From Tenacibaculum skagerrakense (GTDB lineage Bacteria > Bacteroidota > Bacteroidia > Flavobacteriales > Flavobacteriaceae), in NCBI RefSeq assembly GCF_004345825.1, contig NZ_SLXM01000002.1:62001-126000 (forward strand): a stretch of DNA of 64,000 nt, read 5' to 3'. The notes under the pieces were generated by a model. It saw nothing but the letters and a program-made list of their open reading frames with translations, made no database searches and was not told where the DNA came from. Positions 1 through 64,000 of the stretch are shown in pieces (positions within the stretch are counted from its first letter, which is position 1; every line of letters starts with the position of its first letter). Made by a program: the position numbers and the translations under genes.

Positions 1-39
1 AACAAAAAGAATCCTAGATTTAAACAAAGACAAGGTTAG
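1..39 (+). CDS. rpmJ: 50S ribosomal protein L36, C-terminal end (partial)
   Basis: Thirteen in-frame codons from the window edge to a TAG read [12 protein letters not shown], the highly conserved basic C-terminus of bacterial L36. The gene start lies outside the window. L36 is a small zinc-binding or zinc-free protein of the large subunit, and it commonly precedes rpsM. Only three bases separate its stop codon from the S13 start, so the two are almost certainly co-transcribed. The identification rests on a short but distinctive tail and on position. Confidence 0.85.
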
Positions 40-41
40 TT

Positions 42-407
42 ATGGCAAGAATCGCAGGTATAGATATTCCAAAGAATAAGAGAGGCGTAATCGCTTTAAC
101 ATACATCTTTGGTATAGGAAGAAGCAGAGCTAAAGACATTTTAGCGGATGCAAAAATAGACGAGAACACTAAAGTTCAAGATTGGAACGATGATCAAATT
201 GCAGCAATTCGTGAGCAAGTTGGTAAGTACACAATTGAGGGTGAATTACGTTCTGAGGTTCAATTAAACATTAAGCGTTTAATGGATATCGGTTGTCAAA
301 GAGGAATCCGTCACAGACTTGGATTACCTTTAAGAGGACAAAGAACTAAAAACAACTCTCGTACTAGAAAAGGTAAGAGAAAAACTGTAGCTAACAAGAA
401 AAAATAA
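42..407 (+). CDS. rpsM: 30S ribosomal protein S13
   Basis: S13 sits in the head of the small subunit and contacts the P-site tRNA and the subunit bridge. The 121-residue protein begins [10 protein letters not shown] and carries the conserved [19 protein letters not shown] segment near residues 86-105, followed by the usual Arg/Lys-rich tail. Length and motifs match the family. It follows L36 by three bases and precedes S11 by 33 bases in the classic alpha-operon order. Confidence 0.98.
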
Positions 408-440
408 TCGTTAGATTATTTTTACTAATAGTAAAGAATC

Positions 441-827
441 ATGGCAAAATCGAAAGTAGTAAAAAAACGTAAAGTTGTAATCGAGTCTACAGGTGAGGCT
501 CATATCACAGCATCGTTCAATAACATCATCATCTCTTTGACAAATAAAAAAGGAGACGTAATTTCATGGTCTTCTGCCGGTAAAATGGGCTTCAGAGGAT
601 CTAAAAAGAACACTCCTTATGCAGCTCAATTAGCTGCTGAAAACTGTGCTTCAGTTGCAAAAGAAGCTGGTTTACGTAAAGTTAAGGTGTATGTTAAAGG
701 ACCAGGTAACGGTAGAGAATCTGCAATAAGATCTATCCACAACTCTGGAATCGAGGTAACAGAAATCATTGACGTTACTCCAATTCCACACAATGGATGT
801 CGTCCACCTAAAAGAAGAAGAGTTTAA
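441..827 (+). CDS. rpsK: 30S ribosomal protein S11
   Basis: S11 lies on the platform of the small subunit near the E site. The 128-residue product has the family signature: the segment [13 protein letters not shown], the [14 protein letters not shown] motif, and the ending [12 protein letters not shown]. It is the second complete gene of the operon. The following 79-bp gap before rpsD can form a nested stem-loop, listed separately. Confidence 0.98.
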
Positions 828-842
828 TAATAATTTTCAATC

Positions 843-894
843 AAGTAAGAATTAGATTGTCGAAGGAGTACGCCTTAATTCACAATCCTTACTT
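843..894 (+). promoter_or_regulatory. Candidate structured leader before rpsD
   Basis: The rpsK-rpsD gap holds nested complementary segments: 843-849 with 888-894, 855-860 with 882-887, and an inner AAGG (863-866) with CCTT (873-876). S4 is known to autoregulate the alpha operon in enterobacteria and bacilli through mRNA structure. Whether this element binds S4 here is inference. Confidence 0.4.
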
Positions 895-906
895 AAATTT
901 ATAGAA

Positions 907-1512
907 ATGGCAAGATATACAGGACCAAAAACTAAGATTGCTCGTAAATTTGGCGAGGCAATTTTCGGAGAAGATAAAAACTTCGAAAAAAGAAACTACC
1001 CTCCAGGACAACACGGAGTTGGTAAGAGAAGAGGAAAGAAATCTGAATATGCTGTTCAGTTAATGGAAAAACAAAAAGCTAAGTATACTTATGGTATTCT
1101 TGAGCGTCAATTCCGTAACTTGTTCAAAAAAGCACAAGCTTCAGGTGGTATTACAGGTGAGGTTTTATTACAATTATGTGAATCTCGTTTAGATAATACA
1201 GTGTACCGTTTAGGTATTGCTAATTCTCGTAGTGCAGCTCGTCAATTAGTTTCTCACCGTCACATTACTGTAAACGGAGACATCGTTAACATTCCATCAT
1301 ACAGATTAAAAGCTGGGGATGTAATCGCTGTAAGAGAGAAGTCTAAATCGTTAGAAGCAATCGAAAATGCATTAGCTGCTAACAGTAATGTATACGAATG
1401 GTTAACATGGAATGCTGAGCAAAAGTCTGGAACTTTTGTAAAGGCACCAGAAAGATTACAAATTCCTGAGAACATTAAGGAGCAGTTAATCGTAGAATTA
1501 TATTCTAAATAA
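907..1512 (+). CDS. rpsD: 30S ribosomal protein S4
   Basis: S4 is a primary 16S rRNA-binding assembly protein and, in several bacteria, the translational repressor of the alpha operon. The 201-residue product starts [21 protein letters not shown]. It has the N-terminal S4 region ([10 protein letters not shown] near residue 30) and the S4 RNA-binding fold around residues 92-155, which includes [13 protein letters not shown] and SHRHITVNG. The length is normal. It sits between rpsK and rpoA as expected. Confidence 0.98.
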
Positions 1513-1524
1513 TAAATTAATCAC

Positions 1525-1574
1525 ATTGGTATTTAGCCAAAGGGTTTATTTGTTCTTCTTCAAACTTATAAACC
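1525..1574 (+). promoter_or_regulatory. Candidate stem-loops before rpoA
   Basis: The rpsD-rpoA gap contains a small hairpin (TTGG/CCAA around 1526-1539) and a longer one pairing GGTTTAT at 1543-1549 with ATAAACC at 1568-1574. No T run follows, so these do not look like a terminator. Function is unknown. Confidence 0.25.
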
Positions 1575-1612
1575 GCGCAACTAAATAACAATTAAAACGA
1601 AGAAACAACAAT

Positions 1613-2605
1613 ATGGCGATTTTAAATTTTCAAAAGCCCGATAAAGTAATTATGATCGAATCTACCGATTTCAAAGGTAAATTCGAGTTCAGACCGTTAG
1701 AGCCAGGTTTTGGTTTAACTGTTGGTAATGCTTTACGTAGAGTATTATTATCTTCTTTAGAAGGATTTGCTATTACATCTCTTAGAATTGACGGTGTAGA
1801 GCACGAGTTTTCTACTATGACTGGAGTTGTAGAAGATGTTACAGAAATGATCTTAAACTTAAAGCAAGTTCGTTTCAAAAAACAAATCGAAGAATCTGAT
1901 AGAGAAACTGTAACAATTGCAATATCAGGGCAAGAGCAATTAACTGCTGGAGACTTACAAAAATTCATTTCTGGATTTCAAGTTTTAAATCCAGATTTAG
2001 TTATCTGTAATATGGATAAGTCTGTTAAAATTAATGCAGAGATTACCATAGAAAAAGGTAGAGGATTTGTACCAGCTGAAGAAAATAAGAAATCAGGTGC
2101 ACCATTAGGAACAATTTTTACAGATTCAATCTTTACACCAATCAAAAATGTAAAGTATGCTGTAGAGAACTTCCGTGTTGAGCAAAAAACAGATTACGAA
2201 AAGTTAGTTTTTGATATCGATACTGATGGTTCAATTAATCCTAAAGATGCATTAACAGAAGCAGCAAAGATTTTAATCCACCACTTTATGTTATTCTCTG
2301 ATGAAAGAATTACATTAGAAGCGGATGAAATTGCACAAACTGAATCATACGATGAGGAATCATTACACATGCGTCAGTTATTAAAGACGAAATTAGTTGA
2401 TATGGATTTATCAGTTCGTGCTTTAAACTGTTTAAAAGCTGCAGAAGTTGACACGTTAGGAGATTTAGTATCTTTTAACAAAGGAGACTTAATGAAGTTC
2501 AGAAACTTTGGTAAAAAATCTTTAACTGAATTAGAAGAGTTAGTGAACAATAAAGGCTTAAGCTTCGGAATGGATTTAGCAAAATACAAATTAGATAGAG
2601 ATTAA
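1613..2605 (+). CDS. rpoA: DNA-directed RNA polymerase alpha subunit
   Basis: Alpha dimerises to nucleate RNA polymerase assembly, and its C-terminal domain binds UP elements and activators. The 330-residue protein has the N-terminal dimerisation domain (residues about 15-230, with [21 protein letters not shown]). The helix-hairpin-helix C-terminal domain occupies about 255-320, with [18 protein letters not shown] and [13 protein letters not shown]. The length is standard. It is transcribed with the surrounding ribosomal genes. Confidence 0.98.
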
Positions 2606-2622
2606 TAATTAAACAAAAGGGT

Positions 2623-2662
2623 ATCATAATTTGCTCCTCAGGAGTGGGTAGAGCAAGATGAT
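2623..2662 (+). promoter_or_regulatory. Candidate structured leader before rplQ
   Basis: The 76-bp rpoA-rplQ gap contains a nested hairpin: ATCAT (2623-2627) with ATGAT (2658-2662), enclosing TTGCTC (2631-2636) with GAGCAA (2651-2656). There is no downstream T run. It could influence L17 translation or be a processing site; this is inference from pairing only. Confidence 0.35.
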
Positions 2663-2681
2663 AGTCTAAAACTTAAAGGTC

Positions 2682-3179
2682 ATGAGACACGGTAAAAAAG
2701 TAAACCACTTAGGTAGAAAAACAGCACATAGAAAGTCTATGTTAGCTAATATGGCTTGTTCTTTAATCGAGCACAAGCGTATTAACACTACAGAAGCTAA
2801 AGCAAAAGCTTTGCGTAAATTTGTAGAGCCGTTAATTACTAAAGCTAAAGCTGAGAATAACACAACTGAAGAGCAAAACATGCACAATCGTCGTGTTGTA
2901 TTTAGTTACTTACGTAACAAATATGCTGTTACAGAGTTATTCAAAGAGATTTCTGTAAAAGTTGCTGACAGACCAGGTGGATATGTTCGTATTATCAAAT
3001 TAGGAAATCGTCAAGGTGATAATGCTCCTATGGCAATGGTTGAATTAGTTGATTACAACGAATTATACAACCCTAATGGTAATAAGGCTAAGAAGACTAC
3101 ACGTCGTAGCCGTCGTGGTGGAGCTAAAAAAGCTGAAGCACCTGTAACTGATGTTGAAACTTCACAAGAAGAAGAATAA
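2682..3179 (+). CDS. rplQ: 50S ribosomal protein L17
   Basis: L17 lies near the peptide exit tunnel of the large subunit. The N-terminal 115 residues match the family ([21 protein letters not shown], then [27 protein letters not shown]). The protein continues with about 45 residues rich in Lys, Arg and Glu, a C-terminal extension common in Bacteroidota L17. It is the last gene of the operon: a strong terminator follows. Confidence 0.98.
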
Positions 3180-3200
3180 ATGACAGTTTTATAAATAACA

Positions 3201-3236
3201 AAAAAGGATAAACAATTTAGTTTATCCTTTTTTTTT
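3201..3236 (+). terminator. Intrinsic terminator of the ribosomal alpha operon
   Basis: A 13-bp stem (3201-3213 with 3220-3232) around a six-base loop runs directly into a T tract, 20 bases after rplQ. Confidence 0.9.
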
Positions 3237-3350
3237 AAACTATTTTTGACAAATTTTTTAAATCACGATAACTACAATTGAATATCGTTCTTAAGTAATT
3301 GATTTGCAATTGTGTTATATGGTAAAATTCAACAAATACACAACAAACTA

Positions 3351-4457
3351 ATGAAATACACAACACGAAAAAAAGCACTAGTTTTACTTGCAGACGGTAC
3401 AGTTTTTTATGGTAAATCTGTAGGGATTGAAGGTACTGTAACAGGAGAAATTTGCTTCAATACTGGTATGACTGGCTATCAAGAAATTTTTACGGATCCA
3501 TCTTATTTTGGACAGTTAATGGTGGCTACTAATGCTCATATCGGTAACTACGGAATTAATAATGATGAAGTAGAATCTGAAGGAATAAAAATTTCTGGAT
3601 TAATTTGTAGAAACTTTAGTTTTGAACACTCTCGTGTTGATTCAGATGGAAACTTAAAAGATTGGTTTGAAAAACACAATTTAGTTGCAATTTCAGATGT
3701 TGATACAAGAGCACTTGTTTCTTACATTAGAGAGAATGGAGCAATGAATGCCATTATTTCTACAGAAACAGATAATGTAGCCGATTTAAAGAAGCAATTA
3801 GCTGAAGTCCCTAATATGGAAGGTTTAGAGTTGGCTTCTCAGGTTTCTACAAAAGAACCATATTTTGTGGGTAATGAAAATGCAACATTTAAGATAGCGG
3901 CGTTAGATATTGGTATTAAAAAGAATATCTTACGAAATCTAGCTAAAAGAGATGCTTATATTAAGGTGTATCCATACAATGCAAAATTCGAAGAGTTAGC
4001 ATCTTGGAATCCAGATGGCTATTTTATTTCAAATGGACCAGGAGATCCTGAGCCTTTAGTTGAAGCTCAAGATTTAGCGAAAGAAATTATTAAAAGAGAT
4101 TTACCTTTGTTTGGAATTTGTTTAGGGCATCAAGTTATCGCTTTAGCAAATGGTATTTCTACCTATAAAATGCATAACGGACACAGAGGAATAAATCATC
4201 CTGTAAAGAATTTACTTACCGGTAAAGGGGAAATTACTTCTCAAAACCATGGTTTTGCTATTAATAGAGAGGAAACGGAAGCACATGGAGATGTAGAAAT
4301 TACACACGTGCATTTAAATGACAATACAGTAGCTGGAATAAAAATGAAGAGTAAGAACGTGTTTTCTGTTCAATATCATCCAGAAGCAAGTCCAGGGCCA
4401 CATGATTCAGAATACTTATTTGATCAGTTTATAGAGAACATAAAATCGACTAAATAA
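3351..4457 (+). CDS. carA: Carbamoyl-phosphate synthase small (glutaminase) subunit
   Basis: CarA hydrolyses glutamine and channels ammonia to CarB for carbamoyl phosphate, feeding pyrimidine and arginine synthesis. From the ATG at 3351 the protein has 368 residues. The N-terminal CarA domain begins MKYTTRKKALVLLADGTVFYG, and a class I glutamine amidotransferase domain occupies about residues 180-365. It shows the nucleophile elbow FGICLGHQ and the YHPEASPGPHD segment with the catalytic His and Glu. An upstream in-frame GTG at 3312 is rejected because it adds a non-conserved leader. carB is not adjacent. Confidence 0.96.
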   Translation: MKYTTRKKALVLLADGTVFYGKSVGIEGTVTGEICFNTGMTGYQEIFTDPSYFGQLMVATNAHIGNYGINNDEVESEGIKISGLICRNFSFEHSRVDSDGNLKDWFEKHNLVAISDVDTRALVSYIRENGAMNAIISTETDNVADLKKQLAEVPNMEGLELASQVSTKEPYFVGNENATFKIAALDIGIKKNILRNLAKRDAYIKVYPYNAKFEELASWNPDGYFISNGPGDPEPLVEAQDLAKEIIKRDLPLFGICLGHQVIALANGISTYKMHNGHRGINHPVKNLLTGKGEITSQNHGFAINREETEAHGDVEITHVHLNDNTVAGIKMKSKNVFSVQYHPEASPGPHDSEYLFDQFIENIKSTK

Positions 4458-4554
4458 GTTGTTAAAACTGAAAACGATTTCGTAGAAATTATCTAAAAAC
4501 TTAACTAATAAACTGTAGCATTTGTAAATTAGCTACAATCAAATTAAAAAATAA

Positions 4555-5847
<1,293 letters not shown>

Positions 5848-5870
5848 TTCTTCAATCAAGATATACAGTA

Positions 5871-5897
5871 AAAATCCCGGAATTCCGGGATTTTTTT
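5871..5897 (+). terminator. Terminator after eno, perfect palindrome
   Basis: Positions 5871-5894 form a perfect 24-nt palindrome (AAAATCCCGG followed by its mirror around AATT) and continue into T residues. It is placed 23 bases after the enolase stop codon. Confidence 0.9.
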
Positions 5898-6049
5898 ATG
5901 GAAGACTTTTTCTGTCAAATATTCATAAATAAACGTAATAGTTTTTTGTAATTTTTTTAATAGAAATCTGTATGACAACATTTTCAAAATGGTTTAAAAA
6001 ATGGTATCTTCGTGCATCATTTAAATTTTATTAAAAAACAGATATAAGA

Positions 6050-7336
6050 ATGTCAGAAATAGCGAAACTACAAATTGGCGAAAATACATACGAGTTTCCT
6101 TTGGTAAAGGGTACTGAGAATGAGGTTGCAATTGATATTAAAACGTTAAGAGATGCTACTGGTGGTGTTACTACTATAGATCCAGGTTTTAAAAATACTG
6201 GTTCTTGCCTAAGTTCAATTACGTTTCTAAATGGTGAAGAAGGAGTTTTACGTTATAGAGGATATTCTATCGAAGAGTTAGCTGAGAAGGCAGACTTTTT
6301 AGAGGTAGCTTATTTATTAATTTTTGGTGAATTACCAACAAAAGAGCAATTAGATAGATTTTACAATGACATCTTAGATAATGCAATTGTTGATGATGAT
6401 ATTAAAAAAATCATTGATGCGTTCCCTAAAAACGCTCACCCAATGGGAGTTTTATCTTCTTTAACATCGGCATTAACTGCTTTTAACCCTTCTTCTGTAA
6501 ACGTAGATTCTGAAGAGGATATGTATAGAGCGATAGTTAAAATTATGGGTAAATTCCCTGTTTTAGTAGCTTGGACTTTACGTAAAAAGCAAGGATTCCC
6601 ATTAGATTATGGTTCTAGAAAACTTGGTTATGTAGAGAATGTATTACACATGATGTTCAAGAAACCTAATCAAGATTACGATCAGAATCCTATTTTAGTA
6701 AATGCTTTAGATAAGTTATTAATTTTACATGCAGATCATGAACAAAACTGTTCTACTTCAACAGTAAGAATAGTTGGTTCTTCTCATGCAGGTTTATTTG
6801 CTTCGCTTTCTGCTGGTATTTCAGCTCTTTGGGGACCATTACACGGTGGTGCTAACCAAGCGGTATTAGAAATGTTAGAAGCTATTAAAGCAGATGGAGG
6901 AGATACAAAAAAATACATGGCGAAAGCTAAAGATAAAGATGATCCTTTCCGTTTAATGGGATTCGGACATAGGGTGTATAAGAATTTTGATCCTCGAGCT
7001 AAGATTATCAAGAAAGCGGCTGACGAAGTTTTAAATGATTTAGGAGTAAATGATCCTATTTTAGATATAGCTAAAGGTTTAGAACAAGAAGCTTTAAATG
7101 ATGATTATTTCGTAAAGAGAAAATTATATCCTAATGTTGATTTCTATTCAGGAATTATATACAGAGCAATGGGAATTCCAGTAGAAATGTTTACAGTTAT
7201 GTTTGCTTTAGGACGTTTACCAGGTTGGATTGCTCAGTGGAGAGAAATGCGTTTACGCAAAGAACCAATTGGTCGTCCACGTCAAGTATATACAGGAGAA
7301 AATTACCGTCCTTTTGTAGATATTAACAAAAGATAA
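6050..7336 (+). CDS. gltA: Citrate synthase
   Basis: Citrate synthase condenses acetyl-CoA with oxaloacetate at the entry of the TCA cycle. The 428-residue length fits the hexameric type II class of bacteria. Visible active-site segments are DHEQNCSTSTVRIVGSS, GPLHGGANQAVLEML, FGHRVYKNFDPRA and the catalytic Asp in NVDFYSGIIYRAMG. The C-terminus with GRPRQVYTG is typical. It has its own upstream region (203 bp after eno) with a TATCTTCG -7-like box at 6004-6011, and is followed by a hairpin terminator. Confidence 0.97.
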   Translation: MSEIAKLQIGENTYEFPLVKGTENEVAIDIKTLRDATGGVTTIDPGFKNTGSCLSSITFLNGEEGVLRYRGYSIEELAEKADFLEVAYLLIFGELPTKEQLDRFYNDILDNAIVDDDIKKIIDAFPKNAHPMGVLSSLTSALTAFNPSSVNVDSEEDMYRAIVKIMGKFPVLVAWTLRKKQGFPLDYGSRKLGYVENVLHMMFKKPNQDYDQNPILVNALDKLLILHADHEQNCSTSTVRIVGSSHAGLFASLSAGISALWGPLHGGANQAVLEMLEAIKADGGDTKKYMAKAKDKDDPFRLMGFGHRVYKNFDPRAKIIKKAADEVLNDLGVNDPILDIAKGLEQEALNDDYFVKRKLYPNVDFYSGIIYRAMGIPVEMFTVMFALGRLPGWIAQWREMRLRKEPIGRPRQVYTGENYRPFVDINKR

Positions 7337-7354
7337 ACGAACTTTAAATTATAC

Positions 7355-7391
7355 AATGTCATTCTGAAACAGTATCAGGATGACATTTTTT
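7355..7391 (+). terminator. Terminator after gltA
   Basis: A 13-bp stem (7355-7367 with 7375-7387, one G-U pair) closes over a seven-base loop and ends in a T run. The arm begins with TGTCATTCTGA, resembling a sequence widely dispersed in flavobacterial genomes. It ends only eight bases before the next start codon. Confidence 0.8.
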
Positions 7392-7398
7392 TTGATAT

Positions 7399-8313
7399 AT
7401 GTTACAACTTAACGTAAAAAACGAAACTTCAAGACTAAGAGCTGTAGTACTAGGCATAGCTACTAGTAATGGTCCAGTACCAAAAGTAGAAGATTGTTAC
7501 GATCCTAAAAGTAGACAGCATGTTATAGCGGGAACGTATCCTAAAGAAGAGGATATGGTTATAGAAATGGAAGCTGTCGCCGAGATTTTTAAAAAATATG
7601 ATGTTAAGGTTTTTAGACCTGAGGTGATAGAAAATTATAATCAAATTTTTTCAAGAGATATAGCTTTTGTTATTGAGGATAAATTGATAAAAGCGAACAT
7701 ACTACCAGATAGAAAAAGAGAGTATGACGCTATACATCATGTAGTAGATCAAATAAATCCTGAAAATGTCATAGAATTACCTAGAGAATGTCATGTTGAA
7801 GGAGGAGATGTTATGCCTTGGAACGATTATATTTTTGTTGGAACTTATTCTGGAAGTGATTATTCAGATTATATTACAGCAAGAACCAATACGGATGCTG
7901 TTATTGCTTTACAGGAATTATTTCCAGAAAAAACAGTTAAGGCTTTCGAATTAAGGAAATCTAATGATGATCCTAAAGAAAATGCTCTGCATTTAGATTG
8001 CTGCTTTCAACCTATCGGAAAGAATATGGCTATCTTACATAAAAATGGTTTTCTGATAGAAAAAGAATATCAATGGCTAGTTGACTTTTTTGGAGAAGAA
8101 AATATTTTCGAAATTTCTAAAGAAGAAATGTACAATATGAATAGCAATGTATTTTCTATTTCAGAGGAGGTTATTATTTCTGAAAAAAACTTCACTAGAT
8201 TAAATACATGGCTTCGAGAAAAAGGTTTTACCGTAGAAGAAGTTCCATATGCTGAAATAGCAAAACAAGAAGGTTTACTTCGTTGTTCTACACTACCATT
8301 AATAAGAGATTAA
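7399..8313 (+). CDS. Dimethylarginine dimethylaminohydrolase-like guanidino hydrolase
   Basis: This family of the amidinotransferase/arginine deiminase superfamily hydrolyses guanidino groups, for example methylarginine to citrulline and methylamines. The 304-residue protein has the pentein-fold markers: acidic HVEGGD, the His motif ALHLDCCF, and a nucleophilic Cys296 in GLLRCSTLP near the C-terminus. The exact substrate cannot be told from sequence; arginine or a methylated arginine is likely. It begins just after the gltA terminator. Its superfamily relative ctlX lies about 10 kb downstream, beyond the thiamine operon. Confidence 0.85.
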   Translation: MLQLNVKNETSRLRAVVLGIATSNGPVPKVEDCYDPKSRQHVIAGTYPKEEDMVIEMEAVAEIFKKYDVKVFRPEVIENYNQIFSRDIAFVIEDKLIKANILPDRKREYDAIHHVVDQINPENVIELPRECHVEGGDVMPWNDYIFVGTYSGSDYSDYITARTNTDAVIALQELFPEKTVKAFELRKSNDDPKENALHLDCCFQPIGKNMAILHKNGFLIEKEYQWLVDFFGEENIFEISKEEMYNMNSNVFSISEEVIISEKNFTRLNTWLREKGFTVEEVPYAEIAKQEGLLRCSTLPLIRD

Positions 8314-8372
8314 AAGTTGAAAAATAACGCAAAGATTGGTCTCAGGCCTCGCAAATAATTTAAAAAAATTAA

Positions 8373-8411
8373 ACATCCTCTAAGATATAGTAATTAGAGG
8401 ATGTTTTTTTA
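8373..8411 (+). terminator. Terminator after the guanidino hydrolase gene
   Basis: A perfect ten-base stem (8373-8382 with 8395-8404) around a 12-base loop is followed by a T run. The minus-strand gene at 8460 converges on it, and the A-rich opposite arm could serve that strand weakly. Confidence 0.8.
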
Positions 8412-8459
8412 TAATGTTTTTTAAGAGATAAACAATTTTAGAATGTTAGAAAATAGTGT

Positions 8460-8867
8460 TTACATCTCTATAGTTTCATTAAACTGCATTATAAATCCGA
8501 GCTCTTCACGAAAATTATTAATCCCGTATCTAAAAGCAACTCTTAAGAGTATACCATTACTCATTCTGTCTAGTTTTAACATACCGAAACTACCATGTGT
8601 TCCCATCACTGTAAAATCAGTATTTGGTTGACCGTTTTTTTCGGGTATAAGAATAGCAGCCCACTCATTAATTTCAGATAATTCTACTGTACTAGGAACA
8701 CCATTAGGGTCTTTGGTGAAATCGGTTACAACGGCAATAATATTATCTAACTTATTATTTTTATAGTTTGCTGTGGCTTTAATTTTAATTCCATTGTATG
8801 GAGGTTTGTTGTTGTTAACTCTTCTCCAGTCTCCAGAACACCAATAATTTGTAATTGTATTGGTCAT
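8460..8867 (-). CDS. Hypothetical protein, partner of the upstream 206-residue protein
   Basis: I do not recognise this 135-residue protein. It has no signal peptide and no membrane segment, so it should be cytoplasmic. Visible features are an N-terminal NYWCSGDWRRV segment, predicted beta strands (GIKIKATANY, IIAVVTDFTK), and a Gly/Phe-rich GTHGSFGMLKLDRM. It lies 42 bases downstream of the other minus-strand gene and is probably co-transcribed with it. The coding reading is supported by the compact product and by the convergent terminator just past its stop. No function is proposed. Confidence 0.7.
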   Translation of the reverse strand: MTNTITNYWCSGDWRRVNNNKPPYNGIKIKATANYKNNKLDNIIAVVTDFTKDPNGVPSTVELSEINEWAAILIPEKNGQPNTDFTVMGTHGSFGMLKLDRMSNGILLRVAFRYGINNFREELGFIMQFNETIEM

Positions 8868-8909
8868 TATAGTTTTTATTTTTAGGCTTAACTTTTTTAT
8901 TTAAAAGGA

Positions 8910-9530
8910 TTATTGATTAATATTCTCCAATACAAAATTGAATGAAGAACTTTTTTTTCCGCTTCCTCCTCCGGTCATTACAATATCTGCACCAGATATA
9001 CCAAATAAATTGATTACTGTATTTATTTCTGATAGTATTGCTGAGTTTATAATGTCTCCTTCTTCAATTTGAGAAATCAAACCGATATAAATCCTAGGAT
9101 GAAATTCAAAAAAAGCTTTTTGACCTGGTGATATTCCAGTTTTAACAGCTAAGAGCTTTCCATCTTTATAACAATTTGCATTTACAGCACCTGATGTGAG
9201 ATTGTTTTGGATTTCTACTTGGTTTTTATCCTTAGTAGGTTCAGATAGCAAATTCAAAACATCTCCAGAATAATCTTTTGTTACACCAAAAGTTTGACCA
9301 TTAGTAGCCTTATTGAAGTTAGTATAGTTACCATAAGAATCACTAACTGATATTTCGAAATCCACAGGAAACATAAAACTATGATTATCTAATTTATCAA
9401 AATTTTTTATGACTTTCCAGGCAACGGCGGTTTCATCGTAATCAGATGCTACATTCTTTTGAAAGATTACAATGTTACTATTGTTAGTGTCATTTGATTT
9501 GTTAATAAGATTCAGTTTTATATAATCCAT
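8910..9530 (-). CDS. Hypothetical protein, first gene of an unknown two-gene cassette
   Basis: This is a 206-residue soluble protein without signal peptide. It opens with an Asn/Ser-rich strand region (LINKSNDTNNSNIVIFQKNV) followed by TAVAWKVIKNF, has a central FEISVSDSYGNY, a KTGISPGQKAFFEFHP segment, and a glycine-rich IVMTGGGSGKKSSSFNF near the C-terminus. The pattern suggests an all-beta fold with a sheet-rich core. I have the impression of having seen similar unannotated proteins in other bacteria, but cannot name a family. It is transcribed away from the thiamine operon, sharing the 326-bp intergenic region with it. Confidence 0.75.
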   Translation of the reverse strand: MDYIKLNLINKSNDTNNSNIVIFQKNVASDYDETAVAWKVIKNFDKLDNHSFMFPVDFEISVSDSYGNYTNFNKATNGQTFGVTKDYSGDVLNLLSEPTKDKNQVEIQNNLTSGAVNANCYKDGKLLAVKTGISPGQKAFFEFHPRIYIGLISQIEEGDIINSAILSEINTVINLFGISGADIVMTGGGSGKKSSSFNFVLENINQ

Positions 9531-9681
9531 TTTTTTTAGGTATTTAGAATATTGTCGATTATAAAGTTATAAAATTCATAGCTAAGTAATTTTCAAATGT
9601 ATTGGAAGCAATAAAACAAGACACGAGCGTTTTTATCAACATCAGGAGGGTAATTATAGTGCAATTGATAAAATAAACCCT

Positions 9682-9689
9682 TATCTTTG
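9682..9689 (+). promoter_or_regulatory. Promoter -7 box of the thiamine operon
   Basis: TATCTTTG matches the Bacteroidota -7 consensus TAnnTTTG exactly. It sits 10 bases upstream of the riboswitch, so transcription should begin at about 9693-9697. No clear TTG was found at the ideal upstream spacing. The rest of the 9531-9856 gap holds only this promoter, the riboswitch and AT-rich leader. Confidence 0.65.
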
Positions 9690-9699
9690 ATTATATAAA

Positions 9700-9777
9700 A
9701 CTTTAGGAGTAGCTAGATAACTAGTTTGAGAAATATCCTTAGAACCTGATTTGGTTAATACCAACGTAGGGAAAAGT
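9700..9777 (+). ncRNA. TPP riboswitch (THI element)
   Basis: The conserved thi-box core is plain: GTTTGAGA-like at 9723-9731, then CCTTAGAACCTGATTTGG (9737-9754) and TAATACCAACGTAGGGAA (9757-9773). The closing P1 helix pairs ACTTT at 9700-9704 with AAAGT at 9773-9777. It is in the leader of thiS and should switch the whole operon off when thiamine pyrophosphate is abundant. No strong intrinsic terminator is visible before thiS, which favours control of translation or a weaker expression platform; that part is inference. Confidence 0.96.
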
Positions 9778-9856
9778 CATTTTTAAATGTTTTGTACAAT
9801 GTAGTACATAATGTTTATACATATTCTTCTAAAGTTTACTTAAAATTTTATTTAAA

Positions 9857-10060
9857 ATGATAACAATACAAGTAAACGACAAAAAACAAACTTTTACAGA
9901 AAATCTTACAGTTTATCAACTAATAGAAAAGCTCAATATTCAAACTAATGGAATTGCAGTTGCTGTTAATAATGATGTTGTAAGTAAACCAAATTGGAAA
10001 CAACGGGAAGTAATGGATCAAGACAATATCTTGATTATTAAATCTACACAAGGAGGGTAA
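9857..10060 (+). CDS. thiS: Sulfur carrier protein ThiS
   Basis: ThiS is the small ubiquitin-like carrier whose C-terminal thiocarboxylate donates sulfur to the thiazole of thiamine. The 67-residue product has the beta-grasp pattern (ITIQVNDKKQTF, LTVYQLIEKL, GIAVAVNNDVV) and ends in the required Gly-Gly (STQGG). It is the first gene after the TPP riboswitch. Its activating enzyme ThiF and the synthase ThiG are encoded in the same operon. Confidence 0.96.
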   Translation: MITIQVNDKKQTFTENLTVYQLIEKLNIQTNGIAVAVNNDVVSKPNWKQREVMDQDNILIIKSTQGG

Positions 10061-10122
10061 ATCATTTAGTCTTCAATCCAAACTTATTTCAAAAATTAAA
10101 TAATATAAATACGTAAGTATAG

Positions 10123-12021
<1,899 letters not shown>

Positions 12022-12123
12022 GAATTGCGAATTGGTAATGATGAAACTATAACTTTAAAGTCTATAAGAAGCCCAAGGAAACTTAATAATTCATAATTTA
12101 AAATTCATAACTAATAATCGAAT

Positions 12124-12726
12124 ATGCTACTAGTAATCACATCCGAACAAGAATTAGAAAATGAAGTAACGCTTTTAAATCAACTTTTTTCAAAAGGTTT
12201 AGAAGTGTTGCATTTAAGAAAGCCTTCTTTTGATATAGAACAATACAGAGCTTTATTAAAAGAAATAAAGTCCGAATTTTATAGTCGAATTATGATTCAT
12301 GAAAATCATGAGCTGTGTAAAGAATTTAATTTAAAAGGGATTCACCTTCAAGAACAACCTAGAATCGATCTTGAAGATAATCTTAAAAGTTATACTGATT
12401 CTTACAAGAGTAAAGGATTTAAAGTAAGCAGTTCGTTTCATGATCCTGAAGTTTTAAATTCAAGTAAAATTGATTTCGATTATCATTTGTTGAGTCCAGT
12501 TTTTTCTTCAATCTCAAAAAAAGGATATGAGGGAAAAGGTTTTGATGTAAATCATATTCAGAAGAAAATTATTGGAATGGGAGGAGTAAACGAAACAACA
12601 ATTCCAGACGTGTTAAAATTAGGATACTACGGAATTGGTGTTTTAGGTGGGGTATGGAATACAGAAAACCCAATAGAAAGTTTTAAAGAAATAAAGCGTC
12701 ATTACGGGGAGGAAACGACGAAGTAA
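12124..12726 (+). CDS. ThiE/TenI-family protein, first of two paralogues
   Basis: This 200-residue TIM-barrel protein belongs to the thiamine phosphate synthase family. It keeps LHLRKPSFD, the GIHLQEQ strand, LLSPVFSS and a phosphate-binding MGGV, but departs from canonical ThiE: IHENHEL replaces the usual INDxxxxA motif. It could be a divergent synthase or a TenI-like accessory protein. The last nine residues and the stop codon are read from a dispersed palindromic repeat that begins at 12698, so the native C-terminus has probably been rewritten. Confidence 0.85.
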   Translation: MLLVITSEQELENEVTLLNQLFSKGLEVLHLRKPSFDIEQYRALLKEIKSEFYSRIMIHENHELCKEFNLKGIHLQEQPRIDLEDNLKSYTDSYKSKGFKVSSSFHDPEVLNSSKIDFDYHLLSPVFSSISKKGYEGKGFDVNHIQKKIIGMGGVNETTIPDVLKLGYYGIGVLGGVWNTENPIESFKEIKRHYGEETTK

Positions 12727-12770
12727 TCTGTTTTTGTGTTAAAAGATTATTTCATTTCATTCGTAATGAC
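12698..12770. repeat. Dispersed imperfect palindromic repeat, copy 1
   Basis: The element opens with GTCATTACGGGGAGG and GACGAAGTAATCT and closes with AGATTATTTCATT and CGTAATGAC, which are imperfect inverted matches. A second copy is at 14985-15073. This shape resembles the palindromic elements of the GTCATTGCGAGG/AGCAATCT type scattered through many Bacteroidota genomes. It overlaps the end of the preceding coding region. Confidence 0.75.
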
Positions 12771-12780
12771 TATAGTAAAA

Positions 12781-13530
12781 ATGAAAAAGCGTACTTACAT
12801 ACTCACAATCGCAGGATTAGATCCTTCTAGTGGAGCAGGTTTAACAGCTGATATAAAAACCTTTGAAAATCTAAAATGTTATGGTGTATCTGTTTGTACA
12901 GCTACTACCATTCAGAATGATGTTGAGTTTAAAGACTGTTATTGGACTTCAATATTCACAATAAAAGAACAGATTAAAATTCTTTTTGATCGATTTAACA
13001 TAGATGTGGTGAAGATTGGAATTGTAGAAAACTGGAAAATCTTATTAGAGATTATCGATTATGTTTTGAGTTTTAATCCTACTGCTAAAATAGTTTTAGA
13101 TCCTGTTTTAAAAGCTTCTTCAGGATATACTTTTCACAAAGATTTCACAGAAGCCGATTTTGAAGAGGTTTTGTCGAAGATTTATTTATTGACGCCAAAT
13201 TATAGTGAGATTCAAAGTTTATATCCGAATAAATCAGTTGAAGAAACACTATCTCACATACAATCTAAAACAAATGTATTCTTAAAAGGCGGACATAACT
13301 CAGAAAGATTGGCAGTAGATTACTTGTATTCAAAAGGAGGTAATAAATTTTCGTTCAATCCAAAGAAAGGAAAGTATCATGAAAAACATGGAAGTGGCTG
13401 TGTGTTATCTTCTGCAATCGCAAGTTATATCGCATTAAAATATCCTTTATTGAAATCCTGTTTTAAAGGAAAACGTTATGTGGAAAAAGTATTGAGTTCA
13501 AATAAAACAAAATTAGGGTATCATTTTTAA
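12781..13530 (+). CDS. thiD: Hydroxymethylpyrimidine (phospho)kinase
   Basis: ThiD phosphorylates HMP and HMP-P to HMP-PP for coupling with the thiazole. The ATG at 12781 gives about 249 residues starting MKKRTYILTIAGLDPSSGAG, the conserved ribokinase-fold opening with substrate-binding Gly/Ser residues. LDPVLKASSGY follows, and the C-terminal HEKHGSGCVLSSAIA carries the anion hole and catalytic region. An upstream GTG at 12736 lies inside the palindromic repeat and is rejected. It is slightly shorter than typical but complete. Confidence 0.93.
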   Translation: MKKRTYILTIAGLDPSSGAGLTADIKTFENLKCYGVSVCTATTIQNDVEFKDCYWTSIFTIKEQIKILFDRFNIDVVKIGIVENWKILLEIIDYVLSFNPTAKIVLDPVLKASSGYTFHKDFTEADFEEVLSKIYLLTPNYSEIQSLYPNKSVEETLSHIQSKTNVFLKGGHNSERLAVDYLYSKGGNKFSFNPKKGKYHEKHGSGCVLSSAIASYIALKYPLLKSCFKGKRYVEKVLSSNKTKLGYHF

Positions 13531-13544
13531 AAGATAAATCACAA

Positions 13545-13570
13545 TGTCAGTTCGAGCGCAGCCGAGAACT
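13545..13570. repeat. Short dispersed repeat between thiD and thiE
   Basis: TGTCAGTTCGAGCGCAGCCG followed by AGAACT resembles the TGTCAGTTCGAG...GAGAACT sequence that recurs between genes in many flavobacteria. The AGTTC and GAACT ends are inverted. Only one copy is visible in this window. Confidence 0.5.
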
Positions 13571-13594
13571 CATTAGTAAACAGAAATAAAGTAA

Positions 13595-14203
13595 ATGAAT
13601 AATATCTATTATATATCTCAAGGAAATTCTCCTAAAGAGCACTTAGAGAATATTAAAAATGTAGTTGAATCTGGTGTAAAGCTTATTCAATTACGAATGA
13701 AAAATGTAGCGCAAAAAATATTTCTTGAAACAGCCGTTGAGGCAAAAAAAATATGTGATTCGAATAATGCACAATTGATAATAAATGATAATGTTGAAGT
13801 AGCAAAAACAATCAACTCTTATGGTCTTCATATTGGGAAAGAAGATATGAAACCTTTGGATGCTAGAGCTATTTTAAGTGAAGAAACGATAATTGGCGGA
13901 ACCGCAAACACGCTTGAAGATTGTAGGTTCTTAGCTACTCAGAAGGTAAACTATATTGGTTTAGGTCCTTTTAGATTTACAAACACAAAGAAAAAATTAA
14001 GTCCAATTTTAGGGTTAGAAGGATATCAACAGATTATTTCTCAATTACGAAAGGAAGGAATTGAATTACCTGTTTATGCAATTGGAGGAATTACAATGAA
14101 TGATTTTCAAGAGTTATATACAACTGGAGTTCATGGAATTGCCGTTTCTGGAATTTTATCGAATAAACCGGTGAAAGAAATTAAAGAATTAATAGCTAGT
14201 TAA
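13595..14203 (+). CDS. thiE: Thiamine phosphate synthase
   Basis: ThiE joins HMP-PP and thiazole phosphate to make thiamine phosphate. The 202-residue protein keeps the canonical signatures in order: [48 protein letters not shown] and the phosphate-binding YAIGGIT. This makes it the better candidate for the true synthase of the two paralogues in the operon. It is followed by thiG after ten bases. Confidence 0.94.
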
Positions 14204-14213
14204 AACGAATACT

Positions 14214-14978
14214 ATGAGTTTACAAATAGCAGATAAAACATTTACATCACGTTTATTTACAGGGACAGGAAAGTTTAGTTCTTCTGAATTAATGCGAGAT
14301 GCTATATTAGAAAGCGAAAGTGAATTAGTAACTGTTGCTTTAAAAAGAGTAGATGTAGAAAATGAAGATGATGATATATTATCACATTTAAATCATGATC
14401 GAATAAATTTACTCCCAAATACTTCTGGAGTTAGAAATGCCAAAGAAGCAGTTTTTGCAGCCGAACTTTCAAGACAAGCATTAGAAACAAATTGGGTGAA
14501 ATTAGAAATTCACCCTGATCCAAAGTACTTATTACCCGATCCTATTGAAACACTGAAAGCAGCGGAGGAATTAGTAAAGAAAGGTTTTGTTGTGATGCCA
14601 TATATTCATGCAGATCCAGTATTGTGTAAAAGACTTGAAGAAGTAGGAACGCAATGTGTAATGCCATTAGGAGCTCCAATTGGAAGTAATAAAGGTTTAA
14701 AAACATTAGAGTTTCTAGAAATTATTATCGAACAATCGAATGTTCCAGTAATTGTTGATGCAGGAATCGGTGCTCCTTCTCATGCTGCACATGCTATTGA
14801 ACTAGGTGCCGATGCAGTTTTAGTCAATACTGCAATCGCTGTTTCACAAAATCCAATAGCAATGGCGAAAGCTTTTAAAATGGCAGTGGAAGCTGGTAGA
14901 ATTGCTTATGAAGCGAAATTAGCTCCTATAAAGAGAAATGCTGAAGCAAGTAGTCCATTAACTTCCTTTTTAAATTAG
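14214..14978 (+). CDS. thiG: Thiazole synthase ThiG
   Basis: ThiG builds the thiazole phosphate from deoxyxylulose phosphate, dehydroglycine and ThiS thiocarboxylate. The 254-residue barrel has the opening [12 protein letters not shown], the Schiff-base lysine in [41 protein letters not shown], and [20 protein letters not shown]. The length is normal. ThiH, its partner in making dehydroglycine, follows after a repeat-bearing gap. Confidence 0.97.
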
Positions 14979-14984
14979 GTAGCC

Positions 14985-15073
14985 GTCATTACGAGGATTG
15001 TATTAAAACCATTTTATACAAGACGAGGTAATCTTTTCAAATTGATAGATTACTTCATTTTATTCGCAATGAC
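14985..15073. repeat. Dispersed imperfect palindromic repeat, copy 2
   Basis: This copy fills most of the thiG-thiH gap. It opens with GTCATTACGAGG and GACGAGGTAATCT and closes with AGATTACTTCATT and CGCAATGAC, giving a foldable hairpin. It shares its arms with copy 1 at 12698-12770, while the central and flanking spacers differ. Confidence 0.8.
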
Positions 15074-15092
15074 ATATTCAAAATAATAACAG

Positions 15093-16211
15093 ATGTCGAT
15101 AAACAGTAGCTTCAAAAATATATTTGAGCAATACAAATGGGATGAGGTTTTACAAAGTATTTTGTCCAAAACAACTCTTGACGTTAAGCGTGCAATAGCT
15201 TCAGAAAAGCGAGATTTTGAAGATTTTAAAGCACTAATTTCTCCAGCAGCAAAACCGTATTTAGAAGAAATGGCTCAGATTAGTAATCAAGTAACAAAGA
15301 AGAGGTTTGGTAATACAATTCAAATGTATGCGCCAATGTACTTGAGTAACGAATGTCAGAATATTTGTACGTATTGCGGATTTAGCTTCACAAATAAAAT
15401 TCCTAGAAGAACACTAACCGATGATGAAATTTTAAAAGAAGTCGAGTTTCTAAAAAAGAAAGGTTATGATCATATTTTATTAGTTACTGGAGAGGCAAAC
15501 AAAACTGTTGGAGTTGATTATATCAATAATGCTATTCAGTTGATTAAATCACATTTTGCAAACATTACTATTGAGGTTCAACCATTAGATCAAAATGAGT
15601 ATGAATTATTAAAAGATAATGGATTGTATGCTGTTTTAGTATATCAAGAAACTTATCATAAAGAAGAATACAAAAAACACCACCCAAAAGGTAAAAAGTC
15701 AAATTTTGATTATCGTTTGGAAACTCCGGATAGATTGGGCAAAGCAGGAGTTCACAAAATTGGATTAGGAGCCTTGTTTGGTTTGGAAGATTGGAGAGCT
15801 GATAGTTTTTTTACAGCTTTACATTTAAAATATCTACAAAAGACATACTGGAAAACGAAGTACTCAATATCTTTTCCAAGATTACGTCCACATTCTGGTG
15901 GTTTAGAGCCAAAAGTAGAAATGACAGATTCAGATTTAGTTCAATTGATTTGTGCTTACCGAATGTTTGATGAAGATGTAGAATTATCTATTTCGACAAG
16001 AGAAAGTGAAGTGTTTAGAAACCATATTGTACAATTAGGTATCACATCAATTAGTGCAGAATCTAAAACCAATCCCGGAGGATATACCGTAGAGCCACAA
16101 TCACTAGAGCAATTCCAAATTTCAGATGAACGAAGTACAGAGGAAGTAGCCGAAATGTTAAAAAATCAAGGTTTAGAAGTTGTTTGGAAAGATTGGGAAC
16201 ATTTTAGTTAA
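15093..16211 (+). CDS. thiH: 2-iminoacetate synthase ThiH (tyrosine lyase)
   Basis: ThiH is a radical SAM enzyme that cleaves tyrosine to dehydroglycine and p-cresol for thiazole formation. The 372-residue product carries the cluster motif in NECQNICTYCGFSF (CxxxCxxC) near residue 90 and the conserved VQPLDQNEYELL and GLGALFGLEDWR segments. Use of ThiH rather than the oxygen-dependent glycine oxidase ThiO indicates the thiazole route of microaerobic or facultative lineages. The next gene starts 11 bases later. Confidence 0.97.
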   Translation: MSINSSFKNIFEQYKWDEVLQSILSKTTLDVKRAIASEKRDFEDFKALISPAAKPYLEEMAQISNQVTKKRFGNTIQMYAPMYLSNECQNICTYCGFSFTNKIPRRTLTDDEILKEVEFLKKKGYDHILLVTGEANKTVGVDYINNAIQLIKSHFANITIEVQPLDQNEYELLKDNGLYAVLVYQETYHKEEYKKHHPKGKKSNFDYRLETPDRLGKAGVHKIGLGALFGLEDWRADSFFTALHLKYLQKTYWKTKYSISFPRLRPHSGGLEPKVEMTDSDLVQLICAYRMFDEDVELSISTRESEVFRNHIVQLGITSISAESKTNPGGYTVEPQSLEQFQISDERSTEEVAEMLKNQGLEVVWKDWEHFS

Positions 16212-16222
16212 ATTTGATTTAT

Positions 16223-17104
16223 ATGTTAAGAAAGCTTACATTTTTCATTTTAAGAATCATGGGAATAAAAAAAATATTCTCTGAATCTCCTATTAATTAT
16301 AAAAAGCTAAGAAAATCCGATCTAAAAAAACCACCAAAAAGTTTCTATAAAAAGTTCACCGTTGGAGAGCTAACTGTAGATGAAACTAAAATTTATAAAA
16401 TTGAAAATAAAAGTGAAAAATCTAAGGAGTTAGTTATTTTTATTCATGGAGGAGCATTTGTTTCTGGGCCAGCTGAACATCATTGGAAGGCAGTAGAGAA
16501 AATAGTGAAACACTCAGGAAAAGATGTTTGGTTATTAGATTATCCTAAAGCGCCAGAATTCACAATAGAACAGATTTGTGATAATATAGATTCAGTATTC
16601 GAGTTTGCTGTTCAAACTACGGTTTTACCGGAAAACACTATTTTAATTGGTGATTCTGTTGGGGGAAATCTAATAATGTCTCTTACACAACGTCTCATTC
16701 AAAAGAAAAAGGAAATACCTGGTAAGTTAGTTTTAATTACGCCGGTTTTCGATGCAAGCTTGACAAATAAGGATATCAAAGTAATCGAATCGAAAGATCC
16801 AATGTTAGGAATAAAGGGAGCATTATCTGCGAAAGAGCTTGCAGCAGGAACACTTGATTTAAAAGATCAAATGATTTCTCCGTTATATGGAAGTTTCAAA
16901 GGATTTCCAAAAACAGATATTTACATTGGTGAGTATGATATTATGTGTCCAGATGCTAAAATTGGTGCTAATAAAATGAAGAAAGAAGAGGTGGAAGTTC
17001 AGGTGATAAATGGCGAAAAAATGCCACATATTTTTCCGCTGTTACCAATTTTACCTGAAGCGAAAATAGCTTTAAACCAAATAATTAATAGTATAAGAGA
17101 ATAA
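16223..17104 (+). CDS. Alpha/beta hydrolase (HSL-like esterase) within the thiamine operon
   Basis: The 293-residue protein has the hormone-sensitive-lipase pattern: oxyanion motif FIHGGAF, the nucleophile elbow GDSVGG, an acid in GEYDIMCPDA and a His in KMPHIFPLLP. The ATG at 16223 is preferred over a TTG three codons upstream. It begins 11 bases after thiH, and its stop overlaps the thiF start by one base, so it is co-expressed with thiamine synthesis. A role in salvage or hydrolysis of a thiamine-related ester is possible, but its substrate is unknown. Confidence 0.85.
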   Translation: MLRKLTFFILRIMGIKKIFSESPINYKKLRKSDLKKPPKSFYKKFTVGELTVDETKIYKIENKSEKSKELVIFIHGGAFVSGPAEHHWKAVEKIVKHSGKDVWLLDYPKAPEFTIEQICDNIDSVFEFAVQTTVLPENTILIGDSVGGNLIMSLTQRLIQKKKEIPGKLVLITPVFDASLTNKDIKVIESKDPMLGIKGALSAKELAAGTLDLKDQMISPLYGSFKGFPKTDIYIGEYDIMCPDAKIGANKMKKEEVEVQVINGEKMPHIFPLLPILPEAKIALNQIINSIRE

Positions 17105-18156
17105 TGCTTACTACTGAGGAGCAAATACAATATAATCGTCATCTTATTTTAGATAAAATAGGAGAAGAAGGCCAGTTAAAACTTAAACGAGCTAAAGTAC
17201 TAGTTATTGGAGCTGGAGGCTTAGGTTGTCCAATTTTACAATACTTAACGGCTGCTGGTGTTGGAACTCTTGGAGTAATTGATGATGATGTAGTAGATCA
17301 GAGTAATTTACAACGTCAAATTTTATATACAATTGATGATGTAGGAGTATCAAAAGCTGAGGCTGCTGTAAAAAGATTGTCAAGATTAAATCCGTTCGTA
17401 AAGTTTAATGTTTACAATCAAAAGCTAACGATAAAGAATGCTCTTTTGATATTCGAAAAATATGACATTATTGTGGATGGAAGTGATAATTTTCAAACAC
17501 GCTATTTGTCTAATGATGCAGCTATCCTTACTAATAAACCGTTAGTATATGGTTCTATTTTTAAATTTGAAGGTCAGTTGAGTGTGTTTAATTTTAATGG
17601 AAGTGCAAGTTACCGATGTTTGTATCCAACTCCTCCAAGTCCAGGTTCAATTCCAAATTGTTCTGAAATTGGTGTTGTTGGAGTTTTACCTGGAATCATA
17701 GGAAGTCTACAAGCCAATGAAGTACTAAAAATTGTCTGTGGAATAGGTGAGGTTTTAGCAAATAGATTGATGATTTTTGATGTGCTTTCTATGCGTCAAA
17801 TGATGTTAAATTACAAGCGAACTTCGAATGCTGATATACAAAAGCTAGAAGATAATTATGATTTCTTTTGTGGAATTACTCCAGCAAAAACAGAAATAAC
17901 CTTAGAAGAACTAAAACAAGGTTTTGAAAAATATAACTTATTAGATGTTCGTGAAGATTGGGAGAGAACTCAACATCATATCGGAGGTCAGCATATTCCT
18001 TTAGGACAATTATCTAGTCGATTTTCGGAAATTAATTCAGATAAACCGTTAGTTGTATATTGTAAATCAGGTATGCGAAGCAAAAAAGCTATTGACTTTT
18101 TAGAGGAGCAAAAAGTCAACTTTGAATTAATCAATTTAAAAAACGGATTGAACTAA
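17104..18156 (+). CDS. thiF: ThiF/MoeB-type adenylyltransferase with C-terminal rhodanese domain
   Basis: This enzyme adenylates the C-terminal glycine of ThiS so that it can be thiolated. The 350 residues contain a Rossmann nucleotide site (VLVIGAGGLGCPILQYL, near residue 35), the SNLQRQILY segment, and the catalytic region PNCSEIGVVGVLPG. A rhodanese domain from about residue 265 has active loop CKSGMRS, suited to deliver persulfide sulfur. Only single cysteines remain where many homologues have paired zinc cysteines (YRCLYP and FFCGIT). It is the last operon gene. Confidence 0.93.
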   Translation: MLTTEEQIQYNRHLILDKIGEEGQLKLKRAKVLVIGAGGLGCPILQYLTAAGVGTLGVIDDDVVDQSNLQRQILYTIDDVGVSKAEAAVKRLSRLNPFVKFNVYNQKLTIKNALLIFEKYDIIVDGSDNFQTRYLSNDAAILTNKPLVYGSIFKFEGQLSVFNFNGSASYRCLYPTPPSPGSIPNCSEIGVVGVLPGIIGSLQANEVLKIVCGIGEVLANRLMIFDVLSMRQMMLNYKRTSNADIQKLEDNYDFFCGITPAKTEITLEELKQGFEKYNLLDVREDWERTQHHIGGQHIPLGQLSSRFSEINSDKPLVVYCKSGMRSKKAIDFLEEQKVNFELINLKNGLN

Positions 18157-18166
18157 AATAATAGTA

Positions 18167-18526
18167 TTAAGAAACATCACTATTTTCTTTAATTCTAAAA
18201 CAACGTTCAGTACCTATAAATCTTGGATTACCATATTCTTCAGACCAAAAACCATCAAGAATATCTTTGTTTAAACATCGGTAAACAACTGTACCATTAA
18301 AAATTTCTGAGTTTTCTCCTAAATACTGAAAGTTGATAACTAAAATATTGTCTTTAAAAAATCCGGAGCCAACTTGTTCTTGTTCGTTGTGAATTAACCA
18401 TTTTGCAATAATTCGATTGTCTTCATCCAAACTAAGTGTTAAAACACCTCTGTAATTTACATCACTATCATTTTGATTTGAACCAATTATTGAAAAATCA
18501 CCTACTAAATCTGCTACTGTCATCAT
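18167..18526 (-). CDS. Hypothetical beta-rich protein
   Basis: The 119-residue protein has no signal peptide or membrane segment. Its strands alternate through GVLTLSLDEDNRIIAKWLI and a C-terminal GFWSEEYGNP followed by IGTERCFRI, suggesting a small beta-barrel or lipocalin-like fold. I do not recognise a named family. It converges on thiF with a ten-base gap, with no clear terminator between them. The second Met, one codon in, is an equally good start. Confidence 0.7.
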   Translation of the reverse strand: MMTVADLVGDFSIIGSNQNDSDVNYRGVLTLSLDEDNRIIAKWLIHNEQEQVGSGFFKDNILVINFQYLGENSEIFNGTVVYRCLNKDILDGFWSEEYGNPRFIGTERCFRIKENSDVS

Positions 18527-18594
18527 TTAAATTACTTGAAGAAATAATAATTCTTTTTTCGAATTTTTTACATTTACCAAACAGACAAAATAAG

Positions 18595-18602
18595 TATTTT
18601 TG
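18595..18602 (+). promoter_or_regulatory. Promoter -7 box of ctlX
   Basis: TATTTTTG matches TAnnTTTG and ends five bases before the ctlX ATG. If transcription starts four bases after the box, as in other Bacteroidota, the message has almost no leader. A convincing upstream TTG was not found. Confidence 0.55.
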
Positions 18603-18607
18603 CCCGT

Positions 18608-19543
18608 ATGAAACAAACAACGAACACGATATTAATGATTCGTCCTGTCGGTTTTAGGATGAATGAACAAACAGCTGTTAACAATTACTATCAAAAAGTT
18701 TTAGAAAATGTATTGCCAGCAACTGTTAATGCTAAAGCTCAAGAAGAGTTTGATAATTATGTTGAGAAACTGAGAAGTTTTGGTGTAAATGTAATCGTAG
18801 TTTCTGATACAATCGAAACCGATACACCTGATTCAATATTTCCTAATAACTGGATTTCTTTCCATGAAAATGGAACCGTTGGATTGTACCCAATGTTTGC
18901 TGAAAACAGAAGGTTAGAGAGAAGAGAAGATATTTTTGATATTCTTGAAGAGCAAGGATTTATTATTAATGAAGTAGTTGATTATACTGCTGCTGAAGAA
19001 GAAAATATTTTTTTAGAAGGAACTGGAAGCTTATTGTTAGATAGAGAAAATAGAAAGGCTTATTGTGCATTGTCTCCTAGAGCTGATGAAGAGTTATTCA
19101 TTGAGTTTTGTGAAGATTTTGAGTACACACCAGTTGTTTTTACAGCAAATCAAACTGTAAATGGAGAGCGAAAAGCAATTTATCATACAAATGTTATGAT
19201 GTGCTTAGCAGAAACATTTGCCGTAATTTGTTTAGCTTCTATTGATGATAAAAAAGAACGAAAGCATGTTGTTAGTAATTTAAAAGAAGACGGAAAAGAG
19301 GTAATTGATATTACTGAAGCTCAGGTTAATAATTTTGCAGGAAATATGTTACAAGTTAGAGGTGCTAATGACGAACGATTCCTTGTAATGAGTCAAGCAG
19401 CTTATGATTGCTTAACAAAAGATCAAATCAATAAAATAGAGAAGCATTGTAAAATAATATCTAGCTCTTTAGATGTTATCGAAGGATGTGGAGGAGGAAG
19501 TGCCAGATGTATGATGGCAGAGGTTTTTCTTCCTAAAGAATAA
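18608..19543 (+). CDS. ctlX: CtlX, citrulline utilisation-type guanidino hydrolase
   Basis: CtlX proteins are arginine-deiminase-superfamily enzymes placed in citrulline or arginine utilisation. The 311-residue protein begins with the characteristic NTILMIRPVGFRMNEQTAVN. It has DSIFPNNWISFHENG, FLEGTGSLLLDR, HTNVMMCL and a nucleophilic Cys301 in GGGSARCMMAEVFLP. The start at 18608 is supported by conservation of the N-terminus. A strong terminator follows. Together with the DDAH-like gene at 7399 it suggests processing of arginine-type guanidino compounds. Confidence 0.88.
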   Translation: MKQTTNTILMIRPVGFRMNEQTAVNNYYQKVLENVLPATVNAKAQEEFDNYVEKLRSFGVNVIVVSDTIETDTPDSIFPNNWISFHENGTVGLYPMFAENRRLERREDIFDILEEQGFIINEVVDYTAAEEENIFLEGTGSLLLDRENRKAYCALSPRADEELFIEFCEDFEYTPVVFTANQTVNGERKAIYHTNVMMCLAETFAVICLASIDDKKERKHVVSNLKEDGKEVIDITEAQVNNFAGNMLQVRGANDERFLVMSQAAYDCLTKDQINKIEKHCKIISSSLDVIEGCGGGSARCMMAEVFLPKE

Positions 19544-19553
19544 AATTTAATTG

Positions 19554-19579
19554 AATCCGTCATTTGACGGATTTTTTTT
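19554..19579 (+). terminator. Terminator after ctlX
   Basis: AATCCGTCA at 19554-19562 pairs with TGACGGATT at 19565-19573 and a T run follows. Confidence 0.85.
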
Positions 19580-19652
19580 GACTTCTTTTTAATATGTTAA
19601 AATTTTCTTAAAGAAAATTCGTTATCTATTACAAACTATTGTGTTTTAATGT

Positions 19653-19683
19653 GCTATAAAAGTGACTTTTTAACTGTTATAGT
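19653..19683. promoter_or_regulatory. Inverted repeat, candidate operator
   Basis: GCTATAAAAGT (19653-19663) is nearly mirrored by ACTGTTATAGT (19673-19683), matching at 9 of 11 positions, with nine bases between. It lies about 30 bp upstream of the small lipoprotein gene and could be a regulator site. No T run is attached, so it is not a terminator. Confidence 0.35.
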
Positions 19684-19713
19684 GTCTTATTCATTAACTA
19701 AAAAACTTTTTAA

Positions 19714-19911
19714 ATGAAAAAACTATTGATTTTATGTATGGGAGTAATGTTTGTTATTGCTTGTACAGACAAGAAAAAAGATGATAAAAAAACCGAAGAA
19801 GCAATCCAAAAAATAGATTCTATCCAAGCAGATGTTGAAAAAGATATCGAAAAATTAGAAAATTCTACTAAAGAAGTAGAAGAAGAATTAAAAGAATTAG
19901 ATAATATTTAA
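19714..19911 (+). CDS. Small coiled-coil lipoprotein
   Basis: The 65-residue product has a lipoprotein signal peptide, MKKLLILCMGVMFVIAC, with lipobox VIAC and a charged start TDKKKDDKK. The mature peptide is a single predicted amphipathic helix, rich in Glu and Lys with regular hydrophobic spacing (AIQKIDSIQADVEKDIEKLE). It should be anchored by lipid to a membrane facing the periplasm or surface, perhaps analogous in shape to Lpp-type helices. Family unknown. The next gene starts 12 bases later, so the two are likely co-transcribed. Confidence 0.8.
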   Translation: MKKLLILCMGVMFVIACTDKKKDDKKTEEAIQKIDSIQADVEKDIEKLENSTKEVEEELKELDNI

Positions 19912-19923
19912 AAACTAGAAGAA

Positions 19924-20616
19924 ATGAGAAATTTTAAATTTTTATGTTCGCTACTTTTATTAGTAGCTTTTTTGAGTGTACAAGGAGTTCAGGCTCAAGG
20001 TAAAGGAAAAGGTTTAGAAAAAAAGGCTGAGAAAGCTGCGAAAAAAGGTAAAGAAAAAACTAAGGATGTTGCAGAAGAAGAGTTAGAGGATGTAAAGGAA
20101 AAAGGTAAAGATAAAGCGGATGAAATAAAAGGAAAAGGCAAGGAAAAAGCAGAGGAAATGAAGCAAAAGGGAAAGGATAAAACTAAAGGAGAAGATGACG
20201 ATGATAAAGAAGATGATGGTGAAGAAAAAAAAGATAAGGAAGTAAAGGATAAAAAAGAGTTTAAAGGAAAAGGAAATGCTTATGGAAGAAATAAAGGAGA
20301 CATGAGCGGAAAGGAATTTGGTAGATTACGTTCTCAAGAAGCTAAGAACAAACTTAAAGAGCAAGAAGATAGAATTAAGGCAAGTGAAGAAGTTTTGGTT
20401 AGAGGAAGAGATAAAGTTAAAGTTGCTGAAGAAAAATTAGAAGAAGATAAAAAAGAGAAAAAAATAACTGATGAAGAGGCATCTAAAAAAGAAGAAGTTA
20501 TCAAAAAGGCGAAAGATAAATTAGATGAGTTAGATGAAAGAATTAAAGAACAAAAGGAAAAAATTAAAAAAGAAAAAGAAGCTTTAGAAAAAATTTTATT
20601 CCCTGAAGATAATTAG
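19924..20616 (+). CDS. Exported Lys/Glu-rich low-complexity coiled-coil protein
   Basis: The 230-residue protein has a signal peptide ending near VQAQ (about residue 25). The mature region is almost entirely Lys, Glu, Asp and Gly: repeated KGK and KGKEK units to about residue 100, a short RNKGDMSGKEFGRLRSQEAK segment around 125, then long charged helices to the end. It is probably periplasmic or surface-exposed and extended. Low complexity makes homology assignment unsafe. It appears to be in an operon with the lipoprotein before it and is followed by a terminator. Confidence 0.78.
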   Translation: MRNFKFLCSLLLLVAFLSVQGVQAQGKGKGLEKKAEKAAKKGKEKTKDVAEEELEDVKEKGKDKADEIKGKGKEKAEEMKQKGKDKTKGEDDDDKEDDGEEKKDKEVKDKKEFKGKGNAYGRNKGDMSGKEFGRLRSQEAKNKLKEQEDRIKASEEVLVRGRDKVKVAEEKLEEDKKEKKITDEEASKKEEVIKKAKDKLDELDERIKEQKEKIKKEKEALEKILFPEDN

Positions 20617-20638
20617 TATGTCAGTTACATTCAGAATT

Positions 20639-20664
20639 AAGGCTTGCTATAGGCAGGCCTTTTT
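20639..20664 (+). terminator. Terminator after the Lys/Glu-rich protein gene
   Basis: AAGGCTTGC (20639-20647) pairs with GCAGGCCTT (20653-20661, one G-U pair) and is followed by T residues. Confidence 0.8.
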
Positions 20665-20811
20665 GTTTATAGAATAGTTTTTAAAGGCTTAAAACTCTCA
20701 GTTAAGCTTACAAATTTAGCAGATGAACGGCAGAACATATCAATTCAAAGAAATATGAATTTCAAGTGACAAAATCTAAATAGATTTAGTTTAAACTTTT
20801 GATCTAACGTT

Positions 20812-21147
20812 ATGCGTAATAAAATTAAATTTATTGTAATGCTTCTTATAATAGCATTGTTGCCAAGCAAAATTATTGCACAAAGTTCTTCAGTTAAAAA
20901 AGAAATTTCATCAAAAGAAAAATCCGAAAATAAAGTAGTTTCTACTGAAGAGTCTTCGCCTTACATAATGAATGTAAAGATTAAGAAAACAAAAGAAAAT
21001 AAAAAGGTAGTTTCTTCAGTGGTTATTGAAGAAAATAAGAAAATAAAAGAAAATACTAGCCCAAAAAGTAACTCGTCTATAGCCTCTAAAAAGAAGAGGT
21101 TAAGATTGAGAAAGACTAAAAAAAATAAAAGTAAAGTTACTAAGTAG
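20812..21147 (+). CDS. Small basic secreted protein, tandem family member 1
   Basis: The 111-residue protein has a signal peptide cleaved after about residue 24 (LLPSKIIAQ). The mature part is Lys/Ser-rich, contains MNVKIKKTKENKK near the middle (related to the INVKASTKDKKEA segment of member 2), and ends in the basic cluster KKKRLRLRKTKKNK. Unlike members 2 and 3 it lacks the C-terminal cysteine pair. No known domain is evident. It has its own 195-bp upstream region after the preceding stop. Confidence 0.75.
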   Translation: MRNKIKFIVMLLIIALLPSKIIAQSSSVKKEISSKEKSENKVVSTEESSPYIMNVKIKKTKENKKVVSSVVIEENKKIKENTSPKSNSSIASKKKRLRLRKTKKNKSKVTK

Positions 21148-21188
21148 TAATCGATTGATTTTTAATGTTTAAAAGATCTAAAATGTTT

Positions 21189-21218
21189 ATTCATCGATAC
21201 ATTAAAACCATTCATCGA
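21189..21218 (+). promoter_or_regulatory. Direct repeats with 21-bp period upstream of family member 2
   Basis: ATTCATCGA occurs at 21189-21197 and again at 21210-21218, two helical turns apart, about 70-100 bp before the start of member 2. LytTR-type regulators bind pairs of roughly 9-bp direct repeats with this spacing. The assignment to such a regulator is inference; the repeats are seen directly. Confidence 0.35.
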
Positions 21219-21286
21219 ACTTTACCGATAAAAACAGCAAATAATTAGTTTCTTTGATGTACGATTCAATTAAATCCCCCAAGATT

Positions 21287-21640
21287 ATGAATGCTAGACT
21301 TACAATATTAGCATCTTTTTTAACAGTATTCTTAGGCTTTCAGCAAATTACAGCACAAAAGGTAATTGCTAAAAAAGGAAGCGGAATTGAGTACAAAGAA
21401 GATAAAAAAGAAATAAACGATTTAAACTCAATAACTGCTCCATCTAATGCAGTCACTATAAATGTGAAAGCTTCAACTAAGGATAAGAAAGAAGCTAAAG
21501 ATAAAATTACATCTGTAAAGAAAGTTGAGAAATTAATTAAGCAAAAGAAGCTTTTAAGGTTTAGAAACAAAAGAAAAAAAGAAGATACTAAGTGTTTCAA
21601 AGAAGCTAAAAAGCCTTGTGATGCTGATAAAAAAGAATAA
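21287..21640 (+). CDS. Small basic secreted protein, tandem family member 2
   Basis: From the ATG at 21287 the 117-residue protein has a signal peptide ending QQITAQ. The mature N-terminus KVIAKKGSGIEYKEDKKEINDLNSI aligns in spacing with member 3. The C-terminus has the basic motif LLRFRNKRKK followed by KCFKEAKKPCD, giving a conserved cysteine pair. Starts at 21254 and 21257 would place 10-11 residues before the signal peptide and are rejected. It is secreted through Sec and may form one disulfide; function unknown. Confidence 0.75.
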   Translation: MNARLTILASFLTVFLGFQQITAQKVIAKKGSGIEYKEDKKEINDLNSITAPSNAVTINVKASTKDKKEAKDKITSVKKVEKLIKQKKLLRFRNKRKKEDTKCFKEAKKPCDADKKE

Positions 21641-21644
21641 ATTA

Positions 21645-21667
21645 AAAACTGCCTAGGCAGTTTTTTT
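21645..21667 (+). terminator. Terminator after family member 2
   Basis: A perfect palindrome (AAAACTGCCTAGGCAGTTTT) centred near 21655 continues into T residues right after the stop codon. Confidence 0.85.
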
Positions 21668-21789
21668 ATGCGTTGTTGTTTCGTTTAACTTTTTTTAACT
21701 TTTTATTTGTAAAGTTTTTCAAAGTACTATGACTTACTAAAGGTAAATACTGCAGTTTACGTAAAGTAGTAACCATTAAATTATAAGTC

Positions 21790-22137
21790 ATGAAACCAAT
21801 TACTATATTTCTATTTTCATTATTATTAAGTATATATTCTAGTAAGATTAATGCCCAAACTGTAGTTGCTCAAAATAAAGTCGAGTATATAGAAGATAAC
21901 CCACACGATTTAAATAAAATTAAAGTTCTTCAGCATTCTAAAGTAGAAAAAAAGAAAATGCCTTCTCAAAAGAAGCAAATAGAAAAGATTGTTAAAAATA
22001 TGATTCTATTAAAAGTGGTAAAGAATAAAAAGCGCTTACGATTTAGGAATAAAAGGAACCAACCAGCAGGTAAATGTTATAGAGAAGGCAGTTGTGATGA
22101 TCAAAAAATAGAATTGGATAGAAATAAAATACAATAA
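21790..22137 (+). CDS. Small basic secreted protein, tandem family member 3
   Basis: The 115-residue protein has a signal peptide ending SSKINAQ. The mature start TVVAQNKVEYIEDNPHDLNKI parallels member 2 (VIA, EY.ED, DLN.I). The C-terminal module reads RLRFRNKRNQ then GKCYREGSCDD, matching the LRFRNKR and two-cysteine arrangement of member 2. The 150-bp upstream region holds repeated TTAACTTTTT tracts. This is the clearest evidence, with member 2, of a small exported protein family not known to me. Confidence 0.77.
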   Translation: MKPITIFLFSLLLSIYSSKINAQTVVAQNKVEYIEDNPHDLNKIKVLQHSKVEKKKMPSQKKQIEKIVKNMILLKVVKNKKRLRFRNKRNQPAGKCYREGSCDDQKIELDRNKIQ

Positions 22138-22168
22138 AAAAAGAGCGATAAAATTCGCTCTTTTTTTA
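22136..22168. terminator. Bidirectional terminator between family member 3 and pafA
   Basis: AGAGCGA (22142-22148) pairs with TCGCTCT (22155-22161), flanked by A and T runs on both sides, so it can serve both convergent genes. Confidence 0.85.
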
Positions 22169-22182
22169 TATAATTTCTATTC

Positions 22183-23832
22183 TTACTTTAAAACTTCATC
22201 AATTACTTTTCCAGTAGTAGCATTAGGAAACTCTATTTTTAGCATATTGGCAATAGTTGGAGCTATATCAATGATTTCATATTTTTTGGCTGATGAACCT
22301 TTACGAATACTATTACCATAGAAAATCATAGGAATATGTGTATCATAAGAATATCCAGAACCATGCGTAGAACCTTTTTTGGGATAAATAATAGTTGAAG
22401 GTTCAGGGATTAATAAAATGTCTCCCGAAAGCTTTTGATTATATCCTTTTTGCAACGAACTTAATATACCGTACTCGAAATAACTGGTTTGCATAGTTTT
22501 AGCAGTTACGGCTTTGTAAATTCCTTTAAAATTAATGATTTCCTCCACAATAAAACTTGAAACTTCATCAACTGAAAGCTTTTTGTTCTTAATTTCTTCT
22601 TTATTTAAAAATACTTGGAAATTAGAGACGTTTTCAATCAATTTATCAGTTTTGTATTTTTCCTTTGTAATGTCAATTATAAAATCTGTAAGTTTTTTCC
22701 CAGGTAAATAATTAGCAGGTATTTTAATTGACTGTAAATAAGCAGGTACTTGAATGGCAGCGTGATCTGCTGTTAAAAATAAGGTGTAACTGTTGCTTCC
22801 AATATTTTTATCTAAGTAATTGAAAAGTCGTTCTAAGTCTTTGTCAAGCCTTAAGTAAGTATCTTCAATTTCTTTTGAATCTACACCAAATCTATGACCA
22901 ACATAATCAGTAGATGAATAACTTAATGTTAAAAAATCAATATATTCACCTTGTCCTAGTTTTTCATTTTCAATAGCTGCAATAGCAAAATCGGTTGTTA
23001 AAGAATTTCCCGCAGGAATTTCTTTAATAATACTATAATTATTGTTTTTACTTCTTAACCCAGGAATATCATGAGGAAAAATTGGTTTGTTTTCTCCTTC
23101 AAACAACTTTTCATAGTCATTATCATCAGCAATACTTTCAGTATATGTGTTAATATCATACAAAGTTTTCCATGGTTTACTTAAATACTCGTCTGGTTTT
23201 TTAAGGTTGTTAAATTTAGTAACCCAGTTTGGTAGAGAGTCCATATAAAAAGAAGAACTAATCCAATTACCAATACTTCCTCCATCAAACCAATAAGCAG
23301 CATTGGCTGTATGACCAGCAGGTAAAATAGCAGAACGATCTTTAATTCCTATTCCAATAGTTTTTCCTTGTTTGTTTTGAGCAAGTTGTAATTGGTCTGT
23401 AATAGTAGTAGTAAATAATCTTTTAGGCGATTTTTTTCCTCCATCGCTATTATTTCCAACAGTATTATAAGTTGAATCATCTACGCAATAAATCATTTCC
23501 TTTTGATATTTATCATACCAGTGATTTCCTATAATTCCATGATTGTCGGGTGTAGTTCCTGTAAAAATAGAGGTATGCCCAACAGCAGTGTACGTTGGAA
23601 TATAATTATAATGAGCATTCTCCAAAGAAAACCCCTCTTTTAATAACCTTTTAAAACCACCTTCACCATATTTACTGTTAAACCTATACAGGTAGTCATA
23701 TCGCATTTGATCTACAACAATACCAATTACTAGTTTTGGTTTTGAATTCTTGTCTGTTAATTGATTTGATTTAGGAGTACAGTTAAAAAAAATAACTGAT
23801 AAAATAAACAATAATTTACTACTTGCTTTCAT
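22183..23832 (-). CDS. pafA: PafA-type alkaline phosphatase, lipoprotein
   Basis: PafA is the phosphate-irrepressible alkaline phosphatase of Bacteroidota, releasing phosphate from monoesters in the periplasm. The 549-residue protein has a signal peptide with possible lipobox FFNC. It then has VVDQMRYDYLYR with metal Asp, the nucleophile region PTYTAVGHTSIFTG with Thr, the substrate-binding GIKDRSAILPAGH, and metal ligands in YVGHRFG and LTADHAA. GSTHGSGYSYDTHIPM lies near the end. Length and motifs agree with PafA rather than PhoX or PhoA. Confidence 0.9.
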   Translation of the reverse strand: MKASSKLLFILSVIFFNCTPKSNQLTDKNSKPKLVIGIVVDQMRYDYLYRFNSKYGEGGFKRLLKEGFSLENAHYNYIPTYTAVGHTSIFTGTTPDNHGIIGNHWYDKYQKEMIYCVDDSTYNTVGNNSDGGKKSPKRLFTTTITDQLQLAQNKQGKTIGIGIKDRSAILPAGHTANAAYWFDGGSIGNWISSSFYMDSLPNWVTKFNNLKKPDEYLSKPWKTLYDINTYTESIADDNDYEKLFEGENKPIFPHDIPGLRSKNNNYSIIKEIPAGNSLTTDFAIAAIENEKLGQGEYIDFLTLSYSSTDYVGHRFGVDSKEIEDTYLRLDKDLERLFNYLDKNIGSNSYTLFLTADHAAIQVPAYLQSIKIPANYLPGKKLTDFIIDITKEKYKTDKLIENVSNFQVFLNKEEIKNKKLSVDEVSSFIVEEIINFKGIYKAVTAKTMQTSYFEYGILSSLQKGYNQKLSGDILLIPEPSTIIYPKKGSTHGSGYSYDTHIPMIFYGNSIRKGSSAKKYEIIDIAPTIANMLKIEFPNATTGKVIDEVLK

Positions 23833-23849
23833 GGTGAAAATTTAGTCTT

Positions 23850-23857
23850 CAAAATTA
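23850..23857 (-). promoter_or_regulatory. Probable -7 box of pafA
   Basis: The minus strand reads TAATTTTG, matching TAnnTTTG, 17 bases before the start codon. No TTG at ideal upstream spacing was found. Confidence 0.4.
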
Positions 23858-23976
23858 AGTAAAAGCTTTAGACGAAAAGAAAAAAAACTACAGTTGTTAA
23901 TGATTATTTAATCTTATGAAGCAATGCACAGTAGTAAATATTCTTTTAGTACTTTAGCAAAACAAAAAGAAATAAG

Positions 23977-24717
23977 ATGAATTATATCGAGCATGTCGGT
24001 AAGTATTTTATGATGCTTGGTCAAGTGTTTAAAGCACCTCAAAAATTTCGAGTTTTTTGGGAGGCTCTTTTTAGAGAAATAGAACAGTTAGGGATAAAGT
24101 CAATTGGTATTATCAGTTTTATTTCATTTTTCATTGGAGGTGTTATAGCACTACAAACAGCACTAAATATTAGTGATCCTTTAATTCCTAAAATGTTAAT
24201 TGGTTTTGCTACTAAACGTTCAATCATTCTTGAATTTGCGCCAACTTTTTGTTCAATCATATTAGCAGGAAAAGTTGGTTCTTATATAACTTCTAGTATT
24301 GGTAGTATGCGAGTGACCGAGCAAATAGATGCTTTAGAAATTATGGGTGTAAACTCTTTAAACTATTTGGTGTTACCAAAAATAATAGCAACCATATTTT
24401 TTTATCCTTTTTTAATTATTCTAGGAATGTTCTTAGGAATATTTGGGGGTTGGGTTGCTGGTATTGCTACAGGTATGTTCTTTGAAGCAGATTATATAAA
24501 AGGTATTCAATATGATTTTAATTCGTATTTAATTTTTTATGCAATTGTAAAAACAATTGTATTTGCCTTTATTATTGCAACGGTTCCAGCATATCATGGG
24601 TATTATGTAAGAGGTGGTTCTTTAGGTGTTGGAAAGGCGAGTACACAATCTGTAGTTTGGACTATTGTTGTTATTGTAATAGCAAATTATTTCTTAACTC
24701 AAATGTTATTAACATAG
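23977..24717 (+). CDS. mlaE: MlaE-type ABC transporter permease
   Basis: MlaE permeases move phospholipids between inner and outer membranes with the MlaF ATPase and an MlaD substrate-binding protein. The 246-residue protein has about five membrane helices and the family motifs EFAPTFCSIILAGKVGSYITSSIGSMRVTEQIDALEIMGV split over residues 85-125. The ATPase gene begins two bases downstream. No mlaD is adjacent in this window, unlike many Proteobacteria. Confidence 0.92.
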   Translation: MNYIEHVGKYFMMLGQVFKAPQKFRVFWEALFREIEQLGIKSIGIISFISFFIGGVIALQTALNISDPLIPKMLIGFATKRSIILEFAPTFCSIILAGKVGSYITSSIGSMRVTEQIDALEIMGVNSLNYLVLPKIIATIFFYPFLIILGMFLGIFGGWVAGIATGMFFEADYIKGIQYDFNSYLIFYAIVKTIVFAFIIATVPAYHGYYVRGGSLGVGKASTQSVVWTIVVIVIANYFLTQMLLT

Positions 24718-24718
24718 A

Positions 24719-25480
24719 ATGATTAAAGTAAACGATATACATAAGAGTTTTGGTGAAGCTCATGTTTTGAAAGGAATTTCAACTTCTTTTGAAGCTGGAA
24801 AAACAAGTTTAATCATCGGTCAGAGTGGTGCTGGAAAAACAGTATTTCTAAAATGTCTATTAGGCTTACATGTTCCAGAAAAAGGAACAATTGAATATAA
24901 TGGAAAGATCAATACCGAAATGGATATTGAAGAGAAAAGAGATTTTAGACAAGAGTTAGGTATGGTTTTCCAAGGAAGTGCATTGTTTGATTCGTTAAAC
25001 GTTGAAGAAAATGTAATCTTTCCTTTAAAAATGTTCACTAAAAAAACAAAAGAGGAGATGTTAGACAGGGCTAATTTTGTTTTAAAAAGAGTGAATCTTG
25101 AAAATTCTAATAAAAAATTACCTGCTGAGCTTTCAGGAGGAATGCAAAAAAGGGTTGCTATAGCGAGAGCAATTGTGATGAATCCAAAGTATTTATTTTG
25201 TGATGAACCAAACTCTGGTCTAGATCCGAGCACCTCTATTTTAATTGATAACCTGATTAAAGAAATTACTGAAGAGTATGAAATTACAACGGTAATTAAT
25301 ACACATGACATGAACTCTGTAATGGAAATAGGGGATAAGATTGTTTTCTTGAAAAATGGATTGAAAGCTTGGGAAGGTAGCAGTAAAGAAATATTTAAAA
25401 CAGATAATAAAGACGTTGTTGACTTTGTGTATTCTTCTAATTTGTTTAAAAAAGTAAGGCAAGCGTATTTAAATGAGTGA
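24719..25480 (+). CDS. mlaF: MlaF-type ABC transporter ATP-binding protein
   Basis: This is the ATPase partner of the preceding permease. The 253-residue protein has a Walker A GQSGAGKT (near residue 35), Q-loop VFQGSALF, signature LSGGMQKRVAIARA, Walker B YLFCDEPNSGLDP and switch His in NTHDMNS. It starts one base after the mlaE stop, showing translational coupling. It probably supports outer-membrane lipid asymmetry. Confidence 0.92.
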   Translation: MIKVNDIHKSFGEAHVLKGISTSFEAGKTSLIIGQSGAGKTVFLKCLLGLHVPEKGTIEYNGKINTEMDIEEKRDFRQELGMVFQGSALFDSLNVEENVIFPLKMFTKKTKEEMLDRANFVLKRVNLENSNKKLPAELSGGMQKRVAIARAIVMNPKYLFCDEPNSGLDPSTSILIDNLIKEITEEYEITTVINTHDMNSVMEIGDKIVFLKNGLKAWEGSSKEIFKTDNKDVVDFVYSSNLFKKVRQAYLNE

Positions 25481-25548
25481 TTAAATTACTGATTTTTAGC
25501 AAGCTATTTTGTTGAAGTCAAATAAAGTGAAAAATATTGTCAATTTAT

Positions 25549-25579
25549 TTGGTTAAAACGTATAACCTTTCTATATTTG
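25549..25579 (+). promoter_or_regulatory. Promoter of the tRNA-Lys gene
   Basis: TTG at 25549-25551 and TATATTTG at 25572-25579 are separated by 20 bases, a full Bacteroidota promoter. The tRNA begins 17 bases after the box. Confidence 0.8.
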
Positions 25580-25595
25580 CACTCGCAAAACAAAA

Positions 25596-25668
25596 GACCG
25601 GGTAGCTCAGTTGGTAGAGCATCTCCCTTTTAAGGAGAGGGTCCTGGGTTCGAGCCCCAGCCCGGTCA
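25596..25668 (+). tRNA. tRNA-Lys (anticodon UUU)
   Basis: The 73-nt sequence folds into a full cloverleaf: acceptor GACCGGG/CCCGGTC, D stem GCTC/GAGC, anticodon stem TCTCC/GGAGA with loop CTTTTAA, and T arm CTGGG/CCCAG with loop TTCGAGC. The discriminator base is A. The CCA end is not encoded. Confidence 0.98.
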
Positions 25669-25676
25669 CAAACAAA

Positions 25677-25699
25677 GCTTCTCGCTTGAGAGGCTTTTT
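25677..25699 (+). terminator. Terminator between tRNA-Lys and tRNA-Tyr
   Basis: GCTTCTC (25677-25683) pairs with GAGAGGC (25688-25694, one G-U pair) around a four-base loop, followed by five T residues. It would separate transcription of the two tRNA genes at least partly. Confidence 0.65.
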
Positions 25700-25712
25700 C
25701 TTTGAAAACATT

Positions 25713-25795
25713 GGGGAGATTCCAGAGCGGCCAAATGGGACGGACTGTAACTCCGTTGTCTTACGACTTCGCAGGTTCGAATCCTGCTCTCCCCA
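25713..25795 (+). tRNA. tRNA-Tyr (anticodon GUA)
   Basis: The 83-nt class II tRNA has acceptor GGGGAGA/TCTCCCC, anticodon stem ACGGA/TCCGT with loop CTGTAAC, a long variable arm, and a T arm GCAGG/CCTGC. The discriminator is A, as expected for tyrosine. Confidence 0.98.
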
Positions 25796-25978
25796 CTTTT
25801 CAATGAAATACAAATTTAATTAGGGGATATAAAAGACGTTTGGCAGGCAGATGATGTAAGTTGGGCGTTTTTTTGTTTTCCACACTTTCTTAAATAATTC
25901 CTGTTTTTCAAAAATCATTGATTTTTTAAATTCTAACAGTATGTTATCAGTGTGCAATTAACTTTGTGTATAAGTTTT

Positions 25979-27181
25979 TTAATTAGGAATAGGTAACGTG
26001 AAATGGAAAGTAGCTCCTTCACCCTCAATTGAACTTACCCAAATAGTTCCATCAAATAAGTCAATAATTTTTTTCACAATCGATAGACCAATTCCTGTTG
26101 AATTTTGATGATCGTCTAAGGTTTCAAATATTCCAAAGACCTTTTTATGGTATTTTTTTGGAATTCCTTTACCATTATCACTTATTTGAAATTCCCAAAA
26201 ATCCTTTTTAGTTTCGTAAGTGATACTAACTTCACCATTATCTTTATCAGCATATTTTACAGCATTGCTAATTAAGTTTTGAAATAATTGATGGAGTCTA
26301 AACTTATCTCCTTCGGCTATTGGTAATTTCTCTGGAATAATTACTTTGACATTCTCTGGAATATGAATGGTGTCTAATATAATATCTACTACTTCTTGTA
26401 AATCAATATCCTTTTTAGGGTGCTCTATTTTATCAATACTAGCATATTTAAGAATACCATTGATAAGATGGTCCATCTTATCAATCTTCTTTAGTAGCAA
26501 CTCAAAATTTTCTTTTATACTCTCGTCTTCAGAAAGTTCTAGACAATCTTCTTGTAGCCAACTAACCAATGCATTCATGCTTCTTAAAGGAGCTTTTAAA
26601 TCATGAGAAACAACATGAGCAAAGTCGTTTAGCTCTTGGTTACTTTTCTTTAAGTTTTTTAGTAGAAGTTCTTTTTCCTTTTGAATGGTAAGTCTATCCG
26701 TAATATCTCTTAAAACACCTTGAGTAAAAGTAGGTTTTCCTTTTTCATCGTATACAATACTAGGGCTAATTTCTATCCACCTTATTTCTTTGTTCTTATT
26801 AAAAACTCGCGCTTTGTAATTTTTAATTGCCCCTTTTTCTAAGAGTCTATAATATGTTTTTTTAGCGAAAGGAACATCTTCGGGTACTAGTAAAGAAATA
26901 ACATTGAATACTTCGTTTTCAATATCATAACCAAAAAAATCAGCAGCAGCATCATTCATTTTAACAACATTACCGTACAAATCCATAAGTATATAAGGAT
27001 CTACTATAGTTTGAAACAAACTATGAAGTTGTATTTCTTTTTCGTTAATAACTTTTCGAAGGGTAAGGTTGGCTTTTAGAAGCTCTGAGGTTTTTTCTTC
27101 AAGATTCTTCTCAGCTTCGATTCTTGCTTGCTTTTCGCGTTCTAATGCTTTTTCTAGTACTTCTATGTTCTTCGTAATCAC
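25979..27181 (-). CDS. Soluble PAS-domain histidine kinase
   Basis: The 400-residue kinase has no membrane segment. It begins with a coiled coil (residues 1-45), then a PAS domain with PAC tail (about 48-170, including WIEISPSIVYDEKG). The dimerisation domain has the phosphorylated His in FAHVVSHDLKAPLRS near 195, and the ATPase domain has N box LISNAVKYADKDNG, G1 ISDNGKGIPKK and G2 TGIGLSIVKK. The start is a GTG; no in-frame ATG precedes the PAS domain. It lies downstream of a single-domain response regulator on the same strand, its likely partner. Confidence 0.9.
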   Translation of the reverse strand: MITKNIEVLEKALEREKQARIEAEKNLEEKTSELLKANLTLRKVINEKEIQLHSLFQTIVDPYILMDLYGNVVKMNDAAADFFGYDIENEVFNVISLLVPEDVPFAKKTYYRLLEKGAIKNYKARVFNKNKEIRWIEISPSIVYDEKGKPTFTQGVLRDITDRLTIQKEKELLLKNLKKSNQELNDFAHVVSHDLKAPLRSMNALVSWLQEDCLELSEDESIKENFELLLKKIDKMDHLINGILKYASIDKIEHPKKDIDLQEVVDIILDTIHIPENVKVIIPEKLPIAEGDKFRLHQLFQNLISNAVKYADKDNGEVSITYETKKDFWEFQISDNGKGIPKKYHKKVFGIFETLDDHQNSTGIGLSIVKKIIDLFDGTIWVSSIEGEGATFHFTLPIPN

Positions 27182-27313
27182 GGTTTATAAAATCAAATTT
27201 TCAGCGAGATGAATACATCATAATAAAAAGATAATATTCTACGCTTTAGGGATATATCTTAGGGTTTTGTAAATGTAGTAGAAAATAGTTTGAGTAAAAA
27301 GTATTGGATGTTA

Positions 27314-27718
27314 TTAATTCAAAAGTTCATTATTGGTCCAATAATCTAACATTGTGGTTATGTTTTTGGTATAATCTTCGAAACGTAGAGGTTTTAAAAT
27401 ATAGCCAGCTATTCCTAATTCATAGCAAGTTTTTAAATCATTATAATTATCAGAACTAGACAATATAACTGTAGGAATAAATTTTAATCTTTTATCTGCC
27501 TTAAGGATTTTTAAAAACTCAATGCCATTCATTTTTGGCATGTTTAAATCAAGAAAGATTAAATCAGAAGTAGGATTTTCTAATTTAGAAAGTGCATCTT
27601 CACCATTAACAGCTTCTATTACTGTTGGTTTAAAGTTAGTGTTATTGCAAACTCTAGAAAACTTCATTCTTTCTACTTCATCATCATCAATAAACAAAAT
27701 GTTTAATCTCTTCACCAT
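27314..27718 (-). CDS. Single-domain response regulator (CheY/Rcp-like)
   Basis: The 134-residue protein is a lone receiver domain with the acidic pocket DDD at 11-13, phospho-acceptor Asp57 in LIFLDLNMPKMNG, Ser/Thr switch VILSSS and Lys in YILKPLRF. There is no output domain, so it acts by protein-protein contact or in a phosphorelay. It precedes the PAS histidine kinase by 132 bases on the same strand. The resemblance is to regulators paired with PAS or phytochrome kinases. Confidence 0.92.
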   Translation of the reverse strand: MVKRLNILFIDDDEVERMKFSRVCNNTNFKPTVIEAVNGEDALSKLENPTSDLIFLDLNMPKMNGIEFLKILKADKRLKFIPTVILSSSDNYNDLKTCYELGIAGYILKPLRFEDYTKNITTMLDYWTNNELLN

Positions 27719-27829
27719 AAGTTAATCGTTCTGAATTAATACCGGCCGAAAATTATAAAAAATAACCCCTTAACATATTTTAATTATACAATTAGAAGCG
27801 GTGTTTAGATTAACGGGCATTATCTATAG

Positions 27830-29326
27830 ATGAACGTTTTTACTGATCTTTTCGTATATTTCGATGCAAAAGCAAATTATTATATGGAAGAAATTAAGAA
27901 TGAAGAAATAGACAAATCTAAAGAAGCTGTTAAACAAGATGCTAAAGGTTTGTTTCAGAGTATAAAAACGTTCATGAATGAGCTTTTAGACTTTAGGCAT
28001 GATACTGATCAAGAAGCTACCATTGAAGCGATAAAAAATGATATACCATTTAAAGGAGCTACGGCTTGGATTTTAATTTGCTCTATTTTCGTAGCATCAA
28101 TAGGGTTAAATGCAAACTCTACTGCAGTAGTAATCGGAGCCATGTTAATTTCACCATTAATGGGACCAATTTTAGGAGTAGGTATGTCTTTAGCAATTAA
28201 TGATATTGATACACTTAGAAAATCACTAATCAACTTAGCAACGATGATTGTGTTAAGTTTATTAACTGCGTTTTTGTTCTTTTTCTTATTTCCTCTAAGA
28301 GAAGCAACTTCAGAATTATTGGGTCGTGTTCAACCTGATATTAGAGATGTATTAATTGCATTTTTTGGTGGATTGGCCTTGATTATTGCACGAACAAAAA
28401 AAGGGACTATTGCTTCTGTAATTTTTGGTGTTGCTATTGCTACCGCGTTAATGCCGCCATTATGTACTGCGGGTTATGGTTTAGCAATAGGAAAAATAGA
28501 TTACTTTTTAGGGGCAATGTATTTGTTTACTATTAATGCTATATTCATTGCGCTTGCTACTTTTATTGTGTTAAAGTTGTTAGGGTTTACAATGATTCGT
28601 TATGTGAATTCTAAAAAACGAAAAAGAACTGCACAAATTGCATCAGTTGTAGCATTACTAGTAATGGTTCCTGCTGTAAAAACATTTATCAATGTTTATA
28701 AAGACACTGTTATTGAAGCAGATTATAAAAGATTTTTAGCAGATGAGGTAGAGATTAATCAAGATTTATGGTTATTGAGAAAGCGAAAAGATAACAAAGA
28801 GAAAAAAATACTATTAAGATTTAATGGAGAAGTACCTGAGGCTGTAGAAACTAATTTGAAAGCTAAAGTAAAGTTGTACAAAAGAATAAGTGATTTTAAT
28901 GTAGAGGTTTTAGGAAATAAATCAAGAAGTATAGATGATATTTCTGAATCTTTAGAAAGAGCTTACAATAACTTAGATCAAAAAGATTACGTTATCAATG
29001 GCTTACAAAAAGAAATAGAAGATTTGAAATCTCAAATTTCAAGTTTAAATATAACTATCGAAAAGGCTGATAAAAATATTATCCCATTTAGTTCGATTGC
29101 AAGAGATGCTAAAATACGATTCAGTCAGATTGAAGAAATTCGTTTTTCTAAAATGTTATCTACTAAAGACTTTATAAAAATAGATACCTTACCTCAATTG
29201 AGTGTTTTGTTTAATAAGAAGTACGTCGAAGATTTAAAAGAAAGTTCTCTTTTGAAAAAGGAAGAAGAAATAAGAAAATGGCTTCAGAAGGAAATGAAAT
29301 TAGATACACTTTATCTTAAAAAATAA
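27830..29326 (+). CDS. DUF389 integral membrane protein
   Basis: The 498-residue protein has an acidic cytoplasmic N-terminus of about 75 residues. A block of membrane helices from about 80 to 295 follows, with conserved SIGLNANSTAVVIGAMLISPLMGPILG, FGGLALIIARTKKGTIASV and GVAIATALMPPLCTAGYG, typical of DUF389. The soluble C-terminal part of about 200 residues has a coiled coil near 375-415. The biochemical function of DUF389 is not established; transport or envelope roles have been suggested. It is a single gene ending at a bidirectional terminator. Confidence 0.88.
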   Translation: MNVFTDLFVYFDAKANYYMEEIKNEEIDKSKEAVKQDAKGLFQSIKTFMNELLDFRHDTDQEATIEAIKNDIPFKGATAWILICSIFVASIGLNANSTAVVIGAMLISPLMGPILGVGMSLAINDIDTLRKSLINLATMIVLSLLTAFLFFFLFPLREATSELLGRVQPDIRDVLIAFFGGLALIIARTKKGTIASVIFGVAIATALMPPLCTAGYGLAIGKIDYFLGAMYLFTINAIFIALATFIVLKLLGFTMIRYVNSKKRKRTAQIASVVALLVMVPAVKTFINVYKDTVIEADYKRFLADEVEINQDLWLLRKRKDNKEKKILLRFNGEVPEAVETNLKAKVKLYKRISDFNVEVLGNKSRSIDDISESLERAYNNLDQKDYVINGLQKEIEDLKSQISSLNITIEKADKNIIPFSSIARDAKIRFSQIEEIRFSKMLSTKDFIKIDTLPQLSVLFNKKYVEDLKESSLLKKEEEIRKWLQKEMKLDTLYLKK

Positions 29327-29334
29327 ATAAAACG

Positions 29335-29363
29335 AAAGCCCGCAATATCTGCGGGCTTTTTTA
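29335..29363. terminator. Bidirectional terminator
   Basis: AAAGCCCGCA (29335-29344) pairs perfectly with TGCGGGCTTT (29350-29359), with a T run to the right and A residues to the left. It lies between the convergent DUF389 and TPR-protein genes. Confidence 0.88.
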
Positions 29364-29987
29364 TTAGCTTTTTTTACATTGTTTTAAAACTTGTTGAGCT
29401 CTTTCTTTTCCGTACATAGGGTAGAATTTAGGTAATTCTTCTTTGTTAAATAATTCAATTGACTTTTCTACATCTTTACAGTAAGGTTCAATAGATTGGT
29501 TAAAGAAGCGAGCAGATCCCATATCCCATTCCGCTTTTCCCAAAACCACTCTTGGGTTTTCTGGAGCTATTTTAAGAGCTTCTGAATAAAGAGCAGCATT
29601 CTTTCCTGATAAGGTCATTCCGTATTTTTGACCGTCAAAAGCTATGTAAGCTGTATTCAACAATGCTTGATTAATTATTATTTCCGGATTGTTAGGAGAT
29701 AAACTTTTAGCAATGTCTAAAAACTCTTGGGCTTTCTTAAGTTTGCTATTTAAAGTAGCTTCGTCTTTAATTCCAAAGCTTCCTAAAATTTCTAACGTAG
29801 CAACGTAATAAGGTGGTAGCCATTCTTCAGGTTCAGCTTTAGTGATTCGTTCGAATAATTGACAAGCTTCTGAAGTTTTTTGTTGACCCCATAATTCAAA
29901 AGCTTTTGCCATTCCTTGTTCGTATTTCGATTGTGCAACACTATTTGTAGAAATTAATACTACTATTAGCAAGATTATTTTTTTCAT
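29364..29987 (-). CDS. Secreted TPR-like protein
   Basis: The 207-residue protein has a signal peptide ending NSVAQ at about residue 19. The mature part is helical with tetratricopeptide-like repeats, for example YEQGMAKAFELWGQQKTSEAC and YSEALKIAPENPRVVLGKAEWD. It probably acts in the periplasm as a binding or scaffold protein. It is the last of three minus-strand genes after the TonB receptor, 20 bases below the DUF2141 gene, and likely shares its transcript. Confidence 0.8.
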   Translation of the reverse strand: MKKIILLIVVLISTNSVAQSKYEQGMAKAFELWGQQKTSEACQLFERITKAEPEEWLPPYYVATLEILGSFGIKDEATLNSKLKKAQEFLDIAKSLSPNNPEIIINQALLNTAYIAFDGQKYGMTLSGKNAALYSEALKIAPENPRVVLGKAEWDMGSARFFNQSIEPYCKDVEKSIELFNKEELPKFYPMYGKERAQQVLKQCKKS

Positions 29988-30007
29988 GATTTTTTATGAT
30001 TAGTTGT

Positions 30008-30430
30008 TTAGTTCATTGTAATTGTTAGCGAAACATCTCCTTTTACTGAAAACTTAGCGTCTTTGTATTTAGGAGGTCCCATAAATCCTTTAGCATCATT
30101 TGACATTCCTATGGGTTCTTTTGGGATTCCAAATATTTTAGTATCCATTTTTTTGTTATCGTTTTCATCATGGAATGCAGAGATTGCATATTCTCCTTCT
30201 GGAATGTTTTCAAAAACGGCAGTAGCTTTCTTGTCAGTGATTTTTACAATTTCACCTTTAATTGATTTTTTTAAAAAATCAGTCTCTTTATCATAAAGCG
30301 CTACATACAAGTTCCCCTTGTCAGATTCCATTCCTTTAAATTCTATAGTAATAGTATGAGTTTCTTGAGCTCTAACTTTATTTACAAAAGTGATTAGGAA
30401 TAAGCCCGCTAATAAAATGATTCGTTGCAT
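30008..30430 (-). CDS. DUF2141 domain secreted protein
   Basis: The 140-residue protein has a signal peptide ending KVRAQ (residue 22). The rest is one DUF2141 domain: ITIEFKGMESDKGNLYVALYDKE, then FENIPEGEYAISAFHDENDNKKMDT and FGIPKEPIGMSNDAK. Such proteins are beta-sandwich periplasmic or surface proteins of unknown function. It sits between the TonB receptor and the TPR protein on the same strand, a combination often seen in Bacteroidota. Confidence 0.87.
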   Translation of the reverse strand: MQRIILLAGLFLITFVNKVRAQETHTITIEFKGMESDKGNLYVALYDKETDFLKKSIKGEIVKITDKKATAVFENIPEGEYAISAFHDENDNKKMDTKIFGIPKEPIGMSNDAKGFMGPPKYKDAKFSVKGDVSLTITMN

Positions 30431-30566
30431 AATTTTTGTTTTTTATTTGTTCAAATATCTATTGTTTTCAATTGATAACCTCAAAATTCTTACCGAATTG
30501 TCAATTTTAATAACTGAATTGTATTTGCAAGAGTAAGTGTTCGGTTATCGGTTGTGTGTTTACGAA

Positions 30567-32726
30567 TTAAAGATTGTCTAACTGATTACTTTTGTTGTCA
30601 TCACTTATCGACCAGAAAAATCCTATAAAGAAAAATTGATCGGCATTTGGTCGTAAGGCTTGGCGTTCAAAAACCCCATTTGAATCAGGAGTGTTTTTAT
30701 AATTATAACCAAAAACGTTTTGTGTAGCTAGTACATTGTTTACCGAGAAATATAAAATCTTTTGTTGACTAATTAAATAGGCAGCATTTATACTAACTGA
30801 GTTGTAATTTTTTGTTTTCTGATTTAAAAAACCAGTTGTGTTTGGGTTAGTGTAACTTCTCCCGGTTGCAAAACGATATGACAGTCCTAACTGTGTTTTC
30901 CAAGAATCTACCCAGTATTTTCCTACAACAGATAGATTGTGTTTAGAAGCAAAGTTTGGTGTAGCTTTAGTAGGATAATTTTTATAATCACGTTCTGTGT
31001 CTAAGTAAGAATACGATACCCAGTAGTCTAAACTTTTTATGTTTTTACCATCACGCCAGAACAAATCAATTCCTTTTGCATGCCCATCTCCAGTATTGGA
31101 AAAATTGGCTAATGGAGAAGCAGTAACATCATCATATTTTACCAAATTATCATATTTTTTATAATAACCTTCAATTCTAAATTGCTGACGATCTTTGGTG
31201 TATTGGTAATTAGCAATGTAATGAGTTGCTTTTTCTGAAGTAAGGTTTTCGGCAAATTTTAAGTATTCATTCCTTGGGTTTTGATAAAACTCTCCATAAG
31301 CTACCGAAAACTGATCATATTTTCCTGCTTTGTATGCTAAAGAAAGCCTAGGAGAAACAGTAAGTTCATTTGAAAATTCATTATTTTCTAAACGAACACC
31401 AACTTTTGTTGCTAATTTTTTTGAGAAAAAAATGTCTGCCTCTGTAAATGCTCCGAAAATGTTATTATCAAAGGTAAAGTTAAACGTATCTGAAGTTGAA
31501 CTTTGCGTAAAATCTTCATTAAAATCTGTGATAAAATATTCAGCTCCAAAATTTAGTTTTAATCTACTTGAAAAACGCTTCTGAGCTTTAATCTTAAAGT
31601 GAGCAGAATTTTCAGCATTATCTACATTGTCATTTTGTAAATTAATATCTGAAGTTTCATTTGTATAACCAACTCCTCCAGAAACTTTCCACCCATTACC
31701 TAAACGTTGTTTGTAGGAACCATTAAAATATAAATTGGTGTTTTGTAGGTCAAACTGGAAACCATTATCAAAATTAATATTGTCTTGTAGTACGTCGAAA
31801 TTAGTATAATTAAAAGCTCCATAAAGTTTTAACAGTCCATCTTCATTTGGTTGATAACGATACACCATTTCTCCACTAGCTCCCTCATAAGGTTTACTCC
31901 ATTCATTTCTATCTGGAAACGCGTATTGATAGGGCGCTAAATTGATGTATGATGTGTTAATACTGAATGAATTTTTACCCCATATTTGTGTATTTCCAAC
32001 TCCTACACCTACGGTCATTAATTGAATGTCTGTTTTTTCTTGAGTAGGTTGATCAATAGTATTTAAAGCTAATACACTTGACAATGCTTGTCCGTATTCA
32101 GAAGAATATCCTCCAGTCGAAAACGACATCCCTTTGAATAAAAAAGGTGAAAAACGACCTCGAGTTGGAATATTATTTCCTGTTGGCATAAATGGATTGA
32201 ATACACGAATTCCATCAATAAAAATTTGAGTCTCTTCTGCATCTCCACCACGTACAAATAATCTTCCGTCTTCATCATTTGCTGAGGTTCCTGGTAACGT
32301 TTGGAAAGCACCAATTACATCACCTAGAGCACTAGCGGTGGTTACAATGTCAAGAGGTTTTAATGCTACAGCTCTTGCTTTTTCACCTGCATCAAAAGTA
32401 CCTGCGTTAATAACAACAGCATCTAATGTGTTTACATCTTCTTTTAATTTTACAGATATACTTTTAAAGTTTTCTATGTTGTCAGTTTTCATAAAAGTTT
32501 CATACGAAACAAATGAAACGACTAATGTTTGCATGTTTTTTTCAGAAGAGGTGAAAGAAAAATCTCCGTTTTTATCTGAAGAGGTTCCGTCATAAGTTCC
32601 TTCAAGATATACGTTTGCTCCCTCAATAGGATTTCCTTTTGAATCAATTACTTTTCCAGAAATACTATGTTGAGAAAAAGAATAAATAGTGCTAATAAAT
32701 ACTAATAAAGTAAATAATGGTTTCAT
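30567..32726 (-). CDS. TonB-dependent outer membrane receptor
   Basis: From the ATG at 32726 the 719-residue protein has a signal peptide (MKPLFTLLVFISTIYSFSQ). A carboxypeptidase-like regulatory domain follows (about residues 22-105, SGKVIDSKGNPIEGANVYLEG), then a plug domain with ETQIFIDGIRVFNPF, and a beta-barrel rich in aromatic strand ends. It imports an unidentified substrate with energy from TonB. A start 17 codons upstream would precede the signal peptide and is rejected. The AraC/GyrI gene directly upstream may control it. Confidence 0.92.
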   Translation of the reverse strand: MKPLFTLLVFISTIYSFSQHSISGKVIDSKGNPIEGANVYLEGTYDGTSSDKNGDFSFTSSEKNMQTLVVSFVSYETFMKTDNIENFKSISVKLKEDVNTLDAVVINAGTFDAGEKARAVALKPLDIVTTASALGDVIGAFQTLPGTSANDEDGRLFVRGGDAEETQIFIDGIRVFNPFMPTGNNIPTRGRFSPFLFKGMSFSTGGYSSEYGQALSSVLALNTIDQPTQEKTDIQLMTVGVGVGNTQIWGKNSFSINTSYINLAPYQYAFPDRNEWSKPYEGASGEMVYRYQPNEDGLLKLYGAFNYTNFDVLQDNINFDNGFQFDLQNTNLYFNGSYKQRLGNGWKVSGGVGYTNETSDINLQNDNVDNAENSAHFKIKAQKRFSSRLKLNFGAEYFITDFNEDFTQSSTSDTFNFTFDNNIFGAFTEADIFFSKKLATKVGVRLENNEFSNELTVSPRLSLAYKAGKYDQFSVAYGEFYQNPRNEYLKFAENLTSEKATHYIANYQYTKDRQQFRIEGYYKKYDNLVKYDDVTASPLANFSNTGDGHAKGIDLFWRDGKNIKSLDYWVSYSYLDTERDYKNYPTKATPNFASKHNLSVVGKYWVDSWKTQLGLSYRFATGRSYTNPNTTGFLNQKTKNYNSVSINAAYLISQQKILYFSVNNVLATQNVFGYNYKNTPDSNGVFERQALRPNADQFFFIGFFWSISDDNKSNQLDNL

Positions 32727-32819
32727 GTTGATTATTGTTTTACGCAACAAAAATGTATCAGATATACTCCCTTTCATAAAAAGAGATACCGAATTGTAAA
32801 AAAAATAAGATGAATTGTG

Positions 32820-33743
32820 TTATTGAACGGGAATGTAAATAGTAAGGTTACATAACTTCTGTGGATGTTCGTTAAAATTGTTGTGATATTCATCAAAAGG
32901 ATCACGAGAGTCATCTACTTTAAATCCTTTGTCAAAAATCCAAACAAAAATAGCTTCATAAGTCTTTTTAAACTCATCTAAGCCTAAGGTAAATGTTACG
33001 CTAATATATTTTCTTGAAGAAATTATTCTAGTATTGATTTCTGAAGTGTTTACTGAACTATTTTCAAGACTAATACAAGCGCTCATTTTTAGTTTAGAAG
33101 TCTCAGTAACTTTCGGACTGTCATGATAAACAGAAAGAATTCTACAGTTATCGTTCATTAAACCTTTTGGATAAGCCCATTTAAGTAGTTTGTCGAAAGC
33201 AATTCCAACATTTTCAAACGCACCGATATGTGGAACGTAAGCAACAGGAATTTCGTTTACTGTTTTTACCTCAATAGCTGTAGCTTTTTCGTCAATATAA
33301 TTTACAAGATTTTTCATGTTGTAAATGTATTGCTCTAGGTCTGTATCTATTTTCCCATTCTTGCTTTTCGTTTTACTAATCTTGCTAAATCTGCTGTTGC
33401 ATTTATGTTTAAATTCCGTAGGACTTACACCATAGAATTTTTTGAAAGTTCTTGAAAAGGTTGAAATAGAAGAAAAACCTGTTATATCGGTGATTTCAGA
33501 AATGCTTTTTTCGTTTGCATGAAGTAGAAAGTTGGCAGCTCTTTCTATTTTTTTTCTAGTAACAAAGCTCGTGAAAGTTTCTCCTGTAATAGAGCTAAAT
33601 ATCCTATGAAAATGATAAGGTGAAAGAAACGCTTGTTGTGCAACATTTTCCAATAGTAATTTTGAAGCACTATGTTCTTCAATATATTGAATAGCTTGAT
33701 GCATTCTAACTGATAAATGGTTGTTTTTTTCATTCATTTTCAT
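32820..33743 (-). CDS. AraC-family regulator with C-terminal GyrI-like domain
   Basis: The 307-residue protein has an N-terminal double helix-turn-helix AraC domain (residues about 8-112, with AQQAFLSPYHFHRIFSSITGE and FSSISTFSRTFKKFYGVSP). A GyrI-like effector domain occupies about 155-305, ending DPFDEYHNNFNEHPQ and CNLTIYIPV. The GyrI fold typically binds small hydrophobic ligands. The gene lies immediately upstream of the TonB receptor on the same strand. The third codon (33737) is an alternative start because a -7 box lies only five bases before the first ATG. Confidence 0.9.
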   Translation of the reverse strand: MKMNEKNNHLSVRMHQAIQYIEEHSASKLLLENVAQQAFLSPYHFHRIFSSITGETFTSFVTRKKIERAANFLLHANEKSISEITDITGFSSISTFSRTFKKFYGVSPTEFKHKCNSRFSKISKTKSKNGKIDTDLEQYIYNMKNLVNYIDEKATAIEVKTVNEIPVAYVPHIGAFENVGIAFDKLLKWAYPKGLMNDNCRILSVYHDSPKVTETSKLKMSACISLENSSVNTSEINTRIISSRKYISVTFTLGLDEFKKTYEAIFVWIFDKGFKVDDSRDPFDEYHNNFNEHPQKLCNLTIYIPVQ

Positions 33744-33748
33744 AATAA

Positions 33749-33756
33749 CAAATGTA
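33749..33756 (-). promoter_or_regulatory. Promoter -7 box of the AraC/GyrI gene
   Basis: The minus strand reads TACATTTG, an exact TAnnTTTG, ending five bases before the first ATG of the regulator. This implies a leaderless message or use of the second ATG. Confidence 0.5.
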
Positions 33757-33814
33757 TGTGATTTAAAGTGAACTCGTAATTATATCGTATTTTTACATAA
33801 CAAAAAATATAGGT

Positions 33815-34462
33815 ATGGCGCACGACTTAAGTGATTATAGAAAGTCTTACGAGAAAGATGAATTGTTAGAATACAATTGTCCAGAAAATCCAATTGAGTT
33901 ATTTAGAGACTGGTTTTTAGAGGCTAATGAATCAGAAATGGTTGATGAGGCTAATGCAATGAGTATTGCTTCAATAGGATTGGATGGTTTTCCAAAAACA
34001 AGAGTAGTGTTACTTAAAAAATATACCTACGAAGGATTTATTTTTTATACCAATTATAACTCAGAAAAAGGAAAAGCAATTATGGCAAATAATAAAGTTT
34101 GCTTATCTTTTTTTTGGGCAGGTTTAGAGCGACAAATTATTATTAAAGGAGAAGCAGAAAAATTATCAGAGAATTTATCAGATGGTTATTTTGAGTCTAG
34201 ACCTGATGGAAGCAAATTAGGAGCGTGGGCGTCAAATCAAAGTGAAGTTGTTGATAACAAGCAAGTATTGTTAGATAGTTTACAGGAGTTTGAGGCTAAG
34301 TTTAAAGGAAATGAAATTCCAAGACCTGAACACTGGGGAGGGTTTCTTGTAAAACCTATAAGTATAGAGTTTTGGCAAGGTAGGCCGAACAGACTTCATG
34401 ATAGAATTAGATATACTTTGTTAAAAGATTTTTCGTGGAAGCTTGAACGATTAGCTCCTTAA
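33815..34462 (+). CDS. pdxH: Pyridoxamine 5'-phosphate oxidase
   Basis: PdxH oxidises pyridoxine and pyridoxamine phosphates to pyridoxal phosphate using FMN. The 215-residue length is normal. Conserved segments are RVVLLKKYTYEGFIFYTNYNSEKGKA, LERQIIIKGEAEKLS, SKLGAWASNQS, and the C-terminal SIEFWQGRPNRLHDRIRY with the ending LERLAP. The promoter for the next gene overlaps its last codons. Confidence 0.96.
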   Translation: MAHDLSDYRKSYEKDELLEYNCPENPIELFRDWFLEANESEMVDEANAMSIASIGLDGFPKTRVVLLKKYTYEGFIFYTNYNSEKGKAIMANNKVCLSFFWAGLERQIIIKGEAEKLSENLSDGYFESRPDGSKLGAWASNQSEVVDNKQVLLDSLQEFEAKFKGNEIPRPEHWGGFLVKPISIEFWQGRPNRLHDRIRYTLLKDFSWKLERLAP

Positions 34463-34473
34463 TGCTATATTTG
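34443..34473 (+). promoter_or_regulatory. Promoter for sixA-ppx inside the end of pdxH
   Basis: TTG at 34443-34445 and TATATTTG at 34466-34473 have a 20-base spacer. The -33 element is within pdxH codons and the -7 box is just past its stop, 19 bases before the sixA ATG. Confidence 0.75.
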
Positions 34474-34492
34474 AGAATCTTTTTAAGATTGA

Positions 34493-34981
34493 ATGAAAAC
34501 AATTTATATAGTTAGACACGCTAAGTCTTCTTGGGATTATCTAAGTGTAAAAGATCATGATAGACCTCTTAAAGAAAGGGGTATTAATGATGCACATCTT
34601 ATTTCTAAATTTTTGGCCAAAACTATAACTAGGCCAGATGTATTTATTTCAAGCAGTGCGAATAGGGCATTACAAACTGGTATTATTTTTTGTGAGAATT
34701 TTGGTTATCCAATGGCAAACCTTAAGATTAGCAAACAATTGTATAGTTTTAGTGATGGTTATTTGATAAAAACAGTTAAAGCTTTAGATGATGGTTTTGA
34801 CAGTGCTATTATATTTAGTCATGACCATGGAATAAATACGTTTGTAAATAAATTTGGAAGTAAACCAATAGCGCATGTTCCTACTTGCGGAGTAGTAGGC
34901 ATTCAGTTTAAAGAAAAACATTGGAAAGATATTAAAAAAGGAACAACATCATTAGTTGAGTTTCCGAAGTACCATAAATAA
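34493..34981 (+). CDS. sixA: SixA-type histidine phosphatase
   Basis: This is a small one-domain histidine phosphatase of the phosphoglycerate mutase superfamily, 162 residues. The phospho-histidine motif is at the start (IYIVRHAKSSWD, His9), with ISSSANRALQT (Arg) and the second catalytic His in IIFSHDHGIN. SixA of Escherichia coli dephosphorylates phospho-His proteins, but the substrate here is unknown. It is followed by the exopolyphosphatase gene after 12 bases. Confidence 0.85.
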   Translation: MKTIYIVRHAKSSWDYLSVKDHDRPLKERGINDAHLISKFLAKTITRPDVFISSSANRALQTGIIFCENFGYPMANLKISKQLYSFSDGYLIKTVKALDDGFDSAIIFSHDHGINTFVNKFGSKPIAHVPTCGVVGIQFKEKHWKDIKKGTTSLVEFPKYHK

Positions 34982-34993
34982 AACCGATTTCAT

Positions 34994-35887
34994 TTGGAAA
35001 TAAAAAAATACGGAGCCATTGATATTGGTTCTAATGCTGTAAGACTTTTAGTAGCTAACGTAATAGAAGAGAAGGATAAGGAGACTAAATTTAGAAAATC
35101 TTCTTTGGTTCGTGTTCCTATTCGATTAGGTGCTGATGCCTTTGTTACAGGTGAAATTTCTGAAAATAATAAAAATCGAATGGTAGAGGCTATGAAAGCG
35201 TTTAGTCTACTGATGAAAGTTCATGGAGTAGAAAAATATAAAGCCTGTGCAACTTCTGCTATGAGAGAAGCCTCTAATGGAGAGCAAATAGTAGAAAAAA
35301 TATTTGAAGAGTCAGGTATTCAAATTGATATTATTGATGGAGCTAAAGAAGCGGCAATTATTTCATCTACCGATTTAAAACATCTCATCAATTCTGACGA
35401 GACTTATCTGTATGTAGATGTAGGTGGAGGTAGTACTGAATTTACGTTATTTTCTAGAGGAGAAATTGTGAATTCAAAATCGTTTAAAATAGGTACAGTT
35501 CGTCTTATTAATAACACTAAGGAAAAGAACAAAAAGATTTTCTTAAAAGTGCAAAATTGGATTGTTAAAAATACCATGGAGTTTAAAAGAATTTCTTTAA
35601 TAGGTTCTGGTGGAAACATTAATAAATTGTTTAAAATGTCGGGTCTAGAATTAGGCAGACCTATGTCTTATATTTATTTAAATGCGCAGTTTGAGTTTTT
35701 AAAGTCTATGACATACGAAGAACGAATTTCAGAGTTAAGTTTAAATCCTGATAGAGCCGATGTAATCATTCCAGCTACAAAAATATACTTATCAGCAATG
35801 AAATGGAGTGGAGCAAGAAGAATTTATGTTCCAAAGATTGGGCTTTCTGATGGTATTGTTAAAAGCTTATATTATAATAGTATATAA
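34994..35887 (+). CDS. ppx: Ppx/GppA family exopolyphosphatase
   Basis: The 297-residue protein has the ASKHA-fold phosphatase motifs AIDIGSNAVRLLVANV and YVDVGGGSTEFTLF, matching exopolyphosphatase and guanosine pentaphosphatase. It has the short form, N-terminal half only. The start is a TTG at 34994; the protein needs this codon because the conserved strand begins at residue 8 and no ATG is in frame before residue about 47. It is co-transcribed with sixA. The polyphosphate kinase gene that often joins this pair is absent here. Confidence 0.88.
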   Translation: MEIKKYGAIDIGSNAVRLLVANVIEEKDKETKFRKSSLVRVPIRLGADAFVTGEISENNKNRMVEAMKAFSLLMKVHGVEKYKACATSAMREASNGEQIVEKIFEESGIQIDIIDGAKEAAIISSTDLKHLINSDETYLYVDVGGGSTEFTLFSRGEIVNSKSFKIGTVRLINNTKEKNKKIFLKVQNWIVKNTMEFKRISLIGSGGNINKLFKMSGLELGRPMSYIYLNAQFEFLKSMTYEERISELSLNPDRADVIIPATKIYLSAMKWSGARRIYVPKIGLSDGIVKSLYYNSI

Positions 35888-35925
35888 TTATTACAGATAT
35901 AAGTTTAAGCCTATACTTAATAAGT

Positions 35926-37029
35926 TTAACTAAACCACTTTGTTGCGTAATGCGATACGCTACCGTCTTTAAAATAAAGGTATAAGAATTTTTTCTTGAA
36001 GAAACTTTTGGTGTTGATTTTATAAATCCACACATTACTTCCTAAACGGTTTTTATAGCAGTTTCCAAGTATCCTTTTTACATAAGCTTTCTGTAAGTTA
36101 ATAAGGGTGTCAAAGTTTTTAGGAAATGCAATAACCTTTTTTTCAATACTAGAAGTTGTAGAGTGGAGTACTTTTTCAAATAAAGTAAAGTTTTCTACTT
36201 CTTCTACTGTGGTTTTAGATAGTAATTTGGTGTTAAAGATGCTTTCTTTATCTTCAGGAATTAGTGGGGTTTCAGATAGTATTGGTTCTTTAGAAATTAG
36301 CTCACTTGCTAGTTGTAAATAGCATTTAGCACCATCACAATTTATATCGAACTGTAAAACACTTTGACCATAACCTGGAGCTTGAGTAATCTTTGTATTT
36401 CTATTAATGACCGTTTTAAAAACTAAGTCGCCAAAATAGTTACGAACGTAGTTTACAACCTGATTAGAAAGATTCATTCTCTTATCAAACATTGTTAATA
36501 AGAACCCTTCAATTCTTAGATTGGGATTTAATTTTTTCTGAGTAAAACGGATAGTTTTTAGAAACTTATGAAGTCCTTCTAAAGCGTAATAATCACACTG
36601 TACAGGTATAATAACAGAATTTGAACTCGTTAAAATATCTAAGTTTTTAGCTTTAAAGAAAGGAACGCAATCAATTAATATGTAATCGTATGATTTTTGA
36701 ATAGATTGTAATGCTTTATGAAATTTGCATTCGCCATTATTCCTTTTAAATAAGTTGAGGTCTTCGATGTAAGGCAACAAATCTACATTAGGCGATTCTG
36801 TGCTAATTATATTGTTTCTTATAACAGAGGTGAAATCCATAAACTCTAAAGACGGATTATTCAGTTTCTTTGAGGAAAATCCATATGAAATTGAAGCATT
36901 AGCTGAAGGATCTGTATCAATTACCAATACTTTTTTTTCAAGAATTCCTAATGCCGCTGAAAGGTTAACGCAGGTAGTAGTTTTGCCAACGCCTCCTTTT
37001 TGATTACAAATGGAGATTACTTTTCCCAT
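35926..37029 (-). CDS. Orphan ParA-like ATPase with C-terminal extension
   Basis: The 367-residue protein has a ParA/MinD-type ATPase domain (residues 1-250) with deviant Walker A KGGVGKTTT, the VIDTDPSANASI switch I region and the IDCVPFF Walker B-like segment. About 110 further residues follow, rich in Lys and aromatic residues (RILGNCYKNRL, KKKFLYLYFKDGS). No parB-like gene or obvious centromere repeat is adjacent. It may position a cellular cargo rather than segregate DNA. It converges on ppx. Confidence 0.88.
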   Translation of the reverse strand: MGKVISICNQKGGVGKTTTCVNLSAALGILEKKVLVIDTDPSANASISYGFSSKKLNNPSLEFMDFTSVIRNNIISTESPNVDLLPYIEDLNLFKRNNGECKFHKALQSIQKSYDYILIDCVPFFKAKNLDILTSSNSVIIPVQCDYYALEGLHKFLKTIRFTQKKLNPNLRIEGFLLTMFDKRMNLSNQVVNYVRNYFGDLVFKTVINRNTKITQAPGYGQSVLQFDINCDGAKCYLQLASELISKEPILSETPLIPEDKESIFNTKLLSKTTVEEVENFTLFEKVLHSTTSSIEKKVIAFPKNFDTLINLQKAYVKRILGNCYKNRLGSNVWIYKINTKSFFKKKFLYLYFKDGSVSHYATKWFS

Positions 37030-37415
37030 TATAAATAAAAATTAAGTACAAGTGTTTTTAGAGAATATTTCACTTAAATATAGTAAAATATTTGAAAATG
37101 AGATGGTTTAGGTTGGTTTTTAAAGAAAAGAAAGAATAAATATAAGGAAATTACAGTGATTACGATATTACTAGTAAACTCCATTTTGTTTCATTTTACT
37201 CTTCTATAAGATTTAAAAATACTGGTTTTTAATTAATGATATAATTTTCGGTCTTACTTTTTGCTATAGAATTATTATCCGCGTAAATTGTTGGTTTTAA
37301 AATAATAATGTGGATATAGCTAATTAAAGTGATAAAAGTAATGCTCTTTCGGCTCTAATGATAAAATATAATATAGAGCATAATATTAATAAAAAAGAAA
37401 TTACAGAGTTTTATG
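37030..37415. other. Gene-free AT-rich interval
   Basis: This 386-base stretch upstream of the ParA-like gene holds no convincing coding region, RNA or inverted repeat. It probably contains the ParA promoter, but no clean consensus box stands out. Confidence 0.4.
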
Positions 37416-37589
37416 TTATTTGAATTTTTTAAAAATATCTTCAAATAGTTTATCTATAGAGAATTCATAATCTTTGTCTAAATTACTTTTGGGTAGTTTT
37501 TCTTTTTTGTTCTTTTTGTTTAATTTAATTACCCAGATATGGAAAAATATATATAGAACGACACAGATAGCAATTATATATGAATTCAT
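37416..37589 (-). CDS. Small single-pass membrane protein
   Basis: From the ATG at 37589 the product has 57 residues: one hydrophobic helix ([19 protein letters not shown]) followed by a charged cytoplasmic tail ([15 protein letters not shown], then an acidic-aromatic end). A longer reading from 37625 would start inside the terminator hairpin of tRNA-Ser and is rejected. No family recognised. It might be genuine or chance; coding support is weak apart from the membrane-helix pattern. Confidence 0.45.
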
Positions 37590-37614
37590 AAATTCATTTT
37601 TTATATTCAAACAA

Positions 37615-37642
37615 AAAAGCTTCAAGTTTCCTTGAAGCTTTT
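37615..37642. terminator. Terminator downstream of tRNA-Ser
   Basis: AAAAGCTTCAAG (37615-37626) pairs perfectly with CTTGAAGCTTTT (37631-37642). On the minus strand it follows the tRNA-Ser 3' end by two bases and continues into a T run. Confidence 0.85.
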
Positions 37643-37644
37643 CG

Positions 37645-37729
37645 CGGTGAAAGAGGGATTCGAACCCCCGGACCTGTTACAGTCAATGGTTTTCAAGACC
37701 ACCGCATTCGACCACTCTGCCATTTCACC
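37645..37729 (-). tRNA. tRNA-Ser (anticodon UGA)
   Basis: The 85-nt class II tRNA on the minus strand has acceptor GGTGAAA/TTTCACC, discriminator G as expected for serine, anticodon loop CTTGAAA, and a long variable arm. The T loop reads TTCGAAT. CCA is not encoded. Confidence 0.98.
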
Positions 37730-37759
37730 AGTCGACTCACGATTTCTCGTTTGCGGATG

Positions 37760-37767
37760 CAAATATA
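37760..37767 (-). promoter_or_regulatory. Promoter -7 box of tRNA-Ser
   Basis: The minus strand reads TATATTTG followed by C, the same box as at tRNA-Lys, 30 bases upstream of the tRNA. A good TTG at 20-21 bases upstream is not evident. Confidence 0.6.
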
Positions 37768-38014
37768 AGAACCTTTTTGAATTAAAGAAAAGAAATACAC
37801 ACTTTTTTAAATTGTTTTTTTGGGTTTTTATCAGATTAAGGTTTAATGTGTTTTAAGTCAGTTAGATATGTTTTTGAAGAAGATGAGTTTTTGAAAATCC
37901 TACTTTGTCAATTGAAACACTTTTTGCTAAGAAGGCGATTTTTTATAGCTATTAAACGGTAGTTTTTAACGTAATTAGTTAACTTCGTTCTTTTTAAATT
38001 TTAAAGTAACATTT

Positions 38015-39076
38015 ATGTTTAATTCTTTCGGAAATATTTTAAAGCTGACTTCTTTTGGAGAATCTCATGGAATAGCAATTGGAGGTGTAATTGATGGTTT
38101 TCCTGCTGGCATTGAGATTGATTTTGATGCTGTTCAGAAAGAGTTAGATCGACGTAAGCCTGGGCAATCAAAAATAGTTACACAACGGAAAGAGCCTGAT
38201 ACAGTTGAGTTTTTATCTGGTATTTTCGAAGGTAAATCTACAGGTATGCCAATAGGTTTTGTAATTAGAAATACAAATCAAAAAAGCAAAGATTACAATC
38301 ATAATACGAACGTTTATCGCCCTTCACACGCCGATTATACATACGATAAAAAGTATGGAATTCGTGATTATAGAGGAGGAGGGAGAACTTCTGCAAGAGA
38401 AACTGCAAATTGGGTTGTAGCTGGAGCATTGGCAAAACAGTTGTTGAGTCATATTCAAATAAATGCATTTACATCTTCGGTAGGCGATATTTTTATGAAT
38501 AAGCCGTATCAAGATTTAGATTTTGCTAAAACTGAAAGTAATATTGTTCGTTGTCCTGATGAGGTTTCAGCAGAAAAAATGATTGCTAAGATTCAAGAAA
38601 TTAGAAAAGCAGGAGACACTATTGGAGGAACAATTACCTGTGTAGTTCAAAACGTTCCTGTTGGACTAGGTGAGCCTATTTTTCATAAGTTACATGCTGA
38701 ATTAGGTAAAGCGATGCTTTCAATTAATGCTGTTAAGGGTTTTGAATTTGGAAGTGGTTTTTGTGGAGCTAGAATGAAAGGTTCTGAGCATAATGATATT
38801 TTTAATACTGATGGAACTACTAAGTCAAATTTATCAGGTGGTATTCAAGGCGGAATTTCTAATGGAATGGATATTTATTTTAGAGTAGCTTTTAAACCGG
38901 TAGCTACTATAATGCAACATCAAGAAACTATTAATTCCGAAGGAGAAGCAACTGAAATAACAGGTAAAGGACGCCACGATCCGTGTGTTGTGCCAAGAGC
39001 AGTTCCTATAGTTGAAGCATTAACAGCCTTAGTTTTAGCAGATTTTTGGTTGTTAAACAGAACAAGAAAAGCTTAA
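38015..39076 (+). CDS. aroC: Chorismate synthase
   Basis: AroC makes chorismate from EPSP with reduced FMN, the last step of the shikimate pathway. The 353-residue protein carries [18 protein letters not shown] at the start, [21 protein letters not shown], and the C-terminal [18 protein letters not shown]. Length and motifs are standard. It is a single gene ended by a shared terminator. Confidence 0.98.
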
Positions 39077-39096
39077 AAATAAGTTATATAAATTTA

Positions 39097-39124
39097 AAAA
39101 CCCAGATGGTAACATCTGGGTTTT
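39097..39124. terminator. Bidirectional terminator after aroC
   Basis: AAAACCCAGATG (39097-39108) pairs perfectly with CATCTGGGTTTT (39113-39124) over a GTAA tetraloop, between two convergent genes. Confidence 0.9.
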
Positions 39125-39149
39125 ATTATTCTATTAAAAAAGGTAACTC

Positions 39150-39980
39150 TTAGTAAAGCGTTAACATTGCATTTTTGTCATTGTTATTGAATGTAATTGC
39201 TGGTCCACAAGATTGCATAATAGAGTTTGGATCTGAACCAGTTGGAGTTCCTGGAATATAGATTGCACCTACACCAGCACTTCCTTCATTTACATTTTGT
39301 CCACAGCTCTCACGAGTTTGGTAATCTGTATGACGGAAACCAATACAGTGACCAATTTCATGAGCCATTGTACCCGCTAATTCGTTTACAGTTGGAGCAA
39401 TAGATAACTCAAACCATCTACTGTTAATCCCAAAACCTTTTGCAGGATCACCTTTTCTAGTAGGAAAACCAGCAGCTCTACCTAGAGTAATGAAACCTCC
39501 ACTTTCTAATTCGTAGAATTCTGTTACTTCAATGTTTGCTTTGTTTCTTCCTTTTCCACCGAAGGCTACTCTTTGGAAAGTTAACTGAGAACCTAAGTTA
39601 TTGTACATGTTAATAGCAACATCTAAAGCGTTAGAACCTAAAGTTCCTAAATCTGGAGAAACACTTACTGTAATTGTTCTAGGTAAACCTGTTACTAAAT
39701 TAGTAGTTCGATAGTGTTCTGTGTTAGGAATGTTTGATCCTTCTCCTAATTCATCAATTTGAGCAAATGTGAAGAACATGTCTTCAACAGCTACTCCTTC
39801 TTCTCCCATAAAAGTAGTAACTTTAGCAGAGGAAGTGTCAAAATAGGCAGCTTGTAATTTAGCAGCAACATCAGGAGATACTTCTTCTTGAACCTGATCT
39901 TGATTTTCATCAGAATTACATCCTATAAAAAGGAAAGTTGCAAGTACAAATAGACTTAAAAATAATTTTGTTTTTTTCAT
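39150..39980 (-). CDS. M57-type metalloprotease lipoprotein
   Basis: The 276-residue protein has a lipoprotein signal peptide (FLFIGC lipobox near residue 21). The zinc-protease motif HEIGHCIGFRH (HExxHxxGxxH) sits near residue 218 within TMAHEIGHCIGFRHTDY. Proteins of this type are called dual-action HEIGH or M57 metallopeptidases and are exported and cell-anchored. The C-terminal NSIMQSCGP with Met turn supports the metzincin-like fold. It has its own full promoter and is transcribed divergently from the subtilase gene, another exported protease. Confidence 0.88.
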   Translation of the reverse strand: MKKTKLFLSLFVLATFLFIGCNSDENQDQVQEEVSPDVAAKLQAAYFDTSSAKVTTFMGEEGVAVEDMFFTFAQIDELGEGSNIPNTEHYRTTNLVTGLPRTITVSVSPDLGTLGSNALDVAINMYNNLGSQLTFQRVAFGGKGRNKANIEVTEFYELESGGFITLGRAAGFPTRKGDPAKGFGINSRWFELSIAPTVNELAGTMAHEIGHCIGFRHTDYQTRESCGQNVNEGSAGVGAIYIPGTPTGSDPNSIMQSCGPAITFNNNDKNAMLTLY

Positions 39981-40010
39981 TGTATAAGGGCTTTTTGTTT
40001 GATTTTAATA

Positions 40011-40042
40011 CAAATATACCTTTTTTGTTAAGTATTTCACAA
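40011..40042 (-). promoter_or_regulatory. Promoter of the M57 protease gene
   Basis: On the minus strand TTG (40040-40042) and TATATTTG (40011-40018) are separated by 21 bases. The box ends 30 bases before the start codon. Confidence 0.75.
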
Positions 40043-40089
40043 TTAATGTTAAAAAAAATAAGTTTCTTTGCAGTGTAAACATATGTTAA

Positions 40090-42894
40090 ATGAAAATTAT
40101 CTTCCTTTCTCTTTTTTGTTTTTTTCTATCGTTTAATTTGTTCTCACAAGTGAATTTTACTGATGATATAAAGAGCCTAAATCCACAAAAAAATACTATT
40201 GTTTTTTCAAAAAATAAATACTTTTTAATTAGTAAAAAAAATCTTCCAAAGAATGAAAAAAAGGTGAAAATTATCAAAAAATTAACTGATAATTTTCTAA
40301 TTATCAGGCTTGAGGATGATGAAAATGGAGAAGTGTTTAGTTCTAAATTGTATGAAATCAATGACAATTGGAAATTGTCTAAAAGTATAAAAGGATTGCT
40401 GGAAAGTAAGAAGAACCAAGAAGTGCTTATATCAGTAAAAACTACTGATAGAAAGAAGTTTTTATCTGAGCTTATATCTCGAGAGATATCTTGTAAATTG
40501 ATAAACAGCTATAAGAATACAATCAATATTAAGTTAAACTCATCGGACTTATCAAGAATTAGTGCTTTATCCTCTTGTACTTTTTTAGATGTTGTCAAAA
40601 TACCAAAACCAGAGACAATACCATTTGAGAAAGTAGATTTAAGTATTAATAATGTATATCTTTTACAACATAACTTTTCTTTGTTAACAGGGGAAAATAT
40701 CAATGTTTCAGTCAAAGAGTTATTATTTGATGTTGACGACATCGATTTTAGAAATAGAATTAGATCTTACGGTAATGAAGCTAATGATATCACAAATCAT
40801 GCTACCATTATGGCTTCCATTATTGGAGGAGCTGGAAATAGATCTTCAGACTCCCAAGGGATTGCTTATTTAAGTGGTTTGTCTTCTTCCGATTTTACAT
40901 CATTACTTCCTGATGAAGATTTGTTTTATAGTACGAACAATGTATTTGTGCAAAATCATTCTTATGGAACAGACATTGAAAGTTTTTACGGTACTCAAGC
41001 AAATGCCTACGATCAAAGTGTTATAGAAAATCCTTCATTGTTACATGTTTTTTCTTCGGGAAATGATGGAGAACTAGCTTCAACTGATGGAACTTATCAA
41101 GGAATTGATGGTTATGCTAATATGACAGGTAATTTTAAAATGGCTAAAAATGTTTTATTGGTTGGTGGTGTAGATGAAAGTCTTACGGTGAATTCTAGAA
41201 GTTCTAAAGGACCAACGTATGATGGCAGAATTAAGCCAGAGTTAGTGGCGCATGGACCAGAAGGAACTTCAGATGCTGCAGCAGTAGTTTCAGGTATAAG
41301 CGGTTTATTACAACAGCAATACAAAGCTCAAAACGGAGAGTATCCTAGAGCATCTCTAGTAAAATCATTATTAATTGCTGGTGCGGATGATGTTGGTGAG
41401 GAAGGAATAGATTTTAAAAGCGGATATGGAAATGTTAATGCTTACAAAAGTGGTCTTATTTTAGATCGTAATCAATTTATAGTTGATGAGGTAGTCAATT
41501 CTCAAACAAAGGATTTTACTATTAACGTTAGTTCACCTCTCAAAGAATTGAAAGTGGCATTAGTTTGGAGTGATATACCTGCAAATGTAGATGATGTTAC
41601 TGCTTTAGTAAATGATATCGATTTAGAGTTGGTGAAAGATGCTACTACTTGGTTACCTTGGGTTTTAGATGCGAGTCCGGCTTCGAATTCTTTAGAAAGT
41701 CCAGCAGTTAGAGGAGAAGACCATATAAATAATACAGAATTAATTACTATTGAGAATCCAGAAATAGGAGCGTATACAGTTAGAGTAACAGGAAATTCAA
41801 TTACTAGTTCAAAACAAACATTTTCAATCGCATACTATTTTAAAGAGAAAGATCAATTTAAATGGAATTTTCCTACAGCAAGTGATGCATTACAATCAGC
41901 ACAAACAGAAAGAATTAGTTGGGAAAATAATTTTGATTTTCCTGTTACTGCTATCGAATATTCATTGAATAATGGAAACTGGCAAGCTATAGATGGTACA
42001 GCTAATTTAACTTCAAATTTCTTTGAGTGGAATCTTCCTGATAGTAGTGGAGTAATGCAATTAAGAGCTTTAATCAATGGAAATTATTATGTATCAGATA
42101 CATTTGCGGTTTCTCCAGTTATTGTTCCTAAAGTAGATTATAATTGTAATGAGAGTGTGCAGTTTTCTTGGGATGAGGTAGCAAACGCAACAGCTTATGA
42201 AGTTTCGATTCTTGGTGAAAAATATTTAGTTCCGTATCAAAATCAGACGCAATTAACTATTGAAATTCCGAAAACTACTTTGGAACTTCCATTTGTATCA
42301 ATTACACCAATTTTTAATTCATTAAAAGGAAAACAAGGACAAACAATTGATTACACTTTTCAGGGTGTAAATTGTTATTACAGAAACTTTTTTGCTTTTT
42401 TAAATGATAATGATGTTGTGAGTGCTACTTTGAATTTAAGCACGCTAACCAATGTAAATGCAGTGTTTTTTGAAAGAATATCAGAAGGAAATATTACTGT
42501 AATAGATGAAATTAATTTGCCCAGTTCAGAATTACTTACCGCAAATGATTCTGATGTTCCAGGAGGAGAAATCCTTTATAGAGCAAGAATTGTTTTGAAT
42601 AATGGAACTGAGATTTTATCAGATGAAGTGCAGATTGATTTTCCTTTTAACAACTCTTTATCAATATATCCTAATCCAGTAATTAAATCAGAAGGAATGT
42701 TTGTTTTTTCTAGAGGGAATAATTTAACAGCTCAAGTTGTTGATACTTCAGGAAGAATTATGTATTCAACTATTTTAAACAAAGTAAGACAAACATTAGC
42801 GATTCCCAAGTTGAATTCGGGTTTATACTTTGTTCAGATTTTAAATAAAGGAAATTTACTGGCCGTTAAGAAAGTAATTATTGTCGGAAAATAA
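40090..42894 (+). CDS. Secreted S8 subtilisin-like protease with T9SS sorting domain
   Basis: The 934-residue protein has a signal peptide ending LFSQ (residue 20). A subtilase domain spans about residues 195-455, with His in TNHATIMASIIGGAGN, VFVQNHSYG, the SSGNDGE oxyanion region and Ser in EGTSDAAAVVSGISGLL. The catalytic Asp is probably in DVDDIDF. Beta-sandwich domains follow, then a C-terminal type A T9SS signal (LSIYPNPVIKSEG to VKKVIIVG). It should be exported and attached or released by the type IX system. Confidence 0.9.
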   Translation: MKIIFLSLFCFFLSFNLFSQVNFTDDIKSLNPQKNTIVFSKNKYFLISKKNLPKNEKKVKIIKKLTDNFLIIRLEDDENGEVFSSKLYEINDNWKLSKSIKGLLESKKNQEVLISVKTTDRKKFLSELISREISCKLINSYKNTINIKLNSSDLSRISALSSCTFLDVVKIPKPETIPFEKVDLSINNVYLLQHNFSLLTGENINVSVKELLFDVDDIDFRNRIRSYGNEANDITNHATIMASIIGGAGNRSSDSQGIAYLSGLSSSDFTSLLPDEDLFYSTNNVFVQNHSYGTDIESFYGTQANAYDQSVIENPSLLHVFSSGNDGELASTDGTYQGIDGYANMTGNFKMAKNVLLVGGVDESLTVNSRSSKGPTYDGRIKPELVAHGPEGTSDAAAVVSGISGLLQQQYKAQNGEYPRASLVKSLLIAGADDVGEEGIDFKSGYGNVNAYKSGLILDRNQFIVDEVVNSQTKDFTINVSSPLKELKVALVWSDIPANVDDVTALVNDIDLELVKDATTWLPWVLDASPASNSLESPAVRGEDHINNTELITIENPEIGAYTVRVTGNSITSSKQTFSIAYYFKEKDQFKWNFPTASDALQSAQTERISWENNFDFPVTAIEYSLNNGNWQAIDGTANLTSNFFEWNLPDSSGVMQLRALINGNYYVSDTFAVSPVIVPKVDYNCNESVQFSWDEVANATAYEVSILGEKYLVPYQNQTQLTIEIPKTTLELPFVSITPIFNSLKGKQGQTIDYTFQGVNCYYRNFFAFLNDNDVVSATLNLSTLTNVNAVFFERISEGNITVIDEINLPSSELLTANDSDVPGGEILYRARIVLNNGTEILSDEVQIDFPFNNSLSIYPNPVIKSEGMFVFSRGNNLTAQVVDTSGRIMYSTILNKVRQTLAIPKLNSGLYFVQILNKGNLLAVKKVIIVGK

Positions 42895-42982
42895 TAAAGA
42901 TAACTTATCAATATTAACATTTTTAAGCTCTTTTTTCTCGTAATTTTATAATCCTCCTTTTGTAAAATTATAATTGTTTAAG

Positions 42983-44053
42983 ATGAATTCAGAGTTTATA
43001 AATGGTCGTGGCGCCCAGCACAATTCACAGAATAGATTTTTGCAGCATAGCTCTGAAGTTTTAGACGATTTCCTCAATTATTGTGAAGCTGAAAATGAAA
43101 AATCAGACAATAATAAAACGTCTTACTTAGAAATATATCCCAAGACAATTTTAAATAAAGTAAACAGTCCAGATATTGGGTTTAATTATTCCATGAATCC
43201 ATATCAAGGCTGTGAACATGGTTGTATTTATTGTTATGCAAGAAATACGCATGAATACTGGGGGTATTCTGCGGGTTTAGATTTTGAAAGAAAAATATTA
43301 TACAAAGCTAATGCCGCAGCACTTTTAGAGCAGAAGCTACGAAGTAAAAGTTGGATTCCTGAAAGAATTATGTTTTCTGGTAATACAGACTGTTATCAAC
43401 CTATAGAACAGAAACTGAATATTACTCGCGAAATGTTAAAAGTATTGCTGAAACTAAAACATCCTGTTGGGATGATTACAAAAAATGCTTTAGTTCTTAG
43501 AGATTTAGATATTTTGAAAGAGATGGCTAGCTTAAATTTGGTAAATGTAAGTATTTCAATTACATCACTTTCAGAGCAAACAAGAAGAACTTTAGAGCCT
43601 AGAACAGCAAGTATTAAGAAAAGGTTGTTTACTGTTGAAAAGTTAGCAAAAAATGGAATTCCTGTAAACGTAATGATGGCACCAATTATTCCAGCTATTA
43701 ATAATCATGAAATACTCCCTTTAGTTAAAAAGGTAAGTGAACTAGGAGCTAGTTCGGTAGGTTATACGATAGTTCGTTTGAATGGAGCGGTAGGTGAAAT
43801 TTTTACAAAATGGGTGCAAAAGACATATCCTGATAGAGCCAACAAGATTTTAAATCAAATTAAAGATTGTCACGGAGGAACGTTAAATGATTCTCGATTT
43901 GGAACTAGAATGAGAGGAGAAGGTAAGTTTGTAGAACAAGTAGCAATGCAATTTAAATTGGCTAAGAAATTATATTTAAAAAATAAAAACCTACCAAAAT
44001 TAGATTATACATTGTTTGACAAGCAACAAACTAATCAAATGAAATTGTTTTGA
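42983..44053 (+). CDS. PA0069-family radical SAM protein
   Basis: The 356-residue protein has the radical SAM cluster motif in GCEHGCIYCYARNTHEYWG (CxxxCxxC), preceded by FNYSMNPYQ, typical of the PA0069 or SPL-related group. FSGNTDCYQPIEQKL and the SISITSLSEQTRRTLEPR segment are also conserved. The reaction is not established; related proteins include spore photoproduct lyase. The ATG at 42983 is chosen over a TTG three codons before it. Confidence 0.9.
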   Translation: MNSEFINGRGAQHNSQNRFLQHSSEVLDDFLNYCEAENEKSDNNKTSYLEIYPKTILNKVNSPDIGFNYSMNPYQGCEHGCIYCYARNTHEYWGYSAGLDFERKILYKANAAALLEQKLRSKSWIPERIMFSGNTDCYQPIEQKLNITREMLKVLLKLKHPVGMITKNALVLRDLDILKEMASLNLVNVSISITSLSEQTRRTLEPRTASIKKRLFTVEKLAKNGIPVNVMMAPIIPAINNHEILPLVKKVSELGASSVGYTIVRLNGAVGEIFTKWVQKTYPDRANKILNQIKDCHGGTLNDSRFGTRMRGEGKFVEQVAMQFKLAKKLYLKNKNLPKLDYTLFDKQQTNQMKLF

Positions 44054-44290
44054 TAACTGTTTTAGTTGATTGCTTTTATAGGTATTAAGAGTGTATTCTT
44101 TTCTTTAAAAATGCTAATTCCAGTTATAAATATAATTACTGGAAAATTTTCAAGGTAGTTAAGACTTCTCATGTTGAATGATTTTTTATTTCCTAGATTT
44201 TTGGTCGCAAAACTTTATGAATTTTTACATTTAAAACTTAAAAGAGAATTTTATCTTTCTTTATTTTAGTCAAAATTTATAACTCGAAGC

Positions 44291-45337
44291 ATGTCCGATA
44301 ACCCAGTTTTATTTTTTATATGTGGTCTAGGTGTATTTAATGGTTTTTTAGTTTCCCTATACTTTCTATTATTCAATAGGGTAAAAAGAGTTCAAAACTT
44401 TTTATTTGGTTTGTTAATGCTGTTGTTAAGTATGAGGATAGGAAAATCATTATACGTCATATTTACACCCAAAGAAGAAAGAAATATTACACTAATTCAA
44501 ATAGGATTGTCTGCGTGTTTTTTAATTGGTGCTAGTTTGTTTTACTACCTAAAAGCTTCCATTGAAAATAGAAAGGTTTTTCCCGTAAACTGGAAAATAA
44601 GTTTCAGTATTTTATTGTTATTGATAGTTAGTATTGGTATAATTTTTCCATATCAATTTAATAGTTATTTCTGGAACTCTTATTTTGTTTATTTTATTTA
44701 TTCGGTTTGGGGACTTTATATAATTGCTTCAGCTTGTATTTTAAGAGCTTTATTTAAAAAATTGATTTTCAGTTATAAGCAATGTACTACTTCAGAGTTG
44801 TGGCTTTTGGGAGTGTTTGGCGCAAATTTGTTAATATTTATAGCTTACATAATTGGACTTTTCTTTTTTTACTTAGTTGGAACAATTACATTTTCTATCG
44901 TATTTTATGTTTTACTGATATTCTTTCTGTCAAAAAAGAATAGAGAAGTTATTTTTCAAGACATCCCTGAAAAATATGCATCAAAAAAGATTGAAGAAGA
45001 AGAGGCAAAGAGTTTGTTAAAGAGCTTGGATAAACTTATCGAAGAAAAAAGCTTGTATAAAAATACAAGTATAAAAATTTCAGATATCGCTAAAGAGCTT
45101 AAAATAACACCACATAAATTATCACAGCTGCTAAATGATAATATGGGGAAAAGTTTTGCGTCTTTCATGAATTCTTATCGAATTGAAGAAGCTAAGAGAA
45201 TGTTGAAAGAACATAAAGAATTAACCTTGGAAGCTATCGGTTTTGAAGCTGGATTTTCCTCAAAATCAAATTTTTACGCAACCTTTAAAAAAGAAGTAGG
45301 ACAAACTCCGTTTCAGTTTCAAAGTCAATTTTTATAG
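44291..45337 (+). CDS. Membrane-anchored AraC-family regulator
   Basis: The 348-residue protein has six or seven membrane helices in residues 1-220 (such as FICGLGVFNGFLVSLYFLLF). A cytoplasmic linker and an AraC DNA-binding domain occupy about 245-345: ISDIAKELKITPHKLSQLLN, and the second helix-turn-helix IGFEAGFSSKSNFYATFKK with the QTPFQF end. Such proteins are thought to sense envelope or small-molecule signals. It precedes the NTF2-like and DUF5916 genes on the same strand and may regulate them. Confidence 0.9.
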   Translation: MSDNPVLFFICGLGVFNGFLVSLYFLLFNRVKRVQNFLFGLLMLLLSMRIGKSLYVIFTPKEERNITLIQIGLSACFLIGASLFYYLKASIENRKVFPVNWKISFSILLLLIVSIGIIFPYQFNSYFWNSYFVYFIYSVWGLYIIASACILRALFKKLIFSYKQCTTSELWLLGVFGANLLIFIAYIIGLFFFYLVGTITFSIVFYVLLIFFLSKKNREVIFQDIPEKYASKKIEEEEAKSLLKSLDKLIEEKSLYKNTSIKISDIAKELKITPHKLSQLLNDNMGKSFASFMNSYRIEEAKRMLKEHKELTLEAIGFEAGFSSKSNFYATFKKEVGQTPFQFQSQFL

Positions 45338-45431
45338 TCTAGTTTTATAATTCAGGACACCTAAATTATAACTTATCATCTTATATACTAACGGTTTTAT
45401 GAGTTTTGAATCAAATTAAAATTCAAAAAAC

Positions 45432-45803
45432 ATGAAACAAACATTAATTACATTCTTACTTGTTGTATCACAAATTGTAGGTGCTCAATCCGAATTTACT
45501 GAAATTGAAAAAACGCTGCAAAATTATATTGAAGGTAGTTCTTACAACAAAAGGAATTTGATTAAAAGCGCATTTGCAGATAATGCAACTTTATATTTAA
45601 CAACTAGAGATGGGTTTAAAAGATTCACACCTACAGAATACGCTAATTTTTTTAAAAACGCTCAAGAAGGTCAATTTAATGGGCGTGTTGGTAAAATCCT
45701 TTCCCTAGAAATTATTAGTGATATAGCTATTGCTAAAGTTGAAATTAAAATACCTAAATCAAAGGTAATCTATATTGATTTATTTCTGTTAAAAAAAAGC
45801 TAG
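45432..45803 (+). CDS. Secreted NTF2-like (DUF4440-type) protein, apparently frameshifted
   Basis: As read, the product has 123 residues with a signal peptide (VVSQIVGAQ) and an NTF2-like cone-fold domain (FADNATLYLTTRDGFKRFT, AIAKVEIKIP). The stop occurs right after a run of eight A residues (45791-45798). Moving back one base there continues the protein as KKLGSNWKIISKTATKIDEN up to a stop at 45857-45859, which is a typical NTF2-like last strand and ends one base before the next ATG. So either the sequence has an indel, the gene is broken or phase-variable, or frameshifting occurs. Confidence 0.75.
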   Translation: MKQTLITFLLVVSQIVGAQSEFTEIEKTLQNYIEGSSYNKRNLIKSAFADNATLYLTTRDGFKRFTPTEYANFFKNAQEGQFNGRVGKILSLEIISDIAIAKVEIKIPKSKVIYIDLFLLKKS

Positions 45804-45860
45804 GTAGTAATTGGAAAATCATAAGTAAAACTGCAACAAAAATTGATGAGAATTGGTAAA

Positions 45861-48014
45861 ATGAAGCAGATACTAAATATAATTTTCACACTAATACCTA
45901 TTATACTATTTACCCAGGAAGCTGTTATTAATTATAAAGAAGGTGTAATTGATATTGATGGTAAATTAGACGAAGAGGTTTGGAATTTTTTACCGATTCA
46001 TACAAATTTTTATAATGTATTACCTACTGATGAAGGATTAGCAGAAAATCAAACTGAAGTTAAAATATTTCATAATGGAGAGTTTTTGTATATAGGAGCA
46101 ATTTATAACGATACTACATCCAAACAACAAGTTAGTACTTTAAAAAGAGATGTTTCTATTGGTATAAGTGATGCTTTTGTAGTGGTTCTGGATACACAAA
46201 ATCAACAACAAAACGGAAATTTATTTGCTGTAAATACATATGGAACACAAGTTGATGCTTTGGTAGTTCGTAATGAAACAGGTTACGGACTTAATTTTAA
46301 TTGGAATGCTGTTTGGGAAACTAAAACATCAGTGCAAGGAACTAAAAAGGTCTATGAGATTGCAATTCCTTTTAAAGCTTTAAACTTTACTAAAGAAAAT
46401 TCAACATTCGGAGTTCAGTTTTATGTTAGAGATATTAAAAACAATTCTTGGACAATTTTAACTGATTTAAGCAGAAATTACGTGACGTTCGATTTACGCT
46501 TTACTAAACCTTTTAGCGTTGAAAAAGTACCAGAAGCTGTTCGTTCTCGTTTTGCAGTTTCTCCTTCACTAACAATTGATTATCAAAATACTGGAGAAAA
46601 TAATAAAGCGACTTTAAAACCTAGTTTAGATGTACAGTATAACCTAACTTCCTCTTTAAAATTAGATGCTACTTTAAACCCAGATTTTTCTCAAATAGAT
46701 GTAGATCAGCAAGTAACTAACTTATCACGTTTTTCTTTGTTTTTTCCTGAAAGGAGAAATTTCTTTTTAGAAAATGCAGATTTATTTTCAAATTTAGGTA
46801 CGCCAGATGTAAACCCATTTTACTCTAGGAGAGTTGGTGCAAATAGTAACATTCAGTTTGGAGTAAAATTGTCGGGGAATGTATATCAAAAAACTAGAGT
46901 AGGGGTTTTAAATGTTCAAACCGAAAAGGACAATGAAGTTAAAGCTCAAAATTTTTCTGTTTTAGTAGCAGAACAGCAATTATCAAAACAGCTTACTACA
47001 ACTGCTTTCTTAGTTAATAAGCAGGAAACAGATGGGTTTAGTTTTGTAAATGATTACAACAGAGTTACAGGTATGAATTTAAATTTTAAATCCAATAATA
47101 AAAAGTGGATTGGAACTGCCAATTGGGCTATGAGTTTGACGGATAATGTGGTTGGGGATAATCATTTTTTTAATATGGGTTTAGATTATAATGATCGAGG
47201 TCTACAAGGAAGTTTTTCAGTAAAAAATGTACAACAGAATTACTTAGTTGAAACAGGTTTTACACCAAGATTATATACCTATGACGCAATTAATGATGAA
47301 GTGGTTAGAGAAGGGTATTTTCAAGCAGTGAGTAGTTTGAGGTATACAAAGTTTTATAACAATTCTAAGACCTTGAATTCGATACGCTATTTAAATTATA
47401 GTAACAATAGTTATTTTGATGTAAATGGAACTGTAAATCAAATGAGTCATTATTTAAATTCAGCTGTCTTTTTTAAAGATTTATCTTCTGTTTATTATGC
47501 TATTAATTATGATGATATCGATTTAAAATACGGTTTTAATATTCTGGGAAATGGAAATGTGTTAACTCCAGGAAACTACGAGAATTGGAATCTAAAAATC
47601 GGATATAATTCAGCTAATAATCAACAATTACGTTATCAGGTGAACATTCAAAAAGGAAAATTTTATAATGGCGATAAATTAGCAGGAGGAGCCTATCTTA
47701 ATTACCAGTTGTTACCATTTGCTAGTTTTGAGTTTTCGCATGATATCAATTCAATAAATTTAAATGAATTAGGAAAAGAAACATTTCACCTAAGTAGGTT
47801 TACGGGAGAGGTGTTTTTTAACAATCGATTAAACTGGACTACGTATGTTCAGTATAATAATCAGTTAAATAATTTTAATATTAATAGTAGAATTCAATGG
47901 GAATATAAACCTTTAAGCTATTTGTATTTTGTAATAACCGATAATTTCGACAAATACTTTAGTAGAAAAAATTGGGGTGTTGCTTTTAAAATGAATTACC
48001 GATTTGATTTTTAA
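45861..48014 (+). CDS. DUF5916 outer-membrane-type protein with CBM9-like N-terminus
   Basis: The 717-residue protein has a signal peptide (MKQILNIIFTLIPIILFTQ). A carbohydrate-binding-9-like domain spans residues about 22-210 (DIDGKLDEEVWNFLP, EVKIFHNGEFLYIGAIY), and the DUF5916 region from about 215 ends in aromatic beta strands that suggest a barrel. Residues LNPDFSQIDVDQQVTNLSRF and FFPERRNFFLENADLF are family hallmarks. Function is unproven. The start at 45861 is preferred because it begins the signal peptide and directly follows the frame-restored stop of the preceding gene. Confidence 0.88.
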   Translation: MKQILNIIFTLIPIILFTQEAVINYKEGVIDIDGKLDEEVWNFLPIHTNFYNVLPTDEGLAENQTEVKIFHNGEFLYIGAIYNDTTSKQQVSTLKRDVSIGISDAFVVVLDTQNQQQNGNLFAVNTYGTQVDALVVRNETGYGLNFNWNAVWETKTSVQGTKKVYEIAIPFKALNFTKENSTFGVQFYVRDIKNNSWTILTDLSRNYVTFDLRFTKPFSVEKVPEAVRSRFAVSPSLTIDYQNTGENNKATLKPSLDVQYNLTSSLKLDATLNPDFSQIDVDQQVTNLSRFSLFFPERRNFFLENADLFSNLGTPDVNPFYSRRVGANSNIQFGVKLSGNVYQKTRVGVLNVQTEKDNEVKAQNFSVLVAEQQLSKQLTTTAFLVNKQETDGFSFVNDYNRVTGMNLNFKSNNKKWIGTANWAMSLTDNVVGDNHFFNMGLDYNDRGLQGSFSVKNVQQNYLVETGFTPRLYTYDAINDEVVREGYFQAVSSLRYTKFYNNSKTLNSIRYLNYSNNSYFDVNGTVNQMSHYLNSAVFFKDLSSVYYAINYDDIDLKYGFNILGNGNVLTPGNYENWNLKIGYNSANNQQLRYQVNIQKGKFYNGDKLAGGAYLNYQLLPFASFEFSHDINSINLNELGKETFHLSRFTGEVFFNNRLNWTTYVQYNNQLNNFNINSRIQWEYKPLSYLYFVITDNFDKYFSRKNWGVAFKMNYRFDF

Positions 48015-48025
48015 AATAAATGAAT

Positions 48026-48060
48026 AAAAAAACTCGGAGTGAAAGCTCCGAGTTTTTTTT
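48026..48060. terminator. Bidirectional terminator
   Basis: AAACTCGGAG (48030-48039) pairs with CTCCGAGTTT (48046-48055), flanked by A and T runs, between the convergent DUF5916 and pdhC genes. Confidence 0.9.
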
Positions 48061-48077
48061 ATAATTATTGAATCTAG

Positions 48078-49730
48078 TTACACCAACATAGTAACTGGAT
48101 TTTCTATATACGTTTTTAATGTTTGTAAGAATTGAGCTCCTACAGCACCATCAACAGTTCTGTGATCACAAGCTAATGTTAACATCATTGTGTTTCCAAC
48201 AACTATTTGTCCGTCTTTTACAACAGGTTTTTGAACAATAGCTCCAACTGATAAAATTGCAGAGTTAGGTTGGTTAATAATAGAAGTAAAACTTTCTATT
48301 CCAAACATACCTAGGTTAGATACTGTAAAAGTACTTCCTTGCATTTCATCTGGTTTAATCTTCTTGCTTCTAGCTTTACCTGCTAAATCTTTAACAGATG
48401 CACCTATTTGAGTTAAGGTCATGGCATCAGTATGCTTTAAAACAGGAACAACTAATCCTTCATCTACAGCTACAGCAACACCAACATGAATATGGCTGTG
48501 ATATTTTGTAGTATCATCTGTCCATGAAGTATTCACTTGTGGATGCTTTCTCAATGCCATTGCGCAAGCCTTCACTACCATATCGTTAAAAGAAACCTTA
48601 ACATCTGGTATTGTATTAATTGTTTTACGAGAAGCGATTGCATTATCCATATCTACTTCAATGTTTAAGTAGAAGTGAGGAGCAGAAAATTTAGAATTAC
48701 CAAGACTTCTTGCAATTGCTTTACGCATTTGTGAATTCTTAACATCTTCAGTTTTTTCTTCACCGGCAATAGCAAAGTTTGTAACAGCCGCTGGAGAGCT
48801 AGTAGAAGTTGTTTGTGCAACAGATGTTTCAACTTTAGCAGCAGGAGTATAGTTTTCTACATCTTTTTTAACGATTCTACCATTTTCTCCAGAACCTTTA
48901 ACATCTGCTAAATTTATTCCTTTGTCGTTAGCTATTTTTTTAGCTAAAGGTGAAGCAAAAATTCTACCACCATTAGTAGTATTAGTAGAAGAATTAGCTA
49001 CAGTTTCTTGAGAAGCAGAAACAACTTTTTCAGTAGGCTCTGCTTTTGTTGATTTTTTCTCTTCACTGGGTGCAGCAGTAGCTACTCCGCCATTTTTGTG
49101 AGCTTCAACAACAGCACTTACATCTGTTCCTTCTTTACCAATAATAGCTAATAAACTATCGACAGGAGCACTTTCTCCTTCGTTGATACCAATATGTAAT
49201 AAAGTTCCTTCGTAAAAAGATTCAAACTCCATGGTAGCTTTATCGGTTTCGATTTCAGCCAAAATATCTCCTTCTTCAACCTTATCACCAACATTTTTTA
49301 ACCAAGAAGCTACAGTACCTTCAACCATCGTATCACTCAATCTAGGCATTGTTACAACTTGAACTCCGTCAGGAATAACTACTGATGAATTGTTGTTTGA
49401 GTTACTGCTATCTTCTTTTTTAGTTTCTTCTTTTGGAGCTTCAGTTGTTTCTGAAGATGCTGTTTGGTTTAACAAAGCTGAAAAATCTTCACCTTCTTCT
49501 CCAATAATTGCTAATAATGTATCAACAGGTGCGCCTTCTCCCTCTTTTACTCCAATATGTAATAAAGTACCTTCGTGGAAAGATTCAAATTCCATTGTGG
49601 CTTTATCAGTTTCTATTTCAGCTAAAATATCTCCTTCTTCAACTTTATCACCAACATTTTTTAACCAAGAAGCTACTACTCCTTCTTCCATCGTGTCGCT
49701 TAAGCGAGGCATATTAATTACTGTTGCCAT
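48078..49730 (-). CDS. pdhC: Pyruvate dehydrogenase E2, dihydrolipoamide acetyltransferase
   Basis: E2 forms the core of the pyruvate dehydrogenase complex and transfers acetyl groups to CoA. The 550-residue protein has two lipoyl domains with swinging Lys43 and Lys164, both in ETDKATMEF. Then come Ala/Thr/Glu-rich linkers, a peripheral-subunit-binding domain near 255-292 (FASPLAKKIANDKGINLADV), and the acetyltransferase domain from about 325 with the catalytic HRTVDGAVGAQFL. It lies 24 bases downstream of the E1 alpha gene. The two lipoyl domains are nearly identical in DNA as well. Confidence 0.97.
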   Translation of the reverse strand: MATVINMPRLSDTMEEGVVASWLKNVGDKVEEGDILAEIETDKATMEFESFHEGTLLHIGVKEGEGAPVDTLLAIIGEEGEDFSALLNQTASSETTEAPKEETKKEDSSNSNNNSSVVIPDGVQVVTMPRLSDTMVEGTVASWLKNVGDKVEEGDILAEIETDKATMEFESFYEGTLLHIGINEGESAPVDSLLAIIGKEGTDVSAVVEAHKNGGVATAAPSEEKKSTKAEPTEKVVSASQETVANSSTNTTNGGRIFASPLAKKIANDKGINLADVKGSGENGRIVKKDVENYTPAAKVETSVAQTTSTSSPAAVTNFAIAGEEKTEDVKNSQMRKAIARSLGNSKFSAPHFYLNIEVDMDNAIASRKTINTIPDVKVSFNDMVVKACAMALRKHPQVNTSWTDDTTKYHSHIHVGVAVAVDEGLVVPVLKHTDAMTLTQIGASVKDLAGKARSKKIKPDEMQGSTFTVSNLGMFGIESFTSIINQPNSAILSVGAIVQKPVVKDGQIVVGNTMMLTLACDHRTVDGAVGAQFLQTLKTYIENPVTMLV

Positions 49731-49754
49731 GTTTACTTAGTTTTTCGTGGTTTA

Positions 49755-50744
49755 TTATTTGATAAAAGGATAATCTTCTTGTTCGTAAACAACATCGTGT
49801 AGAATGTTTAATTCTGGGAAAGGAGATTCTTCTGCGAATTTCTCACATTCTTTCACTAGGTCTTTTACTTCTTTGTTAATGGCCTCGATTTCATCATCTG
49901 AAGCGTAATTTTTTTCTTTAATAAGATCTAAAACTTGAGTGATTGGATCAATTTTACGGTACTCTTCAACTTCTTCTTTAGTACGGTAATGTTGTGCATC
50001 TGACATAGAGTGACCTCTATATCGGTATGTTTTCATTTCTAAAAATGTAGGTCCTTCACCTTTTCTAGCTCTTTCAATAGCTTCATCAACTGCCTCAGCT
50101 ACTTTAACTGGATTCATTCCATCTACAGGTCCACAAGGCATTTCATACCCTAATCCTAATTTCCAAATATCTTCGTGGTTGGCTGTTCTTTCTACTGAAG
50201 TACCCATTGCGTAACCATTGTTTTCACAAATAAAAATTACAGGTAGTTTCCAGTTCATTGCCATGTTAAATGTTTCATGTAAAGAACCTTGACGAGCAGC
50301 TCCATCTCCAAAATAACATAAAGTAACAGCATCACTATCATGGTATTTATCACCAAAAGCAATACCTGCACCTAAAGGAATTTGTCCACCAACAATTCCG
50401 TGTCCTCCATAAAAGCGAAACTCTTTAGAAAAAATATGCATTGATCCTCCAAGACCTTGAGAAGTTCCGGTTGCTTTACCGTATAATTCGGCCATAACTC
50501 TTTTAGGATCAACACCCATTCCAATTGGTTGCACGTGATTACGATATGCTGTAATCATCTTATCCTTAGTAAGGTCCATTGCATGTAAAGAACCTGCTAA
50601 TACAGCTTCTTGTCCGTTGTATAAGTGTAAAAATCCTCTTACTTTTTGTTGAATATAAACCGCGGCAAGTTTGTCTTCAAACTTTCTCCAAAAAAGCATA
50701 TCTCTATACCAATTGATATAAGTTTCTTTAGTGACTTTTTTCAT
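49755..50744 (-). CDS. pdhA: Pyruvate dehydrogenase E1 component, alpha subunit
   Basis: E1 alpha binds thiamine pyrophosphate and, with E1 beta, decarboxylates pyruvate. The 329-residue protein contains the ThDP motif from FGDGAARQGSLHETFNMA to ENNGYAMGT and the phosphorylation-loop-like YRYRGHSMSDAQHYRTKEE. The length is normal. pdhC follows on the same strand. E1 beta is not adjacent, as is common in flavobacteria. It connects functionally with the thiamine operon in this window through its cofactor. Confidence 0.96.
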   Translation of the reverse strand: MKKVTKETYINWYRDMLFWRKFEDKLAAVYIQQKVRGFLHLYNGQEAVLAGSLHAMDLTKDKMITAYRNHVQPIGMGVDPKRVMAELYGKATGTSQGLGGSMHIFSKEFRFYGGHGIVGGQIPLGAGIAFGDKYHDSDAVTLCYFGDGAARQGSLHETFNMAMNWKLPVIFICENNGYAMGTSVERTANHEDIWKLGLGYEMPCGPVDGMNPVKVAEAVDEAIERARKGEGPTFLEMKTYRYRGHSMSDAQHYRTKEEVEEYRKIDPITQVLDLIKEKNYASDDEIEAINKEVKDLVKECEKFAEESPFPELNILHDVVYEQEDYPFIK

Positions 50745-50790
50745 TCTGAATTGTTGTTTGTTTTTTTAATGCTTATTAAAAATGCAAGAA

Positions 50791-50798
50791 CAAAAATA
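50791..50798 (-). promoter_or_regulatory. Probable -7 box of pdhA-pdhC
   Basis: The minus strand reads TATTTTTG, an exact TAnnTTTG, about 46 bases before the pdhA start. Confidence 0.45.
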
Positions 50799-50859
50799 AC
50801 GGTTTTTTACAGAATAAAAAACGCATTAACTATGATTTATCGTAAACGTTTTCGTGAAG

Positions 50860-51531
50860 TTATTTATTCTTAGCAACAATTAAGGTTGCTTTTGCTCCTG
50901 TAGCCAGATTCCATTCATTAGAAGAAAGTAACATTCCAGCGTCATTATATACTTTAAAAGCGGCAGTGTTTGGTCCAGAAGTTCCTTGGTTTAGCGCTAC
51001 AATCTTAATTCTATTTACGCCTTCTTCAAGTGGAATATTGAAAGATTGATAGCGTTGTTTTAAGGTTAAATTAGTAACTACAGGTATATCATTTACATAA
51101 ATAGTTACTCTATCTCCATCAGGATATTGAAAATCTCTACATATAATATTAACACTTTTAGAATCGGTACTTATACTTCCCAAGTCCTGATCTATGACAG
51201 GATAATTGTACATGCCATTTATCTTTTGAAAGTTTTTTAAGTAACGTTCTTCTGCAATTTTTGCTTTTGAAAGAATCCCTTTGTTTTTTAAATCTTCTTC
51301 CGCCTTTTTTTCTTGTTGTTTCTTTTCAAGTTTTTTATTGGCAGTTTTAAAACCATCGTCATTTCCAAAGTTCAAAGATTTTGGTTTAGTAACTTCTCTA
51401 GCAGGAGCTTCAAAGGTACCTATAGTTTTCCCTTTTGCTGAACTGCCTTTAGAGCCGTCTATCTGGCTAAATACAGAGAAACTACTTAAAAGAAGAAGAA
51501 TCGATAAAGTTTTTAAAGTATGCTGCATCAT
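50860..51531 (-). CDS. Conserved secreted protein of unknown function
   Basis: The 223-residue protein has a signal peptide (LSILLLLSSFSVFSQ). The start at 51531 is chosen because a TATATTTG -7 box occupies 51547-51554, overlapping the alternative start at 51549. The mature protein has a charged coiled region around 55-85 (KKLEKKQQEKKAEEDLKN), then a beta-rich domain with VNIICRDFQYPDGDRVTIYVND and GVNRIKIVALNQGTSGPNTA. It is probably periplasmic. No named family recognised. Confidence 0.82.
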   Translation of the reverse strand: MMQHTLKTLSILLLLSSFSVFSQIDGSKGSSAKGKTIGTFEAPAREVTKPKSLNFGNDDGFKTANKKLEKKQQEKKAEEDLKNKGILSKAKIAEERYLKNFQKINGMYNYPVIDQDLGSISTDSKSVNIICRDFQYPDGDRVTIYVNDIPVVTNLTLKQRYQSFNIPLEEGVNRIKIVALNQGTSGPNTAAFKVYNDAGMLLSSNEWNLATGAKATLIVAKNK

Positions 51532-51546
51532 AATAACTAATATCAA

Positions 51547-51554
51547 CAAATATA
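51547..51554 (-). promoter_or_regulatory. -7 box that decides the start of the 223-residue gene
   Basis: The minus strand reads TATATTTG. Transcription should start near 51543, upstream of the ATG at 51531 but downstream of the alternative start at 51549. Confidence 0.6.
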
Positions 51555-51594
51555 GTGCCGTTTGATTTTTTAAGTCGATTTAAAATGTTAATTC

Positions 51595-52266
51595 TTACTT
51601 AATTGGAAAATCAAAATATGTTTTAGGAAAAGGTTCATTATTTAAGGTGAAATGCCACCACTCATTTTTATAAGGCCTAAATCCATTTGCTACCATAACC
51701 TTTCTAAGTAAATAACGATTGGCTTTCTGTTGCTTAGTTAAGTTTTTATAGTCAGGATGAGAAATGACACCAAAAAAATCATAAGGACTTCCCATGTCTA
51801 ATTCTGTATTGGTTGCAATATGAACAATAGTTAAATCAACTGAACTACCTCTAGAATGACCAGACTTAGTTGCAATGTAACCTAATTTGAAGAGGTGCCG
51901 TTTGTTTACATCTGGATAGTATTGTTTTTTGGTAAGTGTATCATCAGGAATTCTAGCCCAACGAACAAAATGATTAACGGCAGTTTGGGGTCTATAAGCA
52001 TCAAACACCTTTAAACTTAACCCTTTTTTTACCAATTCTTTTTGAACTTTAGCTAAAGCAATAGCTGTTTTGGTCGACGTAATCAATACGGGTTCTTCAT
52101 AACCATCTACAGGAACTCCCATAAAATTGTTGTGTGAACAATATCTTAATTCTTTTTGTATAGAAGGAGCGAAGTCTTTTACATAAGAAAAACCCTTTGG
52201 TAGTTCTTGTGAAGTACCAATAATTGATAAACTAAAAGTTATAATGGAAAAAATGTATTTCTTCAT
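51595..52266 (-). CDS. D-Ala-D-Ala dipeptidase (M15D, VanX/DdpX family)
   Basis: The 223-residue zinc peptidase has a signal peptide (FSLSIIGTSQ). The family motifs are DAYRPQTAVNHF (Arg), zinc ligands in SGHSRGSSVDLTIV (His and Asp), and the catalytic Glu plus zinc His in EWWHFTL. Exported enzymes of this family cleave D-Ala-D-Ala in peptidoglycan turnover; with no vancomycin resistance genes nearby, recycling is more likely than resistance. Confidence 0.92.
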   Translation of the reverse strand: MKKYIFSIITFSLSIIGTSQELPKGFSYVKDFAPSIQKELRYCSHNNFMGVPVDGYEEPVLITSTKTAIALAKVQKELVKKGLSLKVFDAYRPQTAVNHFVRWARIPDDTLTKKQYYPDVNKRHLFKLGYIATKSGHSRGSSVDLTIVHIATNTELDMGSPYDFFGVISHPDYKNLTKQQKANRYLLRKVMVANGFRPYKNEWWHFTLNNEPFPKTYFDFPIK

Positions 52267-52309
52267 GGTTGTAAAAATAAAGAAATGATTTTAAGATTCT
52301 TTAATGTAT

Positions 52310-52340
52310 AAAAAAAGCCAAAGCTCATTGAGCTTTGGCT
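52310..52340 (-). terminator. Terminator of the PspC operon
   Basis: AGCCAAAGCT (52316-52325) pairs with AGCTTTGGCT (52331-52340); on the minus strand six T residues follow. It lies about 43 bases past the stop of the last operon gene. Confidence 0.85.
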
Positions 52341-52382
52341 AAGTAAACCAAGTATTAGTCTAGAAGTTAGCTAACTAGTAAA

Positions 52383-52913
52383 CTAATGTTGTACAGGAAG
52401 GTGATTGTAACTTAATACAAGTTTCAAATTCCATGAATTATTTTTCAAGATCCATAAGTGTGTAAATAAAGCAGAACCTGTGGGAGTTAGTTTGTTATTT
52501 TCTTTAATAAAAAACAAGTGTTTACCTCTTTGAATAGCTCCGTATAGTTTCCCTTCATTCTTTAAAGCATACACTTCTAGAGTTTCATCCACTAACTTAC
52601 GAATAGGTTTTCTGTTATCATTAGAACAAATATTATTTTTTACTGATTGTATAAATTGTTCTTTAGATGTTTCTCCTGCAACATCGTGGTAAAACTCAAA
52701 ATCATCATTGATAATATCGTCTAATTTTTCCAGTTCACAACGGTTAAATGTACGTTCAAAAATAATACTATCCTTGCTTTTTAGTACTTTATAAATTTCC
52801 GAGTTTTTACTTTCCTGTGCGTTAGAAAATAAAGACGTAAGTAAAGCCCAGAAAAATAATACAATTTTCCAAAATAAATTTCCTTCAAAGAAGAAGTCGG
52901 TAAGTGGTTTCAT
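52383..52913 (-). CDS. DUF4440/NTF2-like exported protein
   Basis: The 176-residue protein has an N-terminal hydrophobic segment (residues 14-32, ending SLFSNAQ) that may be a signal peptide or anchor. An NTF2-like domain follows: DSIIFERTFNRCELEKLDDIIN, DFEFYHDVAGETSKEQFI and LFTHLWILKNNSWNLKLVLSYNH. It is likely periplasmic. It is the last gene of the minus-strand PspC operon, 44 bases below the PspC-domain gene. Confidence 0.82.
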   Translation of the reverse strand: MKPLTDFFFEGNLFWKIVLFFWALLTSLFSNAQESKNSEIYKVLKSKDSIIFERTFNRCELEKLDDIINDDFEFYHDVAGETSKEQFIQSVKNNICSNDNRKPIRKLVDETLEVYALKNEGKLYGAIQRGKHLFFIKENNKLTPTGSALFTHLWILKNNSWNLKLVLSYNHLPVQH

Positions 52914-52957
52914 AGTTTTTCAGCGTGTTTTTCAATTAGTTTTTCAATTTTTAGCAG

Positions 52958-54979
52958 TTACCAAATTTTAAAGGCGAGCGTTTTGTCTTCTTCGTCGTAC
53001 AATCTTCTAAAACCCTTAGGAATACTATTAAGAGTATTGTTAGAAATACGTAATTCTCCTTTAAAACCGTCGTTACAATCGATATCGAGTAGAATTTTTT
53101 CAATTCTATCGTTTTTGTAATTCGACTCAATTATATTGATATCTATATTTCTCTTGTTTTTAAACCAACCAATAAGTTTTTCTAGTTCACTTTTTGTTGT
53201 TTTTTTAGAGATTATAAATTCAGCTTTTACATCATTAATTGTACTATCAAATAGAAAAGATACATCAGAATCGTTATCATTGTTATTGTTGTTATCGTTA
53301 GTATTGTCTTTGTTTTTATCCCAATCAGATTTCTCTCTTTTGTTGTTTGAATCATCATCATGGTCTTCACAATCCAAACACTCAAACCCCTTTGAAGTCA
53401 TTTTAAATAAATGATTAGCCATGTTTCGGTCGTAGATATCCTCAGTATTTTCTATGCTATACAAGAACTTTTTAGACGAGTTTTCAAAGTATACTGAAGT
53501 TCCTTCAGGAATAAAGACTGTTAGATACACTTCTTCATCTTTCCATAAGTTCTTAAATTCACTTAAGAAGAATGCATCAAAAACAATTTTGTTGTTTTCT
53601 ATTTTGAATTTATAATTAATTTTTTCAGCGTTCTCTAAAGCATCTTTACGTTTTCTACCTTCAGATTCTTTTCTTATTTCGATATAAGCCTCATTAGTAT
53701 CACTTTTTGAAACATCTATCTTAACATCGTTAGAATATTTCATCTTTTGATCATTAACATAAACTTCTACAGCATAATCGTGTCTCCTTAGGTTGTGTTG
53801 ATAATTGATTTCATCATCATTTTCTACACCAATTCTAAGTGGTTGTTCTGGATTGAACAATATTGATTTTTTACTAACTTTTACAGCTCTTTGAGCTTTA
53901 GAAGTAGCGAATTCAACTCCAGTAAATCCAATAAACAGTAATGCAACTACCCATACTCCAAACAAAGACAAAGAAGTAGTTGTTGATACTCTCTTTAAAT
54001 TTGGAGACAGAATACGTAATCCTAAAATAAGTAAGACTAAAATTGGTATAGCAATTAACAGAATAAGTAAAATGCTTAATAACCAATTAGGAAAAATTGA
54101 ATCATAAAAGAACGGAGGATAGTGTACAAAATCTCCTTCAAAGCCAAGTATTTCTAAACTACTTATAGAAAACATAGCAAATAGTAATGATATTAATGTA
54201 ATTCCTGCTATGAAAACAAGTAACACTCCTATGAACTTTCCAAATACTTTGAAAAGTGCTGATAATATTTTACCAAGAGTATCTAAAAAATCTTGAAAGC
54301 CAGATTTAGTTTGGTTACGTAATTTTTGGTAATCTGCACTTGAGATTTTTTCAGTTATTTCACTAGCTCCGTCTTTTAATTTCGTGGATAGATATTCAAA
54401 CTCGTTACGAATTTTTTTTTCAATGTTTCCGATATTAACGTCTTCACCTTCCATTTGAAGTTTCTCGGCTGTGGTCTTTGCTTCAGGTAACAAAACCCAT
54501 AAGATAATATATAGTAAAAGACCAAACCCAGTAGTAACTGCAGTTAAGATAAAGAACAAGCGAACCCATATAGTATCAATGTTAGTATAATGCGCTAATC
54601 CAGATGCTACACCTCCTAAGAATTTATCTTCGCTATCTCTAAACAATTTTTTGTTGTTAGATTTAGTTCTTTTATTGTAGTTGTAGTTAGAATTATCTTC
54701 ATACATTTCTTCACTTTCTATATAATCCTCAGGTTGTCCCATGATGGTAATGATTTCATCGATATCACTTTCATTAACAACTTGGCGAGCATCTGTTATT
54801 CTTTCAGATAATAATTCGCTTATACGTGCTTCGATATCAGAGATGATTTCATTTTTACCTTGTGGGTCATCACTTAATGAACGAGCGATGGCGTCTAAGT
54901 ATCGTTTTAATTTTTGATACGCGTTTTCATCGATATGGAAGAAAAATCCGCCTAAATTTATATTTATTGTCTTATTCAT
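52958..54979 (-). CDS. PspC-domain envelope-stress membrane protein
   Basis: The 673-residue protein starts with a HAAS-like helical domain (about 1-95, YLDAIARSLSDDPQGKNEII). A PspC domain at about 108-170 follows, with DKFLGGVASGLAHY and LLLYIILWVLLPEA. Further membrane helices lie near 235-355, and a long extracytoplasmic part contains an Asp/Asn-rich stretch (around residues 535-575). PspC proteins respond to membrane stress. It overlaps the upstream PadR gene by eight bases, so the repressor and this protein are translationally coupled. Confidence 0.9.
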   Translation of the reverse strand: MNKTININLGGFFFHIDENAYQKLKRYLDAIARSLSDDPQGKNEIISDIEARISELLSERITDARQVVNESDIDEIITIMGQPEDYIESEEMYEDNSNYNYNKRTKSNNKKLFRDSEDKFLGGVASGLAHYTNIDTIWVRLFFILTAVTTGFGLLLYIILWVLLPEAKTTAEKLQMEGEDVNIGNIEKKIRNEFEYLSTKLKDGASEITEKISSADYQKLRNQTKSGFQDFLDTLGKILSALFKVFGKFIGVLLVFIAGITLISLLFAMFSISSLEILGFEGDFVHYPPFFYDSIFPNWLLSILLILLIAIPILVLLILGLRILSPNLKRVSTTTSLSLFGVWVVALLFIGFTGVEFATSKAQRAVKVSKKSILFNPEQPLRIGVENDDEINYQHNLRRHDYAVEVYVNDQKMKYSNDVKIDVSKSDTNEAYIEIRKESEGRKRKDALENAEKINYKFKIENNKIVFDAFFLSEFKNLWKDEEVYLTVFIPEGTSVYFENSSKKFLYSIENTEDIYDRNMANHLFKMTSKGFECLDCEDHDDDSNNKREKSDWDKNKDNTNDNNNNNDNDSDVSFLFDSTINDVKAEFIISKKTTKSELEKLIGWFKNKRNIDINIIESNYKNDRIEKILLDIDCNDGFKGELRISNNTLNSIPKGFRRLYDEEDKTLAFKIW

Positions 54980-55316
54980 TTGATGTTGATTTTGTACTTG
55001 TTACTTGACTTACTGCATTTACTAAATTATTCCATGTTTTATCCAGTTCTTTTAAAAACATGGTTCCGTTTTCTGTTAATACGTAATATTTACGTGGTGG
55101 TCCAGAGGTAGATTCTTCCCATCTGTAGGATAATAATCCTGCGTTTTTTAATCGTGTTAATAATGGGTAAATGGTACCTTCAACCACAATCATTTCTGCG
55201 CCTTTTAAGGTATCCAGGATTTCTGAAGTATATGCATCACCTTTTTGTAATATTGATAGAATGCAATACTCTAAAACTCCTTTACGCATTTGCGCTTTTG
55301 TGTTTTCTATCTTCAT
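54972..55316 (-). CDS. PadR-family transcriptional regulator
   Basis: The 114-residue protein is a small winged-helix PadR repressor (subfamily 2 length): MRKGVLEYCILSILQKGDAYTSEI, the recognition region VEGTIYPLLTRLKNAGLLSYRW, the wing ESTSGPPRKYYVLTENG, and a C-terminal dimerisation helix. It is the second gene of the DUF4870-PadR-PspC operon. A palindrome on the operon promoter (55818-55838) is a likely site for autoregulation. Confidence 0.94.
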   Translation of the reverse strand: MKIENTKAQMRKGVLEYCILSILQKGDAYTSEILDTLKGAEMIVVEGTIYPLLTRLKNAGLLSYRWEESTSGPPRKYYVLTENGTMFLKELDKTWNNLVNAVSQVTSTKSTSNE

Positions 55317-55330
55317 TCAGTGTGGTTTTT

Positions 55331-55765
55331 TTATTTTATAAATTTAAATGTAAATGGGTACTTATATTGTTCACCATTGTTAGCTTTCATTGCAGCAATT
55401 ATAATTAATGCGATTTTAATTAAGGTAACAACACCCACTATTGAGGCAATTCCAAAAACACCGAATAAATCTCCACTAAATGAAACACTATGTCCAAAGT
55501 CTAGATGATCAATTCTATTTAGACCTCTAAATATATCTCCTAAGAAAAAAGTAAAAAATGAAGCACTTAGAATAAAAATATATAAAGAAAAGCTTACGTT
55601 AAAATTTACAGCTTCCTTTCCATGCTCATCTAAAAATGTACTTCTATCCTTTTGTGTTTGCCATAAGATTAAGGGAGTGATAATGCTTCCAAAAGGAAAA
55701 AAGTATCCTGCAAAAGAAGAGATGTGTATTAAAAAGGCATTGGTGTTTTCGTTATTATTTCTCAT
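55331..55765 (-). CDS. DUF4870 membrane protein
   Basis: The 144-residue protein has an N-terminal HISSFAGYFFPFGSIITPLILWQTQKD, the DUF4870 pattern of a first helix and a Gln/Lys-rich loop, followed by HGKEAVNFNVSFSLYIFI and one or two more helices. It is the first gene of the operon with the PadR regulator 14 bases below. Its likely place is the inner membrane, with a suspected role in envelope stress together with PspC. Confidence 0.9.
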   Translation of the reverse strand: MRNNNENTNAFLIHISSFAGYFFPFGSIITPLILWQTQKDRSTFLDEHGKEAVNFNVSFSLYIFILSASFFTFFLGDIFRGLNRIDHLDFGHSVSFSGDLFGVFGIASIVGVVTLIKIALIIIAAMKANNGEQYKYPFTFKFIK

Positions 55766-55796
55766 GATATAATGATTTATATAATACTTTACATTG

Positions 55797-55828
55797 CAAA
55801 TATATATCTAAAAAAAGGTATTATGCAA
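55797..55828 (-). promoter_or_regulatory. Promoter of the DUF4870-PadR-PspC operon
   Basis: On the minus strand TTG (55826-55828) and TATATTTG (55797-55804) are separated by 21 bases. The leader before the first start codon is about 27 bases. Confidence 0.8.
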
Positions 55829-55838
55829 TACATAGTAC
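55818..55838. promoter_or_regulatory. Candidate PadR operator centred on the -33 element
   Basis: GTATTATGC and ACATAGTAC are imperfect inverted halves (7 of 9 positions agree) around the TTG of the promoter. PadR repressors commonly bind ATGTAT-like palindromes at their own promoters. That PadR binds here is inference. Confidence 0.55.
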
Positions 55839-55930
55839 TAAAATTTAACAATTTTTAACATATAAGAATCTATCAAAAAAACATTGTTTCCCTCAAGAAA
55901 AGCTTTAAATTGCCCGTAAATACTAGTATT

Positions 55931-56386
55931 ATGAAGTTTACGCCCTCAAAAATTAATTTTTTCTTATTATTTAAATTACCATCGGCATTTTTTACCGGAA
56001 TTCGTGTAAAATCAATTTCAGATGATAGAGCAGTTGCTCATGTGAAGTTTAAATGGATAAATCAAAATCCTTTTAAATCGATGTTTTGGGCGGTGCAAGG
56101 AATGGCTGCAGAATTTACCACAGGAATATTAGTAATGCAGTCAATAGATAAGTCTGGAAAAAAAATATCGATGCTAGTAACTAATATGGATGCAACTTTT
56201 ACAAAAAAAGCTATAGGGAAAATACATTTTGAATGTAATCAAGGAGCTGAAATTGATAAAACTATAAAGAAAGCTATTGAAACGGGAGAAGGGCAGACAA
56301 TTGTATTAACTTCCGAAGGGATTAATGAAGATGGGGTTTCAGTGTCAAAATTTCAATTTGAGTGGAGTTTAAAAGTAAAATCGTAA
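55931..56386 (+). CDS. DUF4442 hotdog-fold protein
   Basis: The 151-residue protein has the thioesterase-like DUF4442 pattern: LPSAFFTGIRVKSISDDRAVAHVKF, then NPFKSMFWAVQGMAAEFTTGILV. The fold is that of acyl-CoA thioesterases, but catalytic activity is not certain for this group. The ATG at 55931 is preferred to a TTG at 55910. The next gene starts 43 bases later. Confidence 0.85.
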   Translation: MKFTPSKINFFLLFKLPSAFFTGIRVKSISDDRAVAHVKFKWINQNPFKSMFWAVQGMAAEFTTGILVMQSIDKSGKKISMLVTNMDATFTKKAIGKIHFECNQGAEIDKTIKKAIETGEGQTIVLTSEGINEDGVSVSKFQFEWSLKVKS

Positions 56387-56429
56387 CAAATAAAGATAAT
56401 CATAGTCTAATCAAATAAAAACTAAAATT

Positions 56430-57239
56430 ATGTTTCTAGAACAAAGAGCAAACGAAATAGATTACCGTATTTACGGTGAGGAAATGCAATATGTAGAAAT
56501 CGAATTAGATCCTGAAGAAGGTGTGGTGGCAGAGAGTGGTAGTTTTATGATGATGGATAATGATGTAAAGATGAACACTATTTTTGGAGATGGCTCTAAC
56601 CAAGAGAAAGGCTTGTTAGGAAAAATATTTTCTGCAGGAAAGAGAATCTTAACAGGTGAAAGTTTATTCATGACTGTTTTTACTAACGTGGGAAGAGGGA
56701 AGAAAAAAGTTTCATTTGCTTCACCATATCCGGGTAAAATTATTCCAATAGATTTAACTGAATATAGTGGAAAATTTATTTGTCAGAAGGACGCTTTTTT
56801 ATGTGCTGCAAAAGGAGTATCAATTGGAATTGAGTTTTCTAAAAAACTTGGTAGAGGTTTATTTGGAGGTGAAGGTTTTATTATGCAGAAAATGGAAGGT
56901 GATGGATTAGGTTTTATTCATGCAGGTGGTACAATGGCAAAAAAAGTATTACAACCAGGAGAGGTGTTAAAAGTTGATACAGGTTGTATTGTTGGTTTTA
57001 CACAAGATGTTGATTATGATATTGAGTTTGTTGGAGGCATAAAGAATACCATTTTTGGAGGTGAAGGATTGTTTTTTGCTACTTTAAGAGGACCTGGAAC
57101 TGTATATATACAATCATTGCCATTTAGTCGATTAGCAGGAAGAGTATTGGCTTCTATTCCAAGAGGAGGAAAAAGTAAAGGAGAAGGAAGTATTTTAGGT
57201 GGATTAGGAGATTTACTAGATGGGGACAATAATTTTTAA
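56430..57239 (+). CDS. TIGR00266/AIM24-family protein
   Basis: The 269-residue protein has the beta-rich AIM24-like fold with family motifs ELDPEEGVVAESGSFMMMD, SFASPYPGKIIPIDL, HAGGTMAKKVLQPGE and GGEGLFFATLRGPGTVYIQS. Its biochemical role is unknown. It is likely cytoplasmic, perhaps trimeric as in related structures. It converges on the TlpA-type lipoprotein gene at a shared terminator. Confidence 0.88.
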   Translation: MFLEQRANEIDYRIYGEEMQYVEIELDPEEGVVAESGSFMMMDNDVKMNTIFGDGSNQEKGLLGKIFSAGKRILTGESLFMTVFTNVGRGKKKVSFASPYPGKIIPIDLTEYSGKFICQKDAFLCAAKGVSIGIEFSKKLGRGLFGGEGFIMQKMEGDGLGFIHAGGTMAKKVLQPGEVLKVDTGCIVGFTQDVDYDIEFVGGIKNTIFGGEGLFFATLRGPGTVYIQSLPFSRLAGRVLASIPRGGKSKGEGSILGGLGDLLDGDNNF

Positions 57240-57271
57240 TTTTACTTAAAAGTATACATATAAAACCATAA

Positions 57272-57304
57272 AAAAAGCTCAGTTGTTAAACTGAGCTTTT
57301 GTAT
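57272..57304. terminator. Bidirectional terminator
   Basis: GCTCAGTT (57277-57284) pairs with AACTGAGC (57289-57296) over a four-base loop, flanked by A and T runs, between two convergent genes. Confidence 0.88.
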
Positions 57305-57316
57305 TTTTTATTAAAA

Positions 57317-58708
57317 TTAGATATCTAATTCTTCAAAAATGTCTTTTAATTTATCTCCATCACTAGGTCTAGGAGCATTTGCGTTTACAATCTTTCCGTC
57401 AGGGTCGATTAATATAAATCTTGGCAATCCTTTGATTAAGTAATTTTTTGTAAAATCAAGTTCACTTTCAGATTTACCAGCAAATAATTGAACACCTGTC
57501 ATTTCTCTATCAACAATTGTTTGCTTCCATTTTTCTTTTAACTCAGCTTTGTCAACACTAATACTAACAAACTCAATGTTTTTATCATGGTATTGTTGCT
57601 CAAGTCTTTTTAATAATGGAATTTCTTTTTTACAGAAACCACACCAAGTAGCCCATACGTCAATGTAGATGTACTTTCCTTTGCCAATTAAGTCATCTAA
57701 AGACGTCGTTCCTCCATTATAGTTTTCTAAATCAGTAAACTTAGGAGAAGGCTGACCTTTAGCTGTTAATTTTAACTTGTCATATAATTCTTTAATTTCT
57801 GCCTTGTTAGTTTCATTAGTAGAATATCCCATATATTTCTTGTAATATTCTCTAAGGTTTGATGTCGTAGTTATTTGACGAACAGCAGCATCATGAATTA
57901 AATCATTTTTAATTAACGTATCAACAACCTCTGTATGAACAGTTTCTAAGTATGTTAAATCAAAATCACCATCTTTTGGCTTTCTCTTGTTGGCCTTCTT
58001 ATCTAAAAACTCTTTTAATAAAGTTCTGTAAGAATAAGAGTTGATATAATCTTCACTATTATTAAAGTTAATCTCGTTAACTATATTTTTAGGAAAATTA
58101 TCTGATACTTCAAACTCTTCATCTCCGTATAAAATTCTATGATAAGGCTGGTAGTTGTTAATGTTTCTAGCAAACTCATAGTAAATGTTTCTCTTTTCCT
58201 TTTCTAAATAATCAGCAGGTAATTGAGAAGCTTCCGCCAAATCTTCAAGCTCTGACTTGTACTCATCCATTTTGCTTAAAAATTCCTCTTCTGGTAAAGA
58301 GAATAATTTGTTTGCATTTCCAAGAATCATTCCGAACTTTTTGTAGCGCTCAGTTAAATAATTGTTAATATTTGCATTAACTCCTTCGAAAACAGGGTCT
58401 TCAGTACGTTTTTTGGCGTCAACCATTACTTTTAAGTCCTCAACTGAAGTAAGGTAAACATTAACAGGTCTCTTACCAAAACTCAGTGTGTAATGTCCCG
58501 GAACTAAATTTTTTAGAGTATCAGAAAAAGTTTTAGTTTTTCTATCAAACTTTATGTCTTTTTCAAAATTATAACCTATTAAAGTTATATTTCTACTTCT
58601 AAAATTCTGGGCTTCACCAGAGATTACAGCATAATCCTTTGGTTTTGGTTTATCACCACAAGCAGTAAATATCAATACACTTACAGCTAACAGAAACAAT
58701 CTTTTCAT
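57317..58708 (-). CDS. TlpA-family thioredoxin-like lipoprotein
   Basis: The 463-residue protein has a lipoprotein signal peptide (lipobox FTAC). A beta-rich N-terminal domain covers residues about 25-110, and a helical middle region contains many Lys and Tyr. The C-terminal thioredoxin domain from about 320 has the active site WATWCGFCKKEIPLL (CGFC). It probably works as a periplasmic thiol-disulfide reductase. Length and layout fit the long Bacteroidota TlpA/ResA-like group. Confidence 0.9.
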   Translation of the reverse strand: MKRLFLLAVSVLIFTACGDKPKPKDYAVISGEAQNFRSRNITLIGYNFEKDIKFDRKTKTFSDTLKNLVPGHYTLSFGKRPVNVYLTSVEDLKVMVDAKKRTEDPVFEGVNANINNYLTERYKKFGMILGNANKLFSLPEEEFLSKMDEYKSELEDLAEASQLPADYLEKEKRNIYYEFARNINNYQPYHRILYGDEEFEVSDNFPKNIVNEINFNNSEDYINSYSYRTLLKEFLDKKANKRKPKDGDFDLTYLETVHTEVVDTLIKNDLIHDAAVRQITTTSNLREYYKKYMGYSTNETNKAEIKELYDKLKLTAKGQPSPKFTDLENYNGGTTSLDDLIGKGKYIYIDVWATWCGFCKKEIPLLKRLEQQYHDKNIEFVSISVDKAELKEKWKQTIVDREMTGVQLFAGKSESELDFTKNYLIKGLPRFILIDPDGKIVNANAPRPSDGDKLKDIFEELDI

Positions 58709-58926
58709 GATTTACTATATTTTGGGGTAAAATAAATTATGTTTTAAAGTACCGAAATTAGCTTATTTTTAAAAGACCTCAAAATCTTTAACGAAAAAAT
58801 TTGGAAAAAAAGCGTTGAATATTGATTTTTGAGCTCTAAAAATTGATTTTTTTGAGTTTTAATCTTTTTGTTGCTTACAATAAACTCATAATTAACCTTG
58901 TAAATAATAGTTGAAAACTAATCGAA

Positions 58927-59730
58927 ATGTCTAAAGTAATTTTAATAACAGGAGCTTCTTCTGGAATAGGTAAATCCATCGCTACATATTTATCCGATAA
59001 AGAGTTTAAAGTTTATGGAACCAGCAGAACACCAGAGAAAGTCAAAGATGTAAGTTTTTCTATGATTGCTTTAGATGTGTTAAGTGTAACTTCAATTGAA
59101 AAAGCTGTTGCTGAAGTGATAGATAGAGAAGGAAGACTAGATGTTCTTATTAACAATGCAGGAAGAGGTTTAATGGGAGCTGTTGAAGATATTCCAATGG
59201 ATGAATTAAAAGCTGGGTTCGATACTAATTTCTTTGGTCCGATTGAAGTGATTAAAAAAGTTATGCCTTACATGAGAGCTCAAAAAAGTGGCTTGATTAT
59301 CAATATTACTTCTTTAGCTGCTTATTCTGGATTACCATATAGAAGTGCTTATTCTGCGAGTAAAGGAGCTTTAGAATTGTTAACCGAATCGTTAAGTATG
59401 GAGGTGAAAAATTTTGGAGTGAATGTTGCAAGTATTGCACCTGGTAGTTTTGCAACGAGTATTTCTGCAGGAAGATATTACACGCCAGTTTTTGAGGATT
59501 CTGCCTACAAAGATGCGTACAGTAAAAATTTACAAGTTTCTGATGATTATGTTGACGAAGGCCTAAATCCTATTGTAATTGCCAAGTTGGTTCATAAAAT
59601 AATAAATTCTAAAAGCCCTAAATTACATTATAAAATAGGAGCTTTTATGGAGCGTTTTTCAGTAGTTTTAAAAAGAACTTTGCCAAGTAGAGTTTATGAA
59701 AAGCTGATAATGAATCACTACAAATTGTAA
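58927..59730 (+). CDS. Short-chain dehydrogenase/reductase
   Basis: The 267-residue protein has the SDR signatures: nucleotide site ITGASSGIGKSIA, NNAGRGLMG, catalytic Ser in NITSLAA and Tyr/Lys in YSASKGALE. The substrate is not predictable. Two similar segments starting ATTGATTTTT lie 21 bp apart in its upstream region (58821 and 58842). Confidence 0.92.
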   Translation: MSKVILITGASSGIGKSIATYLSDKEFKVYGTSRTPEKVKDVSFSMIALDVLSVTSIEKAVAEVIDREGRLDVLINNAGRGLMGAVEDIPMDELKAGFDTNFFGPIEVIKKVMPYMRAQKSGLIINITSLAAYSGLPYRSAYSASKGALELLTESLSMEVKNFGVNVASIAPGSFATSISAGRYYTPVFEDSAYKDAYSKNLQVSDDYVDEGLNPIVIAKLVHKIINSKSPKLHYKIGAFMERFSVVLKRTLPSRVYEKLIMNHYKL

Positions 59731-59737
59731 TTGGCTT

Positions 59738-60541
59738 TTATTGTTTCTCTTGAATTAATTTTTCCAAAATAATCTCAACACCGAATTCGTTGTTACTTTT
59801 GGTTGTGTAGTTAGCAACTTCTTTGACGAATGGATGCGCATTTTCCATGGCATACGAAAAGTGAGCTTTTTGTAGCATTTCGATATCGTTATTGTAATCT
59901 CCAAAAACCAAAGTTTCTTCTGGAGTAACATTGTATAACTTCTGTATAAGCTCGATAGCATGTCCTTTGTTTGCGTTATTTTCTGAAATGTCAACCCAAT
60001 GATTTGCTGATACTTTTACTTTGAAATCGCTTTCCAAATGTTTTAAATGAGGATATAAATATTTCTCCGAACTTATTTCATGAAACAAGGCTATTTTGTA
60101 TATGGGAGACTTTATTTCTTTAGGGGAATTGATTCGTTGGTGATTGTTATAATATTCAGTTAATAGGTGTAAAAGCATTTCTGAATTACTATTTGTGTAG
60201 GCTCTATCCTTTGTGCAATACACTGCATTTACATTTTCAATTTCACGTAAAGAATTGTTTATTCTCAGTAAATTATTAGTATCGATGGCGGTTGATAAAA
60301 GCATTTCATCATTTCTAATAGCAATTCCACCGTTTTCTGCAACTATCAAAATGTCATTTTTAATTGATGCTAACTTTTCTGAAATACTGTTTAATTGTCG
60401 TCCGCTTGCGGCAACAAAAATTATGTTTTGTTTTTTAAGTTCAGTAAATACATCAAAAAAACGTTGACTTACCTCATGATTGGAATTCAATAAAGTTCCA
60501 TCCATATCTGTAACAACTAGTTTTACATTTGAGAGTTTCAT
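59738..60541 (-). CDS. Cof-type HAD phosphatase
   Basis: The 267-residue protein is a HAD-superfamily hydrolase with motif I VVTDMDGTLLNS (Asp nucleophile), motif II FVAASGRQ, the conserved Lys in NNANKGHAI, and motif IV FGDYNNDIEML. The Cof cap domain lies in the middle. It dephosphorylates small metabolites such as sugar phosphates or flavin precursors. It converges on the SDR gene with a seven-base gap and no clear terminator. Confidence 0.92.
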   Translation of the reverse strand: MKLSNVKLVVTDMDGTLLNSNHEVSQRFFDVFTELKKQNIIFVAASGRQLNSISEKLASIKNDILIVAENGGIAIRNDEMLLSTAIDTNNLLRINNSLREIENVNAVYCTKDRAYTNSNSEMLLHLLTEYYNNHQRINSPKEIKSPIYKIALFHEISSEKYLYPHLKHLESDFKVKVSANHWVDISENNANKGHAIELIQKLYNVTPEETLVFGDYNNDIEMLQKAHFSYAMENAHPFVKEVANYTTKSNNEFGVEIILEKLIQEKQ

Positions 60542-60610
60542 AAAAGAAATTTTATACTGTAAAAGTAATTCTTACGTGTTTAATATCTTAGGTATCTCAT
60601 GAAGTAATTA

Positions 60611-60808
60611 CTATAACGTTATAGAATGATGTGGCTTTTGTTTTGAAAGTTTGTGTTTGTCTTTTTCTTCTTTAGGGCTACACATAAAACAACTACAAGG
60701 TTTGCCTGTTGTTTTAAGTATGTGATTTTCTTCAGCTGTTAGATTGTAATTTTTTAATCGCTTTTTATATTTATAAAAACCTTTTAAACGTCTCTCAAAT
60801 TTGTTCAT
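60611..60808 (-). CDS. Small Cys-motif basic protein
   Basis: The 65-residue protein is basic at its N-terminus (NKFERRLKGFYKYKKRLKNY), followed by the short cysteine cluster GKPCSCFMCSP. The three cysteines could bind a metal. Similar small proteins with a PCSC.MC-like motif occur in Bacteroidota as unnamed proteins. A TATATTTG -7 box 37 bases upstream supports expression. The role is unknown. Confidence 0.7.
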   Translation of the reverse strand: MNKFERRLKGFYKYKKRLKNYNLTAEENHILKTTGKPCSCFMCSPKEEKDKHKLSKQKPHHSITL

Positions 60809-60845
60809 AGAAAGTTGAAAAATAAATCGACCTTTTTTCTTGAGT

Positions 60846-60853
60846 CAAATATA
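60846..60853 (-). promoter_or_regulatory. -7 box of the small Cys-motif gene
   Basis: The minus strand reads TATATTTG, 37 bases before the start of the 65-residue gene, in the divergent region shared with the aldolase gene. Confidence 0.5.
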
Positions 60854-60871
60854 ATCTAATTATAAAAACAT

Positions 60872-60879
60872 TAGTTTTG
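60872..60879 (+). promoter_or_regulatory. -7 box of the aldolase gene
   Basis: TAGTTTTG matches TAnnTTTG and lies 30 bases before the aldolase ATG. Confidence 0.45.
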
Positions 60880-60909
60880 CAAAATAACACAACAGTAAAT
60901 AAATAATAG

Positions 60910-61563
60910 ATGAAATTTTTTATAGATACAGCCAACTTAGATCAAATTCGTGAAGCACAAGCTTTAGGTATTTTAGACGGAGTAACGACTAATCCTTCCT
61001 TAATGGCTAAAGAAGGAATTACAGGAGAAGAAAATATAAAGAATCACTACAAAGCAATTTGTGAAATTGTAGAAGGAGATGTTTCTGCAGAAGTAATTTC
61101 TACTGATTTTGAAGGAATGGTGAGAGAAGGTGAGGCGTTAGCTGCTTTACACCCACAAATTGTTGTAAAGTTACCAATGATAGCTGATGGAGTGAAGGCT
61201 TGTAAGTATTTTTCAGACAAAGGAATTAAAACAAATGTAACATTAGTTTTTTCTGCTGGTCAAGCATTGTTAGCGGCTAAAGCAGGTGCAACATATGTTT
61301 CACCATTTATTGGACGTTTAGATGATATTTCTACTGACGGATTAAACTTAATCGCTGAAATTCGTCAAATCTATGATAATTATATGTTTGATACTGAAAT
61401 TTTAGCGGCTTCTGTTCGTCATACAATGCATGTAATTGACTGTGCAAAAATCGGAGCAGATGTAATGACAGGTCCTTTATCTGCAATTCAAGGTTTGTTA
61501 AAACATCCTTTAACGGATATCGGTTTAGAGAAGTTTTTAGCTGATTATAAAAAAGGGAACTAA
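60910..61563 (+). CDS. fsa: Fructose-6-phosphate aldolase (transaldolase-like)
   Basis: This is the short transaldolase type (217 residues), annotated as fructose-6-phosphate aldolase or TalC. It opens [30 protein letters not shown], has the Schiff-base Lys in [26 protein letters not shown], and [11 protein letters not shown]. The enzyme may act as a transaldolase in the pentose phosphate pathway, as short family members often do. It ends at a terminator, so menD has its own promoter. Confidence 0.92.
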
Positions 61564-61591
61564 AATATAATCAATATAAATACATAAGAAG

Positions 61592-61620
61592 TCCACACGT
61601 ATAGTGTGGATTTTCTTTTT
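61592..61620 (+). terminator. Terminator after the aldolase gene
   Basis: TCCACAC (61592-61598) pairs with GTGTGGA (61604-61610) and is followed by a T-rich tract. Confidence 0.75.
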
Positions 61621-61626
61621 TAGTGA

Positions 61627-61634
61627 TATTTTTG
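61627..61634 (+). promoter_or_regulatory. Promoter -7 box of menD
   Basis: TATTTTTG matches TAnnTTTG and ends seven bases before the menD ATG, implying a leader of only a few nucleotides. Confidence 0.5.
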
Positions 61635-61641
61635 CAGACTG

Positions 61642-63294
61642 ATGTATCCAAAAAAACAACTTGCACAATTAGTATTGTCAGCTTGTCAATATTATAATAT
61701 TGACAAAGTAGTAATTTCTCCAGGTTCTAGAAATGCTCCATTAACAATTGGTTTTTCTAACCTTAAAGAAATTGAAACTTTTAGTATTGTTGATGAAAGA
61801 GCAGCCGCTTTTTTTGCATTAGGAATTGCACAACAAACAAAAAGACCAGTCGCTATTGTTTGTACTTCAGGTTCTGCATTGCTGAATTATTATCCTGCTA
61901 TAGCGGAAGCATTTTACAGTAACATTCCGCTTATTGTTATTTCTGCGGATAGACCAAAATATCTAATCGATGTAGGTGATGGTCAAGCTATTCGTCAGGA
62001 AAATGTTTTTGAAAACCATATTTTACATTCTGCTAATTTAATTGAAGATGTAAACGAATTAAATTTCAATAAAAGAGAAGTAGCAAAGGTAATAGAAATT
62101 TGCGTTAATCAATCTGGCCCGGTTCATATAAATGTTCCTTTTGATGAACCTATATACAAAACAACAGAGGTTTTAGAATCGTTTGATTTTAAGAGCACAA
62201 GTATTCACGAATACAAAAAGGAAATAAATTACCGTGAACTTTCCAAGGTTTGGAATTCTGCTAAGAAAAAACTGGTTTTAGTTGGAGTACATCATAAATG
62301 CCCAAAAACGCAAGAACTAATAAATCGTTTAAATGAAGATCCGTCGGTGTTAGTTATGACTGAAACGACTTCAAATCTTCATAATGATAAAAATATCAAT
62401 TCGATTGATAAATTAATTTCAAAGCTACAAGATTCGGATTTTAAAGAATTACAACCTGAGTTATTAGTTACTTTTGGAGGAATGGTAGTTTCAAAAAGAA
62501 TCAAACAATTTTTACGAAACTATCAGCCAAAGCATCATTGGCATATTGATAAACAAACAAAAATGGATACTTATTTTTGTTTGTCGGAATTTATAGGAGA
62601 GAGTCCTGTTGAGTTTTTCGAAGGTATCCGAGAGTATTTAAAAGACACCGATTCTGATTACCAAAAAAACTGGTTGTTAGAAAAGAAACGAAGAAATGAA
62701 TGTCATAAGGTTTATCTGGATTCAGCTAGTTATTCTGATTTAAAAGCTGTTGAAAGAATTCTAAAGGTTATTCCTGAAAATTCACAAGTACAAGTAAGTA
62801 ATAGTTCTCTAATACGTTACATGCAGTTGTTCGATGTAAATCCGAGTTTTAGTGTTTTTTGTAACAGAGGAACTAGTGGTATCGATGGAAGTACGTCTAC
62901 AGCAATTGGTGCTGCTTATGCTGTTGATCAATCTACTACTTTTTTAACAGGAGACTTAAGCTTTTTTTACGATAGCAATGCTTTGTGGAATTCGTATGTT
63001 CCGAAAGACTTTAGAATTATCATCATCAATAATTCAGGAGGTGGAATTTTTAAAATTATTCCTGGGCCAAAGTCAACAAATGCACTTCAGTATTTTGAAA
63101 CACCGCATCAATTAACAGCAAACCATTTAGCTAAGATGTTTAATTTTGAGTATTTTAGTGTTACATCAACAGAAGAATTGGATGAAAACTTAAAGAGTTT
63201 TTACCATAAAAGTGAAAGACCTAGGATTTTAGAAGTCTTTACGCCATCAGAAATTAACGATCAAATTTTAACAGCATATTTTAATAGTTTATAA
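61642..63294 (+). CDS. menD: SEPHCHC synthase MenD
   Basis: MenD uses thiamine pyrophosphate to join isochorismate and 2-oxoglutarate, the first committed step of menaquinone synthesis. The 550-residue protein carries SPGSRNAPLTIG at the start, CTSGSALLNYYPAIAEAFYS, and the ThDP-binding region GDLSFFYDSNALWN through NNSGGGIF. It takes its precursor from chorismate, made by aroC in this window. The following gene begins three bases after its stop. Confidence 0.96.
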   Translation: MYPKKQLAQLVLSACQYYNIDKVVISPGSRNAPLTIGFSNLKEIETFSIVDERAAAFFALGIAQQTKRPVAIVCTSGSALLNYYPAIAEAFYSNIPLIVISADRPKYLIDVGDGQAIRQENVFENHILHSANLIEDVNELNFNKREVAKVIEICVNQSGPVHINVPFDEPIYKTTEVLESFDFKSTSIHEYKKEINYRELSKVWNSAKKKLVLVGVHHKCPKTQELINRLNEDPSVLVMTETTSNLHNDKNINSIDKLISKLQDSDFKELQPELLVTFGGMVVSKRIKQFLRNYQPKHHWHIDKQTKMDTYFCLSEFIGESPVEFFEGIREYLKDTDSDYQKNWLLEKKRRNECHKVYLDSASYSDLKAVERILKVIPENSQVQVSNSSLIRYMQLFDVNPSFSVFCNRGTSGIDGSTSTAIGAAYAVDQSTTFLTGDLSFFYDSNALWNSYVPKDFRIIIINNSGGGIFKIIPGPKSTNALQYFETPHQLTANHLAKMFNFEYFSVTSTEELDENLKSFYHKSERPRILEVFTPSEINDQILTAYFNSL

Positions 63295-63296
63295 TA

Positions 63297-63710
63297 ATGG
63301 AATTTAAAGAAGGAGATAAAGTAGAGTTAATTATAGGAGTACAAACAGCTTTGGGGTACACTGTATTAATTGAAGAGAGTTATGAAGGATTGTTGTATTC
63401 AAATGAAGTTTTTACAGAGTTGGAAGAAGGAATGAGAGTCGAGGGTTACATCAAAAAAATAAGAGAAGATGAAAAGATAGATGTTTCTTTAAGGCCTCAA
63501 GGCTTTAAAAATGTTATTGATGAAGATGCTGAGAAAATTCTGAACAAATTAAAAGATAAAGGTTATTTATTATTAACAGACAAAAGCTCTCCTGAATCGA
63601 TTAAATTTCACTTACAGTTAAGTAAAAAAGCATTCAAAAGAGCTATTGGTAATTTATATAAAGAAAAGAAGATTATATTAAAATCTGATAGAATAGAATT
63701 GGTTAAGTAG
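63297..63710 (+). CDS. S1-domain RNA-binding protein (short CvfB-like)
   Basis: The 137-residue protein has an S1-like RNA-binding domain (about residues 4-70, KVELIIGVQTALGYTVLIEESYEGLLYS and MRVEGYIKKIREDEKIDVSL). A C-terminal winged-helix segment follows (KFHLQLSKKAFKRAIGNLYKEKKI). This corresponds to the last half of CvfB/YitL proteins, which are about 280 residues. The short form directly after menD seems a complete gene, not a remnant, since it starts with a clean ATG two bases past menD. It may bind mRNA or rRNA. Confidence 0.85.
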   Translation: MEFKEGDKVELIIGVQTALGYTVLIEESYEGLLYSNEVFTELEEGMRVEGYIKKIREDEKIDVSLRPQGFKNVIDEDAEKILNKLKDKGYLLLTDKSSPESIKFHLQLSKKAFKRAIGNLYKEKKIILKSDRIELVK

Positions 63711-63721
63711 TTATCCAATTC

Positions 63722-64000
63722 TTATTCATCTTCTTTTTCTTCGTCATCCTCATCAGGATTTTCGTCTTTCTTTTCTTCGTCTTCTAATGGTATATCCTCT
63801 AAAGGTTGTTCTTTAGGAGCATTTTTTATAGCATTTTCAATTCTTATGATGTTCTCATAAAATAACTCAGCATTTGAATCAGATAATTCCATTTTACCAT
63901 ATGCTTCCTTGTAATAGAATAATGCTTGTTCATAGTTTTTTCCTAATTCATGATATTTTCCAACATAGTATTCGCCTAAATGAGAGTCAGGGTGCTTAAT
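63722..64000 (-). CDS. TPR protein with acidic tail, C-terminal part (partial)
   Basis: A reading frame open to the window edge encodes at least 92 residues on the minus strand. It contains a tetratricopeptide-like unit (LGKNYEQALFYYKEAYGKM) and ends in an acidic tail of Glu and Asp (PDEDDEEKEDE). The start lies beyond the window. It converges on the S1 gene with 11 bases between. The tail is low complexity, so only the TPR unit supports the call. Confidence 0.7.
   Translation of the reverse strand: MKHPDSHLGEYYVGKYHELGKNYEQALFYYKEAYGKMELSDSNAELFYENIIRIENAIKNAPKEQPLEDIPLEDEEKKDENPDEDDEEKEDE

Follow-up and report, generated by a model that had tools for sequence, protein, structure and literature searches.

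In Firmicutes, bacteriocin and pheromone clusters of the blp and pln type stand under LytTR regulators and comprise several small secreted proteins, with individual genes having an operator of their own; LytTR control of small exported proteins is an already known kind of regulation. A canonical LytTR site consists of two 9-bp direct repeats separated by 10-13 bp (PMC11347149). Among the papers listed in literature searches, none showed an operator motif of a Bacteroidota LytTR regulator. Here, we describe an array of three small genes in Tenacibaculum skagerrakense, one of which is preceded by a tandem repeat with the geometry of such an operator, and a set of other loci at which the same kind of repeat recurs.

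The window, i.e. the whole stretch of 64,000 nucleotides that was analysed, sits on contig C2 of a 3.7 Mb genome. All three genes lie on its forward strand: P0001 (20812-21147, +; ORF of 111 aa) encodes a basic protein with a signal peptide, a YIMNVKIKK segment, a RLRLRK end and no cysteine; P0002 (21287-21640, +; ORF of 117 aa), whose start is an internal ATG within a longer TTG-started frame, encodes a signal peptide, an NDLNSI segment, a Lys-rich middle, LRFRNKR and KCFKEAKKPC; P0003 (21790-22137, +; ORF of 115 aa) encodes LRFRNKR and KCYREGSC. Judged by eye, each protein has a Sec-type signal peptide ending in AQ, and in none of the three was a lipoprotein cysteine seen at the presumed cleavage site. 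Three neighbouring ORFs of 111-117 aa with signal peptides ending in AQ are thus present as the original prediction described them. P0002 and P0003 are homologous (39 of 113 residues identical, 35%; E 2e-11) and do have the LRFRNKR and KC[FY] ... C module in common that had been noticed in them, its key columns being invariant in 30 members of the family. As read from the sequence, a hairpin with a T run that resembles an intrinsic terminator lies 3' of P0002 (21647-21667, +), and another terminator-like hairpin with a T run follows P0003 (22140-22168, +); similar hairpins were seen by eye downstream of the P0002 orthologues in genomes G164, G122, G149 and G578. P0001 has orthologues in G122, G164 and G578. 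Before the array, window positions 19714-20616 hold a small lipoprotein-like gene and a gene for a 230-aa, highly charged, Lys/Glu-rich protein with a signal peptide, and relatives occupy the same place in G122, among the neighbourhoods listed.

We define class A as proteins with a signal peptide, LRFRxKR and a KC ... C end, which includes P0002 and P0003; P0001, devoid of cysteines, is assigned to class B, and the wider family comprises class A, class B and the bridge paralogues introduced below. Three profiles were used: A1 (three rows), A2 (the 30 rows of class A) and A3 (P0001-like genes). A1 matched 26 of 146 congeneric genomes at E <=0.05 among the matches listed, many of the weak matches lying inside long unrelated frames, and A2 matched 17 of the 166 genomes of the genus at E <=0.001 among the matches listed. 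A profile search of flavobacterial genomes had been proposed for these proteins; by A2, 15 of the 166 Tenacibaculum genomes, the window's own included, have a clear array, with a best E <=1.2e-28 in each (among the matches listed). Array genomes carry 1 to 4 copies by A2, and A1 gave 5 in two genomes when short and off-slot matches are included (again among the matches listed). The A2 match in G108 was rejected, being a match to the signal peptide only in a 135-aa frame that looks to be a carboxypeptidase-regulatory-type domain. G127 was left out of the 15 as well: its family member (L157:1293-1640) seems genuine and is frame-broken, far from the usual slot. G149 contains an additional, decayed second copy with six stops. 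In G132, two adjacent copies with 97% protein identity (L058:6860-7722) represent a recent tandem duplication, and a HATPase/HSP90-like gene (PF13589, PF00183) together with an unmatched 357-aa gene (L058:7874-10723) stands between array copies and looks like an insertion.

In a sample of Flavobacteriaceae that covered 237 genera with 397 genomes, 10 genomes matched at E <=0.01 among the matches listed, and the only strong matches in this list came from G000 and G102, both Tenacibaculum; G020, the third Tenacibaculum genome in this sample, gave no match. The eight genomes outside the genus (E 0.002-0.01) were scored as no clear match. A hit of another search, in G007, was rejected since it falls inside the frame of another protein, presumably polyprenyl-synthetase-like. 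As to described families, of which the original prediction knew none with this combination, no Pfam or NCBIfam model reached its cut-off for P0001, P0002 or P0003, the 30 relatives gave weak matches only (each in one or two members), the best match of a PDB sequence search had E 0.17, phage records contained no match to the family, and the titles listed in literature searches included nothing on it. The protein family is new and, within the searched genomes, so far restricted to part of the genus Tenacibaculum.

The kinship of P0001 with its neighbours, also claimed beforehand, needs intermediates. Compared directly, homology of P0001 with class A is unsupported: blastp against P0002 is no better than chance (E 0.46), the class-A profile gives it a score (-0.5 bits) that 885 of the 1800 shuffles pooled over the class-B proteins also reach, and signal-trimmed hhalign of the P0001 group with class A gives E 0.34. 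A3 matched 12 of 166 genomes at E <=0.001 among the matches listed, with the G121 match not counted as a member because it lies inside a 1585-residue frame. In G094, G152, G160 and G563 there are four bridge paralogues, which begin like class A, end in LR[FY]RKKR and have the MNV segment of class B; they are without the cysteine pair, the G094 copy having one cysteine. Their profile gives P0001 14.4 bits, above all 1800 shuffles, and places P0001 and five others of the nine class-B proteins above all shuffles, the remaining three being equalled by 1, 15 and 629 of them. Conversely, the class-A profile scores all four bridge genes above all 800 shuffles, and none of the class-B proteins stands out from shuffles with it. 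For hhalign comparisons the signal peptides were trimmed by a simple rule, and two of the class-B proteins retained a few residues of theirs. The bridge group then matched both sides, class A at 97.6% (E 1.4e-11) and the P0001 group at 91.7% (E 1e-7). As the bridge genes match both sides, these comparisons indicate that P0001 is a member of the wider family, a remote one: the predicted kinship is real by way of the bridge paralogues, and that part of it which rested on direct comparison with class A is not significant.

The array occupies a constant genomic slot. By coordinates it adjoins, in 15 of 15 array genomes, a phosphodiesterase gene (22183-23832, - strand, in the window; Pfam match to PF01663), which we take to be PafA-like and which is itself present in 152 of the 166 genomes of the genus. 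On the other side of the array, a few genes away in the window, lies a PF19420 gene, presumably ctlX-like, that also flanks the arrays of the window's clade among the matches listed. A phosphodiesterase tree was built from 35 genomes, the 15 with arrays and 20 without, the latter mostly those with the most similar phosphodiesterases and therefore not a random choice. In this tree, 12 array genomes form one clade (support 100/100), with G002, G067 and G132 in a neighbouring group; the array label requires three changes, at least two of them by well supported branches, and none of 500 shuffles required as few. Among 43 gene pairs with more than 55% identity, 36 were computable and gave whole-gene average dN/dS values of 0.06-0.45, so the array genes are real and constrained. 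This removes the doubt about coding that had been raised with the original prediction: the members are coding genes, and the family is under purifying selection.

Upstream regions of 48 family genes were scanned for two copies of CC[AG]TTC[AG][AT]CGA at spacings of 15 to 29, with a maximal score of 22 and a threshold of 17. At a spacing of 21 bp, 14 of 48 regions scored at least 17 of 22; each of the other 14 spacings gave 0-3 of 48, and 50 composition-keeping shuffles of the upstream set, in which base composition alone is kept, contained 0 regions at this threshold in each case. These 14 sites consist of two 11-bp repeats in a 21-bp register and end 58-71 bp before the ATG. The one in the window belongs to P0002 (21187-21218, +; TTATTCATCGA + CCATTCATCGA, 21 bp from start to start; score 20/22) and lies 68 bp before the ATG. 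P0001 (score 16) and P0003 (score 14) have no good tandem site, and the switch therefore covers one of the three window genes. We take the 21-bp tandem repeat to be of the LytTR type from its layout and a general consensus. This manner of assigning the type is compatible with the repeats serving some other factor, or being a conserved promoter element of a non-LytTR kind, as is the finding that other family genes carry conserved upstream blocks of quite different sequence: ATGACTTA...CTGCAGTTTAC in four genes, namely P0003 and its orthologues in G164, G122 and G578, GTGACTT in 13 genes, and GAGACTAT...GCATGCTGA in 5. We consider this explanation, which concerns the switch and not the protein, so that its odds and those of the readings below are not exclusive, unlikely: in G000 such a site precedes a LytTR-encoding operon, as expected of autoregulation, and the P0002 site shows the layout of LytTR sites (~9-bp direct repeats, 10-13 bp apart, upstream of a gene) as given in PMC11347149. 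The P0002-type repeat thus has LytTR operator geometry, and LytTR control of these genes may be inferred.

The motif was followed outside the family by means of a sequence-only model, R1, built from the 14 family sites and run on 10 array genomes; per genome, 150 of 4438-7246 first-look candidates were scored and 14-34 matches obtained at E <=10. Because R1 derives from them, matches at those 14 sites are no test of the model, and this includes its best match in the window, the P0002 site (26.7 bits, E 4.2e-07; next best 8.6 bits), which is one of the 14 builders and hence no independent test. At E <=0.0504, the matches listed for the 10 genomes number 37, of which 12 lie at family genes and 25 elsewhere. 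All but one of the latter were examined (24 of 25; G122:C1:208130 left out): 21 of the 25 fall at seven loci that are each matched in at least two genomes, and three are non-recurrent. With the names dus, hadh, cupin, thioredoxin-like and coiled coil read from sequence alone, the seven are (a) a dus-like gene with a noncoding stretch behind it, where the matches lie (5 matches), (b) a gene for a ~359-aa protein that has two TonB_C domains after a signal peptide (5), (c) a gene for a response regulator (3), (d) a position beside a 3-hydroxyacyl-CoA-dehydrogenase-like (hadh) gene (2), (e) a gene for a coiled-coil protein of 300 aa, hydrophobic near its N-terminus, whose G000 and G094 versions are 50% identical (2), (f) a position behind a cupin-like gene (2) and (g) a thioredoxin-like locus, with the site on the strand opposite to the genes (2). 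Locus c in G000 is an operon of a response regulator, a PAS-rich kinase, an Hpt-like protein (below the Pfam cut-off) and a LytTR response regulator, the LytTR gene lying at G000:C6:142812-143531; since an R1 site heads it, the motif stands before a LytTR gene. LytTR regulators are numerous in Bacteroidota, with 22 LytTR domains encoded in this one genome, and the regulator is for that reason not pinned to one of them. A strict consensus pattern gave 5 matches in 17 genomes against 10 for its reversed control, so that the genome-wide claim rests on R1 and on recurrence, not on the strict scan; three of the five lie at family genes, one before a response-regulator gene of G114 and one, left unassigned, in G089. 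G114 has this site and no array, and the family is therefore not needed for the regulatory system. Recurrence at orthologous loci can partly reflect shared DNA ancestry, not function.

Several of these loci deserve description in their own right. The noncoding element on the dus side (L230:2761-3040, -; also in L185, L195, L234, L194, L188 and L203) contains TAAATGAAACATAAAGTAAATCT exactly in 7 genomes; a tandem repeat site precedes it and a terminator-like hairpin follows it in several genomes. Rfam gave no match to it at the five loci scanned, reporting only two tRNAs, in L049, and the element looks like an undescribed small RNA. On the hadh side, a short conserved frame of ~35-40 aa starting with MN[IT]FQP was seen by eye behind the tandem site in G000, G578 and G149 (L228:2981-3395, L189, L193). 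Units of a tandem site, a noncoding stretch and a terminator-like hairpin, again by eye, stand behind the cupin-like gene (L227:5331-5900, L198:1481-2005, L200:1481-1740), repeated in G000 and G094 and occurring once in the G102 stretch. The tandem TonB_C protein has, besides its LytTR-type site, a DLNSI word near the mature N-terminus; as evidence of homology between its N-terminus and the small proteins this likeness is weak (9-78 of 1200 shuffles as high, hhalign 60%), and we do not count it as such.

The window has a kinase pair of its own that is related to the locus c operon. Its single-domain response regulator (27314-27718, -) is paralogous to the gene that opens the RR-kinase-Hpt-LytTR operon (54%, E 3e-50), and its PAS-HisKA-HATPase histidine kinase (25979-27181, -) to the kinase encoded there (44% over 277 aa). 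A variant tandem LytTR-type site (27806-27837, -; score 18/22) lies 87 bp before the ATG of the response regulator. R1 scores it weakly (7.3 bits, E 0.73); such a site is found at 8 of 8 array-genome loci examined, the window included, with scores of 17-18 at 77-90 bp before the response-regulator gene, and four further response-regulator genes (G000, G094, G152, G114) have scores of 16-20 at 84-85 bp. Near the array of G094, a haem-NO-binding gene (PF07700; L054:772-1311) stands between response regulator and kinase, which is absent from the window's pair.

What kind of protein would be switched in this way was approached through the 30 class-A members. All 30 rows of A2 have the same L, three R and two C in the end module LRFRxKR ... 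KC ... C, and the same K ahead of its first C, in line with the two conserved cysteines that had been predicted, and their signal peptides end in AQ or SQ, the Q being invariant in 30 of 30. The basic character proposed for these proteins holds throughout: mature pI values are 9.3-10.5 and net charges +6 to +24 in 30 of 30 members. The charge is unevenly distributed, with a first part of the mature protein that is net negative in 29 of 30 (P0002, at +1, being the exception), and a middle part (+7 to +16) and a C part (+3 to +13) that are both positive in 30 of 30.

Such a charge distribution, with two cysteines in the cationic C part, is what would be expected of secreted antimicrobial, bacteriocin-like precursors under LytTR control, in which the C-terminal peptide, cationic and with a disulfide, would be masked by an acidic propiece until its release outside the cell, where it kills competitors; tandem paralogues present in 15 of 166 genomes and a LytTR-type site before individual genes fit this as well. 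We nevertheless hold it to be rather improbable. The acidic part is itself conserved in the 30-member alignment, no double-glycine leader was seen in the class-A sequences, and inspection by eye of the neighbourhoods listed (taken without G160 and parts of G094 and G083) revealed no recognisable gene for immunity, processing or export. Moreover, all 36 computable pairs are under purifying selection as whole-gene averages, and this, together with promoter sites common to envelope and regulatory genes, favours an envelope protein over a killing peptide.

An AlphaFold2 model from 30 sequences has a mean pLDDT of 60.2 and a pTM of 0.17 and shows, apart from the signal helix, a single helix at 70-87; this low confidence may reflect disorder or an alignment too shallow to allow prediction. 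Strongly basic proteins for which no fold is modelled with confidence could also belong to a matrix or bind DNA, attaching to extracellular DNA or to acidic polysaccharide and aiding biofilm or surface growth. We regard this as improbable, given that no nucleic-acid-binding family matched above cut-off in P0001-P0003, the 30 relatives or the PDB search, and that no T9SS C-terminal sorting domain model occurs among the Pfam and NCBIfam matches of P0001-P0003 and the 30 class-A members, which leaves passage through the outer membrane unsupported. The TonB_C domain (PF03544) likewise had no match in these proteins. Very doubtful, in our opinion, is an extracellular peptide signal, in which precursors are cut at the basic LRFRxKR and the fragment is sensed by the linked kinase and phosphorelay, which in turn switches on its own operon as well as the precursor genes: sites of one type do precede P0002, the neighbouring RR-kinase pair and the RR-kinase-Hpt-LytTR operon, and the two RR-kinase pairs are paralogous, but the kinases have only PAS, HisKA and HATPase domains in Pfam and nothing like an extracytoplasmic sensor, no protease is tied to the LRFRxKR motif, and G114 has the response-regulator site without an array.

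The reading we prefer, at a probability of about one half, is that the array encodes exported, possibly disordered, cationic envelope proteins that are partly under the control of a LytTR phosphorelay; envelope location, disulfide and anionic partner are what we infer for them. A LytTR response regulator, most simply that of the RR-kinase-Hpt-LytTR operon, which has the same kind of site in front, would switch on the P0002-type members and co-activate other envelope proteins and small RNAs. The protein would be exported by Sec and remain unfolded or partly helical, and its acidic or neutral N-terminal segment, Lys-rich stretch, invariant LRFRxKR end and one-disulfide loop would make it a charge-segregated molecule, whose cationic end might dock on an anionic envelope partner, either LPS phosphates, peptidoglycan or a partner protein. 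Paralogues with the same end and different promoters would imply that the set of copies made changes with conditions.

More tentatively, and with clearly less confidence than we place in the envelope proteins as such, the array could be the output, and perhaps also the signal, of a LytTR phosphorelay of Bacteroidota that has not been described before and regulates itself. Its regulon would be a mixed one, made up of exported proteins of the orphan type, the tandem TonB_C protein, a very short conserved ORF and several small RNAs; paralogous exported proteins would have been recruited to this switch in one part of Tenacibaculum and spread over promoter classes, giving a lineage-specific envelope component tuned by several signals. 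In either case, an array of orphan genes becomes a testable part of a candidate regulon, in which a single DNA motif connects a LytTR phosphorelay and a kinase pair with sRNA-like elements and uncharacterised exported proteins.

Among known systems, the Firmicutes clusters of the blp and pln type are alike in having several small secreted proteins and individual genes with their own operator; they differ in that the present proteins have a Sec-type signal, no double-glycine leader seen and, by eye among the neighbourhoods listed, no immunity or ABC exporter gene recognised, are under purifying selection, and have the site on only some of the paralogues. Proteins with a TonB C-terminal domain (PF03544) resemble the array in so far as the tandem TonB_C protein combines the LytTR-type site with the DLNSI word near its mature N-terminus, whereas the small proteins are without the TonB_C domain and the DLNSI likeness is weak against shuffles. 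The AlgR/AgrA/LytR regulons are alike in their paired direct repeats, spaced by two helical turns, which here stand before genes of small signal-peptide proteins and before a LytTR-encoding operon; unlike them, the system described here belongs to Bacteroidota, has an RR-kinase-Hpt-LytTR arrangement and 11-bp CC[AG]TTC[AG][AT]CGA repeats, and carries its sites before noncoding elements as well.
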